Shown here: piece by piece, positions 1-64,000 of the stretch
Layout: each line of letters begins with the position of its first letter
Numbering within the stretch: position 1 is the first letter of the stretch
DNA from: Pirellulales bacterium
GTDB lineage: Bacteria; Planctomycetota; Planctomycetia; Pirellulales; JADZDJ01
Direction: 5' to 3'
Length of the DNA stretch: 64,000 bases
NCBI GenBank assembly: GCA_035656635.1
Contig: DASRSD010000184.1
Coordinates: 1 to 64,000, forward strand
Made by a program: the position numbers and the translations under genes
The notes under the pieces: generated by a model
Database searches by the model: none
What the model was told of the DNA's origin: nothing
Seen by the model: the letters and a program-made list of their open reading frames with translations, nothing else

Positions 1-1488
1 CAGAATTTGATGACGCTATCGCAGGAGCGGATTCGGTTTTTATCGACGCGGCGATGCCGGCACTTTCTGGCTTCGATTGCTCCGCGGCTGCTGCCGGCGA
101 TTGCCGCCACGCCTGATCCGGATCAAACGCTGGTCAACCTCAGCAAGGTGAGCGATTCGCTGGGCGGAAAAGGGGTGTTGTGGGAGCTGTTCAGCTTCAA
201 TCCGCCGTCGCTGCACATGTACGTGGAGCTGTGTGCTTCGAGCCCGTACCTATCGAGCATTCTGATCAGCAATCCCGGCATGATTGACGAGCTGATGGAC
301 AGCTTGGTGCTGGATAAGCTGCCGTCGCGCGAAACGCTGGAAGCCAATCTCAAGGAGCTGGCGCACGGAGCGGAAGATTTGGACCTGATTTTGCACAGCT
401 TCAAAAACGCTCAGGTGTTGCGGGTAGGCGTGCGCGATATTTTGGGGAAGGAAGATATTGTGGCCACGTGCAGCGCGCTAGCAGACATTGCCGAAGTGTG
501 CCTGCGGCAGATCACGCGCACCGAATATGGCAAGCTGTCGGCCAAGCTGGGCGAGCCGATGATTGCCGAAGGAGACCGCACCGGGGAGCCATCGGAATTT
601 ATTGTGCTGGCGATGGGCAAATTCGGGGGCTGCGAAATTAACTATCACAGCGATTTGGACATGGTGTTTTTGTACCAGGCCGACGGCGGCACGTTCCATG
701 CCCGGCGCAGCCGACGCAGCGGCGAGACAACGACTAATCAACATTTTTTCAGCGAGCTGGGGCAACGCGTCATTAAAGCCGGCAGCCAGCTGGGCCCGCA
801 TGGGCGGCTGTACGAAATTGATCCGCGGCTGCGGCCGACAGGAAAAAGCGGGGCCTTGGCGACCTCGCTGGCCGAATTTCGCCGCTACTTCGAGGATGGA
901 AGCGGCCAACTGTGGGAACGGCAGGCGCTGTGCAAGGCCCGGGTGGTGTACGGCTCGAACATTGCCGCGGCCGAGGCTCTGCAGGCGGTGCTCGATTGCG
1001 CATACCGCCGTGCGTGGCAGCCGGAATACGCCGACGAAATTCGCCACATGCGGCAGCGGATGGAACACACGGCCAAGCCCACGAACTTAAAGCGTGGGCC
1101 GGGTGGCTTGGTCGACGTGGAATTTCTGGCGCAAATGCTGCAACTCAAGCATGGGGGCGAGCATCCGGAAGTGCGCGAGCCGGCCACGCTGCGGGCGCTG
1201 GAAAAACTCGAAAAAATTGGGGCCATTACCCGCGATGATTTTGAATTCTTCAGCACCAGTTATCGCGTGCTGTTGGCGATGGTTAGCCGGCTGCGGCTGA
1301 TGAACACCACGGCCCGGCACGATTTGCCCGATGATCCGGAGGAGCAAGTAAAGCTTGCCCGGCTGCTGGAATACCCTGACCGCGAAAAAATGTTGCTCGA
1401 TTGCCAGCGGCTAACGCGGGAAAACCGGGCCCGGTTCGACAAAATTTTCGCCCGCGAAGGAGCCGGCACCGGCGGCGGGGGAATTTGA
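1..1488 (+). CDS. glnE: Glutamine synthetase adenylyltransferase, C-terminal half (5' end outside window)
   Basis: Bifunctional enzyme that adenylylates and deadenylylates glutamine synthetase in response to nitrogen status. The frame is open to base 1, so the start and the N-terminal half lie upstream. The family is usually about 950 residues and roughly 495 are visible. A nucleotidyltransferase core is seen around residues 200-225 (MGKFGG, then NYHSDLDMVFLY with the catalytic Asp pair), followed by EIDPRLRPTGKSG and WERQALCKARVVYG, which match the C-terminal adenylylating half. An all-helical GlnE tail follows. A PII gene lies immediately downstream in convergent orientation, which fits nitrogen control. 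Identity is firm; only completeness is uncertain. Confidence 0.93.
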   Translation, partial: QNLMTLSQERIRFLSTRRCRHFLASIAPRLLPAIAATPDPDQTLVNLSKVSDSLGGKGVLWELFSFNPPSLHMYVELCASSPYLSSILISNPGMIDELMDSLVLDKLPSRETLEANLKELAHGAEDLDLILHSFKNAQVLRVGVRDILGKEDIVATCSALADIAEVCLRQITRTEYGKLSAKLGEPMIAEGDRTGEPSEFIVLAMGKFGGCEINYHSDLDMVFLYQADGGTFHARRSRRSGETTTNQHFFSELGQRVIKAGSQLGPHGRLYEIDPRLRPTGKSGALATSLAEFRRYFEDGSGQLWERQALCKARVVYGSNIAAAEALQAVLDCAYRRAWQPEYADEIRHMRQRMEHTAKPTNLKRGPGGLVDVEFLAQMLQLKHGGEHPEVREPATLRALEKLEKIGAITRDDFEFFSTSYRVLLAMVSRLRLMNTTARHDLPDDPEEQVKLARLLEYPDREKMLLDCQRLTRENRARFDKIFAREGAGTGGGGI

Positions 1489-1518
1489 AAATTCGTCTTC
1501 GCCTAATTTAAAAACGAT

Positions 1519-1597
1519 TGGGTGGCCGGGGTCGAGGCCGCCGAGCCCCCGGAATCGAAGCTGCTGGGGGCTCACTTCGTTCGACCCCAGCCACCCA
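1519..1597. repeat. REPIN-like inverted pair between convergent glnE and PII genes
   Basis: Two arms, 1519-1535 and 1581-1597, are inverted copies matching 16 of 17 bases (TGGGTGGCYGGGGTCGA). Inside them a second perfect 8-bp inverted pair (GAGCCCCC at 1543-1550, GGGGGCTC at 1566-1573) makes a compound hairpin. Each half can be read as one copy of a roughly 35-bp palindromic repeat, so the whole looks like two repeats head to head. It fills the gap between two convergent genes and may also end transcription from both sides. Confidence 0.7.
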
Positions 1598-1606
1598 AAA
1601 CTCAGT

Positions 1607-1921
1607 TCAAAACTCAATCGTTTTCGCTGGCGTGGCCGGCAGCACAAAAATTTTTCCGTCGCCCATGCGGCCGGTTCGGGCCACTTCCACAATTTTGCGC
1701 AAAATTTCCTCGGACCGGGCGTCGTCGACCCACAGCGTGAGCTCGACTTTAGAAAGAAAGGCCAGCGAGTATTCGCTGTCGCCGTATTGATCGAGATAGC
1801 TTTTTTGCCGGCCGTACCCCTTCACTTCGCGGACGCTGACGGCCTCCAACGGGGCACGCTTCAGGCTTTCCAGCACTTTCTCCGCGAGGAACGGCTTGAT
1901 GATGGCGACAATTTGTTTCAC
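1607..1921 (-). CDS. glnB: PII-family nitrogen regulatory protein with short C-terminus
   Basis: Small trimeric signalling protein that senses 2-oxoglutarate and ATP/ADP and controls targets such as GlnE and ammonium transport. The N-terminus (MKQIVAIIKPF) and the block EVKGYGRQK are typical. The T-loop keeps a Tyr in SEYSLAF at the position of the uridylylated Tyr51 of E. coli GlnB. The B-loop ARTGRMGDGKIFV is intact. At 104 residues it is shorter than the usual 112, and the C-loop RIRTGE segment that helps hold ATP is absent. It sits next to glnE. The symbol glnB rather than glnK is a guess, because no amtB is visible. Confidence 0.85.
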   Translation of the reverse strand: MKQIVAIIKPFLAEKVLESLKRAPLEAVSVREVKGYGRQKSYLDQYGDSEYSLAFLSKVELTLWVDDARSEEILRKIVEVARTGRMGDGKIFVLPATPAKTIEF

Positions 1922-1929
1922 GGAAGGCA

Positions 1930-2008
1930 GCGATTAGCGGTTAGCAATTAGCAAGCTCGCAAAACGTTTGATTGTTCCGGCTAATCGCTAACTGCAAATT
2001 GCGAATTG
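1930..2008. repeat. Short ATTAGC-rich inverted and direct repeat
   Basis: The gap between the PII and ferredoxin genes holds GCGATTAGC (1930-1938) and its exact inverse GCTAATCGC (1980-1988), surrounded by degenerate repeats of GTTAGCAATT type. It could form an imperfect hairpin. I see no T-run that would make it a standard terminator for the ferredoxin gene. Confidence 0.45.
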
Positions 2009-2017
2009 CTTTATTTC

Positions 2018-2407
2018 TCAACTAAAAAAGTTTTCGCCGAACAGGTCCAGCTGCGGATTCGTGACCACAGTCATGTCGCCGTGCACCTTCACGCAACAGG
2101 CCAAACGCATGGTATCTTCGTGCCCAATGTACGATAGGCATGGCAACGGATCGGGCAACGGCGCTTTGAATTTGATTTTTTCCACGATGGTCATCGGATT
2201 GGCGTTTTGCATGCCCTGGGTGATTAGCACGCGGCAGGTGCCGCAAAAGCCGAAACCGTGGCAGTTGAAAATTTTATTGAGCGATTGGCCAACGCCGTTG
2301 AAGCCGTAGTACAAATTCACGCCGGCTTTTTTGGCCTCGGTGCGAAGATTGGCCCCGTCGGCGACTTGAATTTCTTTTTTCTCATTAACGAAGTTGATGG
2401 TGGGCAT
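2018..2407 (-). CDS. 2Fe-2S ferredoxin (adrenodoxin/plant-type fold)
   Basis: Small electron carrier of 129 residues. It begins MPTINFVNEKKEIQV, the usual beta-hairpin start of 2Fe-2S ferredoxins. The cluster ligands are visible as CHGFGFCGTC (Cys-x5-Cys-x2-Cys) followed near the C-terminus by RLACCVKVHGDM, which supplies the fourth Cys. No fused reductase domain is present and the partner is unknown. It lies downstream of murJ on the same strand, separated by about 150 bases that contain a small palindromic repeat, so it may be co-transcribed or independent. Confidence 0.85.
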   Translation of the reverse strand: MPTINFVNEKKEIQVADGANLRTEAKKAGVNLYYGFNGVGQSLNKIFNCHGFGFCGTCRVLITQGMQNANPMTIVEKIKFKAPLPDPLPCLSYIGHEDTMRLACCVKVHGDMTVVTNPQLDLFGENFFS

Positions 2408-2524
2408 GGAAGCGGCGGCTGGTAATTCGGTGTTCGTGAGAGGATGGAAACCCTTAATTTAGTGTGCGTGTGGCGAAAAATCCAGGGTGATTGGCGCCGG
2501 TGGAGTCGTGGCCATTAGAGATAG

Positions 2525-2543
2525 CCCGACGGTGTCAGTCGGG
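2525..2543. repeat. Palindromic repeat, ATAGCCCGAC family (copy 1)
   Basis: A 19-base hairpin, CCCGAC-N7-GTCGGG, preceded by ATAG, lies in the gap after murJ. The same signature (ATAGCCCGAC followed by GTGTC) recurs in inverse orientation at 43681-43709, which shows a dispersed repeat family rather than a chance stem-loop. Confidence 0.5.
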
Positions 2544-2555
2544 TGATTGCGCCAT

Positions 2556-4193
2556 TTATTTTCGTCCAAAAAAATCGGCCCATTCCGAGCGGCCCACGAG
2601 GGCCAGCACGCCGCCATAAACCGCCACCGCAGCAACCACCGGCGCGACGGCCCGTAAACATGCGTTCCAATCGCCATCGCTCAAGGGCAAGGCGTGCAAC
2701 AACAGCGCGCCGGCGGCCCCCATGGCGGCAGAAGCGGCACAGGCTCGCAGCGCCGTGAAAGTTAATTTTCGCCATGCCAACGGCACGTGATGTTTGGAAA
2801 ACAACAGGGCCAATGCGACTGCTTGCAGCGCGGCCGAAATGGCCGTGGCCGCGGCCAACCCTTCTTCCGCTAGCGGCCAAATCAGAGTGAAATCTAGCGC
2901 CAGGTTTAGTACCACCGCCGCCAGCGCCACGCGGAGCGGCGTGATTCGATCGCCCACGGCGTAAAAGCTGCGCACCAGCACGGGCAGTGCGCAGTACGCC
3001 CACACGCCGGCGCCGTACACGGCAATCATGCCGGCGGCGCGAACGGCATCGTCGGCGGTGAAGCGGCCGTGCTGAAACAGCAATCGCGCAATCGGTTCGG
3101 CCAACACCACCAGGCCGACAGCGCTGGGAACGGCGGCCAACAGCACCATCCGCAGCCCCAGCGTTAAATCTTCGGCCAAGGCGGCGCGATCTCCGCGCGC
3201 GGCATGCTGGCTGAGCAGCGGGAACGCAACCGTGGCGGCGGCAATGCCAATCAATCCCAGCGGGAACTGATACAGCCGCTCCCCAAAATAGATTGCCGCC
3301 GCGGCACCTTGCTGCATCGGATAACGAACGTTGCCCAACCACGAAATGGTGTACGGGCCATCCTTGGGCGCCGCCAATATCCAGGCGACCAGGCTATCGG
3401 AAAGCGTGTTCAATTGCGTAACCGTCAAGGCCAGCGTTGTGGGAATCATGCCCAGACGAATGTGGCGCAAGTGATCGGCAACGCGGGCCTGAGTGCGGAC
3501 TTGTTCCTTTTGCGGAAGGTCGCGCTTGCGAATTTTGAACCCTGCTTGTCGTAGCGCCGGCCATTGCACCAGCCATTGCACCACGCCCCCCAGCAAAATG
3601 CACCCGGCCAACACGTATCCCTGCGTTACCGGATTGCTGGAAGCATGCGGCGCAATCCACCATGCACCCAAAATCCAACAAACATTCAGCGCTGCGGGGG
3701 CGAAGGCCGGCGCGGCAAAGCGACCCAGCCCTTGCAGCGTGGCCGAGATAATGGCCGTGAGGCAAACCAGAATCAAGTAGGGCAACAGCACGGCGCTCAA
3801 TCCGGCCAGCAACAGCGCTTGCGGATCATCTTTTGCCAGCCACGCCCACACGCCGATGCCCACCTCGACCAGCAGCGTCACTAGCGCCAACAAAATGGCC
3901 AGCCCCTTCAGGGTGGCGCGAAACAATTGCCAGCCTTGTTCGTGATGTTCCTGCCGCGCTTGGGTAAAAATCGGCAGGTAGCTGGCCGTGAGCGCGCCTT
4001 CGCCAAACAGGGCGCGAAATAAATTGGGAATGCGAAAAGCAATGACCAGCGCATCGAGCACGCCGCCGGCCGCCAATCCAAACAGCGCCGCCGTGGCGGT
4101 ATCGCGCACCAAACCCAAGATCCGGCTGGCAAGCGTGCCCAAGCTGGTGACGACGGTGCCGGAAACCAAAGGATGACGTTCGCCGGTAGACAT
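2556..4193 (-). CDS. murJ: Lipid II flippase MurJ (MviN family)
   Basis: Integral membrane protein that moves lipid II, the peptidoglycan precursor, across the cytoplasmic membrane. The start at 4193 gives 545 residues, close to the family length, and an open stretch upstream has no homologous look. The N-terminus after MSTGERHPLVSG carries the typical SLGTLASRILGLVRDTATAALFG. Later LPNLFRALFGEGAL-type sequence appears (RIPNLFRALFGEGALTASYL), and multiple hydrophobic helices fill the rest, consistent with the usual 14. Presence of murJ in a Planctomycete agrees with the now accepted peptidoglycan of this phylum. Confidence 0.92.
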   Translation of the reverse strand: MSTGERHPLVSGTVVTSLGTLASRILGLVRDTATAALFGLAAGGVLDALVIAFRIPNLFRALFGEGALTASYLPIFTQARQEHHEQGWQLFRATLKGLAILLALVTLLVEVGIGVWAWLAKDDPQALLLAGLSAVLLPYLILVCLTAIISATLQGLGRFAAPAFAPAALNVCWILGAWWIAPHASSNPVTQGYVLAGCILLGGVVQWLVQWPALRQAGFKIRKRDLPQKEQVRTQARVADHLRHIRLGMIPTTLALTVTQLNTLSDSLVAWILAAPKDGPYTISWLGNVRYPMQQGAAAAIYFGERLYQFPLGLIGIAAATVAFPLLSQHAARGDRAALAEDLTLGLRMVLLAAVPSAVGLVVLAEPIARLLFQHGRFTADDAVRAAGMIAVYGAGVWAYCALPVLVRSFYAVGDRITPLRVALAAVVLNLALDFTLIWPLAEEGLAAATAISAALQAVALALLFSKHHVPLAWRKLTFTALRACAASAAMGAAGALLLHALPLSDGDWNACLRAVAPVVAAVAVYGGVLALVGRSEWADFFGRK

Positions 4194-4375
4194 TGCAGCA
4201 CGATGGTAAATCACACTTGGCCCCTGTTGGAAGGCGAAATTGCGGCTTGGGCGCCGGCCTGTCGGCGTGGTCCATGAACCCACTTGTGAAACCCGGCACG
4301 AGCGTTTACGTTGGTCGGCGGTTCAGGAGCGCGGAGTCCATCGACGGGGTAACTCAGGGAAGGGATGCAACCTCT

Positions 4376-4642
4376 ATGGCCGGAAATTTTTCAAAATACC
4401 AGCAGAAAGTCATCAAAAATTACTACAACAACCAGGAAGCCATTCTGCTGCAACGGTTGGGAGAACAAGTTACCGATCTGTATTTGGCCGAGGGAAAAGC
4501 ACGCGCCAAGCGTTGGAAAGACATCGCCAAAGTGTTAGAAAAACTGAAAGTGCCTCCCAGCCGGATCGAAAATTTGCAGAATAAAAACAATCCCTCGCTG
4601 CTGGCCAAGTTATTGGAGGAGTTGCTGGCCAAACAGAAGTGA
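4376..4642 (+). CDS. Small conserved helical protein of unknown function
   Basis: An 88-residue protein beginning MAGNFSKYQQKVIKNYYNN. The open frame runs further upstream, but the ATG at 4376 follows a purine-rich AGGGAAGGGA and the sequence before it looks non-coding. It is basic and mostly helical, with no membrane segment or signal peptide. I recall close relatives in many Planctomycete genomes, always annotated hypothetical, but cannot check this here. It lies divergent from murJ and ahead of thyX, with about 85 bases between, so co-transcription with thyX is possible. Confidence 0.75.
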   Translation: MAGNFSKYQQKVIKNYYNNQEAILLQRLGEQVTDLYLAEGKARAKRWKDIAKVLEKLKVPPSRIENLQNKNNPSLLAKLLEELLAKQK

Positions 4643-4727
4643 GATTTGCTAAACCGCAAGAGGATGTCAACGTTATCCATTCGCGTCTCTTGCCCTCAAC
4701 CCTCGACCCTCGCCCCTGTTGTTCTTC

Positions 4728-5636
4728 ATGCCCACGAACGCCTCCCTTGCCGACGAGCTGCGCTGGAAAAAAATTCCCGTGTTGGACGACGGCTTTGTCT
4801 GCCTGGTTGACGTGATGGGAGACGATCAGGCAATCGTGCAAGCAGCGCGGGTAAGCTATGGCGAAGGAACCCGCAAAGTTTCTGACGATCGGGGCCTCAT
4901 TCGGTATCTGATGCGGCACCGGCACACCACGCCGTTTGAAATGGCGGAAATCAAATTTTTGGTGCGCGTGCCCATGGATTGTTGGCGGCAATGGATTCGC
5001 CATCGCACGGCCAACGTCAACGAGTACAGCACGCGCTATTCGCTGGCCATCGATGCCGCCCAGGCCACGCCCCCCACGCAATGGCGCATTCAGGCCACGG
5101 GCAATCGCCAAGGCAGCGGCGGAGCCGTCACCGCCGAAGTAGGAGCCAAGCTTTCGGCTACCGAGGCGGAATTCCAAATCCACGCGCGCCGGATGTATGA
5201 AGAACGCATTAATTCCGGCGTGGCCCGGGAACAGGCCCGCAAAGATTTGCCCCTCTCCACGTATACCGAGGCGTACTGGAAAATCGACCTACATAATCTG
5301 CTGCATTTTTTGGCGCTGCGGATGGATTCGCACGCCCAGGAAGAAATTCGGGCTTATGCCACGGCGCTGGGGGAAAAAATTGTGCAGCCGTTGTTCCCGC
5401 TGGTGTGGGAAGCGTTTGTCGATTACCGCCTGGAAGCCATGTATCTGACGCGGCTGGATCGGGAGTTGATCGGCCGGCTGATGAATCGCTTGGCGGCCGC
5501 CGGCCGGGCCCGTGGAACCGCCGAAGATTTACTGGCGGTGCAGGACCCTACCTGGGTTGAATTGAACCGCAGTCGCGAACGGGACGAATGCCGCGAAAAA
5601 CTAATTTTGCTGGGGCTGTTGGAAGCCGGCGACTAA
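4728..5636 (+). CDS. thyX: Flavin-dependent thymidylate synthase ThyX
   Basis: Makes dTMP from dUMP using methylene-tetrahydrofolate as carbon donor and FAD/NADPH as reductant, replacing classical ThyA. The ThyX signature RHR-x7-S is clear at residues 91-101 (RHRTANVNEYS), followed by TRY. The stretch RHTTPFEMAEIKF upstream is also typical of the FAD- and substrate-binding part. At 302 residues it is longer than the roughly 230 of many ThyX proteins, with an extended C-terminal tail. The start at 4728 (MPTNASL) is chosen over an in-frame TTG three codons earlier. Confidence 0.93.
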   Translation: MPTNASLADELRWKKIPVLDDGFVCLVDVMGDDQAIVQAARVSYGEGTRKVSDDRGLIRYLMRHRHTTPFEMAEIKFLVRVPMDCWRQWIRHRTANVNEYSTRYSLAIDAAQATPPTQWRIQATGNRQGSGGAVTAEVGAKLSATEAEFQIHARRMYEERINSGVAREQARKDLPLSTYTEAYWKIDLHNLLHFLALRMDSHAQEEIRAYATALGEKIVQPLFPLVWEAFVDYRLEAMYLTRLDRELIGRLMNRLAAAGRARGTAEDLLAVQDPTWVELNRSRERDECREKLILLGLLEAGD

Positions 5637-5685
5637 CGCGCATGCCGGCGCTGCCCCTGTTCCTGGTCATTTTTGGGTGAATGCC

Positions 5686-6069
5686 ATGGCCTTACAAGAA
5701 GAAATTCTCGCGCTCAATAAAAAACTGCTCGACGCCATTACGGCCGGCGATTGGAAGGCGTACGAAGAGCTGTGTCATCCGCAGCTCACGTGCTTCGAGC
5801 CGGAAGCCAACGGCCAGTTAGTGCAGGGCCTGGGATTTCATAAGTTTTATTTCGACTTGCCTAATGGGGGCGGCACGCGCAATACCACCTTAATTTCGCC
5901 TCACGTGATTTTTTGCGGTGAAGATGTGGCGGTTGTCGCCTATGTGCGGCTGACGCAAAAGCTTGGTTCGGATGGAAATCCCGTCACCACGGCCATGCAG
6001 GAAACGCGCATTTGGCAGCGCGAAGCGGGGCGCTGGCGGCACGTCCATTTTCACCGCTCGGCCTGCTAA
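5686..6069 (+). CDS. SnoaL/CaMKII-association-domain-like protein
   Basis: A 127-residue single-domain protein of the NTF2-like cone fold. It begins MALQEEILALNKKLLDAITAGDWKAYEELC and ends RWRHVHFHRSAC, which matches the calcium/calmodulin-dependent kinase II association-domain family found in many bacteria as small stand-alone proteins. No catalytic role can be assigned; such proteins are often dimeric ligand or assembly modules. An in-frame GTG at 5677 is an alternative start three codons upstream. It follows thyX by 49 bases on the same strand. Confidence 0.75.
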   Translation: MALQEEILALNKKLLDAITAGDWKAYEELCHPQLTCFEPEANGQLVQGLGFHKFYFDLPNGGGTRNTTLISPHVIFCGEDVAVVAYVRLTQKLGSDGNPVTTAMQETRIWQREAGRWRHVHFHRSAC

Positions 6070-6097
6070 AGCTCGCGCCTCACCGAGGGGCGGCTGA

Positions 6098-6322
6098 TTA
6101 GCAGCTTGCCGAGCAGGCGAGCTCGGCGGCTTGCCAATTGCTCATCGACGGCTGCTCTCCGCGCTGCTGAATGCGCTGGTAAATTTCTTCCCGGTGGATG
6201 GACATGTGCGCCGGGGCCGAAACGCCAATTTGCACCCGGCCACGGCCAATGTCGACCACGTTCACCACAATATCGTGCCCAATGATGATCGACTGTCCCT
6301 GCTTTCGCGATAGCACCAGCAT
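6098..6322 (-). CDS. csrA: Carbon storage regulator / translational regulator CsrA
   Basis: Small RNA-binding dimer that represses or stabilises target mRNAs by binding GGA motifs. The sequence MLVLSRKQGQSIIIG, then VVDIGRGRVQIGVSAP and IHREEIYQRI, is the classic CsrA fold. The length of 74 residues is normal. The start at 6322 is supported by AAAGGAG eight bases upstream; a long open extension upstream is spurious because it crosses the divergent gene's promoter region. No flagellar genes are nearby, which are frequent csrA neighbours. Confidence 0.93.
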   Translation of the reverse strand: MLVLSRKQGQSIIIGHDIVVNVVDIGRGRVQIGVSAPAHMSIHREEIYQRIQQRGEQPSMSNWQAAELACSASC

Positions 6323-6488
6323 GGCAGACTCCTTTCGAAAGTATCTGTGGAAGTGATGTGCCGCTGTGCGTCGGCTGAATGCTAGCGATTGCGCATGAGT
6401 GGACGATTGCCTTTGGATTAGGATTTTGCGATTTCGGCTGCTTTTCCGCGCCGGCAGGCGAGTGTAATATGGCGGATAGGAGTGGAAA

Positions 6489-8216
6489 ATGTGTGGGAAA
6501 GCTGTTGGCAACATCCGCGGATTAGGGCCTTTGTGCCTGCTGGGGGCCGCCGCGCTGTTTGTGGCCGCGCTAATTTCCACGGGCTGCGAAATTAAAATTG
6601 AACCGCCGGCTGAAAAGCCGCCGCCGGTAATTAAACTCCCTCCGGCGCAGGCGGCCTTAGTTGGTTTGGGCGCCAGGGTAGAAAAGCAGCAGGCTGAAGC
6701 GGCCGCCGCCAAAGCGACAAGGAGCAATTTTCATTCGGCAGATACACACGCCGCCGACAGGCCGCCCCAAGCCGAAACAACACCCAGGCCGCATCGGGAA
6801 GATATTCTACTAGCGGCCAACGACCAGCCAGCGCAAAACAAAGGAAACCGGCCAGGGGGCGTCAGCGGCGGAAAGTTCGACGTGCCGCAGGCGGTCGAGC
6901 AAATTGCGCTGGAAATTAACGACGCTTTGGAGCTGCGCAAAACGCTGGTCGTGTTGCTAGTGGAGCAAACCTCCAAAGCCAGTTCGCTGGTCGGCTCGGT
7001 TGCCGATCGGTTTACTCAATTGGCGCACGAGCTGGAAAAAACGCATGCCGGCCAATTTCAAATGGCGGTCGCCGGTTACAGCGACGGGGTGAATTGGATC
7101 TTGCCCGAGCCGGCCGGCGATGCCAACGCGATTGAGACCGCGCTCTTGGCCGCCAAAGACACCAAGGGGGATAAAGCGCACGTTTTTGCCGCCGTAAATC
7201 AAGCCTGCGGCAAGTTCTTGCCGCAACGCATGCACGGTTGGGAAGTGATTTTTGTAGTCGCCGGCAGCTCGCCCGGGGACGATTTGAATTTGGCCGATCA
7301 AGCGATTAAAGCGCTCCGCAAAGCCGCCGTGCCGGTGTACGGCATTGGTCCGGCGGCGCCATTTGGTTCGCCGCGGTTTAAGGTGAACGCCTCGCGGCGT
7401 GCCGGGGGAACAGGCGACATGGCGGAACGGCAATACGAATCGCTGTTTCCGGAGCGAATTCAATTATCGCTCTCCGGAAATCAAAACACGGTCGATTTGA
7501 ACGATTCTGGTTATGGTCCGTTCGGCCTCGCGCGATTGTGCTGGCAGACGCAAGGAAAATTCTTCCGGCAGCATGCTCCCAAATCGGCCGGCTGGATATA
7601 CGACGCCAATGCCGGCGACATCAAGCCGGAGCTGCTGCTTCAATACGCGCCGGATTACGTGGACGAGGCACAATATCAGCAGTTACTGCAAGAAAACAAA
7701 TGCCGGTTGGCGCTGCATAACGCCGCCATGTTGCCGCCGGCCGAAGGCTTGGGCCAGGTCACCACGGAGTTCCGCAAGGAAAAAGATGAAGCGGCCTTGG
7801 CCAAGAACATCACCAACGCGCAAAAAGCGGCCGCCATTGACGATCAGCCGCTGCAACGCCTGTACGATGCCCTCGTGGCCGGCGAAGGAGATCGCCCCAA
7901 GCTGACTGGCGCGCGGTGGCAGGCAGGTTACGATTTAGCCATGGGCCAAGTGTTGGCGGCTAAAGCACGGCTGGACGGATACAATGCCATTTTGGCGATC
8001 ATCAAGCAGGGCAAAGCGTTTGCCAACGCCGACAGCGCGAAATGGGTGCTGGAGCCAGCCAACGAAAATGCCGCCGGCAGCGTGCTGGATAAAATGACCA
8101 AAAAATCGCGCGCCTATTTGCAGCGCGTGGTCGCCGAACACCCTGGCACACCCTGGGCCGCCGTGGCCGAGCGTGAATTAAAATATCCAGCCGGCTGGAA
8201 GCTGGAAGAAAAGTGA
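6489..8216 (+). CDS. Lipoprotein with von Willebrand factor A-like domain
   Basis: A 575-residue exported lipoprotein. The N-terminus has a hydrophobic segment ending in the lipobox LISTGC, so Cys33 or so would be lipidated. A Pro-rich and Lys/Ala-rich linker follows. From about residue 150 a vWA-like fold is suggested by TLVVLLVEQTSKASS, in place of the usual DxSxS, and by GWEVIFVVAGSSPGDD. The metal site is therefore degenerate (DxSxS not intact). A long C-terminal helical region follows. AGGAG lies just upstream of the ATG. It is divergent from csrA. The function is not known. Confidence 0.75.
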   Translation: MCGKAVGNIRGLGPLCLLGAAALFVAALISTGCEIKIEPPAEKPPPVIKLPPAQAALVGLGARVEKQQAEAAAAKATRSNFHSADTHAADRPPQAETTPRPHREDILLAANDQPAQNKGNRPGGVSGGKFDVPQAVEQIALEINDALELRKTLVVLLVEQTSKASSLVGSVADRFTQLAHELEKTHAGQFQMAVAGYSDGVNWILPEPAGDANAIETALLAAKDTKGDKAHVFAAVNQACGKFLPQRMHGWEVIFVVAGSSPGDDLNLADQAIKALRKAAVPVYGIGPAAPFGSPRFKVNASRRAGGTGDMAERQYESLFPERIQLSLSGNQNTVDLNDSGYGPFGLARLCWQTQGKFFRQHAPKSAGWIYDANAGDIKPELLLQYAPDYVDEAQYQQLLQENKCRLALHNAAMLPPAEGLGQVTTEFRKEKDEAALAKNITNAQKAAAIDDQPLQRLYDALVAGEGDRPKLTGARWQAGYDLAMGQVLAAKARLDGYNAILAIIKQGKAFANADSAKWVLEPANENAAGSVLDKMTKKSRAYLQRVVAEHPGTPWAAVAERELKYPAGWKLEEK

Positions 8217-8220
8217 TTGG

Positions 8221-8310
8221 AGTAGAATGACCAACTGCTTGGCAAAATGACCAATGTCCAAATCCCAATGACCAAATTGCTTAAATCATCATTGGTGCTT
8301 GGTCATTGGC
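8221..8310. repeat. AATGACCAA repeat cluster between convergent genes
   Basis: Three direct copies of AATGACC (starting 8226, 8246 and 8267) are followed by an inverted copy TTGGTCATT (8299-8307). The cluster occupies the whole gap between the vWA lipoprotein gene and yceH. It looks like a dispersed intergenic repeat, possibly forming a hairpin that insulates the convergent transcripts. Confidence 0.5.
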
Positions 8311-8323
8311 CTTCCGCTGCGGC

Positions 8324-9154
8324 CTAACCGCCCAGCGATGATCTCAAATCCGCAATTTCGCGTTCTTGCTGCCGGACGGTTTCCATGAGCGCTTCCAGTT
8401 CGTGGCGCAATTCCGCCAATTCGCTTCGCAGCGATTGCCATTCGTCCGATGCGCTGCCGGCGGGTGCGCTGCCGGCGGGTGCGCTGCTGGCAGGCGCACT
8501 CCTGGCAGGCGCACTCCTGGCAGCCGATCCGGTCGAAGAAGCCGGAGTTGGCGGCGCCGAGTGTGCTTCCGGCTCGTAACTGCCGCTGGGCAATTTTTCT
8601 TTCAGCCGCTGTAGTTCATCGGGTTCGTACAAATTGTGGCTGATGATTTGGCCGCGGCCGGGGGGCGTGAGATCGATCACTAATCGCTTGGCACGCAGCG
8701 ATTGGAGAATTTCGCGCAGGGCATTCAAATCGGCAATTGGCTCCATCCGGGCGGCGCGGCTCCGCAATTCCCCTTCGGTTTGGGCGCCGCGCAGGAGCAA
8801 CTCCGTCATGACGGCCAGCTCCATTTTGCTCACGCCCAGCCATTCGTAAAGCAGATGGCGATACTTGGGCACGCGGCCGCTGCCTTGCACTTCGATGGCG
8901 GCTCCAACCCCTTTCAGCCGGTCGAGCGAATCGCTGATGTCTGCTTCTTCCAACTGCATTTGCGGATCGCGGTTGCTCTTTTGATTGCAGCCGTTGATCA
9001 GCCCATTCATGGTCATGGGATATTGATCGGGCGTGGTTTTCGCTTTTTCGACCAGCACGCCGACCACACGGCGATCGATGCGTCCCAACGGCTTCCAGCG
9101 CGGCGGCGAGGGGGCCGTCGATTCGGTGGCCGGGGCGGCAGTGTGTTCGTTCAT
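8324..9154 (-). CDS. yceH: YceH family protein (DUF480)
   Basis: A 276-residue protein with two winged-helix-like domains. Recognisable blocks are RRVVGVLVEKAKTTPDQYPMT, LINGCNQKSNRDP and PKYRHLLYEWL, all characteristic of DUF480/YceH. The start at 9154 (MNEHTAAP) is preferred; the open frame runs on upstream without homology. The C-terminus differs from E. coli YceH: after the DUF480 core comes an Ala/Pro/Ser repeat tract (SAPA(R/S/G) units) and then a short coiled coil of about 45 residues (EWQSLRSELAELRHELEALM). The molecular function of the family is unknown. Confidence 0.87.
   Translation of the reverse strand: MNEHTAAPATESTAPSPPRWKPLGRIDRRVVGVLVEKAKTTPDQYPMTMNGLINGCNQKSNRDPQMQLEEADISDSLDRLKGVGAAIEVQGSGRVPKYRHLLYEWLGVSKMELAVMTELLLRGAQTEGELRSRAARMEPIADLNALREILQSLRAKRLVIDLTPPGRGQIISHNLYEPDELQRLKEKLPSGSYEPEAHSAPPTPASSTGSAARSAPARSAPASSAPAGSAPAGSASDEWQSLRSELAELRHELEALMETVRQQEREIADLRSSLGG
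8451..8525. repeat. 15-bp tandem repeat inside yceH
   Basis: Five tandem 15-base units (two exact GCGCTGCCGGCGGGT, then diverging to GCACTCCTGGCAGGC) lie in the yceH reading frame and encode the Ser-Ala-Pro-Ala-x linker between the DUF480 core and the coiled coil. The unit length is a multiple of three, so copy-number change would keep the frame. Confidence 0.85.
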
Positions 9155-9354
9155 GGGCGAATTCGTGTGAATGACAACGCAATTTGTTAGATTGCAGTGG
9201 AGTTGTACCACGAATTGCCGCACTTGCCTACTCGGCGCTTGGCTGTGCTAATCGGCAACATTGATTTATCAAAATGCTTGACTCAGGCTGTTTTGTATGC
9301 GGAAATAGCACTGCCGCACGGCGTTAATTTCCCCACTGCTTACAAAAGGTATTT

Positions 9355-10197
9355 ATGAAATCCGCAACGACGAAGTTGGTGGCACTCTGGGCAGCCTGGA
9401 GTTTCGCAGCGACATGTGCACTGGCGCAAGGAACGCTGACGGCGAACGGCGTTGCAGCCCCGCCCAAGCTTAAAGCGCTGCTGTTTTCCGGCGGCGGATA
9501 TCACGATTACAAAAAACTCACGCCGATCATTACCGACGGCATCAAAAAATACGCCCATGTCGATTTCGACGTGAAGTGGATCGACACAGGCGATGATCTT
9601 AAACTGCTGGGCGACCCGAAGCTGGGCGACGGGTACGACGCCATCGTTTACGATATTTGCTACGCCGGCTCGGAAAATAACACGAAGCTGCCGGTAGGCG
9701 CCGACACGGATATCATCAACAACGCCCTGCGCGTCACCAAGGAAGGCAAGCCTACGCTGATGCTGCATTGCTCCATGCACACCTTCATGGCCGACGACGA
9801 TTGGACCGATTGCTGCGGCCAGCGGACGCGCGTGCACGACAAATACGAACCGTTCACAGTAGAAAAAGTGAGCCACGATCATCCGGCCGTAAAACACTTT
9901 CCCGACACCTGGAAAACCGACGGGGACGAGTTGTATCGGACCATCAATTTTCCGGAATCTTCGACGGCGCTGTTGCAAGCGCGCAGTCCGCTGCCGGACC
10001 AAAACGGCAAAGTAAGCGTCGTCTGCTGGGCGCATACTTATGGCAAGGGGCCGGTCTTCGGCACGACGCTGGGACACGATACCAAGACCGTCGCCCAAGA
10101 TGCCTACCTGCGACTCTTGGCCGACGGCTTATTGTGGGCTTGTGGAAAGCTGGATGCGGAGGGAAATCCGCTGGCCGGGTACGGCTCGGCGAACTAA
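9355..10197 (+). CDS. Exported ThuA-domain protein
   Basis: A 280-residue secreted protein with a Sec signal peptide of about 25 residues (cleavage near CALA-QG). The mature part has the ThuA (class I glutamine-amidotransferase-like) fold: KALLFSGGGYHDYKK near the start, LMLHCSMHTF in the place of the nucleophile region, and VCWAHTYGKGPVFGTTLGHD towards the end. ThuA proteins were named after trehalose utilisation; in Planctomycetes they are abundant and probably act on sugars or glycoconjugates, but the substrate is not known. AAAAGG precedes the ATG. No partner oxidoreductase is adjacent. Confidence 0.83.
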   Translation: MKSATTKLVALWAAWSFAATCALAQGTLTANGVAAPPKLKALLFSGGGYHDYKKLTPIITDGIKKYAHVDFDVKWIDTGDDLKLLGDPKLGDGYDAIVYDICYAGSENNTKLPVGADTDIINNALRVTKEGKPTLMLHCSMHTFMADDDWTDCCGQRTRVHDKYEPFTVEKVSHDHPAVKHFPDTWKTDGDELYRTINFPESSTALLQARSPLPDQNGKVSVVCWAHTYGKGPVFGTTLGHDTKTVAQDAYLRLLADGLLWACGKLDAEGNPLAGYGSAN

Positions 10198-10258
10198 GTT
10201 TGCCGCGACCAACCCTAACCCGTTGCTGCTCCTGGCACTTAGAGCGGCAATGTTATCC

Positions 10259-10287
10259 TTGACACCCTGATTTACCCCATTTATCAT
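10259..10287 (+). promoter_or_regulatory. Predicted sigma-70 promoter
   Basis: TTGACA (10259-10264), a 17-base spacer and TATCAT (10282-10287) form a near-consensus promoter 136 bases upstream of the next gene. Downstream, CGGACG (10330-10335) and CGTCCG about 14 bases later could form a hairpin in the leader. Confidence 0.5.
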
Positions 10288-10422
10288 CGAGTTATGGGCC
10301 GATTGCTGCGCGCAAGTCCTTTTCTTATCGGACGATAAATGAGTTTTTCGTCCGCCGTCGTTCCGATGGAACAGCAGCGTTCGATCCACATCCATTAGAA
10401 GTATCCAAGAGAGTCTTTTCCA

Positions 10423-11790
10423 ATGCCGATTGTCCCGATTCTTTGCGGCGTGCTGTTGATCGGCGGCATTGTAGCGCTGGTGCTGAGCGCCGCCACGTGG
10501 CGGTGGTATCACATCACGCTGGGCGCGTTCATCATGCTGCTGTCGCTGGTGTGGTTTTACCTGGCGGCGCGGACGCTGCAAATTCAAACGGTGTGGCGCA
10601 ATGAAATCGCCAAATACGAAACGGCGCTCACCCAGGAAGCAAAAAGCCACGACCAGCTCATTCAAGGCGGGCCTGGCGCCGGTGAGAAAGAACATCTTAG
10701 CTTTGCGCAAACGCAAACCAACTTGGAAAAAATGCTGCAAGGCCGGGGCCGCATTTGGGGCGGCGGAAACGAGAGCAAAGAGACCAACGATGCCCATTGG
10801 GCCGTTGTAGCCCGCAAGGCCATTGCTCCCGATGGAAAAATTACTGCGGTGGTCAATAGCCCCACTCCGTCCGGCATCGAAAAAAATATGGTGCTGTACG
10901 TGTTTGACGATTTGCCCGCCGATTCAGCCGGCCAATTCCTCGGGCAGTTTGAAGTGACGGCGGTCAACGCTCAGGAAATTCAGCTTACCCCGGCGCTAAA
11001 GCTGCGCCCATCAGAATTGCAGCGCCTCGCATTGCGGCGTACCGATCCGCTCATCTTATACGAGGTCATGCCGACTGACAGTCACGAAGCGTTTGCCGAT
11101 TGGATCAAGAGCCACCCGCAAGATTGGTCGAAAATTGTCTCTCAACTCGGCCTGCCGGGCGAACAATACGCCAAAGACGGTCAGCCTCCTGACGCCAATA
11201 CACCACCCGAATTAGTTTGGCGGCGCGTGAAGGCGCTGAAAGATTTTGACGTTACCGCCGGCAGCGGCGCCAACAAACAAACGCAGCATGTAACGGCCGA
11301 CGCCGTGCTGGAGCTCGATCCGCAATCGGCCCAACAGCAAATTGCCGCGGGCAATGTGGCGCCGCTCCCTGAAAACAACGCGGTTTACGTGCGCCCGCTG
11401 CGCGATTACGTGCGGCTATATCGCGATTTGAACTTGGAAATTGAAGGCTTGCTGCGCACCACGGCGGAAGTCGACAGCGAAAACGCCGCCGTGCAAGATG
11501 CGCAGCAAAAAGCCAGCAAAGACATCGAATATCGCACGGCGGAAATCGCGGCGCTCCAGCGCGACCTGGTTCGCTTTCAGGCCGAAGCCGAGATGATCAA
11601 GAACCACGTCGCGGCGCTGGAAAAACAAGTGGCGCTGGTGAACGATCAAGTCAGCGCCGCCGAAAAGCAAAACCAGCAGTACGAAGTGCAATTGAACGCC
11701 TATCAGCATCAGGCGGCGGTGGAAATTAATCGCCGCATTCAGGCCGCTACGCAAGCCAGCAACAAAGATTTGCTCCCCTCTGGAAAGTAA
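10423..11790 (+). CDS. Membrane-anchored coiled-coil protein of unknown function
   Basis: A 455-residue protein. Two hydrophobic helices at residues 1-25 and 30-50 (MPIVPILCGVLLIGGIVALV and ITLGAFIMLLSLVWFYLAA) anchor it in the membrane. A soluble region follows with an SH3-like or beta-rich part (KNMVLYVFDDLP, LGQFEVTAVN). The last 110 residues form a long coiled coil (IEGLLRTTAEVDSENAAVQ onward). No catalytic motif is visible. I recall similar hypothetical proteins in Planctomycetes but cannot name a family. It is probably transcribed from the promoter at 10259. Confidence 0.7.
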   Translation: MPIVPILCGVLLIGGIVALVLSAATWRWYHITLGAFIMLLSLVWFYLAARTLQIQTVWRNEIAKYETALTQEAKSHDQLIQGGPGAGEKEHLSFAQTQTNLEKMLQGRGRIWGGGNESKETNDAHWAVVARKAIAPDGKITAVVNSPTPSGIEKNMVLYVFDDLPADSAGQFLGQFEVTAVNAQEIQLTPALKLRPSELQRLALRRTDPLILYEVMPTDSHEAFADWIKSHPQDWSKIVSQLGLPGEQYAKDGQPPDANTPPELVWRRVKALKDFDVTAGSGANKQTQHVTADAVLELDPQSAQQQIAAGNVAPLPENNAVYVRPLRDYVRLYRDLNLEIEGLLRTTAEVDSENAAVQDAQQKASKDIEYRTAEIAALQRDLVRFQAEAEMIKNHVAALEKQVALVNDQVSAAEKQNQQYEVQLNAYQHQAAVEINRRIQAATQASNKDLLPSGK

Positions 11791-11809
11791 CGCGGGCTGG
11801 CGCAACGGC

Positions 11810-12016
11810 TCATTTCGTTAAATAAAGCTTGCCTGCGTGCGTCAGCCGCAAGCGATACATTTGCTGACCGTGCTCGATCCAAGCTTCGCGGCGGCCTTGC
11901 AGCAATTCTGTCGAACTATACACCGGTGGACGAACTTCCGACGCCGGCATGCCGCTGGGCAGCGCTGCGGCATCCGTCGGCATAGATTTTTCGATCGTCA
12001 TTTCTGTTAGCAACAT
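11810..12016 (-). CDS. hemP: Hemin uptake protein HemP
   Basis: A 68-residue protein whose C-terminus reads YSSTELLQGRREAWIEHGQQ and then MYRLRLTHAGKLYLTK. This is the HemP/HmuP domain (S-x-x-L-L-x-G-x-R-E ... Y-x-L-R-x-T-x-x-G-K-L-x-L-T-K), a small protein linked with haem-iron uptake and its regulation. The start at 12016 is chosen because GGAAGG lies eight bases before it; codons 12001 and 11983 are alternatives. No haem receptor or Fur box is visible nearby, so its role here is uncertain. Confidence 0.85.
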   Translation of the reverse strand: MLLTEMTIEKSMPTDAAALPSGMPASEVRPPVYSSTELLQGRREAWIEHGQQMYRLRLTHAGKLYLTK

Positions 12017-12126
12017 GTCAGGCGCCTTCCATTCAAGGGATGCGTGTGCCTGTTGCAATCGCCGTGCCGGATATTTGCCACTGAATAAACTGCTGCAATA
12101 CCGCGAATTCCGAATCAATGGCGCAG

Positions 12127-12203
12127 AAGAAAGCAGCTGCTTCTTGTTAAACGAAATTGTCGTGGCGAACGATTGTCCGCGCGCGGCGAACTTGTCGCCA
12201 CGA
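12127..12203. other. Palindromes upstream of hemP
   Basis: The 192-base gap before hemP holds a near-perfect palindrome AAGAAAGCAGCTGCTTCTT (12128-12146) and a 9-bp inverted pair TCGTGGCGA/TCGCCACGA (12160-12168 and 12195-12203). Either could be an operator or a terminator for the gene upstream. There is no clear Fur-box match. Confidence 0.35.
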
Positions 12204-12208
12204 AGGTG

Positions 12209-12637
12209 TTAATCACCGGCGGCATAACGGCGGAAATCTGCTTCGTTCAAAAAAACCGCCTCACGCAACAATTGAAACATGACCACGCACTGCGGCCAGC
12301 CAAACGCCGCCAGCAATTGATCGAGTTGCTGGCTCGGGCAAGTCCCCTTCAAATCGACAAACAACAGCCGACCGGCCCGATCGAACAAATTTCCATCCAC
12401 CTGCCACGGCGCTTCATCTCGGGCCGAAACCCAAACGAACGAGCCATCGGGCTCAAAATGCAACCGCTCCAGCTTTTCCAGGGCAGCACCAGCCTCTTCA
12501 AAGCTGACGGGAAACGTCGCGGCCAGCGCTTCGGGGGTGGCGCTGAGGGTGCAAAACTTTCTGCCGTGCAAATTAATTTCCGGACCGGCGGTAATTTCCG
12601 CACGACGAGCATGCACAGTGGTATGAAAAGAAAGCAT
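12209..12637 (-). CDS. Conserved hypothetical protein
   Basis: A 142-residue acidic, soluble protein with no signal peptide or membrane segment. It alternates predicted strands and helices (INLHGRKFCTLSATPEALAA, SFEEAGAALEKLERL, PDGSFVWVSARDEAPWQVDG, LLFVDLKGTCPSQQLDQLL). I do not recognise a family with confidence. It lies 57 bases downstream of cutA on the same strand, in a likely run peptidase-cutA-this gene. Confidence 0.6.
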   Translation of the reverse strand: MLSFHTTVHARRAEITAGPEINLHGRKFCTLSATPEALAATFPVSFEEAGAALEKLERLHFEPDGSFVWVSARDEAPWQVDGNLFDRAGRLLFVDLKGTCPSQQLDQLLAAFGWPQCVVMFQLLREAVFLNEADFRRYAAGD

Positions 12638-12694
12638 TTGCCAATTTTAGCAAATGCGGCGCGCCGGCTACACGCTGTGCGGGATTAATGAATG

Positions 12695-13015
12695 TCAGCC
12701 TGTTTCTTCACCCACCCAGCGCAAATAAGCTTCCGACCCGGCCAGGATGGGCACGGCCAGAATTTCCGGCACTTCGTAGGTGTGAAATTGGCGAATCACT
12801 TGGCTCACGGCGTCGAATTTGGCGCGGCGAGTTTTAATCCAGCACTGCCATTCCACGGCAGTTTCAATTTCCCCCTTCCAGCGATACACGCTTTTCACCG
12901 GACCAACCATTTGCACGCACGCCGCCAAGCGCTGCTCCAACAGTGCCTGGGCAATTTTCTTGGCGTTTTCCTGGCTGGCCGTCGTCGTGACAATTTGAAC
13001 GAATTCTTCGGACAT
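12695..13015 (-). CDS. cutA: Divalent-cation tolerance protein CutA
   Basis: A 106-residue protein of the trimeric CutA1 family, related in fold to PII. Typical blocks are QIVTTTASQENAKKIAQALLEQRLAACVQ (positions 5-33), YRWKGEIE, EWQCWIKT and VPEILAVPILAGSEAYLRWV. CutA is linked to copper tolerance in E. coli, though its molecular role remains unclear. The start at 13015 (MSEEFVQ) fits the family; an upstream in-frame ATG would overlap the preceding gene. It begins 17 bases after the stop of the zinc peptidase gene, so the two are probably co-transcribed. Confidence 0.92.
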   Translation of the reverse strand: MSEEFVQIVTTTASQENAKKIAQALLEQRLAACVQMVGPVKSVYRWKGEIETAVEWQCWIKTRRAKFDAVSQVIRQFHTYEVPEILAVPILAGSEAYLRWVGEETG

Positions 13016-13031
13016 GCAAGCATCAACCGTT

Positions 13032-13721
13032 TTATCGCCGCGAGTTGCCACTGGCTCGAAGAACATAGTACAGCAGCGTCAGGATCGCTTGCAATGTGGC
13101 CGCAACGTATGTCAGCGCCGCGGCATTCAGCACGTGGTTGACGTACGTCATTTCTTGCTGCGGTACAATGGCCAGGGCCACTAATTCACGCTTGGCCCGA
13201 GCGCTGGCGTCAAATTCCACCGGCAAATTGACGATTTGAAAAAACACCACGGCGCTGAACAGAATAATGCCCGCCCACAAAAGCGCCGGCAAGCTGAAAA
13301 TAATTCCCAGCAACAATAGCACCATGCTAATGTTGGAGCCAAAGCCCGCCGCCGGCACGACGGCATTGCGCACCAAAAGGGGCGCGTAGTGCTTGGCATC
13401 TTGCAAGGCGTGCCCCGATTCGTGGGCTGCAATGCCCACGGCCGCCAACGTGCGGCTTTGGTATACTTCCGCACTCAGCCGCAACACTTTATCGCGCGGA
13501 TCATAATGATCGGTCATCTCGCCCGGCACCATTTCAATGCTCACGTTCTGCAAACCGGCCTGGTCCAAAATATGCCGGGCAGCCGCGGCGCCGCTGAGCG
13601 GAGCCGGCTGCTGCTGAGCCTGCGCATAGGCCGATTTCACGCGGAACTGTGCCCACAGGGCCAACAGCAACGCCGGGGCGATAAACAAGAAATACATCGG
13701 ATCGAACATCATATGAAACAT
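13032..13721 (-). CDS. Membrane zinc metallopeptidase (YugP-like)
   Basis: A 229-residue integral membrane protein of the neutral zinc metallopeptidase 2 family (Bacillus YugP). The N-terminus is hydrophobic (MYFLFIAPALLLALWAQFRV), the zinc motif HESGH sits at residues 100-104, and two or three helices follow (ISMVLLLLGIIFSLPALLW, IILFSAVVFFQIVNLPVEF). The block LPVEFDASARAKREL after the helices is typical of this family. It presumably cleaves membrane or envelope substrates, but none is known. It heads the operon-like run with cutA. Confidence 0.88.
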   Translation of the reverse strand: MFHMMFDPMYFLFIAPALLLALWAQFRVKSAYAQAQQQPAPLSGAAAARHILDQAGLQNVSIEMVPGEMTDHYDPRDKVLRLSAEVYQSRTLAAVGIAAHESGHALQDAKHYAPLLVRNAVVPAAGFGSNISMVLLLLGIIFSLPALLWAGIILFSAVVFFQIVNLPVEFDASARAKRELVALAIVPQQEMTYVNHVLNAAALTYVAATLQAILTLLYYVLRASGNSRR

Positions 13722-14190
13722 GGGCTAGTTTCCTTCCCAGAGTGAGCAGCCATGGCCCCACTTTGGCCTGCTGCAAGAATCGCCGCCAGAGCCACGCGGC
13801 CTGCATTGCGGATGTAAATGCCCTACAAGCTATTCGCTGGCCGCGGTCTTTTTATTGTTTACTACGCAACCGGCGCTCCGGTGGATCGCTGCCGCAGGGG
13901 CAATTCTATCCGCTTAACTAATTATGGCTATAGAAGTTACAGCATAAGACCGAACCTGGGAAACTCGGCTGCTGGCATGTTTTCCGGGAGGCGAGCGCAA
14001 AGTCATCTCAACATGCGGGTTGACCAGGGCGGGTTTCATCCGGCAAACTCAACATATTCAGCCCACACTATTGCAGTTCGCGCATTTTTTACGCGACTTC
14101 TGCTAGCATCCCTGCCGAAATGGTTTGAATGGAGCGCGGCTGCTGAAGATCCCGTTCCCATCCCATTTCATTACCAATCTCAGAATCACG
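13722..14190. other. Intergenic region, no gene supported
   Basis: A 469-base divergent gap of lower GC than its surroundings between the zinc peptidase and a lipoprotein gene. Open frames here overlap the next gene and lack a start context or recognisable homology. It probably holds the promoters of both flanking genes; I see no convincing hairpin or riboswitch. Confidence 0.5.
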
Positions 14191-15426
14191 ATGTTATCTT
14201 CCTTTTTGAATCGCCGGTTAAGTTTTGCTGCACTTGTGCTGTTTGCCGCTGTGAGCGGTTGCTCGAAAGATACGGCTCCGCCGGCCCAAACCTTTAACGT
14301 CAATCTTTCCTCGCCCAATGAGCTGCGCGATCGCATCGACGCCCTGGTCGACTACACGCTGAACAATCGCACGCTGAACACTCGCGATCATAACGCCTGG
14401 CAAATTGTGCACGGCATTTTGCCGTATGGCCGCGATTTCAAAATCGAACGCATTTCGCCCGATGGCAAAAGCGAGCTAATCGGCGCGCTGGATTGGATTT
14501 TGCAAGGGGGCGCCCTGAACGGCTGGACGCTGCGGCCCGGCGAAAAAGGCATTATTGCCGTGGTCGATCCCGGCTCGATGTCGGCGCAAGGGCACCCCGA
14601 TCAGTGGATCGGCTACCTTTCGCAGTGCGGCGTGAAGCTGGACGACAAAGTCTTGGTGCAGGGCCAGGAATACACGATTGGCGACATTGCCAAACAGGCC
14701 GAGTGGGATATTTACCCCGGCATGGAAGCTTGCTGGACGCTCATGTCGTTCAGCACATTCTTTCCGTACGATCACACCTGGGTGAATAGAGACGGCGAAA
14801 AGTGGACCATGGAACGGCTGGAGGGAATGGAAGCCGATGCACCCATCGTCGGCGAAAAGGCTTCCTGCGGCGGCACGCACCGCCTGTACGGCATGACCGT
14901 CGGCTTGAACGGCTACATGGAACAGGCCGGCAAAACGTCCGATCAACTGACCGGCGGCTGGCTGAAGGGTTACAAGGTAATTCAAGACAGCATCCGCAAA
15001 GCGCGTGAATATCAGCAGCCCGACGGCAACTTTTCGACCGGCTTTTTCGCCCGCCCGGGCAGCTCCCCCGACGTGAAAGTTACCCTGCACGCCACCGGCC
15101 ACACGCTGGAATGGCTGGATGTGGCGCTCACCAAAGAGCAATTGCAGGAACCGTGGGTAACGGCGGCGGTGAACCGCTTGTGCCAACTGCTGGAAGATAA
15201 CGCCAACCGCGAGCTGGATTGCGGCGCACTGTACCACGCCGCCCGCGGTTTGAAGCTGTACCGCGAAAAAGTGTTTGGCCCCCGCGGCAGTGAATCGCCC
15301 ATCGTGGCCCGGGCTCCGGCCGATTCGCACGGCGATTCGATTAAGCCGGCCGCCACCACCGCTGCCAACCAGCCGGTGGACGATGCAGCCCCGGCCCCAC
15401 CGCCGGGCCTGTCTTCCGAAAAGTAA
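14191..15426 (+). CDS. Conserved lipoprotein of unknown function
   Basis: A 411-residue exported lipoprotein with a lipobox (AAVSGC) after a hydrophobic signal; the start at 14191 (MLSSFLNRR) is preferred over a frame extension upstream. The body is helical and contains SCGGTHRLYGMTVGLN, QQPDGNFSTGFF, TGHTLEWLDVAL and ALYHAARGLKLY. These recall alpha/alpha-toroid (terpene-cyclase-like or glycosidase-like) repeats, but no catalytic residues can be assigned. The C-terminal 55 residues are Pro/Ala-rich and probably disordered. I recall homologues in Planctomycetes annotated as hypothetical. Confidence 0.7.
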   Translation: MLSSFLNRRLSFAALVLFAAVSGCSKDTAPPAQTFNVNLSSPNELRDRIDALVDYTLNNRTLNTRDHNAWQIVHGILPYGRDFKIERISPDGKSELIGALDWILQGGALNGWTLRPGEKGIIAVVDPGSMSAQGHPDQWIGYLSQCGVKLDDKVLVQGQEYTIGDIAKQAEWDIYPGMEACWTLMSFSTFFPYDHTWVNRDGEKWTMERLEGMEADAPIVGEKASCGGTHRLYGMTVGLNGYMEQAGKTSDQLTGGWLKGYKVIQDSIRKAREYQQPDGNFSTGFFARPGSSPDVKVTLHATGHTLEWLDVALTKEQLQEPWVTAAVNRLCQLLEDNANRELDCGALYHAARGLKLYREKVFGPRGSESPIVARAPADSHGDSIKPAATTAANQPVDDAAPAPPPGLSSEK

Positions 15427-15454
15427 ATGCGAAATTTTGCTGCCGGATGAGAAG

Positions 15455-15979
15455 TTAGTGGCCCGAGCCCTGCGGCTGCGCGGAATCCGGCGGCGTTTCC
15501 TCTCCGCCAGATTGATCGGCACTTTTCGGCTGGGCCGATTTCGCTTTGTCGCTCGGCTTCGATTTTTCCTCAGTGCGCGGCGTTCGCGAAATTGGCACAA
15601 TACTCATGGGGTAAAACTCTCGCTGTCCGACCAATCCGGCGAGCAGGCCGGCAATTTGCCCATTGAAGCCCAGCATCAAGAATTTTTTGTGATCGGCATC
15701 GTACAGCGATAGTTCGGCGCCGCTGGAGTTGGCGCCAATTTTTATCAGCGGATTATCTTCCGGCCCGGTTTCCAGCAAGCCGTCTCCTTCCTGGTCGGTT
15801 CCCAGCGTGATTTTCGCTTTGCCGTCGGGCCCCATAATTTGCAGCCCTTTGCAGCGGACCTGATCTAATTCGACCGAACGGTCCTGCTGGGCGTCTTGAA
15901 TAATCAATTCATTTCGCAGCGACAGGCCCAGCGCCAAAAACAACAAAGGGTACACAATCCAGCGTTCGCGGTCAGACAT
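15455..15979 (-). CDS. Membrane-anchored beta-rich hypothetical protein
   Basis: A 174-residue protein with one N-terminal membrane helix (WIVYPLLFLALGLSL, residues 7-21). A repetitive beta-strand region follows (LQIMGPDGKAKITLGTD, NPLIKIGANSSGAELSLYD, KKFLMLGFNGQIAGLL), in which each segment has a Gly-rich turn. The C-terminal 45 residues are charged and Pro/Ser-rich. No enzyme motif is seen. It converges on the preceding lipoprotein gene with 28 bases between. The pattern resembles a family common in Planctomycetes, but I cannot name it. Confidence 0.62.
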   Translation of the reverse strand: MSDRERWIVYPLLFLALGLSLRNELIIQDAQQDRSVELDQVRCKGLQIMGPDGKAKITLGTDQEGDGLLETGPEDNPLIKIGANSSGAELSLYDADHKKFLMLGFNGQIAGLLAGLVGQREFYPMSIVPISRTPRTEEKSKPSDKAKSAQPKSADQSGGEETPPDSAQPQGSGH

Positions 15980-16007
15980 AATGCGTCCAAAAAAAGAGAA
16001 ACACTTG

Positions 16008-16033
16008 ATAAAGCCACGACCGGTGGTCGCGCT
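16008..16033. repeat. ATAAAGCC-GCGACC repeat, single arm
   Basis: The segment starts ATAAAGCCACGACC and continues GGTGGTCGCGCT, with a self-complementary core (GACC...GGTC). It matches one arm of the paired elements at 18239-18322 and 19712-19796 and lies in the gap upstream of the 15979 gene. It is a solitary copy without the partner arm. Confidence 0.6.
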
Positions 16034-16099
16034 GCTCGAAAACTCAGCGGTAACCGCACCGAGTGCATGACCGTACCCATCGGCACGGTCAACAGCAGT

Positions 16100-17002
16100 T
16101 TAGCGATTCCCCGGCGAATCGCCCAGCGAGCGCAACGCCTGTTCCACTTCGGCCTTCAAATCGCCTGTGGCAGATTTGGCCGCTTGCCGGTAGTAAATTC
16201 GGGCGACGGAATTTTTTCCGGCCGCTTGGGCTTCGTGCCCTTGTTTTAACAGCGAGCGCACTTCGCGCGCGGCGGATTCATCTTCGACCGCTTGTTGCTG
16301 TTGAATGGCTGCAATGCTGGCGGTGGACTGGCCCGCGGAACTACGTTGCGCTTGGGCCAATTTTGCGGTTGTCGGATCTGCCACAGTTAGGCCACTGCGG
16401 CCGGGCATCCAATCAATGTGGCTGGCACTTTCCTGGCCGCCAGAGTTTGCATTCAACGAAAAGCCGCCCCCCGGTTTGTATCCACCCAGTTCTTGCAGGC
16501 GAGCCAAACGCTCGTCCAGTACTGTTGGCGCGTGAATTGATCGCTGACCGAAATTACCATCGGGCAGCGCGCCATCATCGGCAAAGTTGCCGACGACCGG
16601 GATCACTCCGGTGACAAACGGCTGCTGCGTTAAATCGCCGATGAACCCGCTGCCGCCATTGGGCACGGTTAAGCTGCCGGCAGCGGACGACATGCCGCGC
16701 ATCGAGCCCTGGGCGGCGCCGATGTTCATAAATCCGTTGATGCCGCCGCCGCCAAAGCCGAAGCCCAGGCTGGCCCCGCCGCCAGGATTCATCCCGCCCA
16801 ACTGCGGCGCAAAACCGCCATTGTTGAAGAACCAATTCTTGCCGCTGGCGCCGAAGCCAACGCCCATGCTCTCAAAAAATCCGTCATTGAGATTATGCTG
16901 CCCCACGCCGACGTTGGTTTGCTGAGCGCCCGCCGGCACAGCATTCCACATTCCGCACAGCGTTAAGGCCGCGCTGACAGCGGCAATTTTGAGAGTGGAC
17001 AT
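16100..17002 (-). CDS. Exported Gly-rich protein with C-terminal TPR-like helices
   Basis: A 300-residue protein with a Sec signal peptide (MSTLKIAAVSAALTLCG, cleavage after AGA near residue 27). The mature N-terminal half is rich in Gly, Asn and Met (GGMNPGGGASLGFGFGGGG) and resembles a low-complexity surface or structural protein. The last 70 residues, AREVRSLLKQGHEAQAAGKN followed by SVARIYYRQAAKSA, look like one or two tetratricopeptide helices. The start at 17002 is chosen by the signal peptide. The function is unknown. Confidence 0.65.
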   Translation of the reverse strand: MSTLKIAAVSAALTLCGMWNAVPAGAQQTNVGVGQHNLNDGFFESMGVGFGASGKNWFFNNGGFAPQLGGMNPGGGASLGFGFGGGGINGFMNIGAAQGSMRGMSSAAGSLTVPNGGSGFIGDLTQQPFVTGVIPVVGNFADDGALPDGNFGQRSIHAPTVLDERLARLQELGGYKPGGGFSLNANSGGQESASHIDWMPGRSGLTVADPTTAKLAQAQRSSAGQSTASIAAIQQQQAVEDESAAREVRSLLKQGHEAQAAGKNSVARIYYRQAAKSATGDLKAEVEQALRSLGDSPGNR

Positions 17003-17133
17003 GATGCATCCTTTTGCACGGACCAACTTATCTCCGCCCGCATTATACGGCATGGCGCCGAGGCGGCGTCAACGGTTGACATGGCTTTGATACATATGTA
17101 CACTAATGGCGGCATTTTGCAGAGGTGTAATTG

Positions 17134-18228
17134 ATGCAGCCACCCCAGAAACCGCTGACGCCTGCCATTGGCCGGGGCGCCCAAATCGAGCCGCCCAACC
17201 GGTTCGAAAAGGTACGCACCCAGGCCGATTGGGAACAACTGGAACATGACGAGCTGGCCGCGCAGGACCAGCGCCGCATTCCTACGCAATTTTTCCCCGA
17301 CAAAACCTGCAGCCTGATTACCCATAACGACAGCCCCGATATTCCGTTCGTCCACAGCATCAACCCTTATCGCGGCTGCGAGCATGGCTGTGCTTATTGT
17401 TATGCCCGCCCCGGCCATGAATACCTGGGCATGAACGCCGGTCTCGATTTTGAAACCAAGGTGCTGTACAAGCCCGATGCCGCCCGCCTGCTCCGCGCCG
17501 AACTGTGCAAGCCTTCCTGGAAGGGCACAGAAGTGATCGCCATGTCGGGCGTGACCGATTGTTATCAACCGGCCGAGCGCCGCCTGAAAGTCACCCGTTC
17601 CTGCCTGGAGGTTCTAGTCGAAGCGCGCCAAGCGTTTGGCCTGATTACCAAAAATGCCCTGGTATTGCGCGATCTCGATCTGCTGGCTCCCCATGCCAAG
17701 CAAAACATGTGCGCTGTCAACATCAGCGTTACCACGCTGGACGCCGATTTGGCGCGGGACCTGGAGCCGCGCACCAGTCCGCCTGCCGCCAGGCTTCGCG
17801 CAATTAAGGAACTTTCCTCGGCCGGGGTGCCGGTTCGGGCATCCGTGGCTCCGGTCATTCCCGGCCTTACCGATGTAGAAATTCCCTCCATTTTGGAAGC
17901 CGTCGCCGCCGCAGGAGCTTGTGGCGCCGGTTGGCAAATGCTGCGGCTACCCTGGGCGGTGCGACCCATTTTTGAAGATTGGCTGGCACGCAATCGGCCG
18001 TTGCAGCGAGACCGCGTGATCGCGCGGATTAAAGATGTTCGCGGCGGCAAAATGAACGATTACCAATTCGGCCGCCGCATGCGCGGCCAAGGGGAATATG
18101 CGGACGGCATCGCGCACACTTTCCGCATTTTTCGACAAAAGTTTGGCCTGGATCGCGATATTCCGCCGCTGGACACCACGCAATTCCGCCGTCCCCGCTC
18201 GCCCGATGGCCAACTCACGTTGTTTTAG
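17134..18228 (+). CDS. PA0069-family radical SAM protein (SplB-like)
   Basis: A 364-residue radical S-adenosylmethionine enzyme related to spore photoproduct lyase. The 4Fe-4S site is CEHGCAYC (Cys-x3-Cys-x2-Cys) about residue 80, preceded by NPYRGC, which marks the PA0069 group, and followed by YARPGHEYLG. Other family blocks are VIAMSGVTDCYQPAE and RASVAPVIPGLTD. The reaction is not established for this subgroup; DNA repair has been suggested from SplB similarity. AGAGGTG stands seven bases before the ATG; an in-frame TTG lies directly upstream. Confidence 0.88.
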   Translation: MQPPQKPLTPAIGRGAQIEPPNRFEKVRTQADWEQLEHDELAAQDQRRIPTQFFPDKTCSLITHNDSPDIPFVHSINPYRGCEHGCAYCYARPGHEYLGMNAGLDFETKVLYKPDAARLLRAELCKPSWKGTEVIAMSGVTDCYQPAERRLKVTRSCLEVLVEARQAFGLITKNALVLRDLDLLAPHAKQNMCAVNISVTTLDADLARDLEPRTSPPAARLRAIKELSSAGVPVRASVAPVIPGLTDVEIPSILEAVAAAGACGAGWQMLRLPWAVRPIFEDWLARNRPLQRDRVIARIKDVRGGKMNDYQFGRRMRGQGEYADGIAHTFRIFRQKFGLDRDIPPLDTTQFRRPRSPDGQLTLF

Positions 18229-18238
18229 CGGACAGTGT

Positions 18239-18322
18239 TATAAAGCTGCGACCGTTGGTCACGCAGAATCGCCAACCTGCAACTTTCGGCACACAGCGCG
18301 ACCAGCGGTCGCGGCTTTATAT
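18239..18322. repeat. REPIN-like element, TATAAAG family
   Basis: Left arm 18239-18264 (TATAAAGCTGCGACC, then GTTGGTCACGC) and right arm 18296-18322 (GCGCGACCAGCGG, then TCGCGGCTTTATAT) are inverted copies separated by about 31 bases. Each arm is itself palindromic. The element sits ten bases after the radical SAM gene, upstream of rarA. Confidence 0.72.
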
Positions 18323-18384
18323 GTAACCTGTCGAAGCGTACAATTTCGATGTGATTTCCGTCCAGCATTTTCATTTTTTGCCCT

Positions 18385-19716
18385 ATGTCTCTTTTTGCCG
18401 CCGCGGAAGCCGAAAATCGTCGCCAGGCACAGCCGCTGGCCGCGCGGATGCGGCCGAAATCGCTGGACGAGTTTGTCGGCCAGGAACATTTTCTGGGGGA
18501 AGGAAAATTGCTCCGGCGGTTGCTCCAGGCCGATCGGCTGGGCTCGGTCATTTTTTACGGCCCGCCGGGAACTGGCAAAACGACGCTGGCCCATCTGTTG
18601 GCCACGGCCAGCCACAGCAAGTTCCAATCGATGAGCGCCGTCACCAGCGGCGTGAAAGAATTGCGCGAAGTGTTGGATTCAGCCCGCGACCGATTAGCCA
18701 CCAGCGGCCAGCGGACGCTGCTGTTCATCGACGAAATTCATCGCTTCAATCGGGCCCAGCAAGATGTGCTGTTGCCCGACGTGGAAGAAGGAGTGGTAAT
18801 TTTGGTCGGCGCGACGACGCAGAATCCGTTTTTTGCACTTACCAGCGCCTTGGTCAGCCGCAGCCGCATTTTCGAGTTCAAGCCGCTGTCGATTGAGCAC
18901 ATCAAAACGATCTTGAAGCGGACGCTGGCCAATTCGCAGCGTGGCCTGGGAAATGAAAATGTGCAATTGGAAGAGGACGCGCTGCAATTTCTGGCCGAAG
19001 TCAGCGATGGCGACGCCCGCCGGGCGCTGGGCGCGCTGGAAGTGGGAGTGCTTTCCTCGCCGCAGCGGCCGCTCCGGTTTACGCAGGCGCTGGCCGCGGA
19101 ATCGGTGCAGCGCAAAGCCGTTGAATACGATGCCAGTGGCGATGCTCATTACGATGCCGCCAGCGCGCTCATTAAAAGCATTCGCGGCAGCGATCCGGAC
19201 GCGGCCATTTACTGGCTGGCCCGGATGCTGGAAGGGGGCGAAGAAGTGCGGTTTCTCACGCGGCGGTTAGTGATTTTGGCCAGCGAAGATGTGGGCAATG
19301 CCGATCCGCAGGCGCTCCCCCTGGCCGTGGCCGCCATGCAGGCCTGCGAATTTGTCGGGTTGCCGGAATGTCAATTAACGCTGGCGCAGGCTGTCACGTA
19401 TTTGGCCTGTGCTCCCAAAAGCAACGCCGCCACACTGGCCATTGGCGAAGCGGTGCATGATGTGCGCGAAGGCCGGCTGTTGCCGGTGCCCGTGCAATTG
19501 CGCGACAAGCATTACTCTGGCGCCGACCGATTGGGGCACGGCCAAGGTTACGAGTATTCGCACAATGCGCCTGACGCCGTTGCCGCGCAAGATTATTTGG
19601 GCGTGGAGCGCGAGTATTATCGCCCCGTCGAGCGCGGATTTGAAAAAGAATTGCAGCAGCGACTGGAAAAAATTCGGGCCAAGCTGCGCGAAGCGAAGGC
19701 CAAAGATTCCGTATAA
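18385..19716 (+). CDS. rarA: Replication-associated recombination ATPase RarA (MgsA)
   Basis: AAA+ ATPase related to clamp loaders that acts at stalled replication forks. The N-terminus has LAARMRPKSLDEFVGQEHFL, Walker A GPPGTGKTT at 59-67, Walker B LLFIDEIHRF at 112-121 and sensor-1 GATTQNPFF. The C-terminal region has VRFLTRRLVILASEDVGNAD, which is diagnostic for RarA. Length 443 is normal. The stop TAA at 19714-19716 lies inside the first bases of a TATAAAG repeat element, so the last codon context is set by the repeat. Confidence 0.94.
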   Translation: MSLFAAAEAENRRQAQPLAARMRPKSLDEFVGQEHFLGEGKLLRRLLQADRLGSVIFYGPPGTGKTTLAHLLATASHSKFQSMSAVTSGVKELREVLDSARDRLATSGQRTLLFIDEIHRFNRAQQDVLLPDVEEGVVILVGATTQNPFFALTSALVSRSRIFEFKPLSIEHIKTILKRTLANSQRGLGNENVQLEEDALQFLAEVSDGDARRALGALEVGVLSSPQRPLRFTQALAAESVQRKAVEYDASGDAHYDAASALIKSIRGSDPDAAIYWLARMLEGGEEVRFLTRRLVILASEDVGNADPQALPLAVAAMQACEFVGLPECQLTLAQAVTYLACAPKSNAATLAIGEAVHDVREGRLLPVPVQLRDKHYSGADRLGHGQGYEYSHNAPDAVAAQDYLGVEREYYRPVERGFEKELQQRLEKIRAKLREAKAKDSV

Positions 19717-19796
19717 AGCCGCGACCGCTGGTCGCGCTCAGCGGTCGCGCAAACATTTGCTGGCCATTCAGCGCGACCCATGGTCGCGGCTTTATA
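19712..19796. repeat. REPIN-like element supplying both stop codons
   Basis: Left arm from 19712 (TATAAAGCCGCGACCGCTGG, then TCGCGCT) and right arm 19770-19796 (AGCGCGACCCATGGTCGCGG, then CTTTATA) are inverted copies of the family at 18239. The element spans the convergent gap of rarA and glyA. The TAA stop of rarA (19714-19716) and the TAA stop of glyA (19792-19794, read on the minus strand) both fall in the TATAAAG ends. It may act as a two-way terminator. Confidence 0.78.
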
Positions 19797-21066
19797 TTGC
19801 GCCTAACCGTGCGGCGGGCACGGGAAACTGTTGGCACAGCTCGCTCACTTCGCCGCGGATGTCGGCGAGCTTGGCCTCGTCGTTGGCCGCGCGCAAAGCC
19901 CGGAGTATCCAGGCGGCAATGGTTCGCATTTCGTCCGGACCCATGCCGCGGGTGGTAAGGGCCGGAGTGCCAATGCGCACGCCAGAGGGATCCATCGGCT
20001 TGCGCTGGTCGTAAGGAATCATATTTTTGTTCACGGTGATGCCCGCCTTGTCGAGCGCCGTTTCGGCCAACTTGCCGCCGATGCCCAGGCTGGTGACGTC
20101 GACTAACATCAAATGGTTGTCGGTGCCGCCGCTAACGAGTCGCAGGTTTTCTTTCATCAAGGCCTCGGCCAGTGCTTTGGCGTTATCAATAATTCGCTGG
20201 GCATAAACTTTGAATTCCGGCTTCAGCGCCTCGCCAAAACAAATGGCCTTGCCCGCAATCACGTGCATCAGCGGTCCGCCTTGCAGGCCAGGGAAAACGC
20301 TGCGATCGACATCTTTGGCGTATTGCGATTTGCACAGAACGAGACCGGCGCGCGGCCCGCGCAGTGTTTTGTGGGTCGTGCTGGTGACAAAATCGGCCAC
20401 TGGCACAGGATTATCGTGCAATCCGGCCGCCACCAACCCGGCGTAATGGGCCATGTCGACGAACAGCTTTGCGCCCACTTCGCGGGCGATTTCAGCAAAC
20501 TTTCCGTGCGGAATTTCCCGCGGATACGCGCTGGCGCCGGCGACAATTAGCTTGGGCTTATGTTCGCGTGCCAGTCGGGCCACTTGATCGAAATCCAGCC
20601 GGTTGGTGTCGCTCGTCACGCCATAAGGAACAAAGTGATACAGTATGCCGGAAATATTCAGCTTCATGCCATGAGTCAAATGGCCGCCGTGAGCCAGATC
20701 CAAGCCCAACACCGTGTCGCCCGGCTGGATGGCCGAAAGATACACGGCGAAATTTGCCTGGCTTCCCGAGTGCGGCTGAACATTGGCGTGCTCCGCGCCA
20801 AATAGTTGTTTGACGCGATTGCGGGCCAGCTCTTCCACCACATCGACATGCTCGCAGCCGCCGTAGTAGCGCTTGCCAGGATAACCCTCCGCATATTTGT
20901 TGGTGAGCACACTGCCCACCGCCTGCATGACCGCCGGACTCACGTAGTTTTCGCTGGCAATCATTTCCAGGCCGTCTTGTTGCCGCTGGGCTTCGGCATC
21001 GATGGCGGCCCAAACCTCGGGATCTTCCTGTTCGACAAAATTCATGTGCGGTTCAAGGAGTGGCAT
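19792..21066 (-). CDS. glyA: Serine hydroxymethyltransferase
   Basis: PLP enzyme that interconverts serine and glycine while charging tetrahydrofolate with a one-carbon unit. Key blocks are [13 protein letters not shown] near residue 35, [23 protein letters not shown], and the PLP-lysine segment [12 protein letters not shown] with Lys233. Length of 424 fits the family. The second Met (21045, [12 protein letters not shown]) is an equally plausible start; neither has a strong ribosome site. The gene converges on rarA with a repeat element in between. It supplies folate carbon units that ThyX also uses. Confidence 0.93.
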
Positions 21067-21161
21067 GGGAGTATGGAATGCGGTGCGGTTAATTTGTTCG
21101 ATGCGGGATGGACGGTGTAAAATTCAATGACGAGTAATTGTCCGCCTGGCGGCGCCAATCG

Positions 21162-22511
21162 TCAATCCATGGTAATGTTCACTTCCACTTGGCCCGCGTT
21201 ATCGGTTAGCTCGCCCGAGGAATCGTTGATGCGTAAAAACAACGTGCCGGTTTCGACTGGCGTGATGGTGGTTCCGTAACCGACAACCAGCGGTTTGGCA
21301 AACGAATTTTCCTGGTGGGTGGAATCTTTGGCATAGACGGCCGCCAGCAGCACGCCCATGGGCCGCCCATGAATGTAACGAATGGAAACGCCATTTGGTT
21401 CGCTGATCCACGGTTTGGGATCGTTGGCCACCTGGAACCGGCCGCTGGCGGCTAGTTTGTAGGTTTTCCCCGCTTCCAATCGCACCGCGGAATTTTGCCA
21501 GCCGCGGTCGGCCTGCACCGTAACATGACGCGGTTGCGAGCCCAGGGGTTCGCCCGGCATAAAGTTAAGTGCGGTGCGGGCAAAGTCGTAGCCGTAATCT
21601 AAATCGGCGATAAACACTTTCCATTCCTGTTCCAATTGTGGAAACTCGTCGCCATAGGCAGACACTAATTCCGCATTGAAGTTATTGCGTGTTTTCAGCC
21701 GAGCCTGCATTTGGCGGAATTTGTCGCGATATTTGGGATGGCCATCCAAAAATGCGGCCGCCGCCCACGACCAGGCGTACGGCTCCACGTGCAAGTGGGC
21801 GAGATTGTCGTACGCCATGACATCGCTTAAATGCTTGTTGAGGCCGGCGGCCACATCTTTCTGCACAAGCTCTATCCGACCCAGCCCGGACACGTCACCT
21901 ATTTTTTTCGGGAAGTAAGGGAGCTCCAACTTTCCGTTCTGCCAGTGGTGCGTGCCCAGCAGTTCCGCCATTCCCTCCATGTACCACGGCGGCGCGTGAC
22001 TCCCCAGCAACGAAAACATGATGCCATGCACTCCCTCATGCAACAACAAATGACTGCGATAGTAGGGAATGCTTTGGTTATACAGCCAACATTCATGACC
22101 TCGGGTGTAACCGTTGAGGAACTTGGGTAGGTCGGCAGGCATGAGGCCGGCCTCGGTAAAGCGCGCGGGATTGTCGATGACCGACGCTCGCATTTTCCAA
22201 TCGGGGTAACGTGCTGGATCGAGGCCGAAATATTTGCACCACAAATCGAAAGCTTGATCGAACACTTGCGGCAATTCGTCCACGTCGGGCGTGCTGGCTA
22301 AATCGGTGTACAACACCAATCGCCGGCTTTCCAATTTCCGAATGCCGGCGGCGCGGACCTGGGCTTCATCGAGCTGGCCGAACAGCGGCGGTTGTGTTTG
22401 ACGGCCGTTTGCGCTGCTAACATCTTGCGCGGAAGCAAGCCTTCCCGGATTGCCCAAGGCGCTCAGGCAAAAACCCACGGCGATGCTGGCGAACCAGATT
22501 CGGGAAATCAT
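21162..22511 (-). CDS. Exported HExxH metallopeptidase-like protein
   Basis: A 449-residue secreted protein with a signal peptide (MISRIWFASIAVGFCLSALG, cleavage near SAQ). The zinc motif HEGVH lies at residues 158-162, with PPWYMEGMAELLG about 17 residues later supplying a candidate third ligand (Glu179 or Glu183), which is the gluzincin pattern seen in DUF1570-like proteins. A C-terminal beta-sandwich of 120 residues (WQNSAVRLEAGKTYKLAASG, then LFLRINDSSGELTDNAG) resembles the carbohydrate-binding PA-IL-like domains. Substrate unknown. It is followed by glyA on the same strand after 95 bases. Confidence 0.75.
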   Translation of the reverse strand: MISRIWFASIAVGFCLSALGNPGRLASAQDVSSANGRQTQPPLFGQLDEAQVRAAGIRKLESRRLVLYTDLASTPDVDELPQVFDQAFDLWCKYFGLDPARYPDWKMRASVIDNPARFTEAGLMPADLPKFLNGYTRGHECWLYNQSIPYYRSHLLLHEGVHGIMFSLLGSHAPPWYMEGMAELLGTHHWQNGKLELPYFPKKIGDVSGLGRIELVQKDVAAGLNKHLSDVMAYDNLAHLHVEPYAWSWAAAAFLDGHPKYRDKFRQMQARLKTRNNFNAELVSAYGDEFPQLEQEWKVFIADLDYGYDFARTALNFMPGEPLGSQPRHVTVQADRGWQNSAVRLEAGKTYKLAASGRFQVANDPKPWISEPNGVSIRYIHGRPMGVLLAAVYAKDSTHQENSFAKPLVVGYGTTITPVETGTLFLRINDSSGELTDNAGQVEVNITMD

Positions 22512-22631
22512 ATAATAGTGTCTGAAATCGGCTTGCTTAGCCGCGCCGCTGTTTCGAACTCATATACTTATTGTAATTCCCGCCTGATGCGGCTCATGGC
22601 CCAGTTCTAACACGTTTAAGCAAAACGGAAA

Positions 22632-23024
22632 ATGCCGCCTAAAACCGCCATGGCTGCGCACGTTGTCACCTACAAAATTGGCTCGCCGCGAAAAAAGAGC
22701 GAAGGCTTGCGCATTGGCACGGTGCGGTTGTTGCCGCGGGGCTTGCCTAAGCGTGAATACACCCGCCGCAACCTGTTCGACGTGTGGCTTCCGCTTGTGG
22801 CGCCCAGCCGAGAACTGCTGGCCGCCTACAAAGATGGTAAAAAAACGCCGCAGCAATTTTTTCGCGCCTACCGGGCCGAAATGCAGCGACCCGAGGCGAA
22901 GCACACCGTTGCGTTGCTGGCGGCCATCAGCCGTCACACGCCGATCGCCATTGGCTGCTATTGCGAAGATGAAAGCCGCTGCCATCGCTCGGTATTGATT
23001 CAACTGATTCGCGCGGCCGAGTGA
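22632..23024 (+). CDS. DUF488 family protein
   Basis: A 130-residue cytosolic protein of the DUF488 family, whose role is unknown. It shows VVTYKIGSPRKKSEGLRIGT near the start, DVWLPLVAPS, and near the end the conserved CYCEDESRCHRSVL, in which the two or three Cys and a His may bind metal. The start at 22632 follows CGGAAA; a second Met at 22650 is possible. It stands alone, converging on the helicase gene with 49 bases between. Confidence 0.8.
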   Translation: MPPKTAMAAHVVTYKIGSPRKKSEGLRIGTVRLLPRGLPKREYTRRNLFDVWLPLVAPSRELLAAYKDGKKTPQQFFRAYRAEMQRPEAKHTVALLAAISRHTPIAIGCYCEDESRCHRSVLIQLIRAAE

Positions 23025-23073
23025 AGACCACAATAATTCAGCGGCCGTCCCAGCTTACAACGGCTGCCCCAGC

Positions 23074-24432
23074 TTATAGCGCCCGGCGATAGCGCTTGCC
23101 GGCCGGGCGGGCCGGAGCAGCAGGAGTCGACGGCGCATCGGCAATTGTTTCGGCATTTTTTTCCGGAGCGCTGGCTGCATCCTCCGCAGCGTTGGCGCCG
23201 CCCCAGCCGCCGGGTTTCCATTCCACCGGGCCGCTATGGGAGGGAATGCCCGAAGTATCGGCTGGTTTGCCGACGGTCGAAATGCCGGGCATGTCGTCGC
23301 GCTTCAGCAAGCGGTTGATGCGCATTTCAATGCGTGTCAGCTCGCTTCCTTCCTCGGGCGTAACGAAGGAATAGGCCACGCCTTCGCGCCCCATGCGGCC
23401 GGTCCGGCCGACTCGATGCACGTAATCGTCGCAAAACTGGGGCAAATCGTAATTGATGATGTGCGAAATGCCGGAAACATCGATGCCGCGGCCGACGACG
23501 TCGGTGGCCACGAGGTAGCGCACTTCGCCGGCGCGAAAGGCTGCCATGACTCGGTCGCGCGCTCCCTGATGCAAATCGCCGTGAATGGTGGCGGCATCGG
23601 AAAGCTTTTTGGAAAGCCGTTGGTAAACTTTTTCGGTGCCCCGTTTGGTGCGGCAAAAGATAATTGCTTGCCGCGGCTGTTCGCGCTGGACCAGTTTTTC
23701 CAACAGTTCAAATTTGCGATTGGCGTCCACGGTGAAATAAAATTGCTCGATGGTTTCCACCGCCACGTCTTTGGGCGAGAAATTCAAAATTTCCGGATCG
23801 CGCATGTAACGCTTGCCCAGCCGTTCCACGGGCGGTGGCACCGTGGCCGAAAGCAACAGCGTTTGTCGCGATTGCGGACAGCGACGAAGAATTTTTTCAA
23901 TATCGGGGCGAAAGCCGATATCCAACATGCGGTCGGCTTCGTCCAACACCACGATTTTCAAATCGCGCAGCTCCAACGTGCCGCGGGCCAAATGGTCCAG
24001 CACTCGGCCCGGCGTGCCGACGACCACTTCCACGCCACGGTGAAGTTTTTCGATTTGTGCGCGGATCGGCTTGCCGCCGTACACGGCCACAACGTGCGCT
24101 TTACGGCCGTGCGCCAGCTTGACGACTTCTTCGCGCACTTGCACTGCCAGCTCGCGCGTCGGCACCAGCACCAGCGCTTGTGGGCCGGAATGTTTTTTCC
24201 CCAGGTCGAGCTGTTCCAAAATCGGAATGGCAAACGCGGCGGTTTTGCCGGTGCCGGTGCGGGCCTGACCCAGCACGTCAACGCCGGCCAAAGCACGTGG
24301 AATTAACCCGGCCTGAATGGCCGTAGGTTGCGAATACTCTGCGGCGGCCAAAGCCGCCAGCATCGTGGAAGAAAGATTTAGCTGGTCAAATCGGATCGAT
24401 GTATCCAGCACACTGGTTGCCGTCACGGTCAC
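23074..24432 (-). CDS. DEAD-box RNA helicase (RhlE/DeaD type)
   Basis: ATP-dependent RNA helicase of 452 residues. Motif Q (IRFDQLNLSSTMLAAL and QPTAIQ), motif I ARTGTGKT at 57-64, PTRELAVQ, motif II DEAD at 164-167, motif III SAT, and the C-terminal IIFCRTKRG and HRVGRTGRMGR (motif VI) are all present. The last 90 residues are low-complexity with Pro, Ala and basic residues (AARPAGKRYRRAL), likely for RNA contact. It probably acts in ribosome assembly, cold adaptation or mRNA decay; the exact subfamily is uncertain. Confidence 0.93.
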   Translation of the reverse strand: MTVTATSVLDTSIRFDQLNLSSTMLAALAAAEYSQPTAIQAGLIPRALAGVDVLGQARTGTGKTAAFAIPILEQLDLGKKHSGPQALVLVPTRELAVQVREEVVKLAHGRKAHVVAVYGGKPIRAQIEKLHRGVEVVVGTPGRVLDHLARGTLELRDLKIVVLDEADRMLDIGFRPDIEKILRRCPQSRQTLLLSATVPPPVERLGKRYMRDPEILNFSPKDVAVETIEQFYFTVDANRKFELLEKLVQREQPRQAIIFCRTKRGTEKVYQRLSKKLSDAATIHGDLHQGARDRVMAAFRAGEVRYLVATDVVGRGIDVSGISHIINYDLPQFCDDYVHRVGRTGRMGREGVAYSFVTPEEGSELTRIEMRINRLLKRDDMPGISTVGKPADTSGIPSHSGPVEWKPGGWGGANAAEDAASAPEKNAETIADAPSTPAAPARPAGKRYRRAL

Positions 24433-24579
24433 AAAAATTTGCTGCCAGAGGAGCTTGAAAGAAGGGCGTTTCTCGTCCCCTCCTACGAAAGAATTCCCTT
24501 TACATTACACGCAACTCTAACATGCCCAAGGGGTACGGTCAATGTTGCGTCTGGAGCCATTTAGGCGGGCAGGCCAGCG

Positions 24580-24622
24580 AAAAAAATAGGTCGGTCTGCG
24601 CCACGGGGGCCCAGACCGACCT
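24580..24622 (-). terminator. Rho-independent terminator for the small basic protein gene
   Basis: On the minus strand an 11-bp perfect stem (AGGTCGGTCTG at 24612-24622 and CAGACCGACCT at 24588-24598) with a GC-rich 13-base loop is followed by ATTTTTT. It lies 46 bases after the stop of the 32-codon gene, so it marks the end of a short monocistronic transcript. Confidence 0.85.
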
Positions 24623-24668
24623 TTCTCGTCAGATCATAAAGCGAAGGACAAACGCGCTAGGGCGTTGC

Positions 24669-24767
24669 CTATCGCCGGCTGCTCTTTCGCTTGTGCGAGC
24701 GCTTGCTGGCCTTTTTCTTGGGCGAGCGTTTCGATTTTTTAGCGCTGGCTTTCTTCTTGGCTGCCAT
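24669..24767 (-). CDS. 32-residue Lys/Arg-rich small protein
   Basis: A short frame beginning MAAKKKASAKKSKRSPKKKA and ending SKRSHKRKSSRR. More than half of the residues are Lys or Arg, and there is no acidic residue. The coding status is supported by CCAGGAG eight bases before the ATG, by the terminator directly downstream (24580-24622) and by its isolation in a long gap. It resembles the basic tails of histone H1-like or ribosomal proteins and would be expected to bind nucleic acids. It lies just upstream of the helicase gene on the same strand. The function is not known; a frame of this length can arise by chance, but the signals make that less likely. Confidence 0.68.
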   Translation of the reverse strand: MAAKKKASAKKSKRSPKKKASKRSHKRKSSRR

Positions 24768-25320
24768 TGTGTTGGCTCCTGGAGAAACGAGCACCACATG
24801 CAAACAAAGAAGCGGTTTAGCCTGGGGTGCTCCGGTTCAGGCCAGTTCCGCCAACTATACGATCCGTTCTTCTGACACAGTCAAATTCAATGGCCCTGTG
24901 AATTTCAAATAAAGGAGACGTTTCCATTCTCTGCGCCGGCCAGTCGATCCATTGTCTGAAGCTGGCCGAACTCATTCCCCTCGGATGGCGCTATTGAAAC
25001 ACGATTCGCGTAAATTCGTCAATACGAGTTTGGAAAAATCTCGTGCCAACATCAACGTCGCATCCACGGCGCAATGTTGCCACGTCGATTAAGATTCCAG
25101 TGCGCTGCGTCTGCCGCAAACGGTTCGCTGTGACCATTTGGCGATGTATCGACCGACGAAATGCCATCATTTCGCCGCTCCTCAGCGCAATACCCACTTG
25201 CTCACCGCTTGGAGACGAACCGCGGGGCGAATATGATTGTCGTGTCTTGCGGCGCGCACGTTGTTTTCAAAGAATTGTAATTTTTTCATCGTTCGCTCAA
25301 GCAGCTCGAGGATTTCGCCC
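24768..25320. other. Intergenic region, no further gene supported
   Basis: A 553-base gap between the small basic protein and the aminotransferase. GC content is lower in the first half. Short frames on both strands (for example at 24991-25197) have no start signal or recognisable product. The region should carry two divergent promoters. No clear hairpin was found. Confidence 0.45.
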
Positions 25321-26523
25321 ATGGGGATGCAGATTTCAAAGATCGTTTCGGCCCTGGAGCCTTCGGCCACGTTAACGATGGCCGCCAAGGCCAAGGAACT
25401 CACCGCGGTTGGAAAAAAGGTGTACGACTTCAGCGTGGGCGAGCCCGATTTCAACACGCCGCAGCACATCTGCGCCGCAGCCGATGCCGCGATGGCGGCC
25501 GGCCACACGCATTACACCGTGGCCAGCGGAATTGCGGAGCTGAAAAAAGCGATCGTCAAATCATACAAAGAGCGCACCGGCGTGGATTACACTCCTGCCC
25601 AGGTCGTTGTTTCCAACGGCGCCAAGCATTCGCTGCACAATGTTTTTGCCGCTTTGTGCAACCCCGGGGATGAAGTCATTATTCCCGCCCCCTATTGGGT
25701 CAGCTATGCGGAGTTGGTGAAACTGACCGGCGCCAAGCCCGTGATTGTGGAAACGCCCGAGACGAACGATTTCAAACTGACGCCCTCCCAATTGCAGGCT
25801 GCAATCACGCCGCGCACGACGATGCTGTTGATTTGCTCGCCCAGCAATCCCACCGGCAGCGTTTACACGCCGGAAGAATTAGGCGCGCTAGCCGACATTG
25901 TATTGGCACGCGGCCTGTACGTGGTGAGCGACGAGATTTACGAGCATCTCATTTATGGCAATCATCGCTTTGTTAGCTTTCCCACCGTCCGCCCGGGCTT
26001 GGCGGAGCGCACCGTGGTGGTGAACGGCGTGAGTAAATCGTACGCCATGACCGGGTGGCGAATTGGCTGGACGCTGTCGCCGGCCAACGTCGCCAAAGCG
26101 ATGGGCGATTTGCAAAGCCAACAAACTTCCAATCCGTGCAGCGTCAGCCAGTATGCGGCCGTGGCGGCACTGGAAGGACCGCAACAATGCGTGAGCGAAA
26201 TGCTCGCAGAATTTTCCGCGCGGCGGAATTTTGTGCGTAGCCGGCTGGCACGAATTCCCGGCGTTAGCGTTCCCGAAATGGCCGGCGCGTTTTATGCTTT
26301 CGTGAACATCAAACAACATTTGGGCGGCACTTACGGCGGCGTAAAGTGCAGCAATTCGGCCCAGTGGTGCTTGGCGCTGTTGGAACAGCAAAACGTGGGG
26401 ACGGTCATGGGCTCGGCGTTTGGGGCCGAAGGGTACATTCGCATTTCCTACGCAGCCAGCATGGCCGATCTGGAAAATGGCTTAGACCGCATGGCGGCAT
26501 TTATTGCCGGAGCCAATCGGTAA
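25321..26523 (+). CDS. Class I aspartate/aromatic aminotransferase (AspB-like)
   Basis: PLP enzyme of 400 residues in the fold-type I aminotransferase family, most like aspartate aminotransferase of the 1-beta group. Features are FSVGEPDFNTP (36-46), SNGAKHSLHN, ICSPSNPTGSVY with the conserved Asn, VSDEIYEHLIY, and the PLP lysine in VNGVSKSYAMTGWRIGW (Lys239). The start at 25321 is preferred; an open frame extends upstream without similarity. GAGGA precedes it by about eleven bases. It transfers amino groups between aspartate or a prephenate-like substrate and 2-oxoglutarate; exact specificity is not readable. Confidence 0.9.
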   Translation: MGMQISKIVSALEPSATLTMAAKAKELTAVGKKVYDFSVGEPDFNTPQHICAAADAAMAAGHTHYTVASGIAELKKAIVKSYKERTGVDYTPAQVVVSNGAKHSLHNVFAALCNPGDEVIIPAPYWVSYAELVKLTGAKPVIVETPETNDFKLTPSQLQAAITPRTTMLLICSPSNPTGSVYTPEELGALADIVLARGLYVVSDEIYEHLIYGNHRFVSFPTVRPGLAERTVVVNGVSKSYAMTGWRIGWTLSPANVAKAMGDLQSQQTSNPCSVSQYAAVAALEGPQQCVSEMLAEFSARRNFVRSRLARIPGVSVPEMAGAFYAFVNIKQHLGGTYGGVKCSNSAQWCLALLEQQNVGTVMGSAFGAEGYIRISYAASMADLENGLDRMAAFIAGANR

Positions 26524-26526
26524 GCG

Positions 26527-27225
26527 CTATTTAGCTTTGTCGGAGTGCGGCGGTTCGTTGAGCCGCTGGCGCAGGTCTGATACTTCTTGCCGCAGTAAGT
26601 CGAGCGTTTGCCGCATTTCAGTTTGTTGCTGGTCGCGGCGAACCAGTTCATCTTGCAGCTTGCGGATGACTTGCTCAAAGGCGGCCGTTTGAATTTGCAG
26701 CATTTCCACTTCGCTCAAACTCGCTCGCGCAGGCGGAACCATGTTTGCGCCGACTTCGTGCACGCCGAAATTTAAGCTGTCGGCGGGATTTGCGTGGGGG
26801 CTCATTTCATTGAAGAAATCGGGCATAACGGCGCCGGCGACGTGATTTTTCGCAACACTATCCGGTGCTTGCCAGTGAATTGCCACCACTGTCGCCACGC
26901 TGCCGACGGCGATCAATAACACCGCGGCAATCGCTTTTTTCCCGAACGAAAACCACGTGCCGGGTTGAGAATTTGATGCCAAGGAGGCCGGTGCCGCGAA
27001 GGCCGGCATGTTGAACGTTCGAGCAGGGTATCGAGCGGCCAAGAATTGCGCATCGTCGACCAATTGCTCGGCGACTGCTTTCAAATCGTCCGTGAGATCG
27101 TCGGAGAGCGAATCATCAACAGAGCACGCCAGCGGTTTGCTTGGTTCGTCCGCACTTCCTGTGGCCGAACCCGCGCAATCCGGATCGATAATTCTCCAGG
27201 CTGATTCCGGCGGTTTAGATGGCAT
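26527..27225 (-). CDS. Putative anti-sigma factor (single membrane helix)
   Basis: A 232-residue protein with an N-terminal cytosolic part of about 90 residues, one membrane helix (KKAIAAVLLIAVGSVATVVAIHW, near 95-117) and a periplasmic part ending in a coiled coil (SEVEMLQIQTAAFEQVIRKLQ onward). It overlaps the upstream sigma-factor gene by 11 bases, a common arrangement of sigma and anti-sigma genes that suggests translational coupling. There is no zinc-binding HxxxCxxC motif, so it is not a ZAS-type anti-sigma factor. The role is inferred from context. Confidence 0.62.
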   Translation of the reverse strand: MPSKPPESAWRIIDPDCAGSATGSADEPSKPLACSVDDSLSDDLTDDLKAVAEQLVDDAQFLAARYPARTFNMPAFAAPASLASNSQPGTWFSFGKKAIAAVLLIAVGSVATVVAIHWQAPDSVAKNHVAGAVMPDFFNEMSPHANPADSLNFGVHEVGANMVPPARASLSEVEMLQIQTAAFEQVIRKLQDELVRRDQQQTEMRQTLDLLRQEVSDLRQRLNEPPHSDKAK

Positions 27226-27829
27226 GATGCACGTCTTTCTGCTGCGGCTGCCTCACTGCGGTACCGGAGCGATTTTCGGCCAACATTTTTTCGCGTAAGC
27301 TTGCCACGCCGTGAAAAATGCGCGACTTAACGGTTCCCACGGGGCACCCGAGCACCTCGGCGATTTCGTCGTACGGCAATTGGGCGCTGAAGCGCAAGGC
27401 CAAGGCATGCCTTTGTGCAGTGGGCAAATCGGCTACGAGGCTCCACAGGCTGCGCTTCCATTCGCTGGCTTCTAGGGAGGTTTCGGCCGGTGGCGCCGAT
27501 TTTTCAACATTGCTTTCGCTGTTCCACAGCACGCGCAGCTTGTTTCGTCGCAAAGCGCCGCGCCGCCGGCGGTTGCGATCCAAATTCAACAAAATTCCGT
27601 ACAGCCAAGTGTAAATGCTGCTGCGACGCCCGAAGCGAGACATTTCTCGCGATAGAATCAAAAAGGCTTCCTGCGTCAGGTCGTCAGCATCCCACGGATT
27701 GCCGGTCAGAATTAAGGCAGCTCGATGCAGCCGCGGCAAATACAACTCGGCGATTTGGCCCACGTCCAGATCGTTCATCGCAGCGGCATCCGACAAGTGG
27801 AACATAGATAAATGCAGGAAACCAACCAT
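27215..27829 (-). CDS. ECF-type RNA polymerase sigma factor
   Basis: A sigma-70 family factor of the extracytoplasmic-function group, 204 residues with the start chosen here. Region 2 is seen in LYLPRLHRAALILTGNPWDA and DDLTQEAFLILSREM; region 4 in LPTAQRHALALRFSAQLPYD and then EIAEVLGCPVGTVKSRIFHG. The start at 27829 has GAGG six bases upstream; the Met at 27778 (MNDLDVGQ) is an alternative nearer the conserved domain. Its stop overlaps the anti-sigma gene. The target regulon is not visible. Confidence 0.9.
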   Translation of the reverse strand: MVGFLHLSMFHLSDAAAMNDLDVGQIAELYLPRLHRAALILTGNPWDADDLTQEAFLILSREMSRFGRRSSIYTWLYGILLNLDRNRRRRGALRRNKLRVLWNSESNVEKSAPPAETSLEASEWKRSLWSLVADLPTAQRHALALRFSAQLPYDEIAEVLGCPVGTVKSRIFHGVASLREKMLAENRSGTAVRQPQQKDVHHAI

Positions 27830-28139
27830 TCCAGACCTCATTTTATCAGCGCCGAAATCAAGCCGCTATGCGGTGCCGCCGGAGAGGTTTGCCGAGCGGC
27901 CTTCCCCTGGGAACTGAGTGGCGCAAGCCTGGGTTAAGGTTCAATTGGCCATGAAAATCTCGGATTTTTGCCGATTCCGTTCGCCGAATTGCGATTTTTC
28001 GATCGCCGGGCATGCGCCTCGAGCTGGGTTCAATTTTCCCCAGGATTGTGCTACTTTAGCCCGCGACGCAGGCCAAATGCCGGCCTATATTTTCTAGTTG
28101 CCCAGTCGTGTTTCCTTCGCGCCACCCGGGACGGACGCC
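27830..28139. other. Divergent promoter region between sigma factor and glgA
   Basis: A 310-base gap with no supported gene. It contains AT-rich stretches (around 27955-28010 and 28060-28100) that could hold promoters for both directions. No strong -35/-10 pair or hairpin was identified. Confidence 0.4.
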
Positions 28140-29636
28140 GTGAGAATTGTATTGGCCACCAGTGAGGCGGTTCCCTTCGCCAAAACCGGCGGGTTGGCCG
28201 ATGTTTGCGGCGCGCTGCCTTTAGAGCTGCAGCGCCAGGGACACCAGGTAGCCGTCATCATGCCGGCGTATCGCTGCGTGTTTCAGGCCGGCGTGTCGAT
28301 TGAACCGACCGGCATTTCGCTGAATATTCCCATCGGCCGTAACGCAATGGCTGGGCGGCTGCTCCGCGGGCGTTTTCCCGGCTCGGATGTGCCCATTTAT
28401 TTTGTGGAACAGCCACACTATTTCGACCGCGACGGCTTGTATCAGATCGGCGGCAAAGATTACCCCGACAATTGTGAACGGTTTGTGTTCCTCAGCCGCG
28501 CCGTGTTGGAAGCGGTTCGATTGTTGGAATTGGATGTCGACATTTTCCATTGCAACGATTGGCAAACCGGCTTGGTGCCGGCTTATCACAAAATCGAATA
28601 TCGCGCAACGAAACAATTCCAACGGGCGGCATCGCTCATCACCGTTCATAATTTGTCGTATCAAGGAACTTTTTGGCATTGGGATATGCTGCTGACGGGG
28701 CTGGATTGGAAGTATTTCAACTGGCACCAAATGGAGTTCTACGGCAATTTGAATTTGCTCAAAACCGGGCTGGTGTTTGCCGATGCCATCAACACGGTTA
28801 GCCCGCGCTATGCGGACGAAATTCAAACGGCGCCGCTGGGTTGCGGCCTGGAAGGCGTGTTGCAACAGCGGCGGAGCGTGCTTAGCGGAATTGTTAACGG
28901 CGTTGATTACTCGCAGTGGAATCCGGAAATCGATTCCAACATTGCTGCGAAGTATGGTCCGGCGAACGTTCGGGAAGGCAAAGCCAAATGCCGGGCTGCA
29001 CTGCAGCAGGAGTTTGGCCTGCCGCGCGATAGTAGCGAAGCTCCCATCGTGGCGTTTGTAGGACGATTGGCCGAGCAAAAGGGAATCGATCTCATCGTGC
29101 CTACCATTGCCGAATGGGTGCAATCAACCAATGTGCAGTGGGTGATTTTGGGAACCGGCGATCCGAAATATCAAGAACAGTTGCAAACGCTGGCCCAGCG
29201 GCATCGGCAAAGAGTCGCCGTGAAATTCGAATTCTCCGAACGGTTGGCGCACATCATCGAAGCCGGGGCAGATATGTTCCTCATGCCCAGCCGTTTCGAG
29301 CCTTGTGGTCTGAGCCAGCTTTACAGTCTGAAATATGGTACGGTTCCGGTCGTGCGTGCCACGGGGGGCTTGGTCGATAGCGTGACCAACACCACCGACG
29401 AAACCTTGGCCGCCGGCACGGCCACGGGCTTCAGCTTCCACGATTACAGTGCCTTCGCCTTGAGTGAAACACTTCGCCGGGCCGTGGGCTTGTTCGCCAA
29501 ACCGGACGTGTGGAGTAAGATCGTCGCCAAGGGCATGCAGCAAGATTGGTCCTGGGGCCGCAGCGCGCGGGAATATTCCGCTTTATACCAGCGCACTGTC
29601 ACCAAGGTTCGCAGCGGCGAAGCGGCAAAGATTTAG
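28140..29636 (+). CDS. glgA: Glycogen synthase (ADP- or UDP-glucose dependent)
   Basis: GT5 family enzyme that extends alpha-1,4-glucan chains. The N-terminal nucleotide-sugar site is VPFAKTGGLADVCG (Lys15 region) right after RIVLATSEA, with later CNDWQTGLVP, TVHNLSYQG and the C-terminal MPSRFEPCGLSQLYSLKYGT. Length is 498. The start is the GTG at 28140, since the motif begins immediately there; a TTG 14 codons upstream is less likely. With galT and a GH57 glucanotransferase further on the same strand it suggests storage-glucan metabolism. Confidence 0.92.
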   Translation: MRIVLATSEAVPFAKTGGLADVCGALPLELQRQGHQVAVIMPAYRCVFQAGVSIEPTGISLNIPIGRNAMAGRLLRGRFPGSDVPIYFVEQPHYFDRDGLYQIGGKDYPDNCERFVFLSRAVLEAVRLLELDVDIFHCNDWQTGLVPAYHKIEYRATKQFQRAASLITVHNLSYQGTFWHWDMLLTGLDWKYFNWHQMEFYGNLNLLKTGLVFADAINTVSPRYADEIQTAPLGCGLEGVLQQRRSVLSGIVNGVDYSQWNPEIDSNIAAKYGPANVREGKAKCRAALQQEFGLPRDSSEAPIVAFVGRLAEQKGIDLIVPTIAEWVQSTNVQWVILGTGDPKYQEQLQTLAQRHRQRVAVKFEFSERLAHIIEAGADMFLMPSRFEPCGLSQLYSLKYGTVPVVRATGGLVDSVTNTTDETLAAGTATGFSFHDYSAFALSETLRRAVGLFAKPDVWSKIVAKGMQQDWSWGRSAREYSALYQRTVTKVRSGEAAKI

Positions 29637-29689
29637 CATTTCTGCGGCCACACGGCGGCTGCATATTTAATTAGCCCAGGAGGGGTGTC

Positions 29690-30208
29690 ATGGATGCTTT
29701 CATCGCGGATATCAACCACGATTTTCAGCGTCACAAGCGCTTGGCCGATGCAGCACTCGCGGAACTGGCCGATGACGCGTTCTTCCGTAAGCCCGGTGAA
29801 GTTGTCAACCCTGTGGCACTGATCGTTAAACATTTAGGCGGAAATTTGCTGTCGCGCTGGACCGACTTTCTCTCGACCGACGGTGAGAAGTCTACCCGCA
29901 ATCGAGATTCGGAATTCGTTCTCACTCCGCAAGACACCCGTGCTGCACTCATGCAGCGCTGGGAAGCCGGCTGGTCGGCCTTGCTTGGCACTCTCCACTC
30001 GCTTCACGATGCCGACCTCGGAAAAACGATTACCATCCGTGGCGAAGCGCATACCGTCCAGCAAGCGCTAATTCGCGGGCTCACCCACGCCGCTTATCAC
30101 ACCGGCCAAATCTTATATCTGGCCCGATTATTCAATCCGACCGGGACTTGGCAGACCGTCGCGCCCGGCCAAAGCAGCAGCCATCAAGCTGCGTATCGGA
30201 AAAGTTGA
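29690..30208 (+). CDS. DinB-like protein (DUF1572)
   Basis: A 172-residue four-helix-bundle protein of the DinB/YfiT superfamily. It begins MDAFIADINHDFQRHKRLAD and contains NPVALIVKHLGGNLLSRWTDF and THAAYHTGQILYLARLF. The conserved His residues (His in VKHLGGN, His in THAAYH) are placed to bind a metal ion, usually nickel or zinc. Members include thiol-S-transferases for bacillithiol or mycothiol, but many have no known activity. AGGAGGGG seven bases upstream is an almost perfect ribosome site. Confidence 0.85.
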   Translation: MDAFIADINHDFQRHKRLADAALAELADDAFFRKPGEVVNPVALIVKHLGGNLLSRWTDFLSTDGEKSTRNRDSEFVLTPQDTRAALMQRWEAGWSALLGTLHSLHDADLGKTITIRGEAHTVQQALIRGLTHAAYHTGQILYLARLFNPTGTWQTVAPGQSSSHQAAYRKS

Positions 30209-30313
30209 CAATTAAAACCTCTTATCTTGTTCCGGACTGCGTGCTAAACAATACTTTAGCAGTTTGGCACTTAGTACCATCCACCAATGCGGCTGGATTC
30301 AGCCGAGGTGTAA

Positions 30314-31060
30314 ATGCGCGAGTTCGTCAAAGTAATTTGCGTTGTGACGATCATGATTGCGGGCATTGCAGCTGCATTAGTTTGGTTCGACGAACGGCCA
30401 ACGGCCACAACTTCGTTCATGCGTATTGCCTTGCCGGTCGCCTGCTTCTTAGTATTGGCTATATTTCTAGTAATTCACTTTCAGGCAGACGAAGTGCCCG
30501 ACTATTTATATGAGACTGCGGGAAGGTATTTTGACCGATCAGGATTTTGCTTCGTTTTCGATGTCATTTCAGAGGAAGGAATCTGCTTTATTCGAGCGAT
30601 ATTTCAAAACCAACAGGATCAACCTTGCGAGGGCCGCATTGCGCTCCAGCCAATCGGTCAACTCTTCATGAAAGCCGAAATCGAGGCCGTAGGTATCGAA
30701 ATCCATTGCGAGCCTGCCGCATTTGGTATAGCTCAAGTGCCACTGCCAGTTCCAATTTCCAAGCAAGGGACAGAGCAGAAATTCAAAGTCGGCGCTTCGG
30801 TCCACTACCCAAATGGGAAAGGAAAAACGCTTCGGTATCGCAATGGCTTAACATTGCGTACGAACGTAGATTTTGGAAACGCATTTTATACTGGGTTAAT
30901 TATTGCTGGAGCATTGGGCGGCCACATCATATGGCACAGACCGGCATCAGTCACCTTGCGATTGCCGAAGGAAGTATCTGACCAAATTACGCCAAATATA
31001 CAAGCAGATTTCAAGACTCTTTGGAAACTGGGTGATCCTATAGTCGCAAGAGTTACCTAA
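30314..31060 (+). CDS. Membrane protein of unknown function, low GC
   Basis: A 248-residue protein with two N-terminal membrane helices (VICVVTIMIAGIAAALVWF at 7-25 and IALPVACFLVLAIFLVIHF at 38-56). The rest is beta-rich and has a short hydrophobic stretch near 205 (FYTGLIIAGALGG). No motif is recognised. Its base composition is clearly more AT-rich than its neighbours, which may mean recent acquisition or weak selection. It has no evident ribosome site and stands alone between the DinB-like and hydroxylase genes. Confidence 0.6.
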   Translation: MREFVKVICVVTIMIAGIAAALVWFDERPTATTSFMRIALPVACFLVLAIFLVIHFQADEVPDYLYETAGRYFDRSGFCFVFDVISEEGICFIRAIFQNQQDQPCEGRIALQPIGQLFMKAEIEAVGIEIHCEPAAFGIAQVPLPVPISKQGTEQKFKVGASVHYPNGKGKTLRYRNGLTLRTNVDFGNAFYTGLIIAGALGGHIIWHRPASVTLRLPKEVSDQITPNIQADFKTLWKLGDPIVARVT

Positions 31061-31170
31061 AAGCCGATTCCTGGGCTGCTGTTTTCTCAATTCCGCGGCG
31101 CAGGTAAACTAAAGGCCATCGTTGGCGGGCGTTAAGACAGCCGTTGTCTTTGCGAGCAAGGATTTTCCAC

Positions 31171-31794
31171 ATGGATTGGCAGGCCATTGGCATAGGCGCA
31201 GCATGGGCAGCCTGCGGCTTCGTCTTCGCCAGCTTCGTCGAATATTGGGGCCATCGTTGGATGCACGTGATCACCTGGGGGCCCGGCAAATCTCACCGCG
31301 AGCACCATGCCCGCGGCACCGCACAAGGCGTGTTGTTGGAATTTTGGGACTACTTCAAATATGCCTGGCTGCTGATGTGGCCGCCATTTTTGATTTCGCC
31401 GTCCGCTGGAATTGGCTGGGTGGTCGGCGCCAATGCGTTTATTTTTATGTCCGCCTTTGGCCACCAATTGCAACATGAAAACCCCAAACGCTGCTTTTGG
31501 ATGCCCCGGCCCGTGCATTACATGCACCATGCCCATAACCAGTGGCACCATAATTTTGGGATGGCGCTCGATTTGTGGGATCGGGTGTTCGGCACGTATA
31601 AACCGATGGAATGGGAGAACCATTTGCAACCGGAACAAGTCGCGTCCCAGCGGCACGTCTGGCAAATCAATTGGCTGTGGGGAGGCAATGCGGAAGCCGA
31701 CCAGCGCATGGCCGAGGAACGGCGAAGAAAAATGGAAGATCGAGTTCAGTTGGCGGTAGCAACCCAAGATGAAGGCCAAATGACGTCGGAATAA
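31171..31794 (+). CDS. Fatty acid hydroxylase / sterol desaturase family protein
   Basis: A 207-residue integral membrane di-iron enzyme. The His-box pattern of the superfamily is present: HRWMH, HREHHARG, HQLQHE and HYMHHAHNQWHHNFG. Hydrophobic helices surround them (AAWAACGFVFASFVEYWG, AWLLMWPPFLI, FIFMSAFGHQL). Members hydroxylate or desaturate lipids, carotenoids or sterols with molecular oxygen. The substrate cannot be told. The start at 31171 (MDWQAIG) has AAGGA nearby and is preferred to a TTG at 31144. Confidence 0.85.
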   Translation: MDWQAIGIGAAWAACGFVFASFVEYWGHRWMHVITWGPGKSHREHHARGTAQGVLLEFWDYFKYAWLLMWPPFLISPSAGIGWVVGANAFIFMSAFGHQLQHENPKRCFWMPRPVHYMHHAHNQWHHNFGMALDLWDRVFGTYKPMEWENHLQPEQVASQRHVWQINWLWGGNAEADQRMAEERRRKMEDRVQLAVATQDEGQMTSE

Positions 31795-31880
31795 CGAAGC
31801 TCGCATTCTGAAGCCCGGCGCCAGACTTCGTTTTTCCGGCGTTGAAATTTATTCGCCATTAAGCATTCGTCTTTCCAATC

Positions 31881-32909
31881 ATGTCTGATTTCCGCCGCAA
31901 TCCGATCACCGGCCAGTGGGTGATTATCGCGGAAAACCGAGCCCAGCGGCCGCAGCAGGTAGAAGTACAACAAGTGGTTCGGGCCGACGTCGCCTGTCCC
32001 TTCTGCGAAGGATGCGAACATTCCACGCCGAGCGAAGTATTCGCGCTGCGGGCTGCCGGCAGTCAACCCAACGGGCCGGGTTGGCGAGTGCGCGTGGTGC
32101 CTAATAAATATCCGGCGCTGGAGGCAAGCGCAAGCTCGGCGGCGAATTTGAACCGCGAAATCATCCCGCCGCAGAGCAAGCCGGATGAACCAATTGATCG
32201 TGCAGCCGCTGCCGGCCGTCATGAAATCATCATTGAATCGCCGCGCCATCTGTGCAGCGTCGCCGAATTGAATGACGCACAATTCACGGAAGTTGTGGAG
32301 GTATATCATCAACGGCTGGCCACGCTGCGGCAATCGAAACAATTTCGCTCTGCGGTGATCTTCAAAAACGGCGGGCCTTCGGCCGGGGCGACGCTCGCCC
32401 ACGTGCACAGCCAATTGATGGCATTCGAAAACAACTCGCCCCAATTCGGCGATCGATTATCGAATTTTCAAAGTTACTACGAGCAGCAAGGCAGTTGCCC
32501 GGTGTGTGACATGTCCTGCGAAGTGTCTATCGATCCCCGTCGGCTGGTGGCTCAAACATCGAATTTTGTTGCCTATTGCCCATTTGCCTCTCGGCATGCA
32601 TACGAAACGTGGATAGTGCCGCTGGCGCATGCTTCCCATTTCGATGCCCAAGCAGTCGAAAGCTTGCCGGAGTTGGCCGCGCTGTTGCGCGCCGTGCTCG
32701 TTAAACTCCAGCGGATCGTTAAACTTCCCGCCTACAATTACATCCTTCATACCGCCCCCTTTGACACAGTCGTCAATGGCCACTATCACTGGCATATAGA
32801 GATTCTTCCGCGCACTTCGAACCTGGCAGGCTTTGAGTTGGGCACGGGCTGTTATATCAATGCGGTTTTGCCGGAGCAGGCTGCGGCCGAGCTCCGCAAA
32901 GCAGAGTAA
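31881..32909 (+). CDS. galT: Galactose-1-phosphate uridylyltransferase
   Basis: Transfers UMP between UDP-glucose and galactose-1-phosphate in the Leloir pathway; some relatives act as ADP-glucose or nucleotide-sugar phosphorylases. Zinc site CPFCEGCE at 39-46, N-terminal RRNPITGQWVIIAENRAQRP, and the catalytic HIT motif HVHSQ at 174-178 (GATLAHVHSQL) are all visible, as is the C-terminal HYHWHIEILPR. Length 342 is normal. It lies 115 bases before the GH57 gene on the same strand, a pairing consistent with glucan and hexose-phosphate turnover. Confidence 0.92.
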   Translation: MSDFRRNPITGQWVIIAENRAQRPQQVEVQQVVRADVACPFCEGCEHSTPSEVFALRAAGSQPNGPGWRVRVVPNKYPALEASASSAANLNREIIPPQSKPDEPIDRAAAAGRHEIIIESPRHLCSVAELNDAQFTEVVEVYHQRLATLRQSKQFRSAVIFKNGGPSAGATLAHVHSQLMAFENNSPQFGDRLSNFQSYYEQQGSCPVCDMSCEVSIDPRRLVAQTSNFVAYCPFASRHAYETWIVPLAHASHFDAQAVESLPELAALLRAVLVKLQRIVKLPAYNYILHTAPFDTVVNGHYHWHIEILPRTSNLAGFELGTGCYINAVLPEQAAAELRKAE

Positions 32910-33024
32910 ACGGCACGACCTTTGCAATTTTTCCGACGGTTGCCGTTGGCCGCCGCACTGGTCAATCACTAGAATCAGTAGAGTTTAATTTCGCCGTCAG
33001 TCTTTTGCCCGCTGCAATTCTCCG

Positions 33025-35253
33025 ATGCCCCCTCCGATCCGCTTTTTGTTTGTGCTACACGATCATCAGCCGATCGGCAATTTCGACGGCGTGTTTGAGC
33101 AGGCCTATCAAGACAGTTACCGTCCGTTTTTGGACGTAATTGAACCTTACGCCAACTTCAAGCTGGCGTTGCATACTAGCGGTTCGCTGCTGGAGTGGCT
33201 CGACGCACACCACCCGGAATATGTGGACCGCTTGGCCGCACTGGCCGCTGCCGGTCGCTTGGAGATCATCGGCGGGGCGTATTTTGAACCAATTCTGCCC
33301 ATGATTCCGTCGTGCGATCGGGTGGGCCAAATCCGCACTTACCGCGAGTTTTTGCAGCAGCGCTTGGGAGTGACCGTGCGCGGCGCGTGGATTGCCGAAC
33401 GTGTGTGGGAGCAAAGCCTGACCTCCGATTTGGTGGCCGCCGGCGTGGAGTACATCATTCTTGATGACTCCCACTTCAAATCGACCGGTCTCAACGAGGA
33501 TCAATTGTGGGGCTATTACCTGACGGAAGATAACGGCCGGTTGCTCCGCGTGTTCCCCGGCAGCGAGCGGCTGCGCTACACCATTCCCTTTGCCGCGCCC
33601 AACGACTCCATCGATTATTTGCGCAGCATTGCCGAGCAGCACCCGGGTGCCGTGGCCGTGTTCGCCGACGACGGCGAAAAGTTCGGTTCTTGGCCCGACA
33701 CCAAAAAACCGGTGTACGAAGAAGGCTGGCTGCGGCAGTTTTTCGATTTGGCACAGGCCAACGCCGATTGGCTGCATTGGACCACGCCTTCGGAAACCAT
33801 CGATCATGTGCTGCCCGTGGGAAAGGTTTACATTCCCGAAGGCAGCTACCGTGAAATGACCGAGTGGGTTTTACCGCCGGACCAATTGGCGGCCTACGAG
33901 ACGGCACGGGCTGAATTGAAGCAACAGCCGCAATGGAACGGCATTTCACGATTCGTTCACGGCGGCATTTGGAAGAATTTTTTGGTGAAGTATCCAGAAA
34001 TCAACGAAATGTATTCGCGAATGATGATGATCAGCCGGCGAATCCAGGAGGCACAATGCAGCACCTCGGTCGTGCCAGCACCCCACTTGGCGCTGAATGG
34101 TCGTTCGACTGTTTCCCGCGATGAATTGCTGCGAGAAGCAAGCCAGGAATTGTATCGGGCCCAATGCAATTGTCCGTATTGGCATGGCGCCTTCGGCGGA
34201 GTGTATTTGCCGCACTTGCGCAACGCTGTTTATCAGCATTTGATTACGGCGGAAAACTTGCTCGATCGCGCCGCCGGGCAGCAAGCGCCGTGGGCGGAAG
34301 CGGCCTCGGACGATTGGAATTTCGACGACCGGCCGGAAGTGGAATTGTCGAACGACCGTTGCCTGGCGCTATTATCGCCCAGCCGCGGCGGTCAATTGTA
34401 CGAGCTCGATGTCCGTGCGATTTGCCATAATTTACTGGCCACGCTTAGTCGGCGGCCGGAAGCGTACCATCGCCGAGTTTTGGCCGGCCCCGGCGCGGCC
34501 GGCGGCAGCGTGATCGATGCCAACCAACCGGTGAAGTTCAAGCAGCAAGGCCTGGAGCGGCACCTGCAGTACGACAACTACCTGCGCAAAAGCCTGGTGG
34601 ATCATTTTTACGACGACAATATTTCGCTCGACGCCGTCGCCCACAACGAGGCCATGGAGCGCGGCGATTTTTTGCAAGGCGCGTACGAGGCCCGTTTGCG
34701 CCGCAATCCGGATCGGGTGCAAGTGCAGCTTTCCCGCTTGGGCAATGCCTGGGGAATTCCGCTGAAAATTATCAAGGGATTAACGTTGCACGCCGGCAGC
34801 TCGGTCTTGGAGATTGCTTACGTGATCGAGGGCTTGCCCCCAGATCGTGAATTGCATTTCAGCGTGGAGTTTAATTTTTCCGGCTTGCCTGCCGGCGCGG
34901 ACGATCGCTACTTTTACGATGCCGAACATTCGCGGTTGGGACAACTCGGGACACGCTTGGACTTGTTGGATGCAACGAATTTGAATCTTGTGGATGAATG
35001 GCTGGGAATTGACATCGGCCTGACGTTCAATCGGCCGACTCATTTGTGGACTTATCCCATCGAAACCGTCAGCCAATCGGAAGGGGGCTTCGAGCTGGTT
35101 CATCAGGCCGTGTGCGTGCAACCCCATTGGCACGTCCGGCCCGATGCCCATGGCCGCTGGACGACAATGCTGCAATTGAAGCTCGACACATCGTTGGCGG
35201 AGCAACGGCAGGCCAAAATTTCCCCGCCCGCGGTAGTCGCCATTCATCGCTAA
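33025..35253 (+). CDS. GH57 4-alpha-glucanotransferase / alpha-amylase
   Basis: A 742-residue glycoside hydrolase family 57 enzyme with a C-terminal DUF1926-type beta domain. GH57 motifs are HDHQP (12-16), GGAYFEPILP, AERVWE with the nucleophile Glu125, and FADDGEKFG with the acid/base Asp215 or Asp216. It shifts alpha-1,4-glucan segments in glycogen or maltodextrin metabolism. The length and domain order match the Thermococcus litoralis type 4-alpha-glucanotransferase. No signal peptide, so cytosolic. It ends four bases before the convergent bioD stop. Confidence 0.9.
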   Translation: MPPPIRFLFVLHDHQPIGNFDGVFEQAYQDSYRPFLDVIEPYANFKLALHTSGSLLEWLDAHHPEYVDRLAALAAAGRLEIIGGAYFEPILPMIPSCDRVGQIRTYREFLQQRLGVTVRGAWIAERVWEQSLTSDLVAAGVEYIILDDSHFKSTGLNEDQLWGYYLTEDNGRLLRVFPGSERLRYTIPFAAPNDSIDYLRSIAEQHPGAVAVFADDGEKFGSWPDTKKPVYEEGWLRQFFDLAQANADWLHWTTPSETIDHVLPVGKVYIPEGSYREMTEWVLPPDQLAAYETARAELKQQPQWNGISRFVHGGIWKNFLVKYPEINEMYSRMMMISRRIQEAQCSTSVVPAPHLALNGRSTVSRDELLREASQELYRAQCNCPYWHGAFGGVYLPHLRNAVYQHLITAENLLDRAAGQQAPWAEAASDDWNFDDRPEVELSNDRCLALLSPSRGGQLYELDVRAICHNLLATLSRRPEAYHRRVLAGPGAAGGSVIDANQPVKFKQQGLERHLQYDNYLRKSLVDHFYDDNISLDAVAHNEAMERGDFLQGAYEARLRRNPDRVQVQLSRLGNAWGIPLKIIKGLTLHAGSSVLEIAYVIEGLPPDRELHFSVEFNFSGLPAGADDRYFYDAEHSRLGQLGTRLDLLDATNLNLVDEWLGIDIGLTFNRPTHLWTYPIETVSQSEGGFELVHQAVCVQPHWHVRPDAHGRWTTMLQLKLDTSLAEQRQAKISPPAVVAIHR

Positions 35254-35257
35254 CGAA

Positions 35258-35950
35258 TTACAAGGCGCGGGCAATGCTGGCCCAATCGAGGCTGGTTTCA
35301 AAATCTTGTTGGCCGAATTTTACATCGGCCAGCACCGGTGGCACGGAGCGCATTTCTAACTGTCGACGGTTGTCGAGCAAGCTGGGATCGCTATCCGGCT
35401 GTGCGGCGCGGTTCAACACAATGCCCGCAATGTTTAGCCCGTCGCGGAATGTCATCGCCACAATCATGGTTTGCAGCGTCTGATTGATGACGCCGATTTG
35501 ATTCCGTGCCACCACCACCAGCGGGAAGCCGAAATCGTGCGCCAAATCAGCCACGTATTCGTCGTCGCCCAGGGGACTCATTAAGCCGCCGGCTCCTTCC
35601 ACGATGAGAAAATTCGACCGTTCGCGCCAATAGTCTAGCCCGCTGCGCAGCAATGCCGCATCCAGCTCTTTACCTTCGGCCTGCGCCGCTAAATGGGGCG
35701 ATAGCGGCGCGGCAAAGCGTTGCGGGCAGACGTGTTCTAACTCGCCGGGCGAACCGGCCGCCAACCACAGCTCGTTGGCATCTTCAGCAATCAGACTGCC
35801 GCTTTCGCTGCGGCAACCGCTGGCGACTGGCTTGTACACGCCCACCTGCAAACCCTGTGCGCGGGCAGCGCGAGCGATCATTGCCGCCACGTGCGTCTTG
35901 CCGACGCCCGTATCGTTGCCGGTCACAAACAATCCGACGGGTGTACGCAT
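35258..35950 (-). CDS. bioD: Dethiobiotin synthetase
   Basis: ATP-dependent carboxylase that closes the ureido ring of dethiobiotin in biotin synthesis. P-loop GNDTGVGKTHVAA at residues 11-23, followed by YKPVASGC, then VEGAGGLMSPLGDDEYVADLA and VVVARNQIGVINQTL are all conserved. The start at 35950 (MRTPVGLFVTG) gives 230 residues, the family size; the longer frame upstream runs into a repeat and the divergent gene. No other bio gene is adjacent, so the pathway is scattered. Confidence 0.93.
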   Translation of the reverse strand: MRTPVGLFVTGNDTGVGKTHVAAMIARAARAQGLQVGVYKPVASGCRSESGSLIAEDANELWLAAGSPGELEHVCPQRFAAPLSPHLAAQAEGKELDAALLRSGLDYWRERSNFLIVEGAGGLMSPLGDDEYVADLAHDFGFPLVVVARNQIGVINQTLQTMIVAMTFRDGLNIAGIVLNRAAQPDSDPSLLDNRRQLEMRSVPPVLADVKFGQQDFETSLDWASIARAL

Positions 35951-36013
35951 GTTGTGAACTACGCTACCATGAACCGCTGGTCTTGTTAACGTCGTTTTTT
36001 TTGAAAGTGCCCA

Positions 36014-36040
36014 GGCGCGACCGGCAGTCGCGGTGATATG
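36014..36040. repeat. Degenerate TATAAAG-family repeat arm
   Basis: GGCGCGACCGGCAGTCGCGG, then TGATATG resembles the right arm of the elements at 18239 and 19712, with several changes. A weakly similar inverse arm may lie near 35967-35985 (ATGAACCGCTGGTC). It fills the divergent gap between bioD and aguB and provides the bases immediately before, and part of, the aguB start codon. Confidence 0.45.
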
Positions 36041-36958
36041 AGCAGCGGTCAATCATTACCGACCACTCACCCCGCACCCCTCACGGCTTCTCCGTCCGCC
36101 CGCATCAACGTGGCGTTGGTGCAGATGAGCTGCGTGTCGCAGAAAGCAAAAAACGTCGACAAGGCGCTTGCCCGAATTGCCGAAGCCGCTGCTGCCGGCG
36201 CCAATGTGGTTTGCTTGCAGGAACTGTTCCACGGGCTATATCCCTGCCAAAGCGAAGATCATGCTCGGTTTGAAGAAGCCGAACCCATTCCGGGCCCCAC
36301 GAGCGAAGCTTTGGCCGCCGCCGCCAAAAAACACGGCGTGGCGATTATTGGCTCACTCTTCGAGCGCCGGGCAGCGGGTGTGTATCACAACACGGCAATG
36401 GTGTTCGATGCCGACGGACGCACGGCAGGCATGTACCGCAAAATGCACATTCCCGACGATCCAAACTATTACGAAAAATTCTATTTCGCCCCCGGCGATT
36501 TGGGCTTCGTGGCTTTCGACACCCGATTTGGGCGCGTAGGTCCATTGGTTTGCTGGGATCAATGGTATCCGGAGGCAGCCAGGCTTACGGCTTTGCGCGG
36601 AGCGCAGATTCTGTTTTATCCCACGGCAATCGGCTGGTTGCATGCCGAAAAGTCGGAGTACGGCGTTAGCCAGCACGCTGCTTGGGAAACGATGATGCGC
36701 AGCCATGCGATTGCCAACGGCGTGTTCGTCGTGGCCGTGAACCGCGTGGGAACCGAAGGCGGCATTGAATTTTGGGGTGCGTCGTTTGTAGCCGATCCGA
36801 ACGGAAACATCTTGGCCCGGGCCACCCACGAAAAGGAAGAAACACTGATTGTGGAGTGCGATTTGGACCGCATCGACGTGGTGCGCACCCATTGGCCGTT
36901 TCTGCGTGACCGGCGGATCGATGCTTATGGCGACATTACCAAGCGGTATGTGGATTGA
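36038..36958 (+). CDS. aguB: N-carbamoylputrescine amidase
   Basis: Nitrilase-superfamily hydrolase (C-N hydrolase) that releases putrescine, ammonia and carbon dioxide from N-carbamoylputrescine. The Glu-Lys-Cys triad is Glu62 in CLQELFHGLYPC, Lys135 in YRKMHIPDDP and Cys172 in LVCWDQWYPEA. The context HIPDDPNYYEKFYFAPGD is typical for AguB. It is 17 bases upstream of aguA, so both steps from agmatine to putrescine are encoded together. The first 20 residues are low-complexity and the real start could be a little further in. Confidence 0.92.
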   Translation: MSSGQSLPTTHPAPLTASPSARINVALVQMSCVSQKAKNVDKALARIAEAAAAGANVVCLQELFHGLYPCQSEDHARFEEAEPIPGPTSEALAAAAKKHGVAIIGSLFERRAAGVYHNTAMVFDADGRTAGMYRKMHIPDDPNYYEKFYFAPGDLGFVAFDTRFGRVGPLVCWDQWYPEAARLTALRGAQILFYPTAIGWLHAEKSEYGVSQHAAWETMMRSHAIANGVFVVAVNRVGTEGGIEFWGASFVADPNGNILARATHEKEETLIVECDLDRIDVVRTHWPFLRDRRIDAYGDITKRYVD

Positions 36959-36974
36959 ACATCGTGAACACACA

Positions 36975-38036
36975 ATGAGCAGTGATCCTTGCCCCGCGCC
37001 CCTCACTCCGAGTTTAACTCCCTCCTCGCTTGGCTATCGCATGCCGGCCGAGTGGGAACCGCATGCGGCCACGTGGTTGGCATGGCCACATAAGCGCGAA
37101 AGTTGGCCCGGCAAGTTCGAGCCCATTCCACCGCTTTATGCGCAGTTGGTGCGCACACTGGCACAGTTTGAACCGGTGCATATTTTGGCCGGCGGCCCGG
37201 CGGTGATGGCGGAAGCCAACGCATTGGTCGGCGATGTCGCAAACGTCACACTGCATGATATTCCCACCAACGACGCTTGGACGCGCGATCATGGTCCCAC
37301 TTTTTTAGTTGGCCCGCCCGGTGCGACGGCGGCCTTGGTCGATTGGGGTTACAATGCTTGGGGTGGAAAATATCCGCCGTTCGATTTGGACGACGCCGTG
37401 CCCGAAAAAATCGCCGCGTGGTCTGGTCGACGTCTATTCAAGCCGGGAATCATTTTGGAAGGGGGGGCCATCGATTCCAACGGTTGCGGGACAATTCTTA
37501 CGACCGAACAATGCCTGCTCAACCCGAATCGCAATCCGCAACTTTGTTGCACCGACATGCAGCGCTACTTAGCCGATTATTTGGGCGCGAAAAAAGTGCT
37601 GTGGCTGGGTGAAGGAATCGAGGGAGACGATACCGACGGCCACATTGACGAGCTGGCGCGCTTTGTTGGCCCGCGCACGGTGGCGGCGGCCCTGGAGAGT
37701 GATACCAACGACGTGAATTATGCCCCGCTGCGAGAGAATTTCGAACGGCTGCAGCGCATGACCGATCAAGAGAACCAGCCGCTGGATGTGATCGCGCTCC
37801 CCATGCCTCGCTCGATTCATTACGATGGCCAGCGCCTGCCGGCCAGTTATTGCAATTTCTATATGGCCAACGGTGTAGCCATTGTGCCGCAGTTCGACGA
37901 CCCGGCGGATGCTAGAGTTGTACAGATACTCGGCCAACTGCTGCCCGGCCGGCAGATCATCGGCCTGCCCGCTCGCGATTTGGTGTGGGGCCTGGGAGCT
38001 TTTCACTGCATCACTCAGCAAGAACCGGCGATTTAA
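36975..38036 (+). CDS. aguA: Agmatine deiminase
   Basis: Converts agmatine to N-carbamoylputrescine, the substrate of the adjacent AguB. Family blocks are RMPAEWEPHAATWLAWPH at 22-39, TNDAWTRDHGPTF at 98-110, LEGGAIDSNGCGTILTTEQC, EGDDTDGHIDELARF and the nucleophile Cys345 in GAFHCITQQEP at the C-terminus. The start at 36975 gives 353 residues. The two genes form a compact agmatine-to-putrescine pathway; no arginine decarboxylase is visible in the window. Confidence 0.94.
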   Translation: MSSDPCPAPLTPSLTPSSLGYRMPAEWEPHAATWLAWPHKRESWPGKFEPIPPLYAQLVRTLAQFEPVHILAGGPAVMAEANALVGDVANVTLHDIPTNDAWTRDHGPTFLVGPPGATAALVDWGYNAWGGKYPPFDLDDAVPEKIAAWSGRRLFKPGIILEGGAIDSNGCGTILTTEQCLLNPNRNPQLCCTDMQRYLADYLGAKKVLWLGEGIEGDDTDGHIDELARFVGPRTVAAALESDTNDVNYAPLRENFERLQRMTDQENQPLDVIALPMPRSIHYDGQRLPASYCNFYMANGVAIVPQFDDPADARVVQILGQLLPGRQIIGLPARDLVWGLGAFHCITQQEPAI

Positions 38037-38069
38037 CAAAGCCTAAACACCACGTCGGTTAATGATCAC

Positions 38070-38957
38070 ATGGCCGACAACGAAGCGGACTTCGACGATT
38101 CGTCTTCTGCCTCGACCGGCAGTGTCGATCAGGCAGAGTTCGTAGGGCGGTCTCGGTTCGTGCTCGCGGCGTTGCTGGCTTTAGCCGCGCCGTTTTTGGT
38201 CGATGCCGCACCGATTGCCGGGCTGAAAACGCTGCACGGCGATGAGCTAATTTTGACGCCGCTCCTATTTAGCATCATCTTCGCCAAGTATGGCCTCATG
38301 GCCATGTGGCTGGCTTGGGGCGGATCGCGCGCCATTTGGCGAATGATTATCCTGGCGATCAGTTGGTTTTTCACCTGCATGCTTACGCCCGGGCCATACA
38401 CCGACGTGCCGCAGTTGTTTCTTGCATTCTATTTGCAATTGATCGTTATCGCCGCGGCCATTGCAGTGCCACGGCTATTTGGCGTGCGTTGGGTGGCGGA
38501 CGTAAAGTGGTCTGCCGGCGTTTCAGTCGCCCAGAATAAGCCCTACCAGTTTTCGATTTATGATCTGCTGATTTGGACCACCACAGTGGCCATTTTGGCG
38601 GAGCTGATTCGCTGGGTCGGCATGCCGCAGGGTGTTGGCATGGAAGGAATTTTTTTTATGTCCCTAGGCGGCGCAATGCTAGCTTTCATTGTGCTCACCG
38701 CCATGTGGGCACAATTGGCGGAAATGGCGGTTGGTTCCAGCATGGGCGGCCGGACCATTCTAACTTTCATCCTCGCATTGATTATGGCGGTTGTCGTCGT
38801 GTCCCTATCGCGAGCGCCGGGAAAAGCTGCAGCATTCCTATTCATGCTGATTCTGGCGACCACCGGTTGGCTCTTGGCTGCTTGCTACGTGCTGCGCTGT
38901 TACGGCCACCGCCTCGTACGGCGTAAATCATCCAGCCCGCAAGCGACAATAACATAA
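38070..38957 (+). CDS. Multi-pass membrane protein of unknown function
   Basis: A 295-residue membrane protein with an acidic N-terminal tail (about 25 residues) and seven or so hydrophobic helices (FVLAALLALAAPFLVD, LTPLLFSIIFAKYGLMAMWL, LFLAFYLQLIVIAAAIAV, GGAMLAFIVLTAMWAQLAEM, TILTFILALIMAVVVVSL, AAAFLFMLILATTGWLLAAC). No family motif is recognised. Its 3' end overlaps the end of the convergent PEP-CTERM gene by 116 bases. The frame is open throughout and composition is like its neighbours, so I accept both genes. Confidence 0.65.
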   Translation: MADNEADFDDSSSASTGSVDQAEFVGRSRFVLAALLALAAPFLVDAAPIAGLKTLHGDELILTPLLFSIIFAKYGLMAMWLAWGGSRAIWRMIILAISWFFTCMLTPGPYTDVPQLFLAFYLQLIVIAAAIAVPRLFGVRWVADVKWSAGVSVAQNKPYQFSIYDLLIWTTTVAILAELIRWVGMPQGVGMEGIFFMSLGGAMLAFIVLTAMWAQLAEMAVGSSMGGRTILTFILALIMAVVVVSLSRAPGKAAAFLFMLILATTGWLLAACYVLRCYGHRLVRRKSSSPQATIT

Positions 38958-39738
38958 GTGCACCTGCCGCCGGCTCAGGCACCGCGTTAATTACGCCGAC
39001 CGCGTCGAAATCGAAACCGCTGGAGGTGCTGACCGTGGAATAGGGATCGTTAATCACATTGCCGTTAAAATCAAGGCTATACGTACCAGGACCAAGCCCT
39101 TTATTGATATTCCCAATTACGTCGGTCACGCGCACGTATTGCACGTCGTTCACATCCAGCAGTGGGTTGCCGGCCAGTTCTTGCAGATCGAAGGGCGTGC
39201 CGGCCAAAGTGTCCCCCGCCAAATCGTGTAAATATGTGGGGTCCAAGAGATTCGCGTTGCTGATCTGCGTGGTGGTTTGCGTCAATGACACCGACGGAAA
39301 CCGAAAGAAATTCACGCCGTCGCTGCTCACGTCGACAAACCCTAATTCCAAAAAAGCTTGCGGCGGCGTGCCGGAGGCAAACCCGTTTTCAAATACCGCA
39401 AAATCGGAGCCTGGCCCGTTGAGGATCGGTTGCGCAAATTGAACGGCGATTTGGCCACCGTCTCCCAAGCTAACTACCTTGCCATCAGCCGGCCCGGTGG
39501 CGTTGCTTGCCGTGCCGAAAGACGCCGCAGATCCTGTCGGATTTGTAATATTCTGCGGGCCGCGTGTGATCGACGTCACTTGGCTTGCCCATTCCACAAA
39601 CTGCGGCGAGTTCGCCGAAATGCCCGGCGTGCTATACGGGCCGGCTCCAATCTGTGCGAAGCTCATTCGGGCAATCATTGCAAAAAGCACAACAGCAAAA
39701 ACAAATCGGCCAAAGTGCAAAACCTGTGCGCGTACCAT
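38842..39738 (-). CDS. PEP-CTERM surface protein, third gene of the B12-riboswitch group
   Basis: A 298-residue secreted protein: signal peptide (FGRFVFAVVLFAMIARMSFA), mature beta-rich region, and a C-terminal PEP-CTERM sorting signal (VPEPAAGALMLLSLAGWMIY then basic residues), which exosortase would process to anchor it at the surface. The core GSDFAVFENGFASGTPPQA followed by FLELGFVDVSSDGVNFFRFP suggests a beta-sandwich found in cell-surface proteins. A tail of about 24 residues follows the sorting signal, which is longer than usual. It is 82 bases after the dockerin/PEP-CTERM gene. The start at 39738 (MVRAQVLHFG) is set by the signal peptide. Confidence 0.78.
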   Translation of the reverse strand: MVRAQVLHFGRFVFAVVLFAMIARMSFAQIGAGPYSTPGISANSPQFVEWASQVTSITRGPQNITNPTGSAASFGTASNATGPADGKVVSLGDGGQIAVQFAQPILNGPGSDFAVFENGFASGTPPQAFLELGFVDVSSDGVNFFRFPSVSLTQTTTQISNANLLDPTYLHDLAGDTLAGTPFDLQELAGNPLLDVNDVQYVRVTDVIGNINKGLGPGTYSLDFNGNVINDPYSTVSTSSGFDFDAVGVINAVPEPAAGALMLLSLAGWMIYAVRGGGRNSAARSKQPRANRWSPESA

Positions 39739-39820
39739 GAGCGCGTCCTCCAAACGGGGATTTTTGAAAACATCGCACCGAACACATCGCCGGTGCAAAA
39801 AAGAAAAGCCGACTCGAACT

Positions 39821-41164
39821 CTACGCTGACGATGCCCTCATCCTGGCCTCGAACCAGCCGCGGCGGTAATACACCAACACGCCACAGCCCACGGCCCCAA
39901 TGGCCAACACCCAGGCCGCCGGCTCGGGCACACTGTTCACCGACCCGCCCCCGCTGAGCAGCAAGTTCAATAATCCTTGAAGATCGGCGTTGTTGACGGT
40001 TCCATCGTCGTTCAAATCGCCAATCGAAAGCATGTCCCTGGTGTTGAGCGTGGCATTTTGAGAGTTGCCGCCGTTCTGGTAGGCATTCAGATTGACCAGC
40101 GCCGCCAGCATGGCCACCACGTCGCTGGCGTCGACGTGCCCATCGAGATTGAAATCGCCTGGCAAATGCACATTAAAAGCGGAAGCGCTGTAAATGCCTT
40201 GTTCGTCGCCAAAGCCAGAGGCTAAAAACCGATCGTTCGCCTTGTCGTAAACCACGGAGGTATAGCCGTCGTTGCTATACACTTCGCTGTTCCCTTGCAA
40301 ATCGAACACCGTTACACCTTGGATGCCTCCCACAAATAAATACCCGCGCGCGTCGAAAAACATTCCGGCCCCGCCGTTGTTGTCTTTGGCATTGAACAGT
40401 TGGCCGCTGCTCCACTCCAGCGCCGTGTTGGTGTTGTAAGCGTTTTGCAAATCGCTGAGGGAGAACCGCCGGATTTGTCCTGCATCGGGACCAAAGCCTA
40501 CGCCCACGTATAGGCGACCGGACGAATCCATCGTCATCGACGTGCTGGCGCCGGGAATACCGTTGATGACTGAAATCGCCGGAACGCTTGCTCCTGCCGT
40601 GGAGTCGAATACCGAAACGTTGCTGCCGCTGCCAAATGCGTCAGTTCCTGAATCGATAAAGTATTTGCTGTTCGACCCGCTAAAAGGCGCGGCCAGAAAC
40701 GACGCATGAAACGGAATATTTCCCACAGGGCTGGTCGCATTTTCGCCAGCGGCAGACATGGCGAATATGTTCCCGGCATTCCCGTCCGGATTCGTGCCGC
40801 CGGCGCCGTTGCCCAACAAGATTTGGCTGAAGTCGGTGGAGAAGGTGATGGGACCGGCATCCGAGCCACTGGTGTTAACCGATCCAATCGACGTGTATGA
40901 ATCGCTGTTGAATCCGTCTTGCTTGAGCACGCTGGCCCCGTCCCACACGTACATCAATCCGTCCAACGGTCCAAAAGCCACCGATACACCATAGGCATCG
41001 CTGCTGTTTAGCGGCAAGTTGACCGGCGTGGTCGGATCACCCAGCGAAACGGCTAATGCCCGGGTCGTTAGCAGCATGCAGCACAACCACGCGCAACCTC
41101 TCACTCCCATCAAAATCAGCCAAGCCGGCCGGCCATTCCGAGCTAAACAAGAATTTATGAACAT
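39821..41164 (-). CDS. Beta-propeller-like surface protein with dockerin and PEP-CTERM
   Basis: A 447-residue secreted protein. After a signal peptide (AWLCCMLLTTRALA) come six or seven repeats of 40-50 residues with strand-turn-strand patterns (SVAFGPLDGLMYVWDGASV, STDFSQILLGNGAG, MDSSGRLYVGVGFGPD, FFDARGYLFVGGIQGVTVFD, YDKANDRFLASGFGDEQGIY), which read as a YncE/NHL-like beta-propeller. Next is a dockerin-like pair of calcium loops (GDFNLDGHVDASDVVAML and GDLNDDGTVNNADLQGLLNL), then PEP-CTERM signal VPEPAAWVLAIGAVGCGVLV and YYRRG. It is the middle gene of the riboswitch-led group. Binding of cobalamin is suggested by context only. Confidence 0.8.
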   Translation of the reverse strand: MFINSCLARNGRPAWLILMGVRGCAWLCCMLLTTRALAVSLGDPTTPVNLPLNSSDAYGVSVAFGPLDGLMYVWDGASVLKQDGFNSDSYTSIGSVNTSGSDAGPITFSTDFSQILLGNGAGGTNPDGNAGNIFAMSAAGENATSPVGNIPFHASFLAAPFSGSNSKYFIDSGTDAFGSGSNVSVFDSTAGASVPAISVINGIPGASTSMTMDSSGRLYVGVGFGPDAGQIRRFSLSDLQNAYNTNTALEWSSGQLFNAKDNNGGAGMFFDARGYLFVGGIQGVTVFDLQGNSEVYSNDGYTSVVYDKANDRFLASGFGDEQGIYSASAFNVHLPGDFNLDGHVDASDVVAMLAALVNLNAYQNGGNSQNATLNTRDMLSIGDLNDDGTVNNADLQGLLNLLLSGGGSVNSVPEPAAWVLAIGAVGCGVLVYYRRGWFEARMRASSA

Positions 41165-41227
41165 GATGAAGCTCCCGATTTAACACACTATTCAATAAAG
41201 TTGAACAATTTGCGGAGTTAACAATTC

Positions 41228-42232
41228 TTAAGGTAAATTCATCGATGCGCCGTCGACGGTTTCTCCACTGGCGCGCGTGCACAGCGCCGCCAGCACTTCC
41301 AACTGCGTGAGTTCACCTAAAAAATGCACTGAGCCGTCGCAGAATAACGCGTTGATGCCGCCGGAGTGGTCGCTCCACATTTCGTTATTTTGCCACAGAT
41401 ATTCTGGCACCGAATGATCGTTGATCAGGCCGCTTTCGTCGAAAATGTTTTCGCCGTTGGCCCATTGCCCATCGAAAGCGGCGCCGCGGCCGGTATCTTC
41501 TGAAACGATAATGGTGTGCGAAGCGCCGTCGGTAATATCTGCCAACGAAATCGGCTGCTCGTAAATCAGCACGCCGTTCATGTAGGGTTTGCCCAAGCCA
41601 TTGAAGCCAAAGTTGCCGCCGTAATCGGTGAAGGCCAAATTATCGCCGGGATCCCAGTGGCCGTTGCCGTTCATATCGCCGGTGGTCATGCCGGTTCGAT
41701 CGGCGGCATACCGCGTGCAACTGGGGCAATTGAAAATTGGCAAAATGGCGCCGGCGGCCAGCGCATTTTCCTGGGCGTTGTAAGCTTTGGTTAAATCGAA
41801 CTTGGCGAATAACGATTGTTCGCCAATGAACGGCAGCAGAAACACATTCCAACTGAGCTGACGCCCCTTCGGATTCGCGCTGGTCTTGCGATCTAACAGC
41901 CCGGGCGGAAAGGCATGCTTGGCCTCATGGTGCGTCAATAATCCCAGCCCGATTTGATGTAAATTGTTCTGGCATGCCGTGCGCCGCGCAGCTTCCCGGG
42001 CTGCTTGCACCGCCGGCAGCAATAGTGCGATCAGCACGCCAATAATCGCCAGCACCACCAGCAGCTCGACCAGCGTGAAGGCGGAAGCAATGCGGAATGC
42101 GGAATGGGGGGTGAGGAATGGATGGTGAACTGAGCTGCCAGTTGTCCGTGGTCCGTTGTTGCTCGTTGCCGGCAACTGGCCACTAACCACTGACGACTGA
42201 CCACGGCGCATCTTCAAGCCATGAGCGCTCAT
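41228..42232 (-). CDS. DUF1559 prepilin-like protein downstream of cobalamin riboswitch
   Basis: A 334-residue protein of the DUF1559 family, abundant in Planctomycetes. The type IV pilin-like helix is FTLVELLVVLAIIGVLIALL and then LPAVQAAREAARR, starting near residue 51, and the C-terminal H-x9-DG region appears as SDHSGGINALFCDGSVHFL. Unlike the usual 5-20 residue leader, about 50 residues precede FTLVELL and appear to be encoded by intergenic-type repeat DNA (42090-42210). Start codons at 42232 and 42211 are both possible; neither has a clear ribosome site. Calling it a pilus part is not justified. Confidence 0.82.
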   Translation of the reverse strand: MSAHGLKMRRGQSSVVSGQLPATSNNGPRTTGSSVHHPFLTPHSAFRIASAFTLVELLVVLAIIGVLIALLLPAVQAAREAARRTACQNNLHQIGLGLLTHHEAKHAFPPGLLDRKTSANPKGRQLSWNVFLLPFIGEQSLFAKFDLTKAYNAQENALAAGAILPIFNCPSCTRYAADRTGMTTGDMNGNGHWDPGDNLAFTDYGGNFGFNGLGKPYMNGVLIYEQPISLADITDGASHTIIVSEDTGRGAAFDGQWANGENIFDESGLINDHSVPEYLWQNNEMWSDHSGGINALFCDGSVHFLGELTQLEVLAALCTRASGETVDGASMNLP

Positions 42233-42264
42233 TGCGGCAGAAGCTATAGCAAAATGGAAACGTT

Positions 42265-42295
42265 GGCCGTGCTGTCCCTCGCAGCACAAACGGCA
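42265..42295 (-). terminator. Hairpin after riboswitch, possible expression platform
   Basis: Between the aptamer and the DUF1559 start, the minus strand reads GCCGTTTGTGCTG, loop CGAGGGA, CAGCACGGC, then AACGTTTCCATTTT. The stem is GC-rich and a modest T-rich tail follows, so it could be the regulated terminator. It is not a textbook T-run, and control at the level of translation is equally possible. Confidence 0.4.
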
Positions 42296-42304
42296 CAAAA
42301 TCGC

Positions 42305-42516
42305 GTTGGTAGGTCTTCTGACTTCCGAGCCGTACGTCGCCACAGCCTTCTCGCCGCAACGGTCCAAATTGCTTTTGCAAAGAGGATCGCGCGACAATGG
42401 CAATTAGAAAACGACGTGCGTTACCGCTCGGTTACAGCGGCGGGGCCGTCCCGGGTTTACACCGGAGTTCCCTGTTTGTTGGCCGAAAAATCAAACGCTT
42501 TCAGCCAACCACCAAC
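42305..42516 (-). ncRNA. Cobalamin (B12) riboswitch aptamer
   Basis: Read on the minus strand. The conserved core runs AACAGGGAACTCCGGTG, then TAAACCCGGGACGGCCCCGC, then CGCTGTAACCG (42430-42480), and the B12-box GAAGTCAGAAGACCTACC lies at 42308-42325. The closing P1 stem pairs GTTGGT (42511-42516) with ACCAAC (42305-42310). Together these are the diagnostic elements of a cobalamin riboswitch, which senses adenosyl- or hydroxo/aquocobalamin and usually lowers expression when B12 is plentiful. It precedes the DUF1559 gene by 73 bases, with the two PEP-CTERM genes following. No transport or synthesis gene for B12 is in the window. Confidence 0.93.
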
Positions 42517-42528
42517 ACACTACCGGGC

Positions 42529-42556
42529 AATGTAGCAGTAAAAAAATCAATTGCAA
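42529..42556 (-). promoter_or_regulatory. Predicted promoter of the riboswitch transcript
   Basis: On the minus strand TTGCAA (42551-42556), 16 bases, then TACATT (42529-42534) resembles a sigma-70 promoter with two mismatches per box. A start about seven bases later would fall just before the first aptamer stem at 42516, which supports it. Confidence 0.45.
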
Positions 42557-42576
42557 GAGGCCGAAATTGCAGGCAA

Positions 42577-43509
42577 TTATGACCGAATTCGGACTGCTTT
42601 TCGTATTGGCCGCGCTTTTGCATCGCGATGACTTCGCTGCTTGCCGTTGACCGTGGCCGGGGCGCTGGCTAAGGGATCGGCTGCGCCGTTGAGTGGATCG
42701 CCAACCGCTGCTTTTTCAATGCGCTGCGTTGCTTGCCGCGCATAATCAGGCGAAAGTTCAAAGCCCATCCAGTTGCGGCCCAATTTTTTTGCCACCGTGA
42801 GCGTGGTGCCGCTGCCGGTAAATGGATCGAGCACTAAATCGCCGGCGTTCGAGCTGGCCCGCACAATCCGCCCTAGCAATTGCTCGGGCATTTGGCAGCC
42901 GTGAAAACCGGCCCGCTCTTTGAATGTGCCTGCCACACGCGGGAAGTACCAGGTGTCCGAATTCTCGCTGAATCCTCCCGTCACATCTTGCGGTCGTAGT
43001 ATCCACGTATCGTCCGGCAGCCGACCCTTGGGATTCGCCCGCGCATCGGCATACACCAATTGCCGGGCCGACGGAACCCGAATCGTCGGGTCGTCAAAAT
43101 TAAACGTGAACTGCTTCGGGTCTTTCAAAAAATGAAACAAATGGGCGTGCGAGCGATTGAACTTCCGCGTGCAATTCACGCCGAAGGTGTAATACCAAAT
43201 CACCCAACTGCGGCAACTGAAGCCCAAATCGCGGGCTAAGACCTTGAGCTCCGCGGCATATTCGTCGCCAATGGCCAGCCAGAACGTGCCATCGGGCCGC
43301 AATGCCCGGTATACGCCGGCCATCCATTGCCGTGACCAATCCAGGTAGTGCTGGTAGGCCTTCCGGTCGTCGTACACATCGTACTCGTAGCCGATGTTGA
43401 ACGGCGGATCGGCAAACGCCAAATGCACGCTGCCCGGCTCCAGCTTGGCCAGCAGTTCGATGCAATCGCCCTGATGAATTCGATTGTTTTTGAAAGCCAC
43501 GGAAGACAC
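42577..43509 (-). CDS. Solitary DNA adenine/cytosine methyltransferase (beta class)
   Basis: A 310-residue site-specific DNA methyltransferase. The catalytic motif IV is DPPF at 34-37 and the SAM motif is DPFTGSGTT at 228-236; the order IV before I marks the beta group, which usually methylates the exocyclic amino group of adenine or cytosine N4. No restriction endonuclease lies nearby, so it is probably an orphan, possibly regulatory, enzyme like CcrM. The C-terminal tail is basic ([21 protein letters not shown] without similarity). The start at 43509 ([10 protein letters not shown]) is typical. Confidence 0.87.
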
Positions 43510-43680
43510 CTCTTGTGTCGATTGATGCGCCGGTGAATCAAAAACATTCTACCCGAAACTGGGCGCATGTACATATATTACTCTTGCCGGCGAAAGACGC
43601 CATAATCTAATGGTTTCCGGAAGGGTTTAACAAGAGTGTGGATGATGTGCTTTTTTAACTAGTTGAAGCTGTGTGGTTCC

Positions 43681-43709
43681 GCCCGACCGACACGACACAG
43701 TCGGGCTAT
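43681..43709. repeat. Palindromic repeat, ATAGCCCGAC family (copy 2)
   Basis: GCCCGAC (43681-43687) pairs with GTCGGGC (43700-43706) and is followed by TATG. On the minus strand this reads ATAGCCCGACTGTGTCG, matching the element at 2521-2543. It lies directly upstream of the isomerase start. Confidence 0.5.
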
Positions 43710-43747
43710 GTAACTCACCGCCTGCCGCCTGCTGCATACCGCCTACT

Positions 43748-44569
43748 ATGTTCCGCTACGCCATTTGCAACGAAACTTTTCAAGATTGGCCCTTCGATCG
43801 GGCGTTTGCCTTCGCCCGCGAGTGCGGCTACACCGGCATTGAAATCGCCCCGTTCACGCTGGCCCGGTACGCCACAGAAATTTCGCCACAGCAGCGCGCC
43901 CAAGTGCGCCGGCAGGCCGAAGCGGCAGGGCTGGAAGTCGTCGGCTTGCATTGGCTGTTGGCCAAGACCGAAGGGTTTTATCTCACGTCGCCCGATCAGT
44001 CCGTGCAAACCAAAACGGCCAATTACTTGTGCGAACTAGCACGGCTGTGCCGCGATTTAAGCGGAACGATTATGGTTCTTGGCTCTCCGCAGCAGCGAAA
44101 CCTGTTGCCGAGTGTCACCAAGCCGCAAGCAATGGGCTACGCCGCCGACGTGTTGCGGGCAGCGCTACCGGTGCTGGATGAATGCGGCGTGACGATTGCC
44201 GTGGAACCGTTGGGGCCGGCCGAAGGAGATTTTTTGCTCACTGCCGCGGAAGGGCGCGAACTGATTAACCTGGTCAACTCGCCGCATGTTCGCCTGCACC
44301 TGGACTGCAAAGCCATGGCCAGCGAGTCGCAGCCGCCGGCCGACATCATTCGGGCCAACCGCGACATCCTTGCTCACTTTCACGCTAACGACCCAAACCT
44401 GCAAGGCCCCGGCATGGGTCAGCTCGACATGCGGCCGATTTTTGCGGCCCTGAAAGAAATCGACTGGCGCGGCTGGATTTCGGTCGAAGTGTTCGATTAC
44501 GCCCCCGGCATTGAACGCCTGGCCCGCGAAAGCATGCAAAACATGCTGGCCGCTGCTGCTGGTACATAG
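43748..44569 (+). CDS. Sugar phosphate isomerase/epimerase (TIM-barrel, AP-endonuclease-2 family)
   Basis: A 273-residue protein of the xylose-isomerase-like TIM-barrel superfamily. Recognisable blocks are ICNETFQDWPFDRAFAFARE near the start, CGYTGIEIAPF, LHWLLAKTEGFYLTS, VLGSPQQRNLLP, IAVEPLGPAEGDFL, RLHLDCKAM and HFHANDPNLQGPG. The Glu in VEPLG, the Asp in LDCKAM and the His in HFHAND are placed to bind the metal ion. Members act as sugar isomerases, epimerases or ketol-acid enzymes; the substrate is unknown. The start at 43748 (MFRYAICNE) is chosen over the longer frame. Confidence 0.84.
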   Translation: MFRYAICNETFQDWPFDRAFAFARECGYTGIEIAPFTLARYATEISPQQRAQVRRQAEAAGLEVVGLHWLLAKTEGFYLTSPDQSVQTKTANYLCELARLCRDLSGTIMVLGSPQQRNLLPSVTKPQAMGYAADVLRAALPVLDECGVTIAVEPLGPAEGDFLLTAAEGRELINLVNSPHVRLHLDCKAMASESQPPADIIRANRDILAHFHANDPNLQGPGMGQLDMRPIFAALKEIDWRGWISVEVFDYAPGIERLARESMQNMLAAAAGT

Positions 44570-44597
44570 CGTGACTGTCACCGCCGCGCATGAAGAG

Positions 44598-44652
44598 GCC
44601 CCGGTGTTGCTTGTTGCATCTCGGGGAAGAGGATCTTTAGCAACACCGGGGC
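44598..44652. repeat. 14-bp perfect inverted repeat
   Basis: GCCCCGGTGTTGCT (44598-44611) is exactly inverted at 44639-44652 (AGCAACACCGGGGC) with a 27-base loop. It lies between the convergent isomerase and SEC-C/TPR genes. There is no T-run, so a strong terminator is not clear; it looks like a dispersed palindromic repeat. Confidence 0.6.
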
Positions 44653-44784
44653 GTGGGGATTGCGTGCTAATATACACGCTCCACTCGTGCTGCGGTGTTA
44701 GAAGTGTGTGAACTTTCCGCTTGCAGAACTGAACGAAAGCAACTGGCGCGGAAAGATGCGAATTTGCAAAGAGATCGTGGCTTA

Positions 44785-46929
44785 TCAATCCGGCAGCCAC
44801 AACGCCGATTTTTTTTCGCCAGTGGCTTGCGGAGCGTCGGGCGTCCACAATTTGCCGGGCTCGGCAGCAGCGCCTGGAACTACAAGCGGCGTGGCTGCAC
44901 TGGCTCCCGCGGCAGCCGGCGGAGCCGCGCCCACGGCCAAGCGGCCATCGGGCGTGATCAAACCGAATTGCATCAGCAGTTGCACCAGCGCCTGAGCCAC
45001 GCCCGGCTCGCGCGCATGTTGACGCTGAATGTGGTCGATCAATTGCAGCACCGTTTGCCCATCGCCCAATTGAATGCGCAGCGAAAGCTCCAATAAATCC
45101 CAGGATGCCGAAGATTGCTTGTGGGCTTCGGCCAATTTGCGGGCTTCGTCGATGATTTGCAGCGCTGCGGTGGAATTGGGCGCCGTGCGCACCAGCCAAC
45201 GATAGGCGGAAAGCTTGTACTCCGGCACCGGAATATTTGGCCGCTGGACGACTTCCGGCGCCAATCGCTTAAGGGCCAGCGCAAAATTGGCGACGACTGC
45301 CCGATTGAACGCTTGCTGCAATTGTTCGTCGGAAAGCGATTCGGGCTGCAAGCGGAACATGCGGTTCAATGGGAGCTGATTCATGTCGAGCCCGGCTGAA
45401 TTTAAATCGCCCAGTTCCGGCAGTTTGAAATTGCGCCGCAGTTGGTTGTAAGTGTCGGGCGTGCTATCGGCATCGGAGAGCTGCAGCAGCAGAATTGCCG
45501 CTTGCAATCGAGTGCGATATTGCGGTTCCGTGGCCGCCTGCTCCGGCGTGCGGCCGCCGAAAATCGGCAACGGCAGCTTCGGCCAGCGATTGAGCACCAG
45601 CGATTGCCGTTGTTCCAACCCCAGCTTTAGCCGCAGCGCTTCCGGCGTGTCGTCGGGCAAGCGCCAATGCCAACTGAGCGCGTGTTCGGTTTGCCCCAAG
45701 TGGCCAATGACGGTTTCCGCCGAGGGCGGGCCGAACCCGTCGCCCAGTGTTTCCTGCAAAAGTTTTTGGGCAGTCGGCAGCTCAGGACGGAATAGGAGCA
45801 ACTCCAGCCGGGCTTCGCGATCGGTTTGCTTGCCGAACAGGAGCAATTGACCAAGTTGATTAGGAATTTGTTCGGGGGTAATCTCTTTGCCGCTGGCGAG
45901 CGCCGGACGGCTCAACAACGAAAAAGCGGCGCGCGGCGGCGGCTCGTTTTGCTCTGTCCAAGGGCGGGTATCCAGCGGCAACCGTTCGAAGCGACGATCA
46001 GCAGCAAATTTTTCTTGGGCCGCTTCACCGTTATCTAGGTTGTACGTGAGCGAAATTTCGTCCACGTGCCCTTCCGCCTCGTCCTTCGCCAGCAATTGAG
46101 CCAGCGCTTCGGCCTCGACGGCATCGTCGGCCGGCACCTCCAAGGCCGCGAATTTTCGCAGGGCATCTACCGCTTCCGCGTAGTTACCGAGGAAGCTGTG
46201 GAGCGTGGCCAAATTTCGCCAGAATGCTGGTGAGCTTCCAGCCTGCGAAGCCAATGCCGTCCATTGATCGACGGCTTTTTTCCAGTGCCCATGATGCGCT
46301 TCGTTTAAGCCCGCCTGAAATGGCGCTTCCCACGACGCTTTCGCCGGCGCCGGCTCAAATGGCAGCGTGTTCTTCAGCAGCACGGGAATGGTCGGCGAGC
46401 CTTCCAATTGCAACAGCGTGGAGACAGCCCGTTCGTCCCGGCCTTGCGACAACCCCAACTGCAATTGCAAATGGGCGCGGGCGGGAACGACATGGCCGCC
46501 TTGCAGCAGCACCAACGCCAAAGCGCCGATGGCATCGTACACCTGGGAAGGCATTTCTGTTCCACAGGCTTCAATCGCCTGTTGCAGCCAGATGATGGCC
46601 CCCAACGGGTCCCCTTGCGCTGCCGTATGCAGTGCTTTTTCCGACCGGGCGATGGGGTTTTCCGGGTGCTGCTTGAGAAATGCCGCTAGCGTGGATTCCG
46701 CGGCCGCAGCATCCCCCAGGGCCGTTTCCAACTGTACGCGCATGCTTTGCAAGCAGGCCCGGCCCGGATACTTTTCGTCCAGCTTGCGAACGGCATCAAG
46801 GCAGGCCGAAGCCTGTTCTCCTTCGAGCATGCGCTGCAGCTTATCTAACTCCTGCACCAAATCGGAGCAGCAGAATTTCAGTTTTTTTCCGGTGCCGCCG
46901 GGGCAGGGAGAATAAGGATCGATGGGCAT
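44785..46929 (-). CDS. SEC-C motif and TPR-repeat protein
   Basis: A 714-residue cytosolic protein. The first 20 residues carry a SEC-C type zinc motif (CPGGTGKKLKFCC, as in the C-terminus of SecA). Tetratricopeptide-like helices then run through the first half (RACLQSMRVQLETALGDAAA, FWRNLATLHSFLGNYAEAVD). The second half has further helical repeats and no enzyme motif; the C-terminus is Ala/Pro-rich. The start at 46929 (MPIDPYSPCPG) is chosen because the zinc motif follows directly. Role unknown; SEC-C motifs in other proteins support metal-dependent binding. Confidence 0.78.
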   Translation of the reverse strand: MPIDPYSPCPGGTGKKLKFCCSDLVQELDKLQRMLEGEQASACLDAVRKLDEKYPGRACLQSMRVQLETALGDAAAAESTLAAFLKQHPENPIARSEKALHTAAQGDPLGAIIWLQQAIEACGTEMPSQVYDAIGALALVLLQGGHVVPARAHLQLQLGLSQGRDERAVSTLLQLEGSPTIPVLLKNTLPFEPAPAKASWEAPFQAGLNEAHHGHWKKAVDQWTALASQAGSSPAFWRNLATLHSFLGNYAEAVDALRKFAALEVPADDAVEAEALAQLLAKDEAEGHVDEISLTYNLDNGEAAQEKFAADRRFERLPLDTRPWTEQNEPPPRAAFSLLSRPALASGKEITPEQIPNQLGQLLLFGKQTDREARLELLLFRPELPTAQKLLQETLGDGFGPPSAETVIGHLGQTEHALSWHWRLPDDTPEALRLKLGLEQRQSLVLNRWPKLPLPIFGGRTPEQAATEPQYRTRLQAAILLLQLSDADSTPDTYNQLRRNFKLPELGDLNSAGLDMNQLPLNRMFRLQPESLSDEQLQQAFNRAVVANFALALKRLAPEVVQRPNIPVPEYKLSAYRWLVRTAPNSTAALQIIDEARKLAEAHKQSSASWDLLELSLRIQLGDGQTVLQLIDHIQRQHAREPGVAQALVQLLMQFGLITPDGRLAVGAAPPAAAGASAATPLVVPGAAAEPGKLWTPDAPQATGEKKSALWLPD

Positions 46930-47259
46930 TTCGAAGACAGCAGTCGGATCAAAGATGATAGCGGCGAAACCAACTCGGCGATTGCAAAAAATTCTTGCCA
47001 AAGGCCGAATCGCAATGGTAGCAAACCCTTGTCGCCTCGGCTACCGCCTAACTTATTGCCCCTTAACTGTTTGTGAACTTGGGAAACTGCGAAGCCTGGG
47101 GCGAGACAGAGTTTTTTGACGATTCTAGCGACTATTCCTGTGGCGTAAGCCTTGCCGCATCCGATTCTGTGGGGGAAGAAAAACCGGAGCGCAGTGTTCC
47201 CGGGCAAGAGATTTTGAACAACGTTCGTGACTTGGCAACAAGGTGTGGAGGATCGTGGA
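46930..47259. other. Divergent intergenic region, no gene supported
   Basis: A 330-base gap between the SEC-C/TPR gene and the BBP7-like gene. No recognisable RNA gene or frame with a start signal is present. It should contain two promoters; a GTTTTTTGACG stretch at 47111 might include a -35 box, but no matching -10 at the right distance was found. Confidence 0.4.
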
Positions 47260-48546
47260 GTGAAACTCGCGGCCTGGCATCTCATGGTGGTTAGTGGAGC
47301 GTTGCTGCTGGCGGCAGGATCGCTGCGCGCCCAAATGCCGGAAACGCTCCCCGAACCAAATGGCAAATCTTCCAGCATCGATCCGTCCACTTCGTCGATT
47401 TTCGATAATTCTTCGTCTCCGCACCTCGGCGATACGACTTCCAAACTGATGATTGAAGGGGGGCAAATTGTCCCCGAACATTCGGACATCGAGCATACCG
47501 ACGGCGATGGCGTGTTTTCCGATCAACGACCTTACCCGGCCAGTTCCGGGTATTGGTGGCGCGATGGCTGCTGGTACGGCGACTTCGACTTTGTCATTTG
47601 GAATCGAAGTCGCGCCAATCCAAAAATTATCTCCGCCGAAGAAAACGGGAATGGCCAAATAACGGGGCGGTTTTTGAACTCCCGTGGCGAAGCGATGCCG
47701 TTGGAAGCGGGCGGACGCGGCACTCTGGGCTACTTCCTCGGCCGTGATTGCCAGAACCGAGATCACAGCCTGGAAGTTACCTATCTGGGATTCAACAATT
47801 GGGAAGGCGAAAACAGCTTGGCGGCCGAACCGAACAATACCTTGCAAATTATTCCGTTGAATATAGCGGTTGCCGGCTTTACCAATGCCACGCTCGCCAC
47901 GACAAACTACCGTTCCGACTTTCAGAGCATAGAGATCGATTACCGCGTTCGCAATCGACCGGGACGAGATCAACTAACGATGGGTCCAGATGGGTTTTGG
48001 TCGCGGCACGTGCAGCCAGGACGCACGGAATCGCTGTTCTTTGGCTTGCGCGGCATCTCGGAAGAAGAACAGTTCCGCTGGCTAAGCAGTGCGCCGGTGC
48101 CTTCGACCACCTTCAGCGGCGATTATCAATTGAACACGAAGAACCATTTGCTGGGTTTCCAAGTCGGCGGCGATTGCTACGACGTGCATGAATCTTTCTA
48201 CTGGGGCATCAAGGGAGATGCCGGCATTTACTGCAACTTTACCAACGGCTTTGCACACATCGTGGGTCTGGATACAACCGCCACCACTCCCACCGAGAAT
48301 CAATCCGGAACGGCCAGTGAACAGACGGCGGCTTTCTTAGGAGAGCTCAGCTTCGTAGTGGGCTACGATATTAACGATCACTTAATGATCCACGCCGGCT
48401 GGGATTTGGTCCTGCTCGGCGGACTGGCCTTGGCGCCGGACCAGGTTTCGTTCGATAGCAGCTTGCTAGCGCCCCAACCCTTTGTGAGAAACGACGGCGA
48501 TATTTTCTACAACGGTCTATCGGTCGGCTTGGAAGCGTATTGGTAA
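47260..48546 (+). CDS. BBP7-family outer-membrane beta-barrel protein
   Basis: A 428-residue exported protein that ends in an aromatic residue (LSVGLEAYW), as beta-barrels do. Signal peptide MKLAAWHLMVVSGALLLAAG and then SLRAQ. The repeated amphipathic strands and the block GYWWRDGCWYGDFDFVIWNR, plus ending strands HLMIHAGWDLVLLGGLALA, fit the BBP7 family (named from Rhodopirellula barrels). The start is GTG at 47260, preceded by GGAGG eight bases earlier, rather than a frame extension upstream. A terminator follows. The ligand or role is unknown. Confidence 0.75.
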   Translation: MKLAAWHLMVVSGALLLAAGSLRAQMPETLPEPNGKSSSIDPSTSSIFDNSSSPHLGDTTSKLMIEGGQIVPEHSDIEHTDGDGVFSDQRPYPASSGYWWRDGCWYGDFDFVIWNRSRANPKIISAEENGNGQITGRFLNSRGEAMPLEAGGRGTLGYFLGRDCQNRDHSLEVTYLGFNNWEGENSLAAEPNNTLQIIPLNIAVAGFTNATLATTNYRSDFQSIEIDYRVRNRPGRDQLTMGPDGFWSRHVQPGRTESLFFGLRGISEEEQFRWLSSAPVPSTTFSGDYQLNTKNHLLGFQVGGDCYDVHESFYWGIKGDAGIYCNFTNGFAHIVGLDTTATTPTENQSGTASEQTAAFLGELSFVVGYDINDHLMIHAGWDLVLLGGLALAPDQVSFDSSLLAPQPFVRNDGDIFYNGLSVGLEAYW

Positions 48547-48568
48547 GCGGCCGCAAGAATAAAAACGC

Positions 48569-48602
48569 AAAGCCCTGGGAATGCTATCCCAGGGCTTTTT
48601 TT
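48569..48602 (+). terminator. Rho-independent terminator after the BBP7-like gene
   Basis: AAAGCCCTGGGA, loop ATGCTA, TCCCAGGGCTTTTTTT forms a 12-bp stem with a run of seven T, 22 bases after the stop. It is a textbook terminator and isolates the gene from the convergent PDZ operon. Confidence 0.92.
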
Positions 48603-48661
48603 GTTGAGCGATGCCAATATGTTGCGGGGTTGCCCACGACGTGAATTGAACCTTGCCGCAA

Positions 48662-50014
48662 TTATTGACCGCCCGGCGGGCCTTGTCGCTGGCCGTCGTT
48701 CGGCGGCGGGCCACCTAATCCTGGTGGACCGTTGCGGCCAGAATCTGGGCCACGAGGTTGCATGTGCGGCATGGAATCTTCCGGGCGCGGGTGCATGCGC
48801 GGCATGCCATCGGTTCCATCAACGTGCAATCGTTGAATTTCCTGTTGCAGCATATCCAAGCGCCGATCGAGCTCATCGAAGCGCTGCATCATTTCCGGCG
48901 GCAAGGCTCCGGCAGCCGCATTAGGAGCTAACTGGTTGTACTGCCGCGGCGGATAGGCGGGCGGAGGAGAATAACCTGGCGGCATTGGCTGGGCAAAGGG
49001 CGGCAGTGAATTTCCGTCTCGCGATTGTGGACGTCCGTCATGCGGCGGCGGACCATTTTCATTGCGCGGCGGGCCCTTGCCATCGTGCGGTGGGCCTTTG
49101 CCATCGTGTGGCGGACCATCACCACCATGCCCTGGAGGTCCGTTCCCATCGGGCGGCGGTGGATTCATTCCCGGCGGACCCATCGGCATCCCTTCAACGC
49201 GAATGCCCGGTGGCTGAAAAAAGCTATTCGGATTGTTTCCGCCCATGAACGGCGCCAGCGGGCCACCCCCAATCAGCTGTCCCACCAACGGTCGCAAATC
49301 GTCGGGAAGCTTATTTAACTCTTGATCGGTAATTTCCCATTTATCATCGCCGCGCGTCACGGTAATTTTTCCAGGATCCTTGCCGTGATGCACAACGGTG
49401 ACGGTCACGTTATCGGGCAAATCGACATGTGGGGCGCCGGGCGGGCCGGAAAATATGAAACCTTGTCCAGGGCGCGCGATGAGATTGACCGTGCCGTGCT
49501 GCCGTTCGGCGGGCGTGACAGCAATAGTTTGCTCTTTGCCGCCACGAATAATTTTGAGCGAAAGTTCTTTTCCGCCGGCCGCGTTAACCGCTTTGACAAG
49601 ATCGGCGGGATGAGCCAATTTCGTATCGCCGGCCGAAACAATTAAATCATGCTGTTTGATGCCCGCCTTCGTGGCCGGACCCTCTTCAGCGACGTGAATG
49701 ACGACTAACCCCTCGTCATCTTTCAAGCCGAGTTGTGACTTCAGTTCCGGCTGAGCTTCACGGCATTCCACGCCGATCCAATACTTGCCGGTCTCGCCGT
49801 TCACGGCCAAATCGAGATAGCGCTGCCATTCGGGACCTTGAAAGGCATTGTTCGGCGCTTGGGCGAACAAACGCTGTGCTTCATTGAACGCACCACTTGA
49901 ATCGTCACCGTCATCGGCCGCGGCGTGTTTTTGTTGTGCCAGCGCGCCCGAAATCAAAATGATGGCCGCCAGGCATGTCCAGCCAAAGCGACGTTGCCAT
50001 AAATCGCACTGCAT
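48662..50014 (-). CDS. Exported PDZ-domain protein with Pro/Gly/His-rich tail
   Basis: A 450-residue secreted protein, third gene of a sigma/anti-sigma operon. Signal peptide (RRFGWTCLAAIILISGALA, positions 8-26). A PDZ domain lies at about 70-160 (YWIGVECREAQPELKSQLGL and then DDEGLVVIHVAEEGPATKAGI). Then comes a beta region and, from about 280, a low-complexity tail with GPPHDGKGPPHDGKGPPR-like repeats and a short coiled coil (MMQRFDELDRRLDMLQQEIQ). No protease domain is present, so it is probably a binding protein. The start at 50014 is after the divergent reading through the neighbour. Confidence 0.8.
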   Translation of the reverse strand: MQCDLWQRRFGWTCLAAIILISGALAQQKHAAADDGDDSSGAFNEAQRLFAQAPNNAFQGPEWQRYLDLAVNGETGKYWIGVECREAQPELKSQLGLKDDEGLVVIHVAEEGPATKAGIKQHDLIVSAGDTKLAHPADLVKAVNAAGGKELSLKIIRGGKEQTIAVTPAERQHGTVNLIARPGQGFIFSGPPGAPHVDLPDNVTVTVVHHGKDPGKITVTRGDDKWEITDQELNKLPDDLRPLVGQLIGGGPLAPFMGGNNPNSFFQPPGIRVEGMPMGPPGMNPPPPDGNGPPGHGGDGPPHDGKGPPHDGKGPPRNENGPPPHDGRPQSRDGNSLPPFAQPMPPGYSPPPAYPPRQYNQLAPNAAAGALPPEMMQRFDELDRRLDMLQQEIQRLHVDGTDGMPRMHPRPEDSMPHMQPRGPDSGRNGPPGLGGPPPNDGQRQGPPGGQ

Positions 50015-50135
50015 GGGAAGTACTCTTTTTTTCGTTCTACCGGAACCACGAAGAATGATTTCAAATTGCTCTGCGCGACCAACGACGATCGCGACTGTGT
50101 ATTTCCGACCACTAAACACGCCACCGACCGCTGCC

Positions 50136-50948
50136 TCACTGCCAGCCGTCGGTGTCGCGCACTTCGACAAAATCCATGGGCAACACCACCTGCGTGCCGT
50201 CTTCCAGTTGCACGGGATAATACGCCCGATGTTGTTCGACCGCATGTCCGGTGCTTTCCAGCGTTTGCACAGCCGTATCGGAAAGAACCGGCTGTTGACT
50301 AGCCAACAGGGTTTGCACGTTATCTTCGCTGGCCGCAACTAAAGGCACTTCGACGGTTTGCTCTCCCTGCCCGCTAGCGGTGGGCAGAGTCACTTTGAGT
50401 GATTGCCATTTGCTGGAATTGGTCGTCGCCGAATTTGAAGCAACGACGCTGTCATTCGCTGAAACTTCCAAGGGTGATGTATTTGCCGCCGGGGTTGAAT
50501 TGTTCGACGGCGCTGCAGCCGGGGACACAGCATCCGGCGTAGCCTGCACAATTGTGGAATTGTTCGCTTGACCGGCGGGTGAGCCGATGGGCAAAACCCC
50601 GTGCGCGGCCATACCCAAGGTAAACGCCACGAGGACGCTTGCTGCCAACGCGAACCAATTCAATCGCGACATGCGAAAGCCACCATGGCGCAGTGCCGGA
50701 GCAGCAAGATGCACCGCCGGTCCCGACGTGCCGGCTGCAGTTTTTTTCGCGGTTAATTGCCGCAATTCGTCGCGCAGGGCTTGCGCTTCAATAAACGCCA
50801 GCGCGCAGCGGCGCCAACCATCCGGTTGGCTTTCCAATACCGAGAGCAATTGCCGCTGTTGGTCCGCGTTCAATTCTCCATCGGCCCAGCGCTCCAATCG
50901 ATGCTGGAAGTCGTCCGCAAAGTTAGGCATGTTCTGTGCATCGCTCAT
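50136..50948 (-). CDS. Putative anti-sigma factor (FecR-less, single-pass)
   Basis: A 270-residue protein. The cytosolic N-terminal part (FQHRLERWADGELNADQQRQ followed by LLSVLESQPDGWRRCALAFI) resembles anti-sigma N-domains. One membrane helix is at about 98-117 (WFALAASVLVAFTLGMAAHG). A Ser/Thr/Ala/Asn-rich periplasmic linker and a C-terminal beta segment with YPVQLEDGTQVVLPMDFVEV follow. It lies 26 bases after the ECF sigma gene. AAGGAA precedes the ATG; a TTG at 50978 overlapping the sigma stop is an alternative start. Confidence 0.72.
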   Translation of the reverse strand: MSDAQNMPNFADDFQHRLERWADGELNADQQRQLLSVLESQPDGWRRCALAFIEAQALRDELRQLTAKKTAAGTSGPAVHLAAPALRHGGFRMSRLNWFALAASVLVAFTLGMAAHGVLPIGSPAGQANNSTIVQATPDAVSPAAAPSNNSTPAANTSPLEVSANDSVVASNSATTNSSKWQSLKVTLPTASGQGEQTVEVPLVAASEDNVQTLLASQQPVLSDTAVQTLESTGHAVEQHRAYYPVQLEDGTQVVLPMDFVEVRDTDGWQ

Positions 50949-50974
50949 CGAAGGTTCCTTAACTAACTTTTGTT

Positions 50975-51553
50975 TCAACCGCGTGTCTCAACCACGTTCA
51001 ATGCCAACAGCTCGCTTCGCAACCGAGCGCGTGCTCGGTGCAATCGTGTTTCCACGGCCGAGTGGCTAATGCCCAGGTGTTCGGCCAATTGGTGATAGTT
51101 CCAATCTTCGGTGTATTTCAACAGCAAAATTTCAGCATCGCGCGGTTGCAGCCGAGCCACCGCCTCGCGCACCAAACGCTGCCGTTCGTCGGCCAGTAAC
51201 CAGGCCAGTGGATCGGGCGAGCCGGCATCGTGATCCGGCGGCGGCCAGCGCTGCACGAATCGATCGATCAGCTTGCGCTGGCGGCCATGTTTGCGGCGAT
51301 ATAACAGTGCCTGCAGCACCCCCAGCCGGTACAGCCATGGCGCGGCCTTAGCTGGATCGTTGATGGGAGCCCGTTGGCGTACCGCCGCCAATGCCACTTC
51401 CTGCAATACTTCGTCCACCCCTTCGCTGTTGCCCAAGCGCGCAAACACGACCGTGCGCAACCAGCGCTCATGCTGTGCCAGCAAGGCCGACCAGTCGAGC
51501 GGCTGCGGCCGGTCCGTCGCACCCGTTTGCTCGTGTGCCTGGGTCTTGGTCAT
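50975..51553 (-). CDS. ECF-type RNA polymerase sigma factor
   Basis: A 192-residue sigma-70 family factor. Region 2: LLAQHERWLRTVVFARLGN and VDEVLQEVALAAVRQR; region 4: LQPRDAEILLLKYTEDWNYH and QLAEHLGISHSAVETRLHRA. The order sigma, anti-sigma, PDZ protein on the same strand within about 2.9 kb suggests an envelope-stress type module; the PDZ protein may sense or bind an envelope signal. That reading is inference. Most likely it drives its own operon, but no target promoter is identified. Confidence 0.9.
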   Translation of the reverse strand: MTKTQAHEQTGATDRPQPLDWSALLAQHERWLRTVVFARLGNSEGVDEVLQEVALAAVRQRAPINDPAKAAPWLYRLGVLQALLYRRKHGRQRKLIDRFVQRWPPPDHDAGSPDPLAWLLADERQRLVREAVARLQPRDAEILLLKYTEDWNYHQLAEHLGISHSAVETRLHRARARLRSELLALNVVETRG

Positions 51554-51840
51554 GCGAAAAGAATGTTGCTACGGCGCGTGGAATCTTGCCGGTTCGTTTT
51601 TTGGCGTGTCTGAATTTTCGACCGGCGGAACTTGCGGATTTTGCGACAATTACCCATTATATTCTGTCCGCCGCACGGTTTTGAATGGCACAAGTGCCTG
51701 CCGCAGAATCACTTACGAAGCTCCTGCGATTCGGTCGGCTCACGCCGTACAATTAAAAACCTTGCGATTTGAATGTAATTGAAATCCGATTCTGCGCCTC
51801 GTTCCCAAGCGGCGCATGGAATTTGCCATAAGGAACATGC

Positions 51841-53718
51841 ATGCCCGCTGCCGTTGGACCGCAGTGGATGGGGCGTCTGTATCAGCGGCGCTATCCATTG
51901 ATCGCCGCGCTGGCGATTGCCGCCATTGCCGCGCATTTGCTCCTGTGGCTTTACTTAGGCAGCAGAATGGGCACTGCGCTGTGGCCGCTGTATGCGGCCC
52001 TGGCGTTGGGAGGCGTACCCATTGTTGTGGAGTTGCTGGTCAAGCTCTTCCATCGAGAATTCGGTTCCGATTTGTTGGCGGGCATCTCAATTGTCACCTC
52101 CGTTTTGCTCGGTGAATATCTGGCCGGCACGCTGGTGGTGTTGATGCTGTCCGGCGGCGAGGCCATCGAAAGTTATGCCGTCCGCAGTGCCGCCGGCGTG
52201 TTGCGGGCTTTATCGAAGCGCATGCCCTTGGTGGCCCATTTGCGGCAAAACTCGCAAGTGGAAGATGTGTCGCTCGATCGAATCGTGGTCGGCGATTCGC
52301 TGGTGGTGTTTCCACACGAAATTTGTCCTGTCGATGGCGAGGTGCAAGAAGGGCACGGCGTGATGGACGAATCGTATCTTACCGGCGAACCCTACCGCAT
52401 GTCGAAAACGCCAGGCACAACGGTACTCTCCGGTTCGATCAATGGCGAAACCGCGCTGGTGATTCGGGCCACCCGCCGGGCGGTCGATTCGCGCTATGCG
52501 CAAATCATGCGCGTGATGCAGGAATCGGAACAGCGGCGTCCGCGCATTCGCCGGATGGCCGATTGGCTGGGCGCGCTCTACACGCCGCTGGCGGTGGCGA
52601 TCGCTGTGGCCGCTTGGGCCGCCAGCGGGCAGCCGGTGCGATTTCTGGCGGTGTTGGTTGTGGCCACGCCTTGCCCGTTGCTGATTGCCATTCCGGTGGC
52701 GATCATCGGCAGCATCTCGTTGGCGGCGCGGCGCGGCATTATTGTGCGCGATCCCACGGTGCTGGAGCGAATCGACACCTGCCGCACGGTCATTTTCGAT
52801 AAAACCGGCACGCTCACTTACGGAGAGCCGCGGCTGACGGAGCAACTGGTCGCGGAGGGTTTTGCTGAGCACGAAGTGTTAATGCTCACGGCCAGCTTGG
52901 AACGGTATTCCAAACACCCGCTGGCCGAATCGATTGTGCAAGCGGCGCAGCGCCAACGGCTGGCTCCCTGCGAAGCATCGGAAATTCATGAAAAGCCAGG
53001 CGCAGGCCTGCAAGGCGTGGTCGCCGGGCGGCCAGTGCAAATAACCAGCCGCAAAAAATTGTTAGCGGCCCAGCCAGATCGGGCGGCTCTCCTGCCGCCG
53101 CTCGCCGGGGGGTTGGAATGCGTGGTACTGGTCGATGGAAAATATGCCGCCACGTACCGTTTTCGCGATCAGCCGCGCCACGAAGGCGTTTCCTTCGTGC
53201 ACCATTTAGCCCCGAAGCATCACTTCCACAAAGTGTTGCTGGTGTCGGGCGATCGTGAAAGCGAAGTGCGATACTTGGCCGATCAGGTGGGAATCAAGGA
53301 AGTCTATGCCGAGCAAAGTCCGGAAGACAAAGTGAACATTGTCCGCCGCGAAACGAAATTAGCGCCCACGCTGTTTTTGGGCGACGGCATTAACGATGCT
53401 CCCGCGCTCATGGCGGCTACAGTCGGCCTGGCCTTCGGCACCGGCAACGAAATCACCGGCGAAGCCAGCGGCGCGGTGGTGATGGATACTTCGCTGGAGC
53501 GCGTTGACGAGTTCATGCACATCAGCCGCCGTATGCGACAAATTGCTTTGCAAAGTGCTGTGGGAGGCATGGCTGCCAGCATATTGGCGATGCTGATTGC
53601 CGCGGCCGGATATTTACCCCCGGTGGCTGGCGCCATTCTGCAAGAGGCAATCGACATTCTCGCGGTCACCAACGCCGTGCGCGCCGCCTGGCCCCCGAAA
53701 ACGCTCAGCGATTTTTGA
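51841..53718 (+). CDS. Heavy-metal P1B-type ATPase without N-terminal metal-binding domain
   Basis: A 625-residue membrane ATPase. TGE of the actuator domain at 181-183, metal-site TPC in [11 protein letters not shown] at 276-278, phosphorylation site DKTGT with Asp320, the HP pair at 359-360 and [10 protein letters not shown] at 514-523 are all present. The usual CxxC or His-rich N-terminal domain is missing, and the membrane motif is TPC rather than CPC or SPC. TPC resembles the P1B-5 group, linked to nickel or iron, but the C-terminal hemerythrin domain of that group is absent here. The metal transported cannot be assigned. It stands alone on its strand. Confidence 0.87.
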
Positions 53719-53738
53719 TGCTGCCCAAAATTCGCTGC

Positions 53739-54617
53739 TCAGGGCGCGGCTTGCTGCGGTTCCGCCGACGAGGGGTCCACGAGATATTTTCCTAGCGGGT
53801 TATCTTTCAAACTTCGCAAGCACTCCACCACGCAAGCAGCGTTCAGATCGGCGCCGTCGGTGTTGGTGTGTGTATTGTCGAGCGTCGTGAAATACTTCGA
53901 TTTAATGTCGACCGGCTCCAGGCCGACGTAATGCTTCAAAATTGTGCGGTTCAAATCGGCAAACAGCACTCCCTCGTTCTTCGCCACTTGCTCCGCCCAG
54001 GCCACGGTTTTGACGTTCTCCACCGCACCTTCTTCCACCGGCTTTTGCGGACAGTGCGGAACTTGCGAACACAAAATCGGCGTCATGCCTTTGGCTCGGG
54101 CGTCGGAAATATACTTGCGCAAGTACCCGCCATAGGTGTGCACGACTTCGTGTTGATGAGTTTGAGAATTATCAATTTCTTGAGTTTCCTCGCCGATGCC
54201 GGGGAGTGATCCGCGCGCTCGGCGACCATCGTCCACGGCGCCGCCGTCATTGTGGCCCATTTGAATGATGACAAAATCGCCGGGCTTGGCCGTTTCGAGA
54301 ATTTTGTCCCAGCGGCCTTCATTGATGAACGTGCGGCTGCTGCGGCCGGCAATGGCGCGGTTCTGGACGTTGATTTTGGTTGTGTCGAAGAATTTGGCGC
54401 TCCGCTCTCCCCAGCCATGCTGGTTATTCGTGCCATTTTTCACCGTCGAATCTCCCACGATGAACAGCGTCGGCAGGCCGGCCTGCGTATCGGCAGCTTT
54501 CTCCGTTTTATTCGCAGCCACCGGTGGATTTGCACCCGGCTCATCAGCGGCGAAACACGGTAAGCCTGCGGTGTACAACAACGCGCCAACCGCCAGAATC
54601 AACAAACAACCGCGCAT
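53739..54617 (-). CDS. Secreted SGNH hydrolase (rhamnogalacturonan-acetylesterase-like)
   Basis: A 292-residue secreted esterase. Signal peptide MRGCLLILAVGALLYTAGLP and then CFA. SGNH blocks: TLFIVGDSTVKNGTNNQHGW (block I with nucleophile Ser), NRAIAGRSSRTF (Gly), IIQMGHNDGG (Asn) and LDNTHTNTDGA with the catalytic Asp-x-x-His. It probably deacetylates pectic or other polysaccharides. The start at 54617 overlaps the end of the neighbouring esterase as TGAGATG, so the two are translationally coupled. The longer frame upstream runs through the neighbour and is rejected. Confidence 0.87.
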   Translation of the reverse strand: MRGCLLILAVGALLYTAGLPCFAADEPGANPPVAANKTEKAADTQAGLPTLFIVGDSTVKNGTNNQHGWGERSAKFFDTTKINVQNRAIAGRSSRTFINEGRWDKILETAKPGDFVIIQMGHNDGGAVDDGRRARGSLPGIGEETQEIDNSQTHQHEVVHTYGGYLRKYISDARAKGMTPILCSQVPHCPQKPVEEGAVENVKTVAWAEQVAKNEGVLFADLNRTILKHYVGLEPVDIKSKYFTTLDNTHTNTDGADLNAACVVECLRSLKDNPLGKYLVDPSSAEPQQAAP

Positions 54618-54618
54618 C

Positions 54619-55962
54619 TCAATTTCCCTCCGGTTTGACACTCGAAACTTTCGGACTGGCCGGCATGTGAAAACTATCCACCGGATCAGGATGGCTCGGA
54701 TCGAAATCGGTGAAATCAGCCACAATGAACTTGGCCAAATCGAGCTTGTTTTGCCGAATGCCTTCCACAATGCATTTAGCCAGCTCGTAGCTGCCGTAAT
54801 TGTTATGATGCGTGGGATCCTGAAACGCTTTGCCGATGTTGTCCTGTCCCAGCGCCTGATACAACTTCCAGCTCATGGCGTGCAGGTCGATCAAGGGAAC
54901 ATTTTCTTCCTTGGCAGTTTGCCGTACCGCCTCCGGATAGTCGCCCAGCGTGTTGGTCATTTGTCCGTCGGCGCCCAAACCTTTTTTACGATCCATCGAA
55001 GTCACCAGCACCGCGGTGCCGCCGTGCTGCCGAGCCCCAGTAATGAATTTTTTCAGGTCGGCCTTGTACGTGGTGAACGCGCCCACCCCTTCGCCTTTTT
55101 CCTTCATGTCGTTGTGGCCGTACTGAATGAACAAATAATCGCCGGGCTTCATGGTGCTGAGAACTTTATCCAGCCGCTTGGCGCCCAGCGAACTGCGGAG
55201 CGATTCGCCCGACTCCGCCTGGTTGGAAACCACCACGCCGGGCTGAAAAAACCGCGGCAGCATTTGCCCCCAACTGTTCCACGGCTCCAGGGGCTGATCG
55301 CAGACCGTGGAGTCGCCCAATAAATACACTGTGGGAATATTGTCTGCCGGCTCAATTTCCACCGCGCACAGACAGGGTTTGGCATCGTTGAATTCCAACG
55401 TGAGCTTGTCATCCCAGGCCCAGGCTTCGTCGGTTTTTTCGCGCGGCTTCAAGTGCACGCTACTGCCGCCGGCAATTTGCGGCGTGCGAATGTTCACGTC
55501 AAACGTGTGCGTTTCAAACTTGCCCGGCTCGGTGTGCACGTGTTCCAACATCAATCGCCGCAATTCGGCTTTGACGGTCATCGTTGAATCGCCCGCCGGA
55601 TTGCCCAGCGTGACTGTCACCTTGTAGTTTCCTTCCGGCAGCGCAATGGAAAAATAAAACGGTTTGTCGCTGGTGACGCAACCGCTATGCGGGAGATCAC
55701 CAGAAGCGCTTTCGGCATGCGCAGCAGCACCACCGGCTTGCTCAATCGTTTTCAATTGGGCTCCGGGCTCAAAACCGTAGCCCAGTTCTTTGGAGTACGT
55801 CGTCTCAGGTGAAACCTGCGTATAGCCCGATATGTTGTTTCCTGGTGCAAATGAAAATTTGTGAGTGGTTTGATCTTGGCCTGCTTGCGCCGAGATATTC
55901 CCAGCCTGCGCAATAGCGGCAAGTAATCCAAGTGCGAATGCAGTGCGGCACCCGGCGGCCAT
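54619..55962 (-). CDS. Secreted SGNH hydrolase with N-terminal beta-sandwich domain
   Basis: A 447-residue secreted esterase. After a signal peptide (CRTAFALGLLAAIAQAGNIS) the N-terminal about 190 residues form a beta-sandwich (HKFSFAPGNNISGYTQVSPE), a galactose-binding-like module common in rhamnogalacturonan acetylesterases. The SGNH domain has VYLLGDSTVCDQPLEPWNSW, QYGHNDMKEKG and FQDPTHHNNYGSYEL with the catalytic His. AGGAG seven bases before the ATG at 55962 decides the start. It is followed by the second esterase after one base and probably removes acetyl groups from pectin-like polymers. Confidence 0.88.
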   Translation of the reverse strand: MAAGCRTAFALGLLAAIAQAGNISAQAGQDQTTHKFSFAPGNNISGYTQVSPETTYSKELGYGFEPGAQLKTIEQAGGAAAHAESASGDLPHSGCVTSDKPFYFSIALPEGNYKVTVTLGNPAGDSTMTVKAELRRLMLEHVHTEPGKFETHTFDVNIRTPQIAGGSSVHLKPREKTDEAWAWDDKLTLEFNDAKPCLCAVEIEPADNIPTVYLLGDSTVCDQPLEPWNSWGQMLPRFFQPGVVVSNQAESGESLRSSLGAKRLDKVLSTMKPGDYLFIQYGHNDMKEKGEGVGAFTTYKADLKKFITGARQHGGTAVLVTSMDRKKGLGADGQMTNTLGDYPEAVRQTAKEENVPLIDLHAMSWKLYQALGQDNIGKAFQDPTHHNNYGSYELAKCIVEGIRQNKLDLAKFIVADFTDFDPSHPDPVDSFHMPASPKVSSVKPEGN

Positions 55963-56062
55963 AATCGTTCTCCTGGAAATTTCCTTGAGCTTAACCGCCC
56001 GGCTTTGTGCTGCCAAGAAAAACTCTTGGCCAGGCGAAAATTTCGTCGATCGGCAACCACAC

Positions 56063-57715
56063 TTACGGCCCGGCAGAAGCCATCGCCGGCAAATCGGGGC
56101 TGGCGTATTTGGCGAAATTCTCGCGGAACAAAGCAGCTAACTTTTGGGCCGTAGCTTCATAAGCGGCCCGATCTTTCCAGGTGGCGGCAGGCTGCAATAG
56201 TGCCTCGGGCACGCTGGGGCAACGGGTGCAATAGTCGAGTTTGAAGTGCGGATCGCGCTGCGTCGGGGCTGCATTCAATGCGCCGCAGTGGATGGCGTCG
56301 ATAATTGCGCGGGTGTGCACCAGCGGAATGCGCGAACCCACGCCGTAAGCGCCTCCGGACCAGCCGGTGTTCACCAGCCAGGCCTGAGCGCGGTGTTTCC
56401 GCAGCCGTTCGGCCAGCATCGTGGCGTACACGGTCGGATGCCGCACCAAAAACGCCGCACTGTAACAGGCGGAGAACGCGACTTGCGGCTCCTTCACGCC
56501 TACTTCGGTGCCCGCCACGCGCGCCGTATATCCACTGATGAAATGATACATTGCCTGCTCCGGCGTCAGCCGGCTTACCGGCGGAATCACTCCAAACGCA
56601 TCGCAGGTAAGAAAGATAATGTTTCGCGGATGTCCGCCTACGCAGGGCACCTTAGCGTTGTCGATGTATTCAATCGGATAAGCGGCCCGGGTATTTTCGG
56701 TGAGGGCTGCGTTCTCGAAATCGACGGCTCGCGTTTCTTCGTTGAACACCACGTTTTCTAGCACTGTGCCGAAGCGAATGGCGTCGTAAATTTCCGGCTC
56801 GTTTTCGCGCGTCAGCCCAATGCACTTGGCATAGCAGCCGCCTTCGATGTTGAAAATGCCGTGGTCGCTCCAGCAGTGTTCGTCGTCGCCGATCAGTCGG
56901 CGGCAAGGATCGGCCGACAGCGTCGTTTTGCCCGTCCCCGATAGACCGAAGAACAACGACACATCACCAGAACCGGCGCCCTCACCTCGCCGCGGCGAGT
57001 CGCCTGCGGACACCTGGCCCTCGTCCAAAGGGCGAGAGAGTGAAGATGCACCTTCATTCGCCGAGCAGTGCATCGACAGCACTCCGCGGGCCGGCATGAC
57101 GTAATGCATCAAGGTGAACACTCCCTTTTTCATTTCGCCGGCGTATTCGGTGCCGAGAATCACCATTTCGCGCCGCTCTAAGCTAATGTCGATGCTGGTG
57201 CGCGAAGTCATTTGGTGCGTGTGCGGATTGGCAGGAAATTGGCCGGCATTGTAAATCACATAATCGGGCTCGCCGAACTGCTCCAATTCCGTCGCCGTCG
57301 GACGAATCAGCATGTTGCGCATGAACAGCGCATGGTATGCCCGGGCGCAAATTACGCGCACTTTCACCCGATAGCGCGGATCCCAACCGGCAAAGCCATC
57401 GCACACGTAGAGCTGGTCACGGGTATTCAAGTAATCAATCGCCCGTTGCCGGTTGATGACGAACACATGCTCTTCCAGTTTGATGTTCACTGGCCCCCAC
57501 CAGATGTTCCCGGAACTATCTGGGTGATCGACAATTCGTTTATCTAAAGGACTGCGGCCGGTTTTCTTTCCGGAGCGAATAATCAGTGCCCCGCTATTGG
57601 CGATGGCCGCGTGTTCCACCGAAATGGCATCTTCGTACAGCGCCGCCGGCGGAGCATTGCGCACGGCGAACTCGTTGTCGATTTCGTGACGCGATAAATC
57701 AAGTGTTTGAGACAT
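56063..57715 (-). CDS. pckA: Phosphoenolpyruvate carboxykinase (ATP) with unusual insertion
   Basis: Converts oxaloacetate and ATP to phosphoenolpyruvate, the first step of gluconeogenesis. Conserved parts are [16 protein letters not shown] (47-62), [20 protein letters not shown] and the P-loop [13 protein letters not shown] (255-267), then [14 protein letters not shown] and IDAI regions. In E. coli the sequence MHCSANVGEKGD leads into the P-loop; here about 27 extra residues (222-249) lie in between, encoded by palindromic repeat-like DNA. All catalytic residues seen are kept, so the enzyme is probably active. Confidence 0.93.
56969..57055. repeat. Repeat-like insertion inside pckA
   Basis: This segment codes for residues 221-249 of PckA and is absent from canonical homologues. 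It contains a 14-base perfect palindrome CTCGCCGCGGCGAG (56983-56996) and CCCTCAC...GTCC...GGGCGAGAG elements, which resemble the GC-rich dispersed intergenic repeats of this type of genome. The insertion keeps the frame and reads as Ser/Gly/Glu/Arg-rich residues. Confidence 0.6.
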
Positions 57716-58033
57716 GGCAAATTATTAAAGAATTGTTTCTGCGTGTCGGAGAATGAACTGGCGCGGGCTACATTGTATGACAGCCATTTTCATTCATGCC
57801 AAGCCGATGATTTCTCCACGCTGGACCGACGGAAAAAAATATGGGCTTGGCAAATCAAAGCAAGCATCGCGGTTATCGAACCGCCAGCCGGTTTCTGCCG
57901 TATAAACCCAGCGGTGCGGCGCGCGCACGACCCTGCTTTGCTCTTTGTTCTGTCGGCGTAAACCATTATTATCAAGCGGGTTCAGCATTTTTTGCGCCCG
58001 CAATGTCATCCAGCCGTAATGGCCTGCCTTCTT
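57716..58033. other. Divergent intergenic region, no gene supported
   Basis: A 318-base gap between pckA and the ABC transporter genes. A short open frame at 57841-58071 reads into the next gene and lacks a start context. It should hold two promoters, but I could not assign a convincing pair; no hairpin of note. Confidence 0.4.
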
Positions 58034-58714
58034 ATGCTCACTCTGGAAAACGTCAAAAAGTCTTTTTTTGAGCCGGGAGGCGGGCGGCTGCCCATTTTGA
58101 ATGTGCGGCATTTTCATGTAGCTGCCGGGGAGCAAATGGTGCTGATTGGCCGCAGCGGCTCCGGCAAAACCACCCTCCTGCATTTGATCGCTGGAATCAG
58201 CCGGCCCGACGAAGGGGTAATTCGCATCGACGGCGTCGACATTGCCCGGTTGCCCGAAGCTGGGCGTGACCGCTTCCGCGCCGACAAAATCGGCTACGTG
58301 TTTCAAACGTTCAATTTGCTTCCCGGCTTCACGGCGTTGGAAAACGTGCTTTTGGGAATGTCGTTTGCCACCGGCCGCGCCAAGCCTGAGCGCGCGAAGC
58401 ATCTTTTGGATCGTGTCGGGTTGGCGCACCGGCTGCATCATAAACCGGCCCAGCTTTCCGTCGGTGAACAGCAGCGCGTGGCCGTGGCTCGGGCATTGGG
58501 GAACAAACCGAAACTGCTGTTGGCCGACGAACCGACGGCGAATATCGATACCCGGCATCAACAGCAAGTGGTCGATTTAATTCGCGACACCTGCCGCGAG
58601 GAAAACGTGGCACTGGTGCTGGTCACGCACACGCCCCAAGTTGCCGAGCAATTTCAGCGCGTCGAAAATTTGGAACAAGTGAATCAATTAACGAATAACA
58701 CCCTCGGCGTTTGA
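58034..58714 (+). CDS. ABC transporter ATP-binding protein (LolD/MacB type)
   Basis: A 226-residue ATPase. Walker [10 protein letters not shown] at 39-47, signature [15 protein letters not shown] near 140 and Walker [13 protein letters not shown] near 160 are all intact. The Q-loop [20 protein letters not shown] with the LolD/MacB-like [13 protein letters not shown] context places it in the group that works with FtsX-type permeases. The start at 58034 ([12 protein letters not shown]) is preferred; a Met five codons earlier is possible. The permease gene starts three bases after the stop, so both form one transporter. Confidence 0.9.
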
Positions 58715-58717
58715 GCT

Positions 58718-60034
58718 ATGACCCTTTCCAAAATCGCCTGGCGCAGCATTCAACAGCGGTCGCTGGCTTCGTTTCTGACGGGCCTGTCGATGGCGCTGGG
58801 AGTGTCGCTGGTTGTGGCGGTGCTGGTGATTGGCCAAATTGTGGCCAAGTCGTTCGCCTCGGGCAATGCGCTGGGTTACAACGTCATCGTCGGCGCCAAA
58901 GGTGGGCGGTTAGATCTGCTCCTGAATACGGTTTACTATTTGAACCGGCCGATCGAAAACATTCCTTGGGATTATTATCAGCAATTTTTGCGCGCCAAAG
59001 ATCGCAGCGATCACAAAGATGGCAAGTACGCTGATGATGTTGATCTCGCCATTCCCGTATGCTTGGGCGACGTGGTCGGCGAAAACGGCCAATACCGTGT
59101 GGTCGGCACCACGCCGGAATTGTTTAGCCAACTTTTGCATGCGACGTTCTCCTCGGGCGAAAACTTTAAGACGCCCGATTTCACGACCGCCGTCGTTGGC
59201 GCCGAAGTTGCCAAACACATGGGTTTCAAAGTCGGCGACAGTTTTTCGCCCGCGCACGGTGTCGGCGGCGAAAAGCACATGCCGTTCAAAATCACCGGCA
59301 TTTTGGACCGCACGAGCACGCCGGTCGATCGGGCCGCCTTTGTGAACATGGAAGGCTTTTTCCTCATCCCCGATCATGCCAGAGGGCACGTGGAAGAGGT
59401 GCACAAGCCGGGCGAAAAAGAAGAGCCGGATGAAATTCTCAAAACGCCGCTTCCCGAAGATCAGCGCGAAGTCACTGCCGTTTTGATCCGCACGGCCAGC
59501 ATTGGCGGCGCGCCCCCCGAGCTTGTGGCTCCCGATTTGGTCAAGCACGTGAATAAAGAATTTGTGGCCCAGGCCATCGAGCCGATTAAAGAAATAACCG
59601 TCCTCACCATCACCTTTGTCCAGCCCATGCAGTGGATTTTGCTAGCCCTGACGGTGCTAATTGTCATCGTGGCCGGCATCGGAATTTTGGTGAGCATCTA
59701 TAATTCCATGTCGGAACGCCGGCACGAAATTGCCGTCATGCGGGCCTTGGGCGCGCACCGGGGAAAAATCATGCTGATTGTGTTAACCGAGTCCATCATG
59801 CTAGCTTTGGGTGGCGGCTTGGCGGGCTGGCTGGTGGGCCACCTACTGGTGGGCGCGGCGGCTCCCACCATTACCGAGTACACTGGAGTAGCGGTGAACT
59901 TCTTGCAATTTGTGCCGACCGCGGAGTTAATTTTAATTCCTGGTTTGATTGTGCTGGCCTCGCTGGTGGGTTACTTGCCGGCGCTGTCGGCTTACCGAAC
60001 CGACGTGGCCCGGGCACTTACCGCCGCGCCGTAA
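58718..60034 (+). CDS. ABC transporter permease (MacB/LolC/FtsX family)
   Basis: A 438-residue permease. It has one N-terminal helix (SLASFLTGLSMALGVSLVVA and then VLVIGQIVA), a large periplasmic domain of about 240 residues, and three C-terminal helices of the FtsX domain (ILLALTVLIVIVAGIGILVS, IMLALGGGLAGWLVGHLLVG and LILIPGLIVLASLVGYLPAL). The motif SMSERRHEIAVMRALGAHRGKI is diagnostic. With the preceding ATPase it forms a MacB/LolCDE-like machine that probably acts on a periplasmic or membrane substrate, not on import. The gene downstream starts 22 bases later. Confidence 0.88.
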   Translation: MTLSKIAWRSIQQRSLASFLTGLSMALGVSLVVAVLVIGQIVAKSFASGNALGYNVIVGAKGGRLDLLLNTVYYLNRPIENIPWDYYQQFLRAKDRSDHKDGKYADDVDLAIPVCLGDVVGENGQYRVVGTTPELFSQLLHATFSSGENFKTPDFTTAVVGAEVAKHMGFKVGDSFSPAHGVGGEKHMPFKITGILDRTSTPVDRAAFVNMEGFFLIPDHARGHVEEVHKPGEKEEPDEILKTPLPEDQREVTAVLIRTASIGGAPPELVAPDLVKHVNKEFVAQAIEPIKEITVLTITFVQPMQWILLALTVLIVIVAGIGILVSIYNSMSERRHEIAVMRALGAHRGKIMLIVLTESIMLALGGGLAGWLVGHLLVGAAAPTITEYTGVAVNFLQFVPTAELILIPGLIVLASLVGYLPALSAYRTDVARALTAAP

Positions 60035-60056
60035 CGGAAACTCAAGGAGTGGAAAT

Positions 60057-61343
60057 ATGAGCGGACGAATCGCCAAGCCTTTATTCTTTACCGCAGGTGT
60101 CGGCTTGCTGATGCTGGCCATCAGCTTAACGGCCAAGGCCTGCCCGTTCTGCGGCCAGGTGTCCATGACCTGGACGGAAGAAATGAAAGCCGCCGATGCC
60201 GTCGTCATTGCCGAAATGACGGAAACACCACAGCGCCCCGCCGGCGCAGATAGCGCCTACGCCCCCGGCATTAGTGAGCCCGTGGCCAAATCGAAATTCC
60301 GCATTGTGGAAGTCCTCAAAGGCCCCGATCTGCTCAAAAAACCCAAGCCAGTGGAAGCCATTTATTTGGGCGACGCTCCCGTGGGCACGAAGTTTTTAAT
60401 TACGGCGGTCGATCCCAAAGCGCTGTCATGGTCCACGCCCACGGCACTTACCGATCGCAGCCTGCCGTACATCAAAATGTTGCTTAAGCTGTCCGACAGA
60501 GGAGCCGATCGGTTAGTGTTCTTTCAAAATTATTTGGAAGATGCCGACCAAGTGCTGAAGCAAGATTCGTTCGACGAATTCGCCAAGGCTTCCTACGACG
60601 ACCTGAAAGCTTACGGCCCCCGCGCCAATTACGGGCAATTGATTAAATGGATTCAAGACCCCGATATTTCCCCCAGCCATCGTCGGTTGTACTTCACGCT
60701 GCTAGGCGTGTGCGGCTCGGAAAAAGACGTGCCGCTGATTGAATCGCTGTTTCATTCCAAAGATCGCAAGTTCAAGGCGGGCCTGGATGCCATGATTGGA
60801 TCTTATTTGGCAATCAAAGGCCCCACAGGCATGTCGCTGGTGCAAGACATGTTTCTGAAAAATCAGGCTGCTGAATTCACCGACACGTATGCCGCTATTC
60901 AAGCCGTCCGAATTTCCCAAGAAGCAGGCATCGTGACCAAAGATAATGCCGCAAAAGCGTTTCACCTGATGCTCGATCGCCCCAAAATGGCCGATTTAGT
61001 CATTCCTGATTTGGCCCGCTGGCAAGATTGGACCGTGCTGGATCGGCTGGTCGATTTATTTGTAAAGGCCGACGCCGATTCGGCCTGGGTGCGCGTGCCG
61101 GTGTTAAAATATTTGCAGGTTTGCCCGTTGCCGGAGGCCAAAAATCAATTGACCAAGCTGCAGCAAATGGATCCTACGGCGGCCAAGCAGGCGGAATCGT
61201 TTTTGTTGCCCGGTGGAGCGGCGCTGGCTCCGGCGCCAGTTCCGGCCGGCGCCAATAATGCTCCGGCAGCAGGCGGCGCCGCATCGAGCAATACAACATC
61301 CTCCAACAACTCCTTGCCCAACGGCAACGTAAAGAAGAATTGA
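60057..61343 (+). CDS. Exported protein with CPFC motif, unknown function
   Basis: A 428-residue secreted protein. Signal peptide FFTAGVGLLMLAISLTAKA is followed directly by CPFCGQV at about residue 28, so a two-Cys motif stands at the mature N-terminus. A long OB-like and helical region follows (FRIVEVLKGPDLLKKPKPVE), then HEAT-like helices (VPLIESLFHSKDRKFKAGLD), and an Ala/Pro/Asn-rich tail. AAGGAG lies seven bases before the ATG at 60057. I recall similar CPFC proteins next to MacB-like transporters in related genomes. The Cys pair could bind metal or be redox-active. Confidence 0.68.
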   Translation: MSGRIAKPLFFTAGVGLLMLAISLTAKACPFCGQVSMTWTEEMKAADAVVIAEMTETPQRPAGADSAYAPGISEPVAKSKFRIVEVLKGPDLLKKPKPVEAIYLGDAPVGTKFLITAVDPKALSWSTPTALTDRSLPYIKMLLKLSDRGADRLVFFQNYLEDADQVLKQDSFDEFAKASYDDLKAYGPRANYGQLIKWIQDPDISPSHRRLYFTLLGVCGSEKDVPLIESLFHSKDRKFKAGLDAMIGSYLAIKGPTGMSLVQDMFLKNQAAEFTDTYAAIQAVRISQEAGIVTKDNAAKAFHLMLDRPKMADLVIPDLARWQDWTVLDRLVDLFVKADADSAWVRVPVLKYLQVCPLPEAKNQLTKLQQMDPTAAKQAESFLLPGGAALAPAPVPAGANNAPAAGGAASSNTTSSNNSLPNGNVKKN

Positions 61344-61420
61344 ACATGCCGGCGCGGAATGTTGGGTGGCGCTGTTGCTCGAGCGGTGCCGATGATAGTG
61401 CAGGCGTGAGGTAAGCAACT

Positions 61421-62167
61421 GTGAAAAGTGGACAAACCGAAATCGTTGCTCCGCCGGTCGACGATGCACCGTTAAAGCCCACGGCCCCGCGGATGAGCGC
61501 ACTCGATGCCGGCGCCGAGGAAAACGATTACAATCCCTCGGAATCGTATCGGGCGCTGTCTACCGCAGCGGTGGCTTCGCTGGTGTTGGGTGTCCTGTCA
61601 GCATTGGCAGTGCTCGATTGGTGGCTGGGGCTGATTCCCTTTGCTGCGTTGATACTGGGCGTGTTGGCGCTGCGGAAAATTCGCAGCCAGCCGGAAGAAT
61701 ACACCGGCCGCGGCGTGGCTTTTGTCGGAATTTTTTTGGCCGTTGCGTTTTGGCTGGGCGGCTTCGGCTGGCTAGGCTACGTCCGCGCCACCGAGGTGCC
61801 GTCCGGCTACGCGCGAATCGATTATTCCCAGCTCCAACCGCATCCCGAGGATCCGCTCAACGCGGTCCCGCCGGAGGCCAAGGATCTGGACGGAAAAAAA
61901 ATCTTCATCAAAGGTTATGTTTACCCGGGCCTGCGCAAGTTGGGAATCACTCAGTTTTTACTTGTTCGCGACAACGGGACGTGCTGCTTTGGCGGCAATC
62001 CAAAAATCACCGATCGCATTCAAGTGCAGTTGAACGATTCGAAGGGCTTTGAATACACGCAGGGATTATTTAAGGTGGCGGGCACTTTCCGCGTTACGCC
62101 CGCCCGCGAAGCCGTCGACGCCAAGGGAATTGTATTTTATCACCTCGACGAGGCTTTTTTGCCATGA
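61421..62167 (+). CDS. Membrane protein with DUF4190-like and DUF3299-like domains
   Basis: A 248-residue protein with a GTG start; GAGGTAAG precedes it. Two to three membrane helices (AAVASLVLGVLSALAVLDWW, LIPFAALILGVLALRKI and GVAFVGIFLAVAFWLGGFGW, about 46-120) recall DUF4190. The C-terminal 130 residues have KKIFIKGYVYPG and FLLVRDNGTCCFGGNPKITD, the pattern of DUF3299. The Cys-Cys pair in GTCCFG is shared with the next gene. The stop overlaps the start of the downstream lipoprotein gene by four bases (ATGA). Confidence 0.72.
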   Translation: MKSGQTEIVAPPVDDAPLKPTAPRMSALDAGAEENDYNPSESYRALSTAAVASLVLGVLSALAVLDWWLGLIPFAALILGVLALRKIRSQPEEYTGRGVAFVGIFLAVAFWLGGFGWLGYVRATEVPSGYARIDYSQLQPHPEDPLNAVPPEAKDLDGKKIFIKGYVYPGLRKLGITQFLLVRDNGTCCFGGNPKITDRIQVQLNDSKGFEYTQGLFKVAGTFRVTPAREAVDAKGIVFYHLDEAFLP

Positions 62168-62739
62168 GCATGCGGTGGCAAATTTGCGGGCTGTTGTTGG
62201 CTGCAGCTTATTGTGTGGCGCTTTGCGCCGGTTGCGGCGAGCGCTCTTCGCCCGCTGCCACGGCGCTGGTTGATGCGCCCCAGGCGCATTCTAGCCAGGC
62301 GAATGTCGATTCTGCTGCTGTAGATGCCGCGGCTGCTCCGGCGAAATCCGCCACGGCAACCAATCAACCGGCGCGCGACATCGGCTTTGACAACATCAAA
62401 TTCGACATGCAAAAAGACGCGCCGTTTCAGCGCAAAATGATTACGCCGGCCATCGAACAACTCCACAACACCAAAATTCGCATTCGCGGCTACATTCTGC
62501 CCAGCTTTCAGCAAAGCGGCTTGTCGCAATTTGTGCTGGTGCGAGACAACATGCAATGCTGCTTTGGCCCTGGGGCCGCCCTGTACGATTGCATTGTGGT
62601 GCAAATGGACGGCGGACACACCGCCGATTTCACTACTCGCCCGGTGGCGGTCGAAGGCACGTTTTCGATTCAGGAAATCGCCAGCCCGGAAGGCAAATGC
62701 CTGGCCATCTATCACATGCAGGCAGACAACGTGCAGTAA
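62164..62739 (+). CDS. Lipoprotein with DUF3299-like domain
   Basis: A 191-residue lipoprotein with lipobox ALCAGC (Cys24). After an Ala/Ser-rich linker the domain reads TKIRIRGYILPSFQQSGLSQ and then FVLVRDNMQCCFGPGAALYD, very like the C-terminal domain of the preceding protein, so the two are paralogous at this domain. The start overlaps the preceding stop as ATGA, which implies translational coupling. Placed in the envelope, it may bind a metal or handle a substrate of the ABC transporter. Metal binding is inferred from the Cys pair and context only. Confidence 0.75.
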   Translation: MSMRWQICGLLLAAAYCVALCAGCGERSSPAATALVDAPQAHSSQANVDSAAVDAAAAPAKSATATNQPARDIGFDNIKFDMQKDAPFQRKMITPAIEQLHNTKIRIRGYILPSFQQSGLSQFVLVRDNMQCCFGPGAALYDCIVVQMDGGHTADFTTRPVAVEGTFSIQEIASPEGKCLAIYHMQADNVQ

Positions 62740-62799
62740 GTGTGATCCCTCCGCTGGCTGCTTCGTGCCGCCATCGCGCCTGCTTCTTTCCCGTGCTTC

Positions 62800-64000
62800 T
62801 CAACCCTTGTCGCTTTCCTTCAATCCCAAACGCGCCAGCCACCGATTTCCGGTTTTCTTCTGGGCATTGCCGGCCGACGCATCGCCGCTTGCCTGTTGCC
62901 CGGCCAGCATCGTTTTATCCTCTTCCAACTGCCGCAGCCGCTCTTCCATTTCTGTTCGTTCCCGGGCCAGGCGCGCCCGTTGGACGGAAATTTCGACTTC
63001 CGCCTGTCGCAGTTTTTCCTGCCATTCGTGCTGTAGAGCCAGCAGCCTCTGCCGCTCCTCCTGGATGAGCGCATCTTGATCGAGCACTTCCGCTTGGGCC
63101 GCGGAAACGATGGTGATTTGCTCGGCCGTGGAATTGGCGACGGCTTGAATTTCGCGCTCCGCCAGCTGCGCTTTCAGTTCGGCAATTTCCTGATCGCGCT
63201 GCGAAACCATGTCGTCGGTGATGCGAATGGTTCCTTCGACGGTAAGCCGATCATCTTCGCTCAATGCTTGTGCGTGGGTTTGTCCTGCATCGGCCTGCAA
63301 TTCTGCGAGCATGCGTTTTTTCGTCGATTCCCAATCACTGGTGAAAATGCTTTCGGCTTTGGGCGTTGTTAGCTGCGCTTTTGCTTGTGCTTGCAAATCA
63401 ACCAGCTCTTCTTCCAATTCCGCATTGCGGCGTTTCAGTTGCCGTACGTCGTCGACGGCCAATTCGAACCGCCGCTGCAAATCTTCCACGCGCTGTCCCT
63501 CCGCAGCCGGCGGCGCAGCAGCCAAACGACTTTCCACCGCCGCCAGTTGAGTTTGCAGCTCGGCGACCTGCTCGGCCAGTTCATCGCGCTCGCTTTGCAA
63601 AGCTTGCAGCGCAGATGCATCGGCGCCTTGGCCGCGAGCGTGTTGTGCGAGCTCCTGCTGCAGCGCGTCGTAATCAACCTGCAGCTCTTTCACGTCCTTT
63701 GCGGATTCGTCGGCCAGTCGCTGCGATTTCGCCAAGCGCGCGGTCAATTGTTCAATTTCCTGTCCGGCCGTCAGCAAATCGGCAGATTGGTCGGCGCGAT
63801 TTTTGTCCGCTTGCCGGCGCGCTTCTTCCCACTGCCGCCGGCTTTTTTCCAAAGCTGCCTCGTCCTCCTCCAACTGCTCCCGATCGCGCCGCAATTGCTG
63901 CCGGGCGCGGTTCATTTCTTGCTCGAAGGTTTCCCGGTCCTGATTGAGTTGCAAATGTCCACGCTCCGCCTCTTTTTGCAACGCGGCCCGCTGACGGTCG
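62800..64000 (-). CDS. Long coiled-coil protein (5' end outside window)
   Basis: The visible 400 residues are almost entirely a charged coiled coil (for example RETFEQEMNRARQQLRRDRE, LTARLAKSQRLADESAKDVK and LEEELVDLQAQAKAQL), ending in the short basic tail KTGNRWLARLGLKESDKG. The frame is open to base 64000, so the gene begins beyond the window and no start can be given. No signal peptide, membrane helix or catalytic motif is visible in this part. It resembles the large coiled-coil, filament or scaffold proteins often found in Planctomycetes. Function unknown. Confidence 0.75.
   Translation of the reverse strand, partial: DRQRAALQKEAERGHLQLNQDRETFEQEMNRARQQLRRDREQLEEDEAALEKSRRQWEEARRQADKNRADQSADLLTAGQEIEQLTARLAKSQRLADESAKDVKELQVDYDALQQELAQHARGQGADASALQALQSERDELAEQVAELQTQLAAVESRLAAAPPAAEGQRVEDLQRRFELAVDDVRQLKRRNAELEEELVDLQAQAKAQLTTPKAESIFTSDWESTKKRMLAELQADAGQTHAQALSEDDRLTVEGTIRITDDMVSQRDQEIAELKAQLAEREIQAVANSTAEQITIVSAAQAEVLDQDALIQEERQRLLALQHEWQEKLRQAEVEISVQRARLARERTEMEERLRQLEEDKTMLAGQQASGDASAGNAQKKTGNRWLARLGLKESDKG

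Follow-up and report, generated by a model that had tools for sequence, protein, structure and literature searches.

What does a cobalamin riboswitch govern when none of the classical B12 genes (btuB, btuF, cob, metE) is found in the gene group behind it? That absence, pointed out in the first-pass annotation of the 64-kb stretch of DNA considered here (the window), holds, as does the riboswitch itself. The accompanying suggestion was that the group serves surface capture of B12, with a 447-aa protein likened to the Bacteroides propeller BtuG as the main link. Capture has gained from recurrence of the arrangement, from exchange with DUF4465 and from remote homology to BtuH; BtuG has not kept its place as the main link. 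In our judgement the locus is probably the planctomycete equivalent of the BtuG/H/J set of Bacteroides, a system repressed by B12 whose proteins would bind the vitamin and capture it at the surface. As far as sequence can tell, its firmest connection runs through the third protein to BtuH, and not through the 447-aa protein to BtuG. The features are as follows.

42291..42531, minus strand: cobalamin riboswitch aptamer (RF00174, 86.5 bits, E 6.1e-20)
41228..42232, minus strand: DUF1559 pseudopilin of 334 aa, first gene after the riboswitch (PF07596, N_methyl, tree, translation)
39821..41164, minus strand: 447-aa exported protein with propeller-like domain, dockerin and PEP-CTERM-like tail (Dockerin_1 4.3e-6; riboswitch linkage)
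40190..41035, minus strand: likely propeller-like domain, residues 44-325 of the 447-aa protein (alignment, AlphaFold2, Foldseek, VIA-align)
39860..40171, minus strand: dockerin and PEP-CTERM-like end, residues about 332-435 of the 447-aa protein (Dockerin_1 match)
38842..39738, minus strand: BtuH-like protein of 298 aa, its start resembling a signal peptide and its tail a PEP-CTERM end (family profiles, translation)
38983..39651, minus strand: the BtuH-like domain proper (family-profile alignment)

The riboswitch and the genes behind it

The aptamer first placed at 42305-42516 (minus strand) lies inside the RF00174 match, which covers the full model (positions 1-189) and, in the Infernal comparison since run, scores far over the gathering score of 31.5. 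By cmscan it is the sole gathering-level match to any family in the window, and it is the only cobalamin riboswitch match in the whole 4.9 Mb genome. A switching structure, a terminator or a clear sequestering hairpin was sought downstream of the aptamer and none was seen. Presumably the aptamer shuts the three-gene group down when B12 is plentiful.

Behind the riboswitch, all on the minus strand, come the DUF1559 pseudopilin, the 447-aa propeller-like protein and the 298-aa protein, with the intergenic gaps of 63 and 82 nt correctly given at the outset; beyond them a convergent gene (38070-38957, plus strand) marks the end of the group. No gene for a TonB-dependent receptor occurs in the group and btuB is not a neighbour. 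As for the PEP-CTERM ends ascribed to the last two proteins, the tails are readable but fall short of the curated cut-offs, reaching 14.5 and 13.6 where 20.7 is required and, for TIGR02595 on the third protein, 15.7 where 16 is required.

The pseudopilin, with its likely start at ATG 42232 and its end at 41228, matches PF07596 (1.5e-47), the N_methyl prepilin motif (4.1e-5) and TIGR04294 (2.4e-8). It shares PF07596, the prepilin motif and the H-X9-DG end with other planctomycete DUF1559 pseudopilin-like proteins, a family of which a passage in PMC2754498 counts 74 genes in Rhodopirellula baltica, but differs in that the tree puts it in a riboswitch-linked group, away from 29 paralogues encoded by its own genome. 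Those paralogues, five of which cover 60% of the model or less, are the best 29 of 45 matches besides the window's own; the tree takes paralogues from this genome only and lost three of 101 riboswitch-linked genes to a coverage filter. A DUF1559 gene stands within 900 nt of the riboswitch in 101 of 156 loci. On this comparison of genomes the gene is a conserved member of the system, a point absent from the first-pass annotation, and a specific role is suggested for one lineage of a large family.

Recurrence in the order and exchange with DUF4465

Does the pairing of riboswitch and genes recur? A survey of 146 genomes, sampled evenly from a larger order, shows that it does. At least 135 of them have a cobalamin riboswitch, the riboswitch set being the best 150 matches listed plus nine from scanning 13 loci. 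As these 13 were chosen for a held or possible unlinked gene, or for want of a listed riboswitch, the linkage totals include a targeted look. With it, a cobalamin riboswitch stands a short way upstream of at least 32 of the 39 places that match the third protein, at least 55 of the 59 with DUF4465 and at least six of the seven with the N-domain of the 447-aa protein (the window's places counted for the first and last); without it the figures are at least 28/39, 42/59 and 6/7. Among the matches listed, the riboswitch of linked places is always on the same strand, never on the opposite one. The expected linkage fraction used rough figures for the set (180 riboswitches, 5.6 Mb per genome). Since the arrangement recurs with relatives or stand-ins of B12 binders, these bacteria probably catch B12 outside the cell.

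DUF4465 is a B12-binding domain, a planctomycete member included (PMC13398666). It and the 447-type are never found together (0 of 141 loci), and from locus comparison the 447-type takes the slot of DUF4465 after the riboswitch and DUF1559. The jelly-roll B12 binders of the DUF4465/BtuJ kind resemble the 447-type in being exported and in holding this slot in related genomes, but the two are not homologous by the tools used; in the genome of the window PF14717 (DUF4465) has no match. The locus counts come from models trimmed of PEP-CTERM ends, which untrimmed models also caught; the trimmed models pass over some divergent members, as at G106, and the counts therefore tend to be low.

Outside the order the riboswitch is also upstream in 10 of 18 loci. 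In a genome of the same genus (G018) the second gene is different and the third protein has no match on a contig that ends early. A 511-aa protein occupying the slot of the 447-aa protein at another locus was set aside as not homologous by the tools used, only the tails aligning. A scan of viral contigs for relatives confirmed none.

The two candidate binders

The third gene, listed as an open reading frame from TTG 39798 to 38842, likely starts at ATG 39738. The profile of its family, run against the PDB, retrieves just two chains with an E of 10 or less, 8blw_B (1.4e-4) and 7biz_A (0.0035), a first profile of the family having given 8blw_B at 3.3e-6; both chains, their entry identities checked, carry BtuH B12-binding domains. 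The window's protein on its own retrieves no BtuH from the PDB, its best matches being stomatins at E 0.058 and worse. Asn138 and Phe140 (numbered from TTG 39798) line up with the BtuH2 residues Asn399 and Phe401: the position of Asn399, which contacts phosphate, is Asn in 25 of 25 sequences and that of Phe401 is Phe in 19 of the 25, while Gln333 is not kept; the alignment spans part of the domain and most B12 contacts fall outside it. An AlphaFold2 model built with four sequences (mean pLDDT 32.5) was not used.

By profile comparison, then, the family of the third protein is a remote homologue of the BtuH domain, which extends that domain to Planctomycetota, the literature found treating BtuH in Bacteroidetes only. 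Like BtuH2 and the BtuH domain of BtuG1 from Bacteroides thetaiotaomicron (7biz, 8blw), the protein is exported and belongs to a riboswitch-controlled locus. Unlike them it has a PEP-CTERM-like tail and its start, read directly, is without any cysteine; lacking a lipobox cysteine, it is therefore classed as BtuH-like and not as a BtuH lipoprotein of the Bacteroides type. It is also a separate gene, with neither a PKD nor a fused propeller domain and with no btuB nearby.

What of the 447-aa protein? The idea of a BtuG-like propeller is left with a propeller-like appearance in a low-confidence model (pLDDT 46.3) and without a BtuG sequence match. Foldseek and VIA-align rows for that weak model are propeller-like, the best including lactonase and other enzymes; BtuG is not among the rows listed, which excludes nothing. 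With the AlphaFold2 model weak, a propeller-like domain is claimed only as likely. In PDB sequence searches the single protein finds dockerins plus weak chance-like matches, and BtuG appears neither there nor with a six-sequence profile. The resemblance to BtuG (a Bacteroides surface lipoprotein with a seven-bladed propeller; PDB 3dsm) lies in export, a likely propeller-like domain, a B12-riboswitch locus and a BtuH-like neighbour, the propeller and BtuH domain being fused in one protein in BtuG1 (PMC10404256); the differences are the dockerin and PEP-CTERM-like end and the lack of a BtuB partner in the locus. Passages of PMC6143338 report BtuG homologues from Bacteroidetes only. The dockerin/PEP-CTERM-like end matches many other proteins of the same genome.

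A proposed capture system and its alternatives

Under B12 shortage the riboswitch would permit the making of three exported proteins, the dedicated DUF1559 pseudopilin, the propeller-like protein and the BtuH-like protein. The last two would probably be held at the surface by their PEP-CTERM-like (and dockerin) ends. There cobamides would bind to the BtuH-like protein, with the propeller a probable second binder, and be handed to an entry route until, with B12 plentiful, the aptamer switched the group off. If so, the cassette names candidate genes for B12 import in the order, and a function and a regulator are offered for planctomycete exported proteins without a functional name.

One may ask whether both candidates need be binders. 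The third protein might capture B12 alone, with the 447-aa propeller an enzyme or scaffold (freeing or trimming cobamides, for instance) that is in the DUF4465 slot by chance. The missing BtuG match, the lactonase and other enzymes among the best structural rows and the low confidence of the model all suit this; the mutual exclusion of 447-type and DUF4465 in 141 loci speaks against it, though the 447-type is present at nine of 159 loci only, as do the btuF- and btuC-like genes directly after a 447-type gene in one genome (G144). We regard it as a serious possibility that nonetheless falls short of an even chance. The same G144 neighbourhood, the published B12 binding of the exchangeable DUF4465 (PMC13398666) and the BtuH-like third protein count against another proposal, that the riboswitch governs surface proteins which respond to B12 status without binding B12, as in attachment or biofilm, the vitamin being a sign of neighbours or nutrient state. 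Dockerin, PEP-CTERM-like tails and pseudopilins do fit adhesion, B12 binding by the window's proteins is itself inferred, and in 23 of 141 loci DUF1559 is present but no labelled partner gene is (12 of the 141 have no labelled gene at all); even so this seems to us improbable.

Slightly less probable still is that the riboswitch regulates the DUF1559 gene only and the two genes behind are conserved neighbours under their own control. The frequency of DUF1559 close to the riboswitch would agree with this, and in several loci synteny also extends to housekeeping genes beyond the group (methyltransferase, AroE-like, BioD). Against it, a partner gene is present with no recognised DUF1559 ahead in 14 of 72 loci, the gaps within the group are short, and no promoter-like site appeared in the scan of 41900-42700, a region outside which the intergenic gaps lie.

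To return to the capture system, the pseudopilin invites a bolder and rather unlikely extension: it might build a B12-repressed fibre that displays or aids the B12 binders (BtuH-like, propeller, DUF4465) and carries B12 over the planctomycete outer membrane. Crateriform structures might be the site, and neither BtuB nor, in genomes like this one, BtuC would take part. If true, this would be a pilus-assisted route of vitamin uptake.

Elsewhere in the genome, two traits speak for the capture system: MetH is encoded, and cobyric acid synthase does not rise above cut-off, as it does in four of the 146 genomes. Against it, no BtuC-type/FecCD permease is matched in this MAG, whose completeness of 95.6% allows for such a gene in the part not assembled; a FecCD match above 150 bits is present in 30 of the 146 genomes.

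The riboswitch and its genes in the window

The cobalamin riboswitch and the gene group behind it, as described in the first-pass annotation, stand as observed. The features are:

42291-42531, minus strand: cobalamin riboswitch (RF00174, 86.5 bits, E 6.1e-20)
42232-41228, minus strand, from a likely ATG at 42232: DUF1559 pseudopilin gene (Pfam/NCBIfam: DUF1559, plus a prepilin motif)
41164-39821, minus strand: gene for the 447-aa protein (Pfam/NCBIfam: dockerin)
39738-38842, minus strand, from a likely ATG at 39738: gene for the third protein, 298 aa (318 aa if begun at the TTG given in the ORF list)

The riboswitch is the one match in the window's genome (4.9 Mb, 190 contigs, 95.6% complete), and near it no terminator-like site and no clear sequestering hairpin were seen. 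The second and third products, described there as PEP-CTERM proteins, both end in a PEP-CTERM-like tail that scores under the curated cut-offs. The dockerin/PEP-CTERM end of the 447-aa protein (39860-40171, minus strand) is matched at ten other places in its own genome and at eleven in G018, a genome of the same genus, and so looks like a shared anchoring cassette. Two minor features may be recorded here. The DNA for the DUF1559 leader ahead of the prepilin motif (42089-42200, minus strand) looks repeat-like, with 3 matches, two of them overlapping, to CATTCCGCATTCCGCATT at up to 3 mismatches versus 0.2 expected; and the last 116 nt of the third gene (38842-38957) are shared with the end of a convergent gene (38070-38957, plus strand; 295 aa) that has no Pfam or NCBIfam match.

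Recurrence of the pairing across the order

Does such a riboswitch-gene pairing recur, as the first reading asked? It does. A cobalamin riboswitch match is present in 135 of 146 genomes of the order, in which the third protein is matched at 39 places (38 genomes), DUF4465, a B12-binding domain family, at 59 places (51 genomes) and the N-domain of the 447-aa protein at 7 places, the many further matches of the last being to its dockerin/PEP-CTERM end and kept out of the count. With the 150 best riboswitches listed, at least 28 of the 39, 42 of the 59 and 6 of the 7 respectively have one upstream, in the same orientation and no more than 7 kb away; inclusion of nine more riboswitches, found when 13 selected loci were scanned with Rfam, brings linkage to 32/39, 55/59 and 6/7 at distances of at most 4.5 kb, against a rough expected fraction of 0.0005. 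For none of the three was an opposite-strand gene found within 6 kb downstream of a riboswitch. Three of the four unlinked DUF4465 genes have less than 1.3 kb to a contig end, and that of genome G135 has no riboswitch in the 4,950 bases up to its contig end; the seven unlinked third-protein matches comprise two at contig ends and five weak ones (E 2.9e-4 to 9.2e-4), and the single unlinked 447-type place is at a contig end.

What riboswitches of the order head was surveyed with trimmed models over as much as 6 kb of the sequence that follows 159 of them, the window's own included. A same-strand DUF1559 gene lies within 900 nt in 101 of the 156 with at least 700 nt of downstream sequence, where chance would give about 0.6 (taking the density in the window's genome, 45 matches in 4.9 Mb). 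Among the 141 loci with at least 3 kb downstream, 72 have DUF4465, a 447-type or a third-protein type gene, DUF1559 coming first in 58 of these, and in none do DUF4465 and 447-type genes occur together; 23 have DUF1559 without any labelled partner, and in 12 no labelled gene occurs. The 447-type is found at 9 of the 159 loci. Other riboswitches of the order head btuB, metE, nrdA or cob genes, the known kinds of target. As to closer relatives, G018 has DUF1559, then a different dockerin-bearing protein and then a contig end, and G035, of the same family, carries DUF4465.

In a tree built from 98 DUF1559 proteins linked to riboswitches, together with 29 paralogues from the window's genome (the best 29 of 45 matches), 75 of the 98, the window's included, form one group without any of the paralogues (support 0.88), and the window protein's nearest relatives adjoin 447-type genes in a group of four (support 0.997). 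On this grouping, the window's DUF1559 gene appears to be inherited as a component of the cassette.

Several arrangements depart from the window's. Loci L082 (G054:C8) and L098 (G063:C131) carry pairs of cobalamin riboswitches in the same orientation, separated by about 1.4 kb and each with a partner gene of its own; L138 (G116:C42) and L139 (G112:C129) have one riboswitch followed by three consecutive DUF4465 stretches in very long open frames. The second slot at L062 (4162-4860) and L074 (2652-3329) holds a third kind of product, cluster C21, without a Pfam match, and a PDB search with the L074 member gave nothing better than E 0.27.

The candidate B12 binders

The third protein has nothing above cut-off in Pfam or NCBIfam (best NCBIfam match NF033170, the LIC_13355-type lipoprotein family, 4.1e-5, under cut-off), and as a single query against PDB it does not find BtuH. 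A profile of 20 relatives, in turn, matches residues 373-474 of 8blw_B at E 3.3e-6, and one of 25 members, 13 from outside the order, matches 8blw_B (1.4e-4) and 7biz_A (0.0035) and no other PDB chain at E up to 10. 8BLW is BtuB1G1, with a C-terminal BtuH domain in BtuG1 (PMC10404256), and 7BIZ is BtuH2 with B12 (PMC8941943). With a single common offset, Gln333, Asn399 and Phe401 of the latter paper correspond to Q, N and F in the 7biz stretch; the position of Asn399, a phosphate contact (PMC8941943), is Asn in 25/25 family members and that of Phe401 is Phe in 19/25, Gln333 is not conserved among the members aligned, and the contacts His476, Tyr510, Trp511, Trp577 and Leu578 fall past the aligned stretch. 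A Pfam scan of the 25 found PEP-CTERM in 5 and no other family in any. On these profile matches the third protein is BtuH-like. Across the phylum it is matched (E up to 0.001, some matches short or weak) in 31 of 294 genomes, and at 10 of 18 loci from beyond the order, with flanks of up to 1.5 kb, a same-strand cobalamin riboswitch precedes the gene.

The 447-aa protein, 36-53% identical in alignment to five relatives, gave a largely beta AlphaFold2 model (four sequences) with pLDDT 46.3. Foldseek's best rows reach E 1.9e-5 with TM about 0.3-0.5, and VIA-align gives a best Z of 13.3 and, in 859 of the 969 chains ranked highest by Foldseek, a Z of at least 8. The best rows of both are largely what we take to be beta-propellers: lactonase, WD40, gluconolactonase and strictosidine synthase. 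From this low-confidence model a propeller fold is likely. PDB sequence searches with the protein itself and with a six-sequence profile gave no match to BtuG. In genome G144, contig C69, the end of a 447-type gene stands 6 nt ahead of a BtuF-like gene (Peripla_BP_2 3.6e-37; BtuF model 4e-26, under cut-off; best NCBIfam model TIGR04281, another binding protein), with a BtuC-like permease gene 8 nt further on (FecCD 7.6e-85; top NCBIfam model BtuC, 1.2e-76, under cut-off). The riboswitch and DUF1559 of G144 lie near the end of a separate contig, C78, and it is plausible that all five form a single row across C78 and C69.

B12 need and probable capture at the cell surface

The window's genome encodes MetH (1630 bits, cut-off 1497) and more corrinoid-binding proteins. 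As in all but 4 of the 146 genomes examined from the order, it has no cobyric acid synthase match that passes the cut-off; B12 is therefore probably imported. Searches for a permease and a plug domain did not identify the route: no FecCD permease was found in this 95.6% complete genome, and the one plug-domain match belongs to a protein that is truncated where its contig stops and has no NCBIfam match. In the order, FecCD matches exceed the cut-off in 98 of 146 genomes and 150 bits in 30, the remaining, partial matches under 55 bits being taken for other permeases.

The most likely reading is capture of B12 at the surface, induced by its shortage: shortage would lift riboswitch repression, and B12 binders would then be placed on the cell surface, as with BtuG, BtuH and BtuJ of Bacteroides (PMC6143338, PMC8941943, PMC12751083). 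The surface-capture idea of the first-pass annotation was of the right kind, carried by the BtuH-like third gene and by the exchange of the 447-type with DUF4465, but its centre shifts off the 447-aa propeller-like protein, which is possibly a second B12 binder. The pseudopilin, too, belongs to the system. B12, at about 1,355 Da, is above a porin limit of about 600 Da. That limit was put forward by the authors of PMC5394234, according to whom dextran is bound in Planctopirus limnophila and Gemmata obscuriglobus by pili-like fibres located at crateriform structures; that DUF1559 fibres might serve B12 uptake is a speculation built on both.

B12 binding by DUF4465 has been published, one of the members being that of the planctomycete Mucisphaera calidilacus (PMC13398666); in a word search of that paper 'Planctomyc' is absent and riboswitches are mentioned three times, about gut species and B. 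theta. The literature searched, with most subscription papers and preprints outside it, gave no account of a planctomycete cassette of cobalamin riboswitch, DUF1559 and candidate B12 binder.

Elsewhere in the order, an Acido-Lenti-1 RNA (RF01687, 46.4 bits) lies at L144 6568-6613 (minus strand), and L185 (G120:C1:6198700-6205100) holds a row of riboswitch, DUF1559, CobU-like, BtuF-like and BtuC-like genes, in one of the four genomes with cobyric acid synthase above cut-off.

Follow-up and report, generated by a model that had tools for sequence, protein, structure and literature searches.

What does a secreted protein do when a beta-propeller, a dockerin and a surface-sorting signal are combined in it under a vitamin B12 riboswitch? 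The question is raised by the gene at positions 39821-41164 (minus strand) of the DNA analysed here, a stretch of 64,000 nucleotides from a Pirellulales bacterium that we call the window. A sequence-only reading of this gene had suggested that the dockerin might dock the protein into a larger surface complex while an exosortase anchors it, and had regarded the combination as unusual. Our main finding is a different one: the propeller belongs to a phylum-wide family of B12-regulated six-bladed propellers paired with BtuH-like proteins. The protein itself is probably a surface-anchored B12 catcher, as judged by analogy with known capture systems.

Anatomy of the protein and layout of its operon

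The open reading frame 39821-41164 is intact and encodes 447 residues, in which a propeller, a pair of dockerin loops and a PEP-CTERM tail do occur together, as the sequence-only reading had described, preceded by a signal peptide. The propeller domain (residues 39-333; 40166-41050, minus strand) is the conserved core of the protein. A Pfam scan matched no family outside the dockerin and PEP-CTERM regions. We modelled residues 39-410 with AlphaFold2 using 12 relatives as input, and obtained a mean pLDDT of 82 and a pTM of 0.78, with the propeller part mostly at pLDDT 83-95 (about 90 for residues 39-333). Approximately 24 strands form six four-stranded blades, a count that we made by comparing the DSSP string with the repeats in the sequence, and the N-terminal strand helps to close blade 6. 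Foldseek matched the propeller model to 1,025 PDB chains at E<=1e-3, and the top matches were six-bladed propellers of the SMP-30/gluconolactonase type (2dso, E 6.5e-9). The domain assignment draws on this model, on Foldseek and on our family alignments A5 and A6.

C-terminal to the propeller lies a dockerin type I-like module (39944-40165, minus strand), which matches PF00404 with an E-value of 4.3e-6 and 27.3 bits against a Pfam cut-off of 22.9. Both calcium loops proposed from the sequence were located, the first being DFNLDGHVDASD (residues 337-348) and the second DLNDDGTVNNAD (residues 383-394); the region is modelled poorly by AlphaFold2, with a pLDDT of about 45-65. The protein ends in a PEP-CTERM sorting tail (39821-39931, minus strand). 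By inspection, the VPEP motif, the hydrophobic stretch and the basic end (YYRRGWFEAR) of the proposed signal are all there, but the Pfam match (PF07589, E 0.038) falls below the curated cut-off; the PEP-CTERM model is matched by five of eight propeller-family members. The exosortase that such a tail had led the earlier reading to expect is encoded in the same genome (PF09721, E 1.2e-41), where the exosortase/archaeosortase signature also scores above its cut-off. Tail and enzyme together are consistent with the proposed anchoring at the surface.

The operon is led by a cobalamin riboswitch aptamer (RF00174, 42531-42291, minus strand; cmscan 86.5 bits, E 6e-20), which is the sole cobalamin riboswitch in the 4.9 Mb genome. 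It is followed on the minus strand by a DUF1559 pseudopilin-like gene (41228-42232; PF07596 E 1.5e-47, with N_methyl and H-X9-DG-CTERM), by the propeller gene (41164-39821) and by a partner PEP-CTERM gene (39798-38842), with short spacing and all directed away from the riboswitch. The DUF1559 gene likely starts at an ATG at 42232 or 42211, the longest open frame beginning at 42403 inside the riboswitch; the partner likely starts at the ATG at 39738. Since promoter and terminator scans of the operon performed no better than shuffles, we infer a single transcript from gene order, spacing and conservation. In a scan of public genomes the sole relative was locus L086 from a groundwater planctomycete MAG, whose propeller is 56% identical and which shows the order riboswitch, DUF1559, propeller, one additional gene and a partner-family gene.

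A B12-regulated propeller family and its BtuH-like partner

We searched with the propeller profile in 397 genomes of the order and then in 392 genomes of the phylum. A cobalamin riboswitch was found upstream on the same strand in 36 of the 41 family loci tested, a figure that does not count independent events, as the loci are related by descent. All 12 testable strong members of the order lie downstream of a same-strand riboswitch, the thirteenth starting at a contig end. The same holds for 10 of the best 12 matches outside the order and, among 17 additional weak matches with E-values up to about 1e-4, for 14. In two of the five exceptions, L194 and L211, a contig end truncates the upstream region. 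The weak members are joined to the family by profile-profile comparison (prob 98, E 2e-13), and the linkage spans many families and holds at the edge of detection. Genomes usually carry one to three cobalamin riboswitches, and given 36 of 41 loci a chance association is very unlikely. The propeller family is B12-regulated across the phylum, and the riboswitch is therefore the key to this locus; more generally, a riboswitch can indicate a ligand where sequence search fails. Outside the order the propeller gene directly follows the riboswitch. As a separate observation, other B12 riboswitches of the order (L071, L082, L005, L011, L007, L016 and L028) precede genes that appear by eye to encode MetE and ribonucleotide reductase, the usual B12-independent isozymes.

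The partner gene (38842-39798, minus strand), on which the sequence-only reading is silent, turned out to be a main clue and points to the same vitamin. A Pfam scan of its family matched nothing except PEP-CTERM. Yet a profile of 34 family sequences retrieved one convincing chain from the PDB, 8BLW chain B (residues 386-522, E 1.3e-8), and this chain was also the sole PDB match below 1e-3 for the AlphaFold model of the partner (pLDDT 86, E 2.3e-5). The entry 8BLW shows BtuB1 bound to BtuG1 from Bacteroides thetaiotaomicron, and BtuG1 consists of a propeller fused to a C-terminal B12-binding BtuH domain (PMC10404256). A sister profile built from loci of other orders (L195, L198 and L201) gives an E-value of 5e-29 for 8BLW and 7.5e-18 for BtuH2 (7BIZ), and links to the window's partner family at prob 98.6. 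By homology the partner is a BtuH family member, predicted to bind B12. A HasA hemophore match (E 3e-4) of a smaller partner profile was absent with the larger profile, and we treated it as chance. The gene also weakly matches the Leptospira LIC_13355 lipoprotein family (NF033170, E 4e-5), which may thus be BtuH-like too.

The loci L195-L199 show riboswitch, propeller, BtuH-like gene and DUF1559 in this order, and in L201 propeller and BtuH-like sequence share one open frame, as in BtuG1. Because BtuG1 fuses a propeller with BtuH, its two halves correspond to the two neighbouring genes of the window.

Additionally, we examined chosen families in the organism's own genome, which is an estimated 95.6% complete. 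It encodes MetH, the B12-dependent methionine synthase, together with other corrinoid proteins, and no CbiC/CobH was found in it. The gene content suggests that the organism makes use of B12 and is probably unable to synthesise the corrin ring. A single protein with a TonB plug turned up, located at a contig edge and lacking a BtuB-type family match; neither btuB nor btuFCD genes were found in the operon.

An interchangeable slot beside the BtuH-like gene

We surveyed 81 riboswitch-downstream regions of the order for the gene that stands beside the BtuH-like one. This slot holds the propeller in 9 loci, a DUF4465 protein in 27 and a protein of the WGYRWDG family in 17, and no locus is shared between them. 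By chance 14.2 overlaps would be expected, and 0 of 100,000 shuffles, which treat the loci as unrelated, came out free of overlap. Outside the 81 regions, L171 carries propeller and WGYRWDG in one frame, so mutual exclusion is a strong tendency and not a rule. A DUF4465 domain and a BtuH-like domain are likewise joined in one frame in L136.

The occupants of the slot bear directly on the ligand of the propeller. All 25 scanned planctomycete DUF4465 proteins match PF14717, and their profile retrieves the B12-complex structure of D5EK51 (9HMU) with an E-value of 1e-48. The exact TPAY/TPSY core of the binding loop, searched as a strict pattern, is kept in 15 of 27. DUF4465 is a B12-binding domain according to eight tested members, which include those of the planctomycete Mucisphaera calidilacus and of Coraliomargarita (PMC13398666). 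The propeller thus stands where sister operons have a known B12 binder, and nothing argues more strongly that it would bind B12 too. The third family, named for its VWGYRWDG motif, fills the slot under B12 riboswitches at L081:1775-2641, L094:1552-2226, L112:1438-2391 and 14 further loci. Outside dockerin and PEP-CTERM, these proteins gave no Pfam or PDB match. We regard WGYRWDG as a candidate new B12-binding family.

A six-bladed propeller under the genome's only B12 riboswitch, adjoined by a relative of BtuH, is thus probably a B12 catcher. We consider it likely that the operon encodes a B12-capture system anchored by exosortase, which would function like BtuG/BtuH with an unrelated six-bladed propeller. 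When cobalamin is low, the riboswitch would permit expression of the operon, that is, control would presumably be of the OFF type. Signal peptides would export the propeller and the BtuH-like protein, and exosortase would anchor both at the cell envelope through their PEP-CTERM tails. There the two may hold and concentrate cobamides for uptake, in the manner of BtuG and BtuH on the Bacteroides surface, and presumably hand them over to an importer. With somewhat less assurance, we lean towards the broader reading that this propeller is the first representative of a new family of cobamide binders spread over Planctomycetota, in which an SMP-30-like six-bladed fold was recruited independently of BtuG for binding B12 at the surface. 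DUF4465 and WGYRWDG would be alternatives to it, giving at least three interchangeable binders that are paired with a BtuH-like partner and anchored by exosortase.

The competing explanation that survives best is an envelope protein that is regulated by B12 but binds no corrinoid, for instance a structural or adhesive partner of DUF1559 or a scaffold for the BtuH-like protein. In the order the propeller is almost always near DUF1559, and the BtuH-like neighbour could be the sole binder. Still, its replacement by DUF4465 binders in sister operons, the position of the propeller at the head of the operon outside the order, and the coupling of a B12-binding propeller with BtuH in Bacteroides BtuG1 (PMC10404256) make such a non-binder unlikely.

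An enzyme of the SMP-30/gluconolactonase kind, needed when B12 is scarce, is more doubtful still. The best fold matches are to six-bladed SMP-30-type propellers, and weak DFPase matches are found at the sequence level (E about 0.02), but WD40 and other propellers score nearly as high, so the fold is not diagnostic. The Glu/Asn/Asp metal site of SMP-30 requires a glutamate, and no conserved one is seen in alignment A6 of the family. The propeller also sits in a slot exchanged with B12-binding proteins. The target is 12-15% identical to SMP-30, gluconolactonase and DFPase propellers and differs from them in regulation and location. We therefore rate an enzymatic role as very improbable and retain B12 capture as the preferred reading.

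Known capture systems and the dockerin tail

The closest functional parallel to the proposed capture system is BtuG (BtuG1/BtuG2) of Bacteroides thetaiotaomicron, an exported surface propeller under B12-riboswitch control that stands beside BtuH or is fused to it (PMC6143338, PMC10404256). BtuG, however, is a seven-bladed lipoprotein that forms a lid on BtuB, whereas the target has six blades and a PEP-CTERM tail, with no btuB in its operon. Four propeller-family profiles searched against the PDB retrieved no BtuG chain at E<=10. We thus rejected orthology with BtuG on the grounds of blade number, the lack of any detectable sequence relation, and the lack of a lipid anchor and of a neighbouring btuB.

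The partner, in contrast, is homologous to BtuH (BtuH2, 7BIZ; the C-terminal domain of BtuG1, 8BLW) and stands under the same kind of riboswitch, and differs in its exosortase-type anchor in place of a lipoprotein anchor, its planctomycete host and the absence of PKD domains. DUF4465/BtuJ proteins (PF14717) take the same slot in sister operons, share the PEP-CTERM tail and in some cases carry the dockerin as well; their fold is an augmented jellyroll and not a propeller, and they are absent from the window's operon.

What is understood of B12 capture at the cell surface, apart from BtuB, comes mostly from gut Bacteroidetes. Our literature search turned up no earlier account of a B12/PEP-CTERM system in planctomycetes, and BtuG was reported to occur in Bacteroidetes alone (PMC6143338). 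The present loci point to a parallel capture system throughout the Planctomycetota that combines a BtuH homolog, DUF4465 binders, another propeller and an exosortase anchor. They also offer a candidate function for a PEP-CTERM family that has no Pfam domain beyond dockerin and sorting tail. If this is true, surface capture of B12 would be widespread in environmental bacteria, beyond the gut.

What, then, is the dockerin for? A search of the organism's own genome with the whole protein gave 67 matches, nearly all of them, apart from the protein itself, to the dockerin region. The tail thus recurs at about 66 other places, and about 29 of the matches, counted from the match table, extend into PEP-CTERM. 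Since the same dockerin/PEP-CTERM tail is carried by dozens of unrelated proteins, it is a stock module of the lineage. The combination of the two is ordinary for this organism. In the nearest propeller orthologs, L108, L073 and L086 (58, 53 and 56% identical over the domain), the propeller passes directly to PEP-CTERM without any dockerin. Among sister operons, a dockerin is present in 2 of 9 propellers, 6 of 27 DUF4465 proteins, 9 of 17 WGYRWDG proteins and 0 of 40 BtuH-like ORFs. From its distribution, the dockerin appears to be an optional, lineage-specific tail or spacer, with the functional core elsewhere. The Pfam cohesin model (PF00963) found no match in the genome, although a divergent cohesin could escape Pfam. 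The suggestion that the protein mainly serves to join a cohesin-bearing surface complex through its dockerin has canonical loops and the significant PF00404 match in its favour, but we rejected it as scarcely credible in view of a genome with no Pfam cohesin, of orthologs that do not conserve the dockerin and of the tail's spread over dozens of proteins. Like cellulosomal dockerin proteins, the target has two dockerin calcium loops; it differs from them in having no glycoside hydrolase, no cohesin in its genome and no dockerin conserved in its family.

Several further features of these loci are worth recording. The DUF1559 pseudopilin-like gene is a near-constant member of the operon in most of the 81 surveyed loci. 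Genes resembling diphthine-ammonia ligase and class I methyltransferases were often seen downstream by eye (L086:6094-7083, L068, L073, L076 and L081). Within the window, positions 36038-38036 of the plus strand hold tandem genes for a nitrilase-type amidohydrolase and an agmatine-deiminase-like protein, which by eye probably serve polyamine synthesis.
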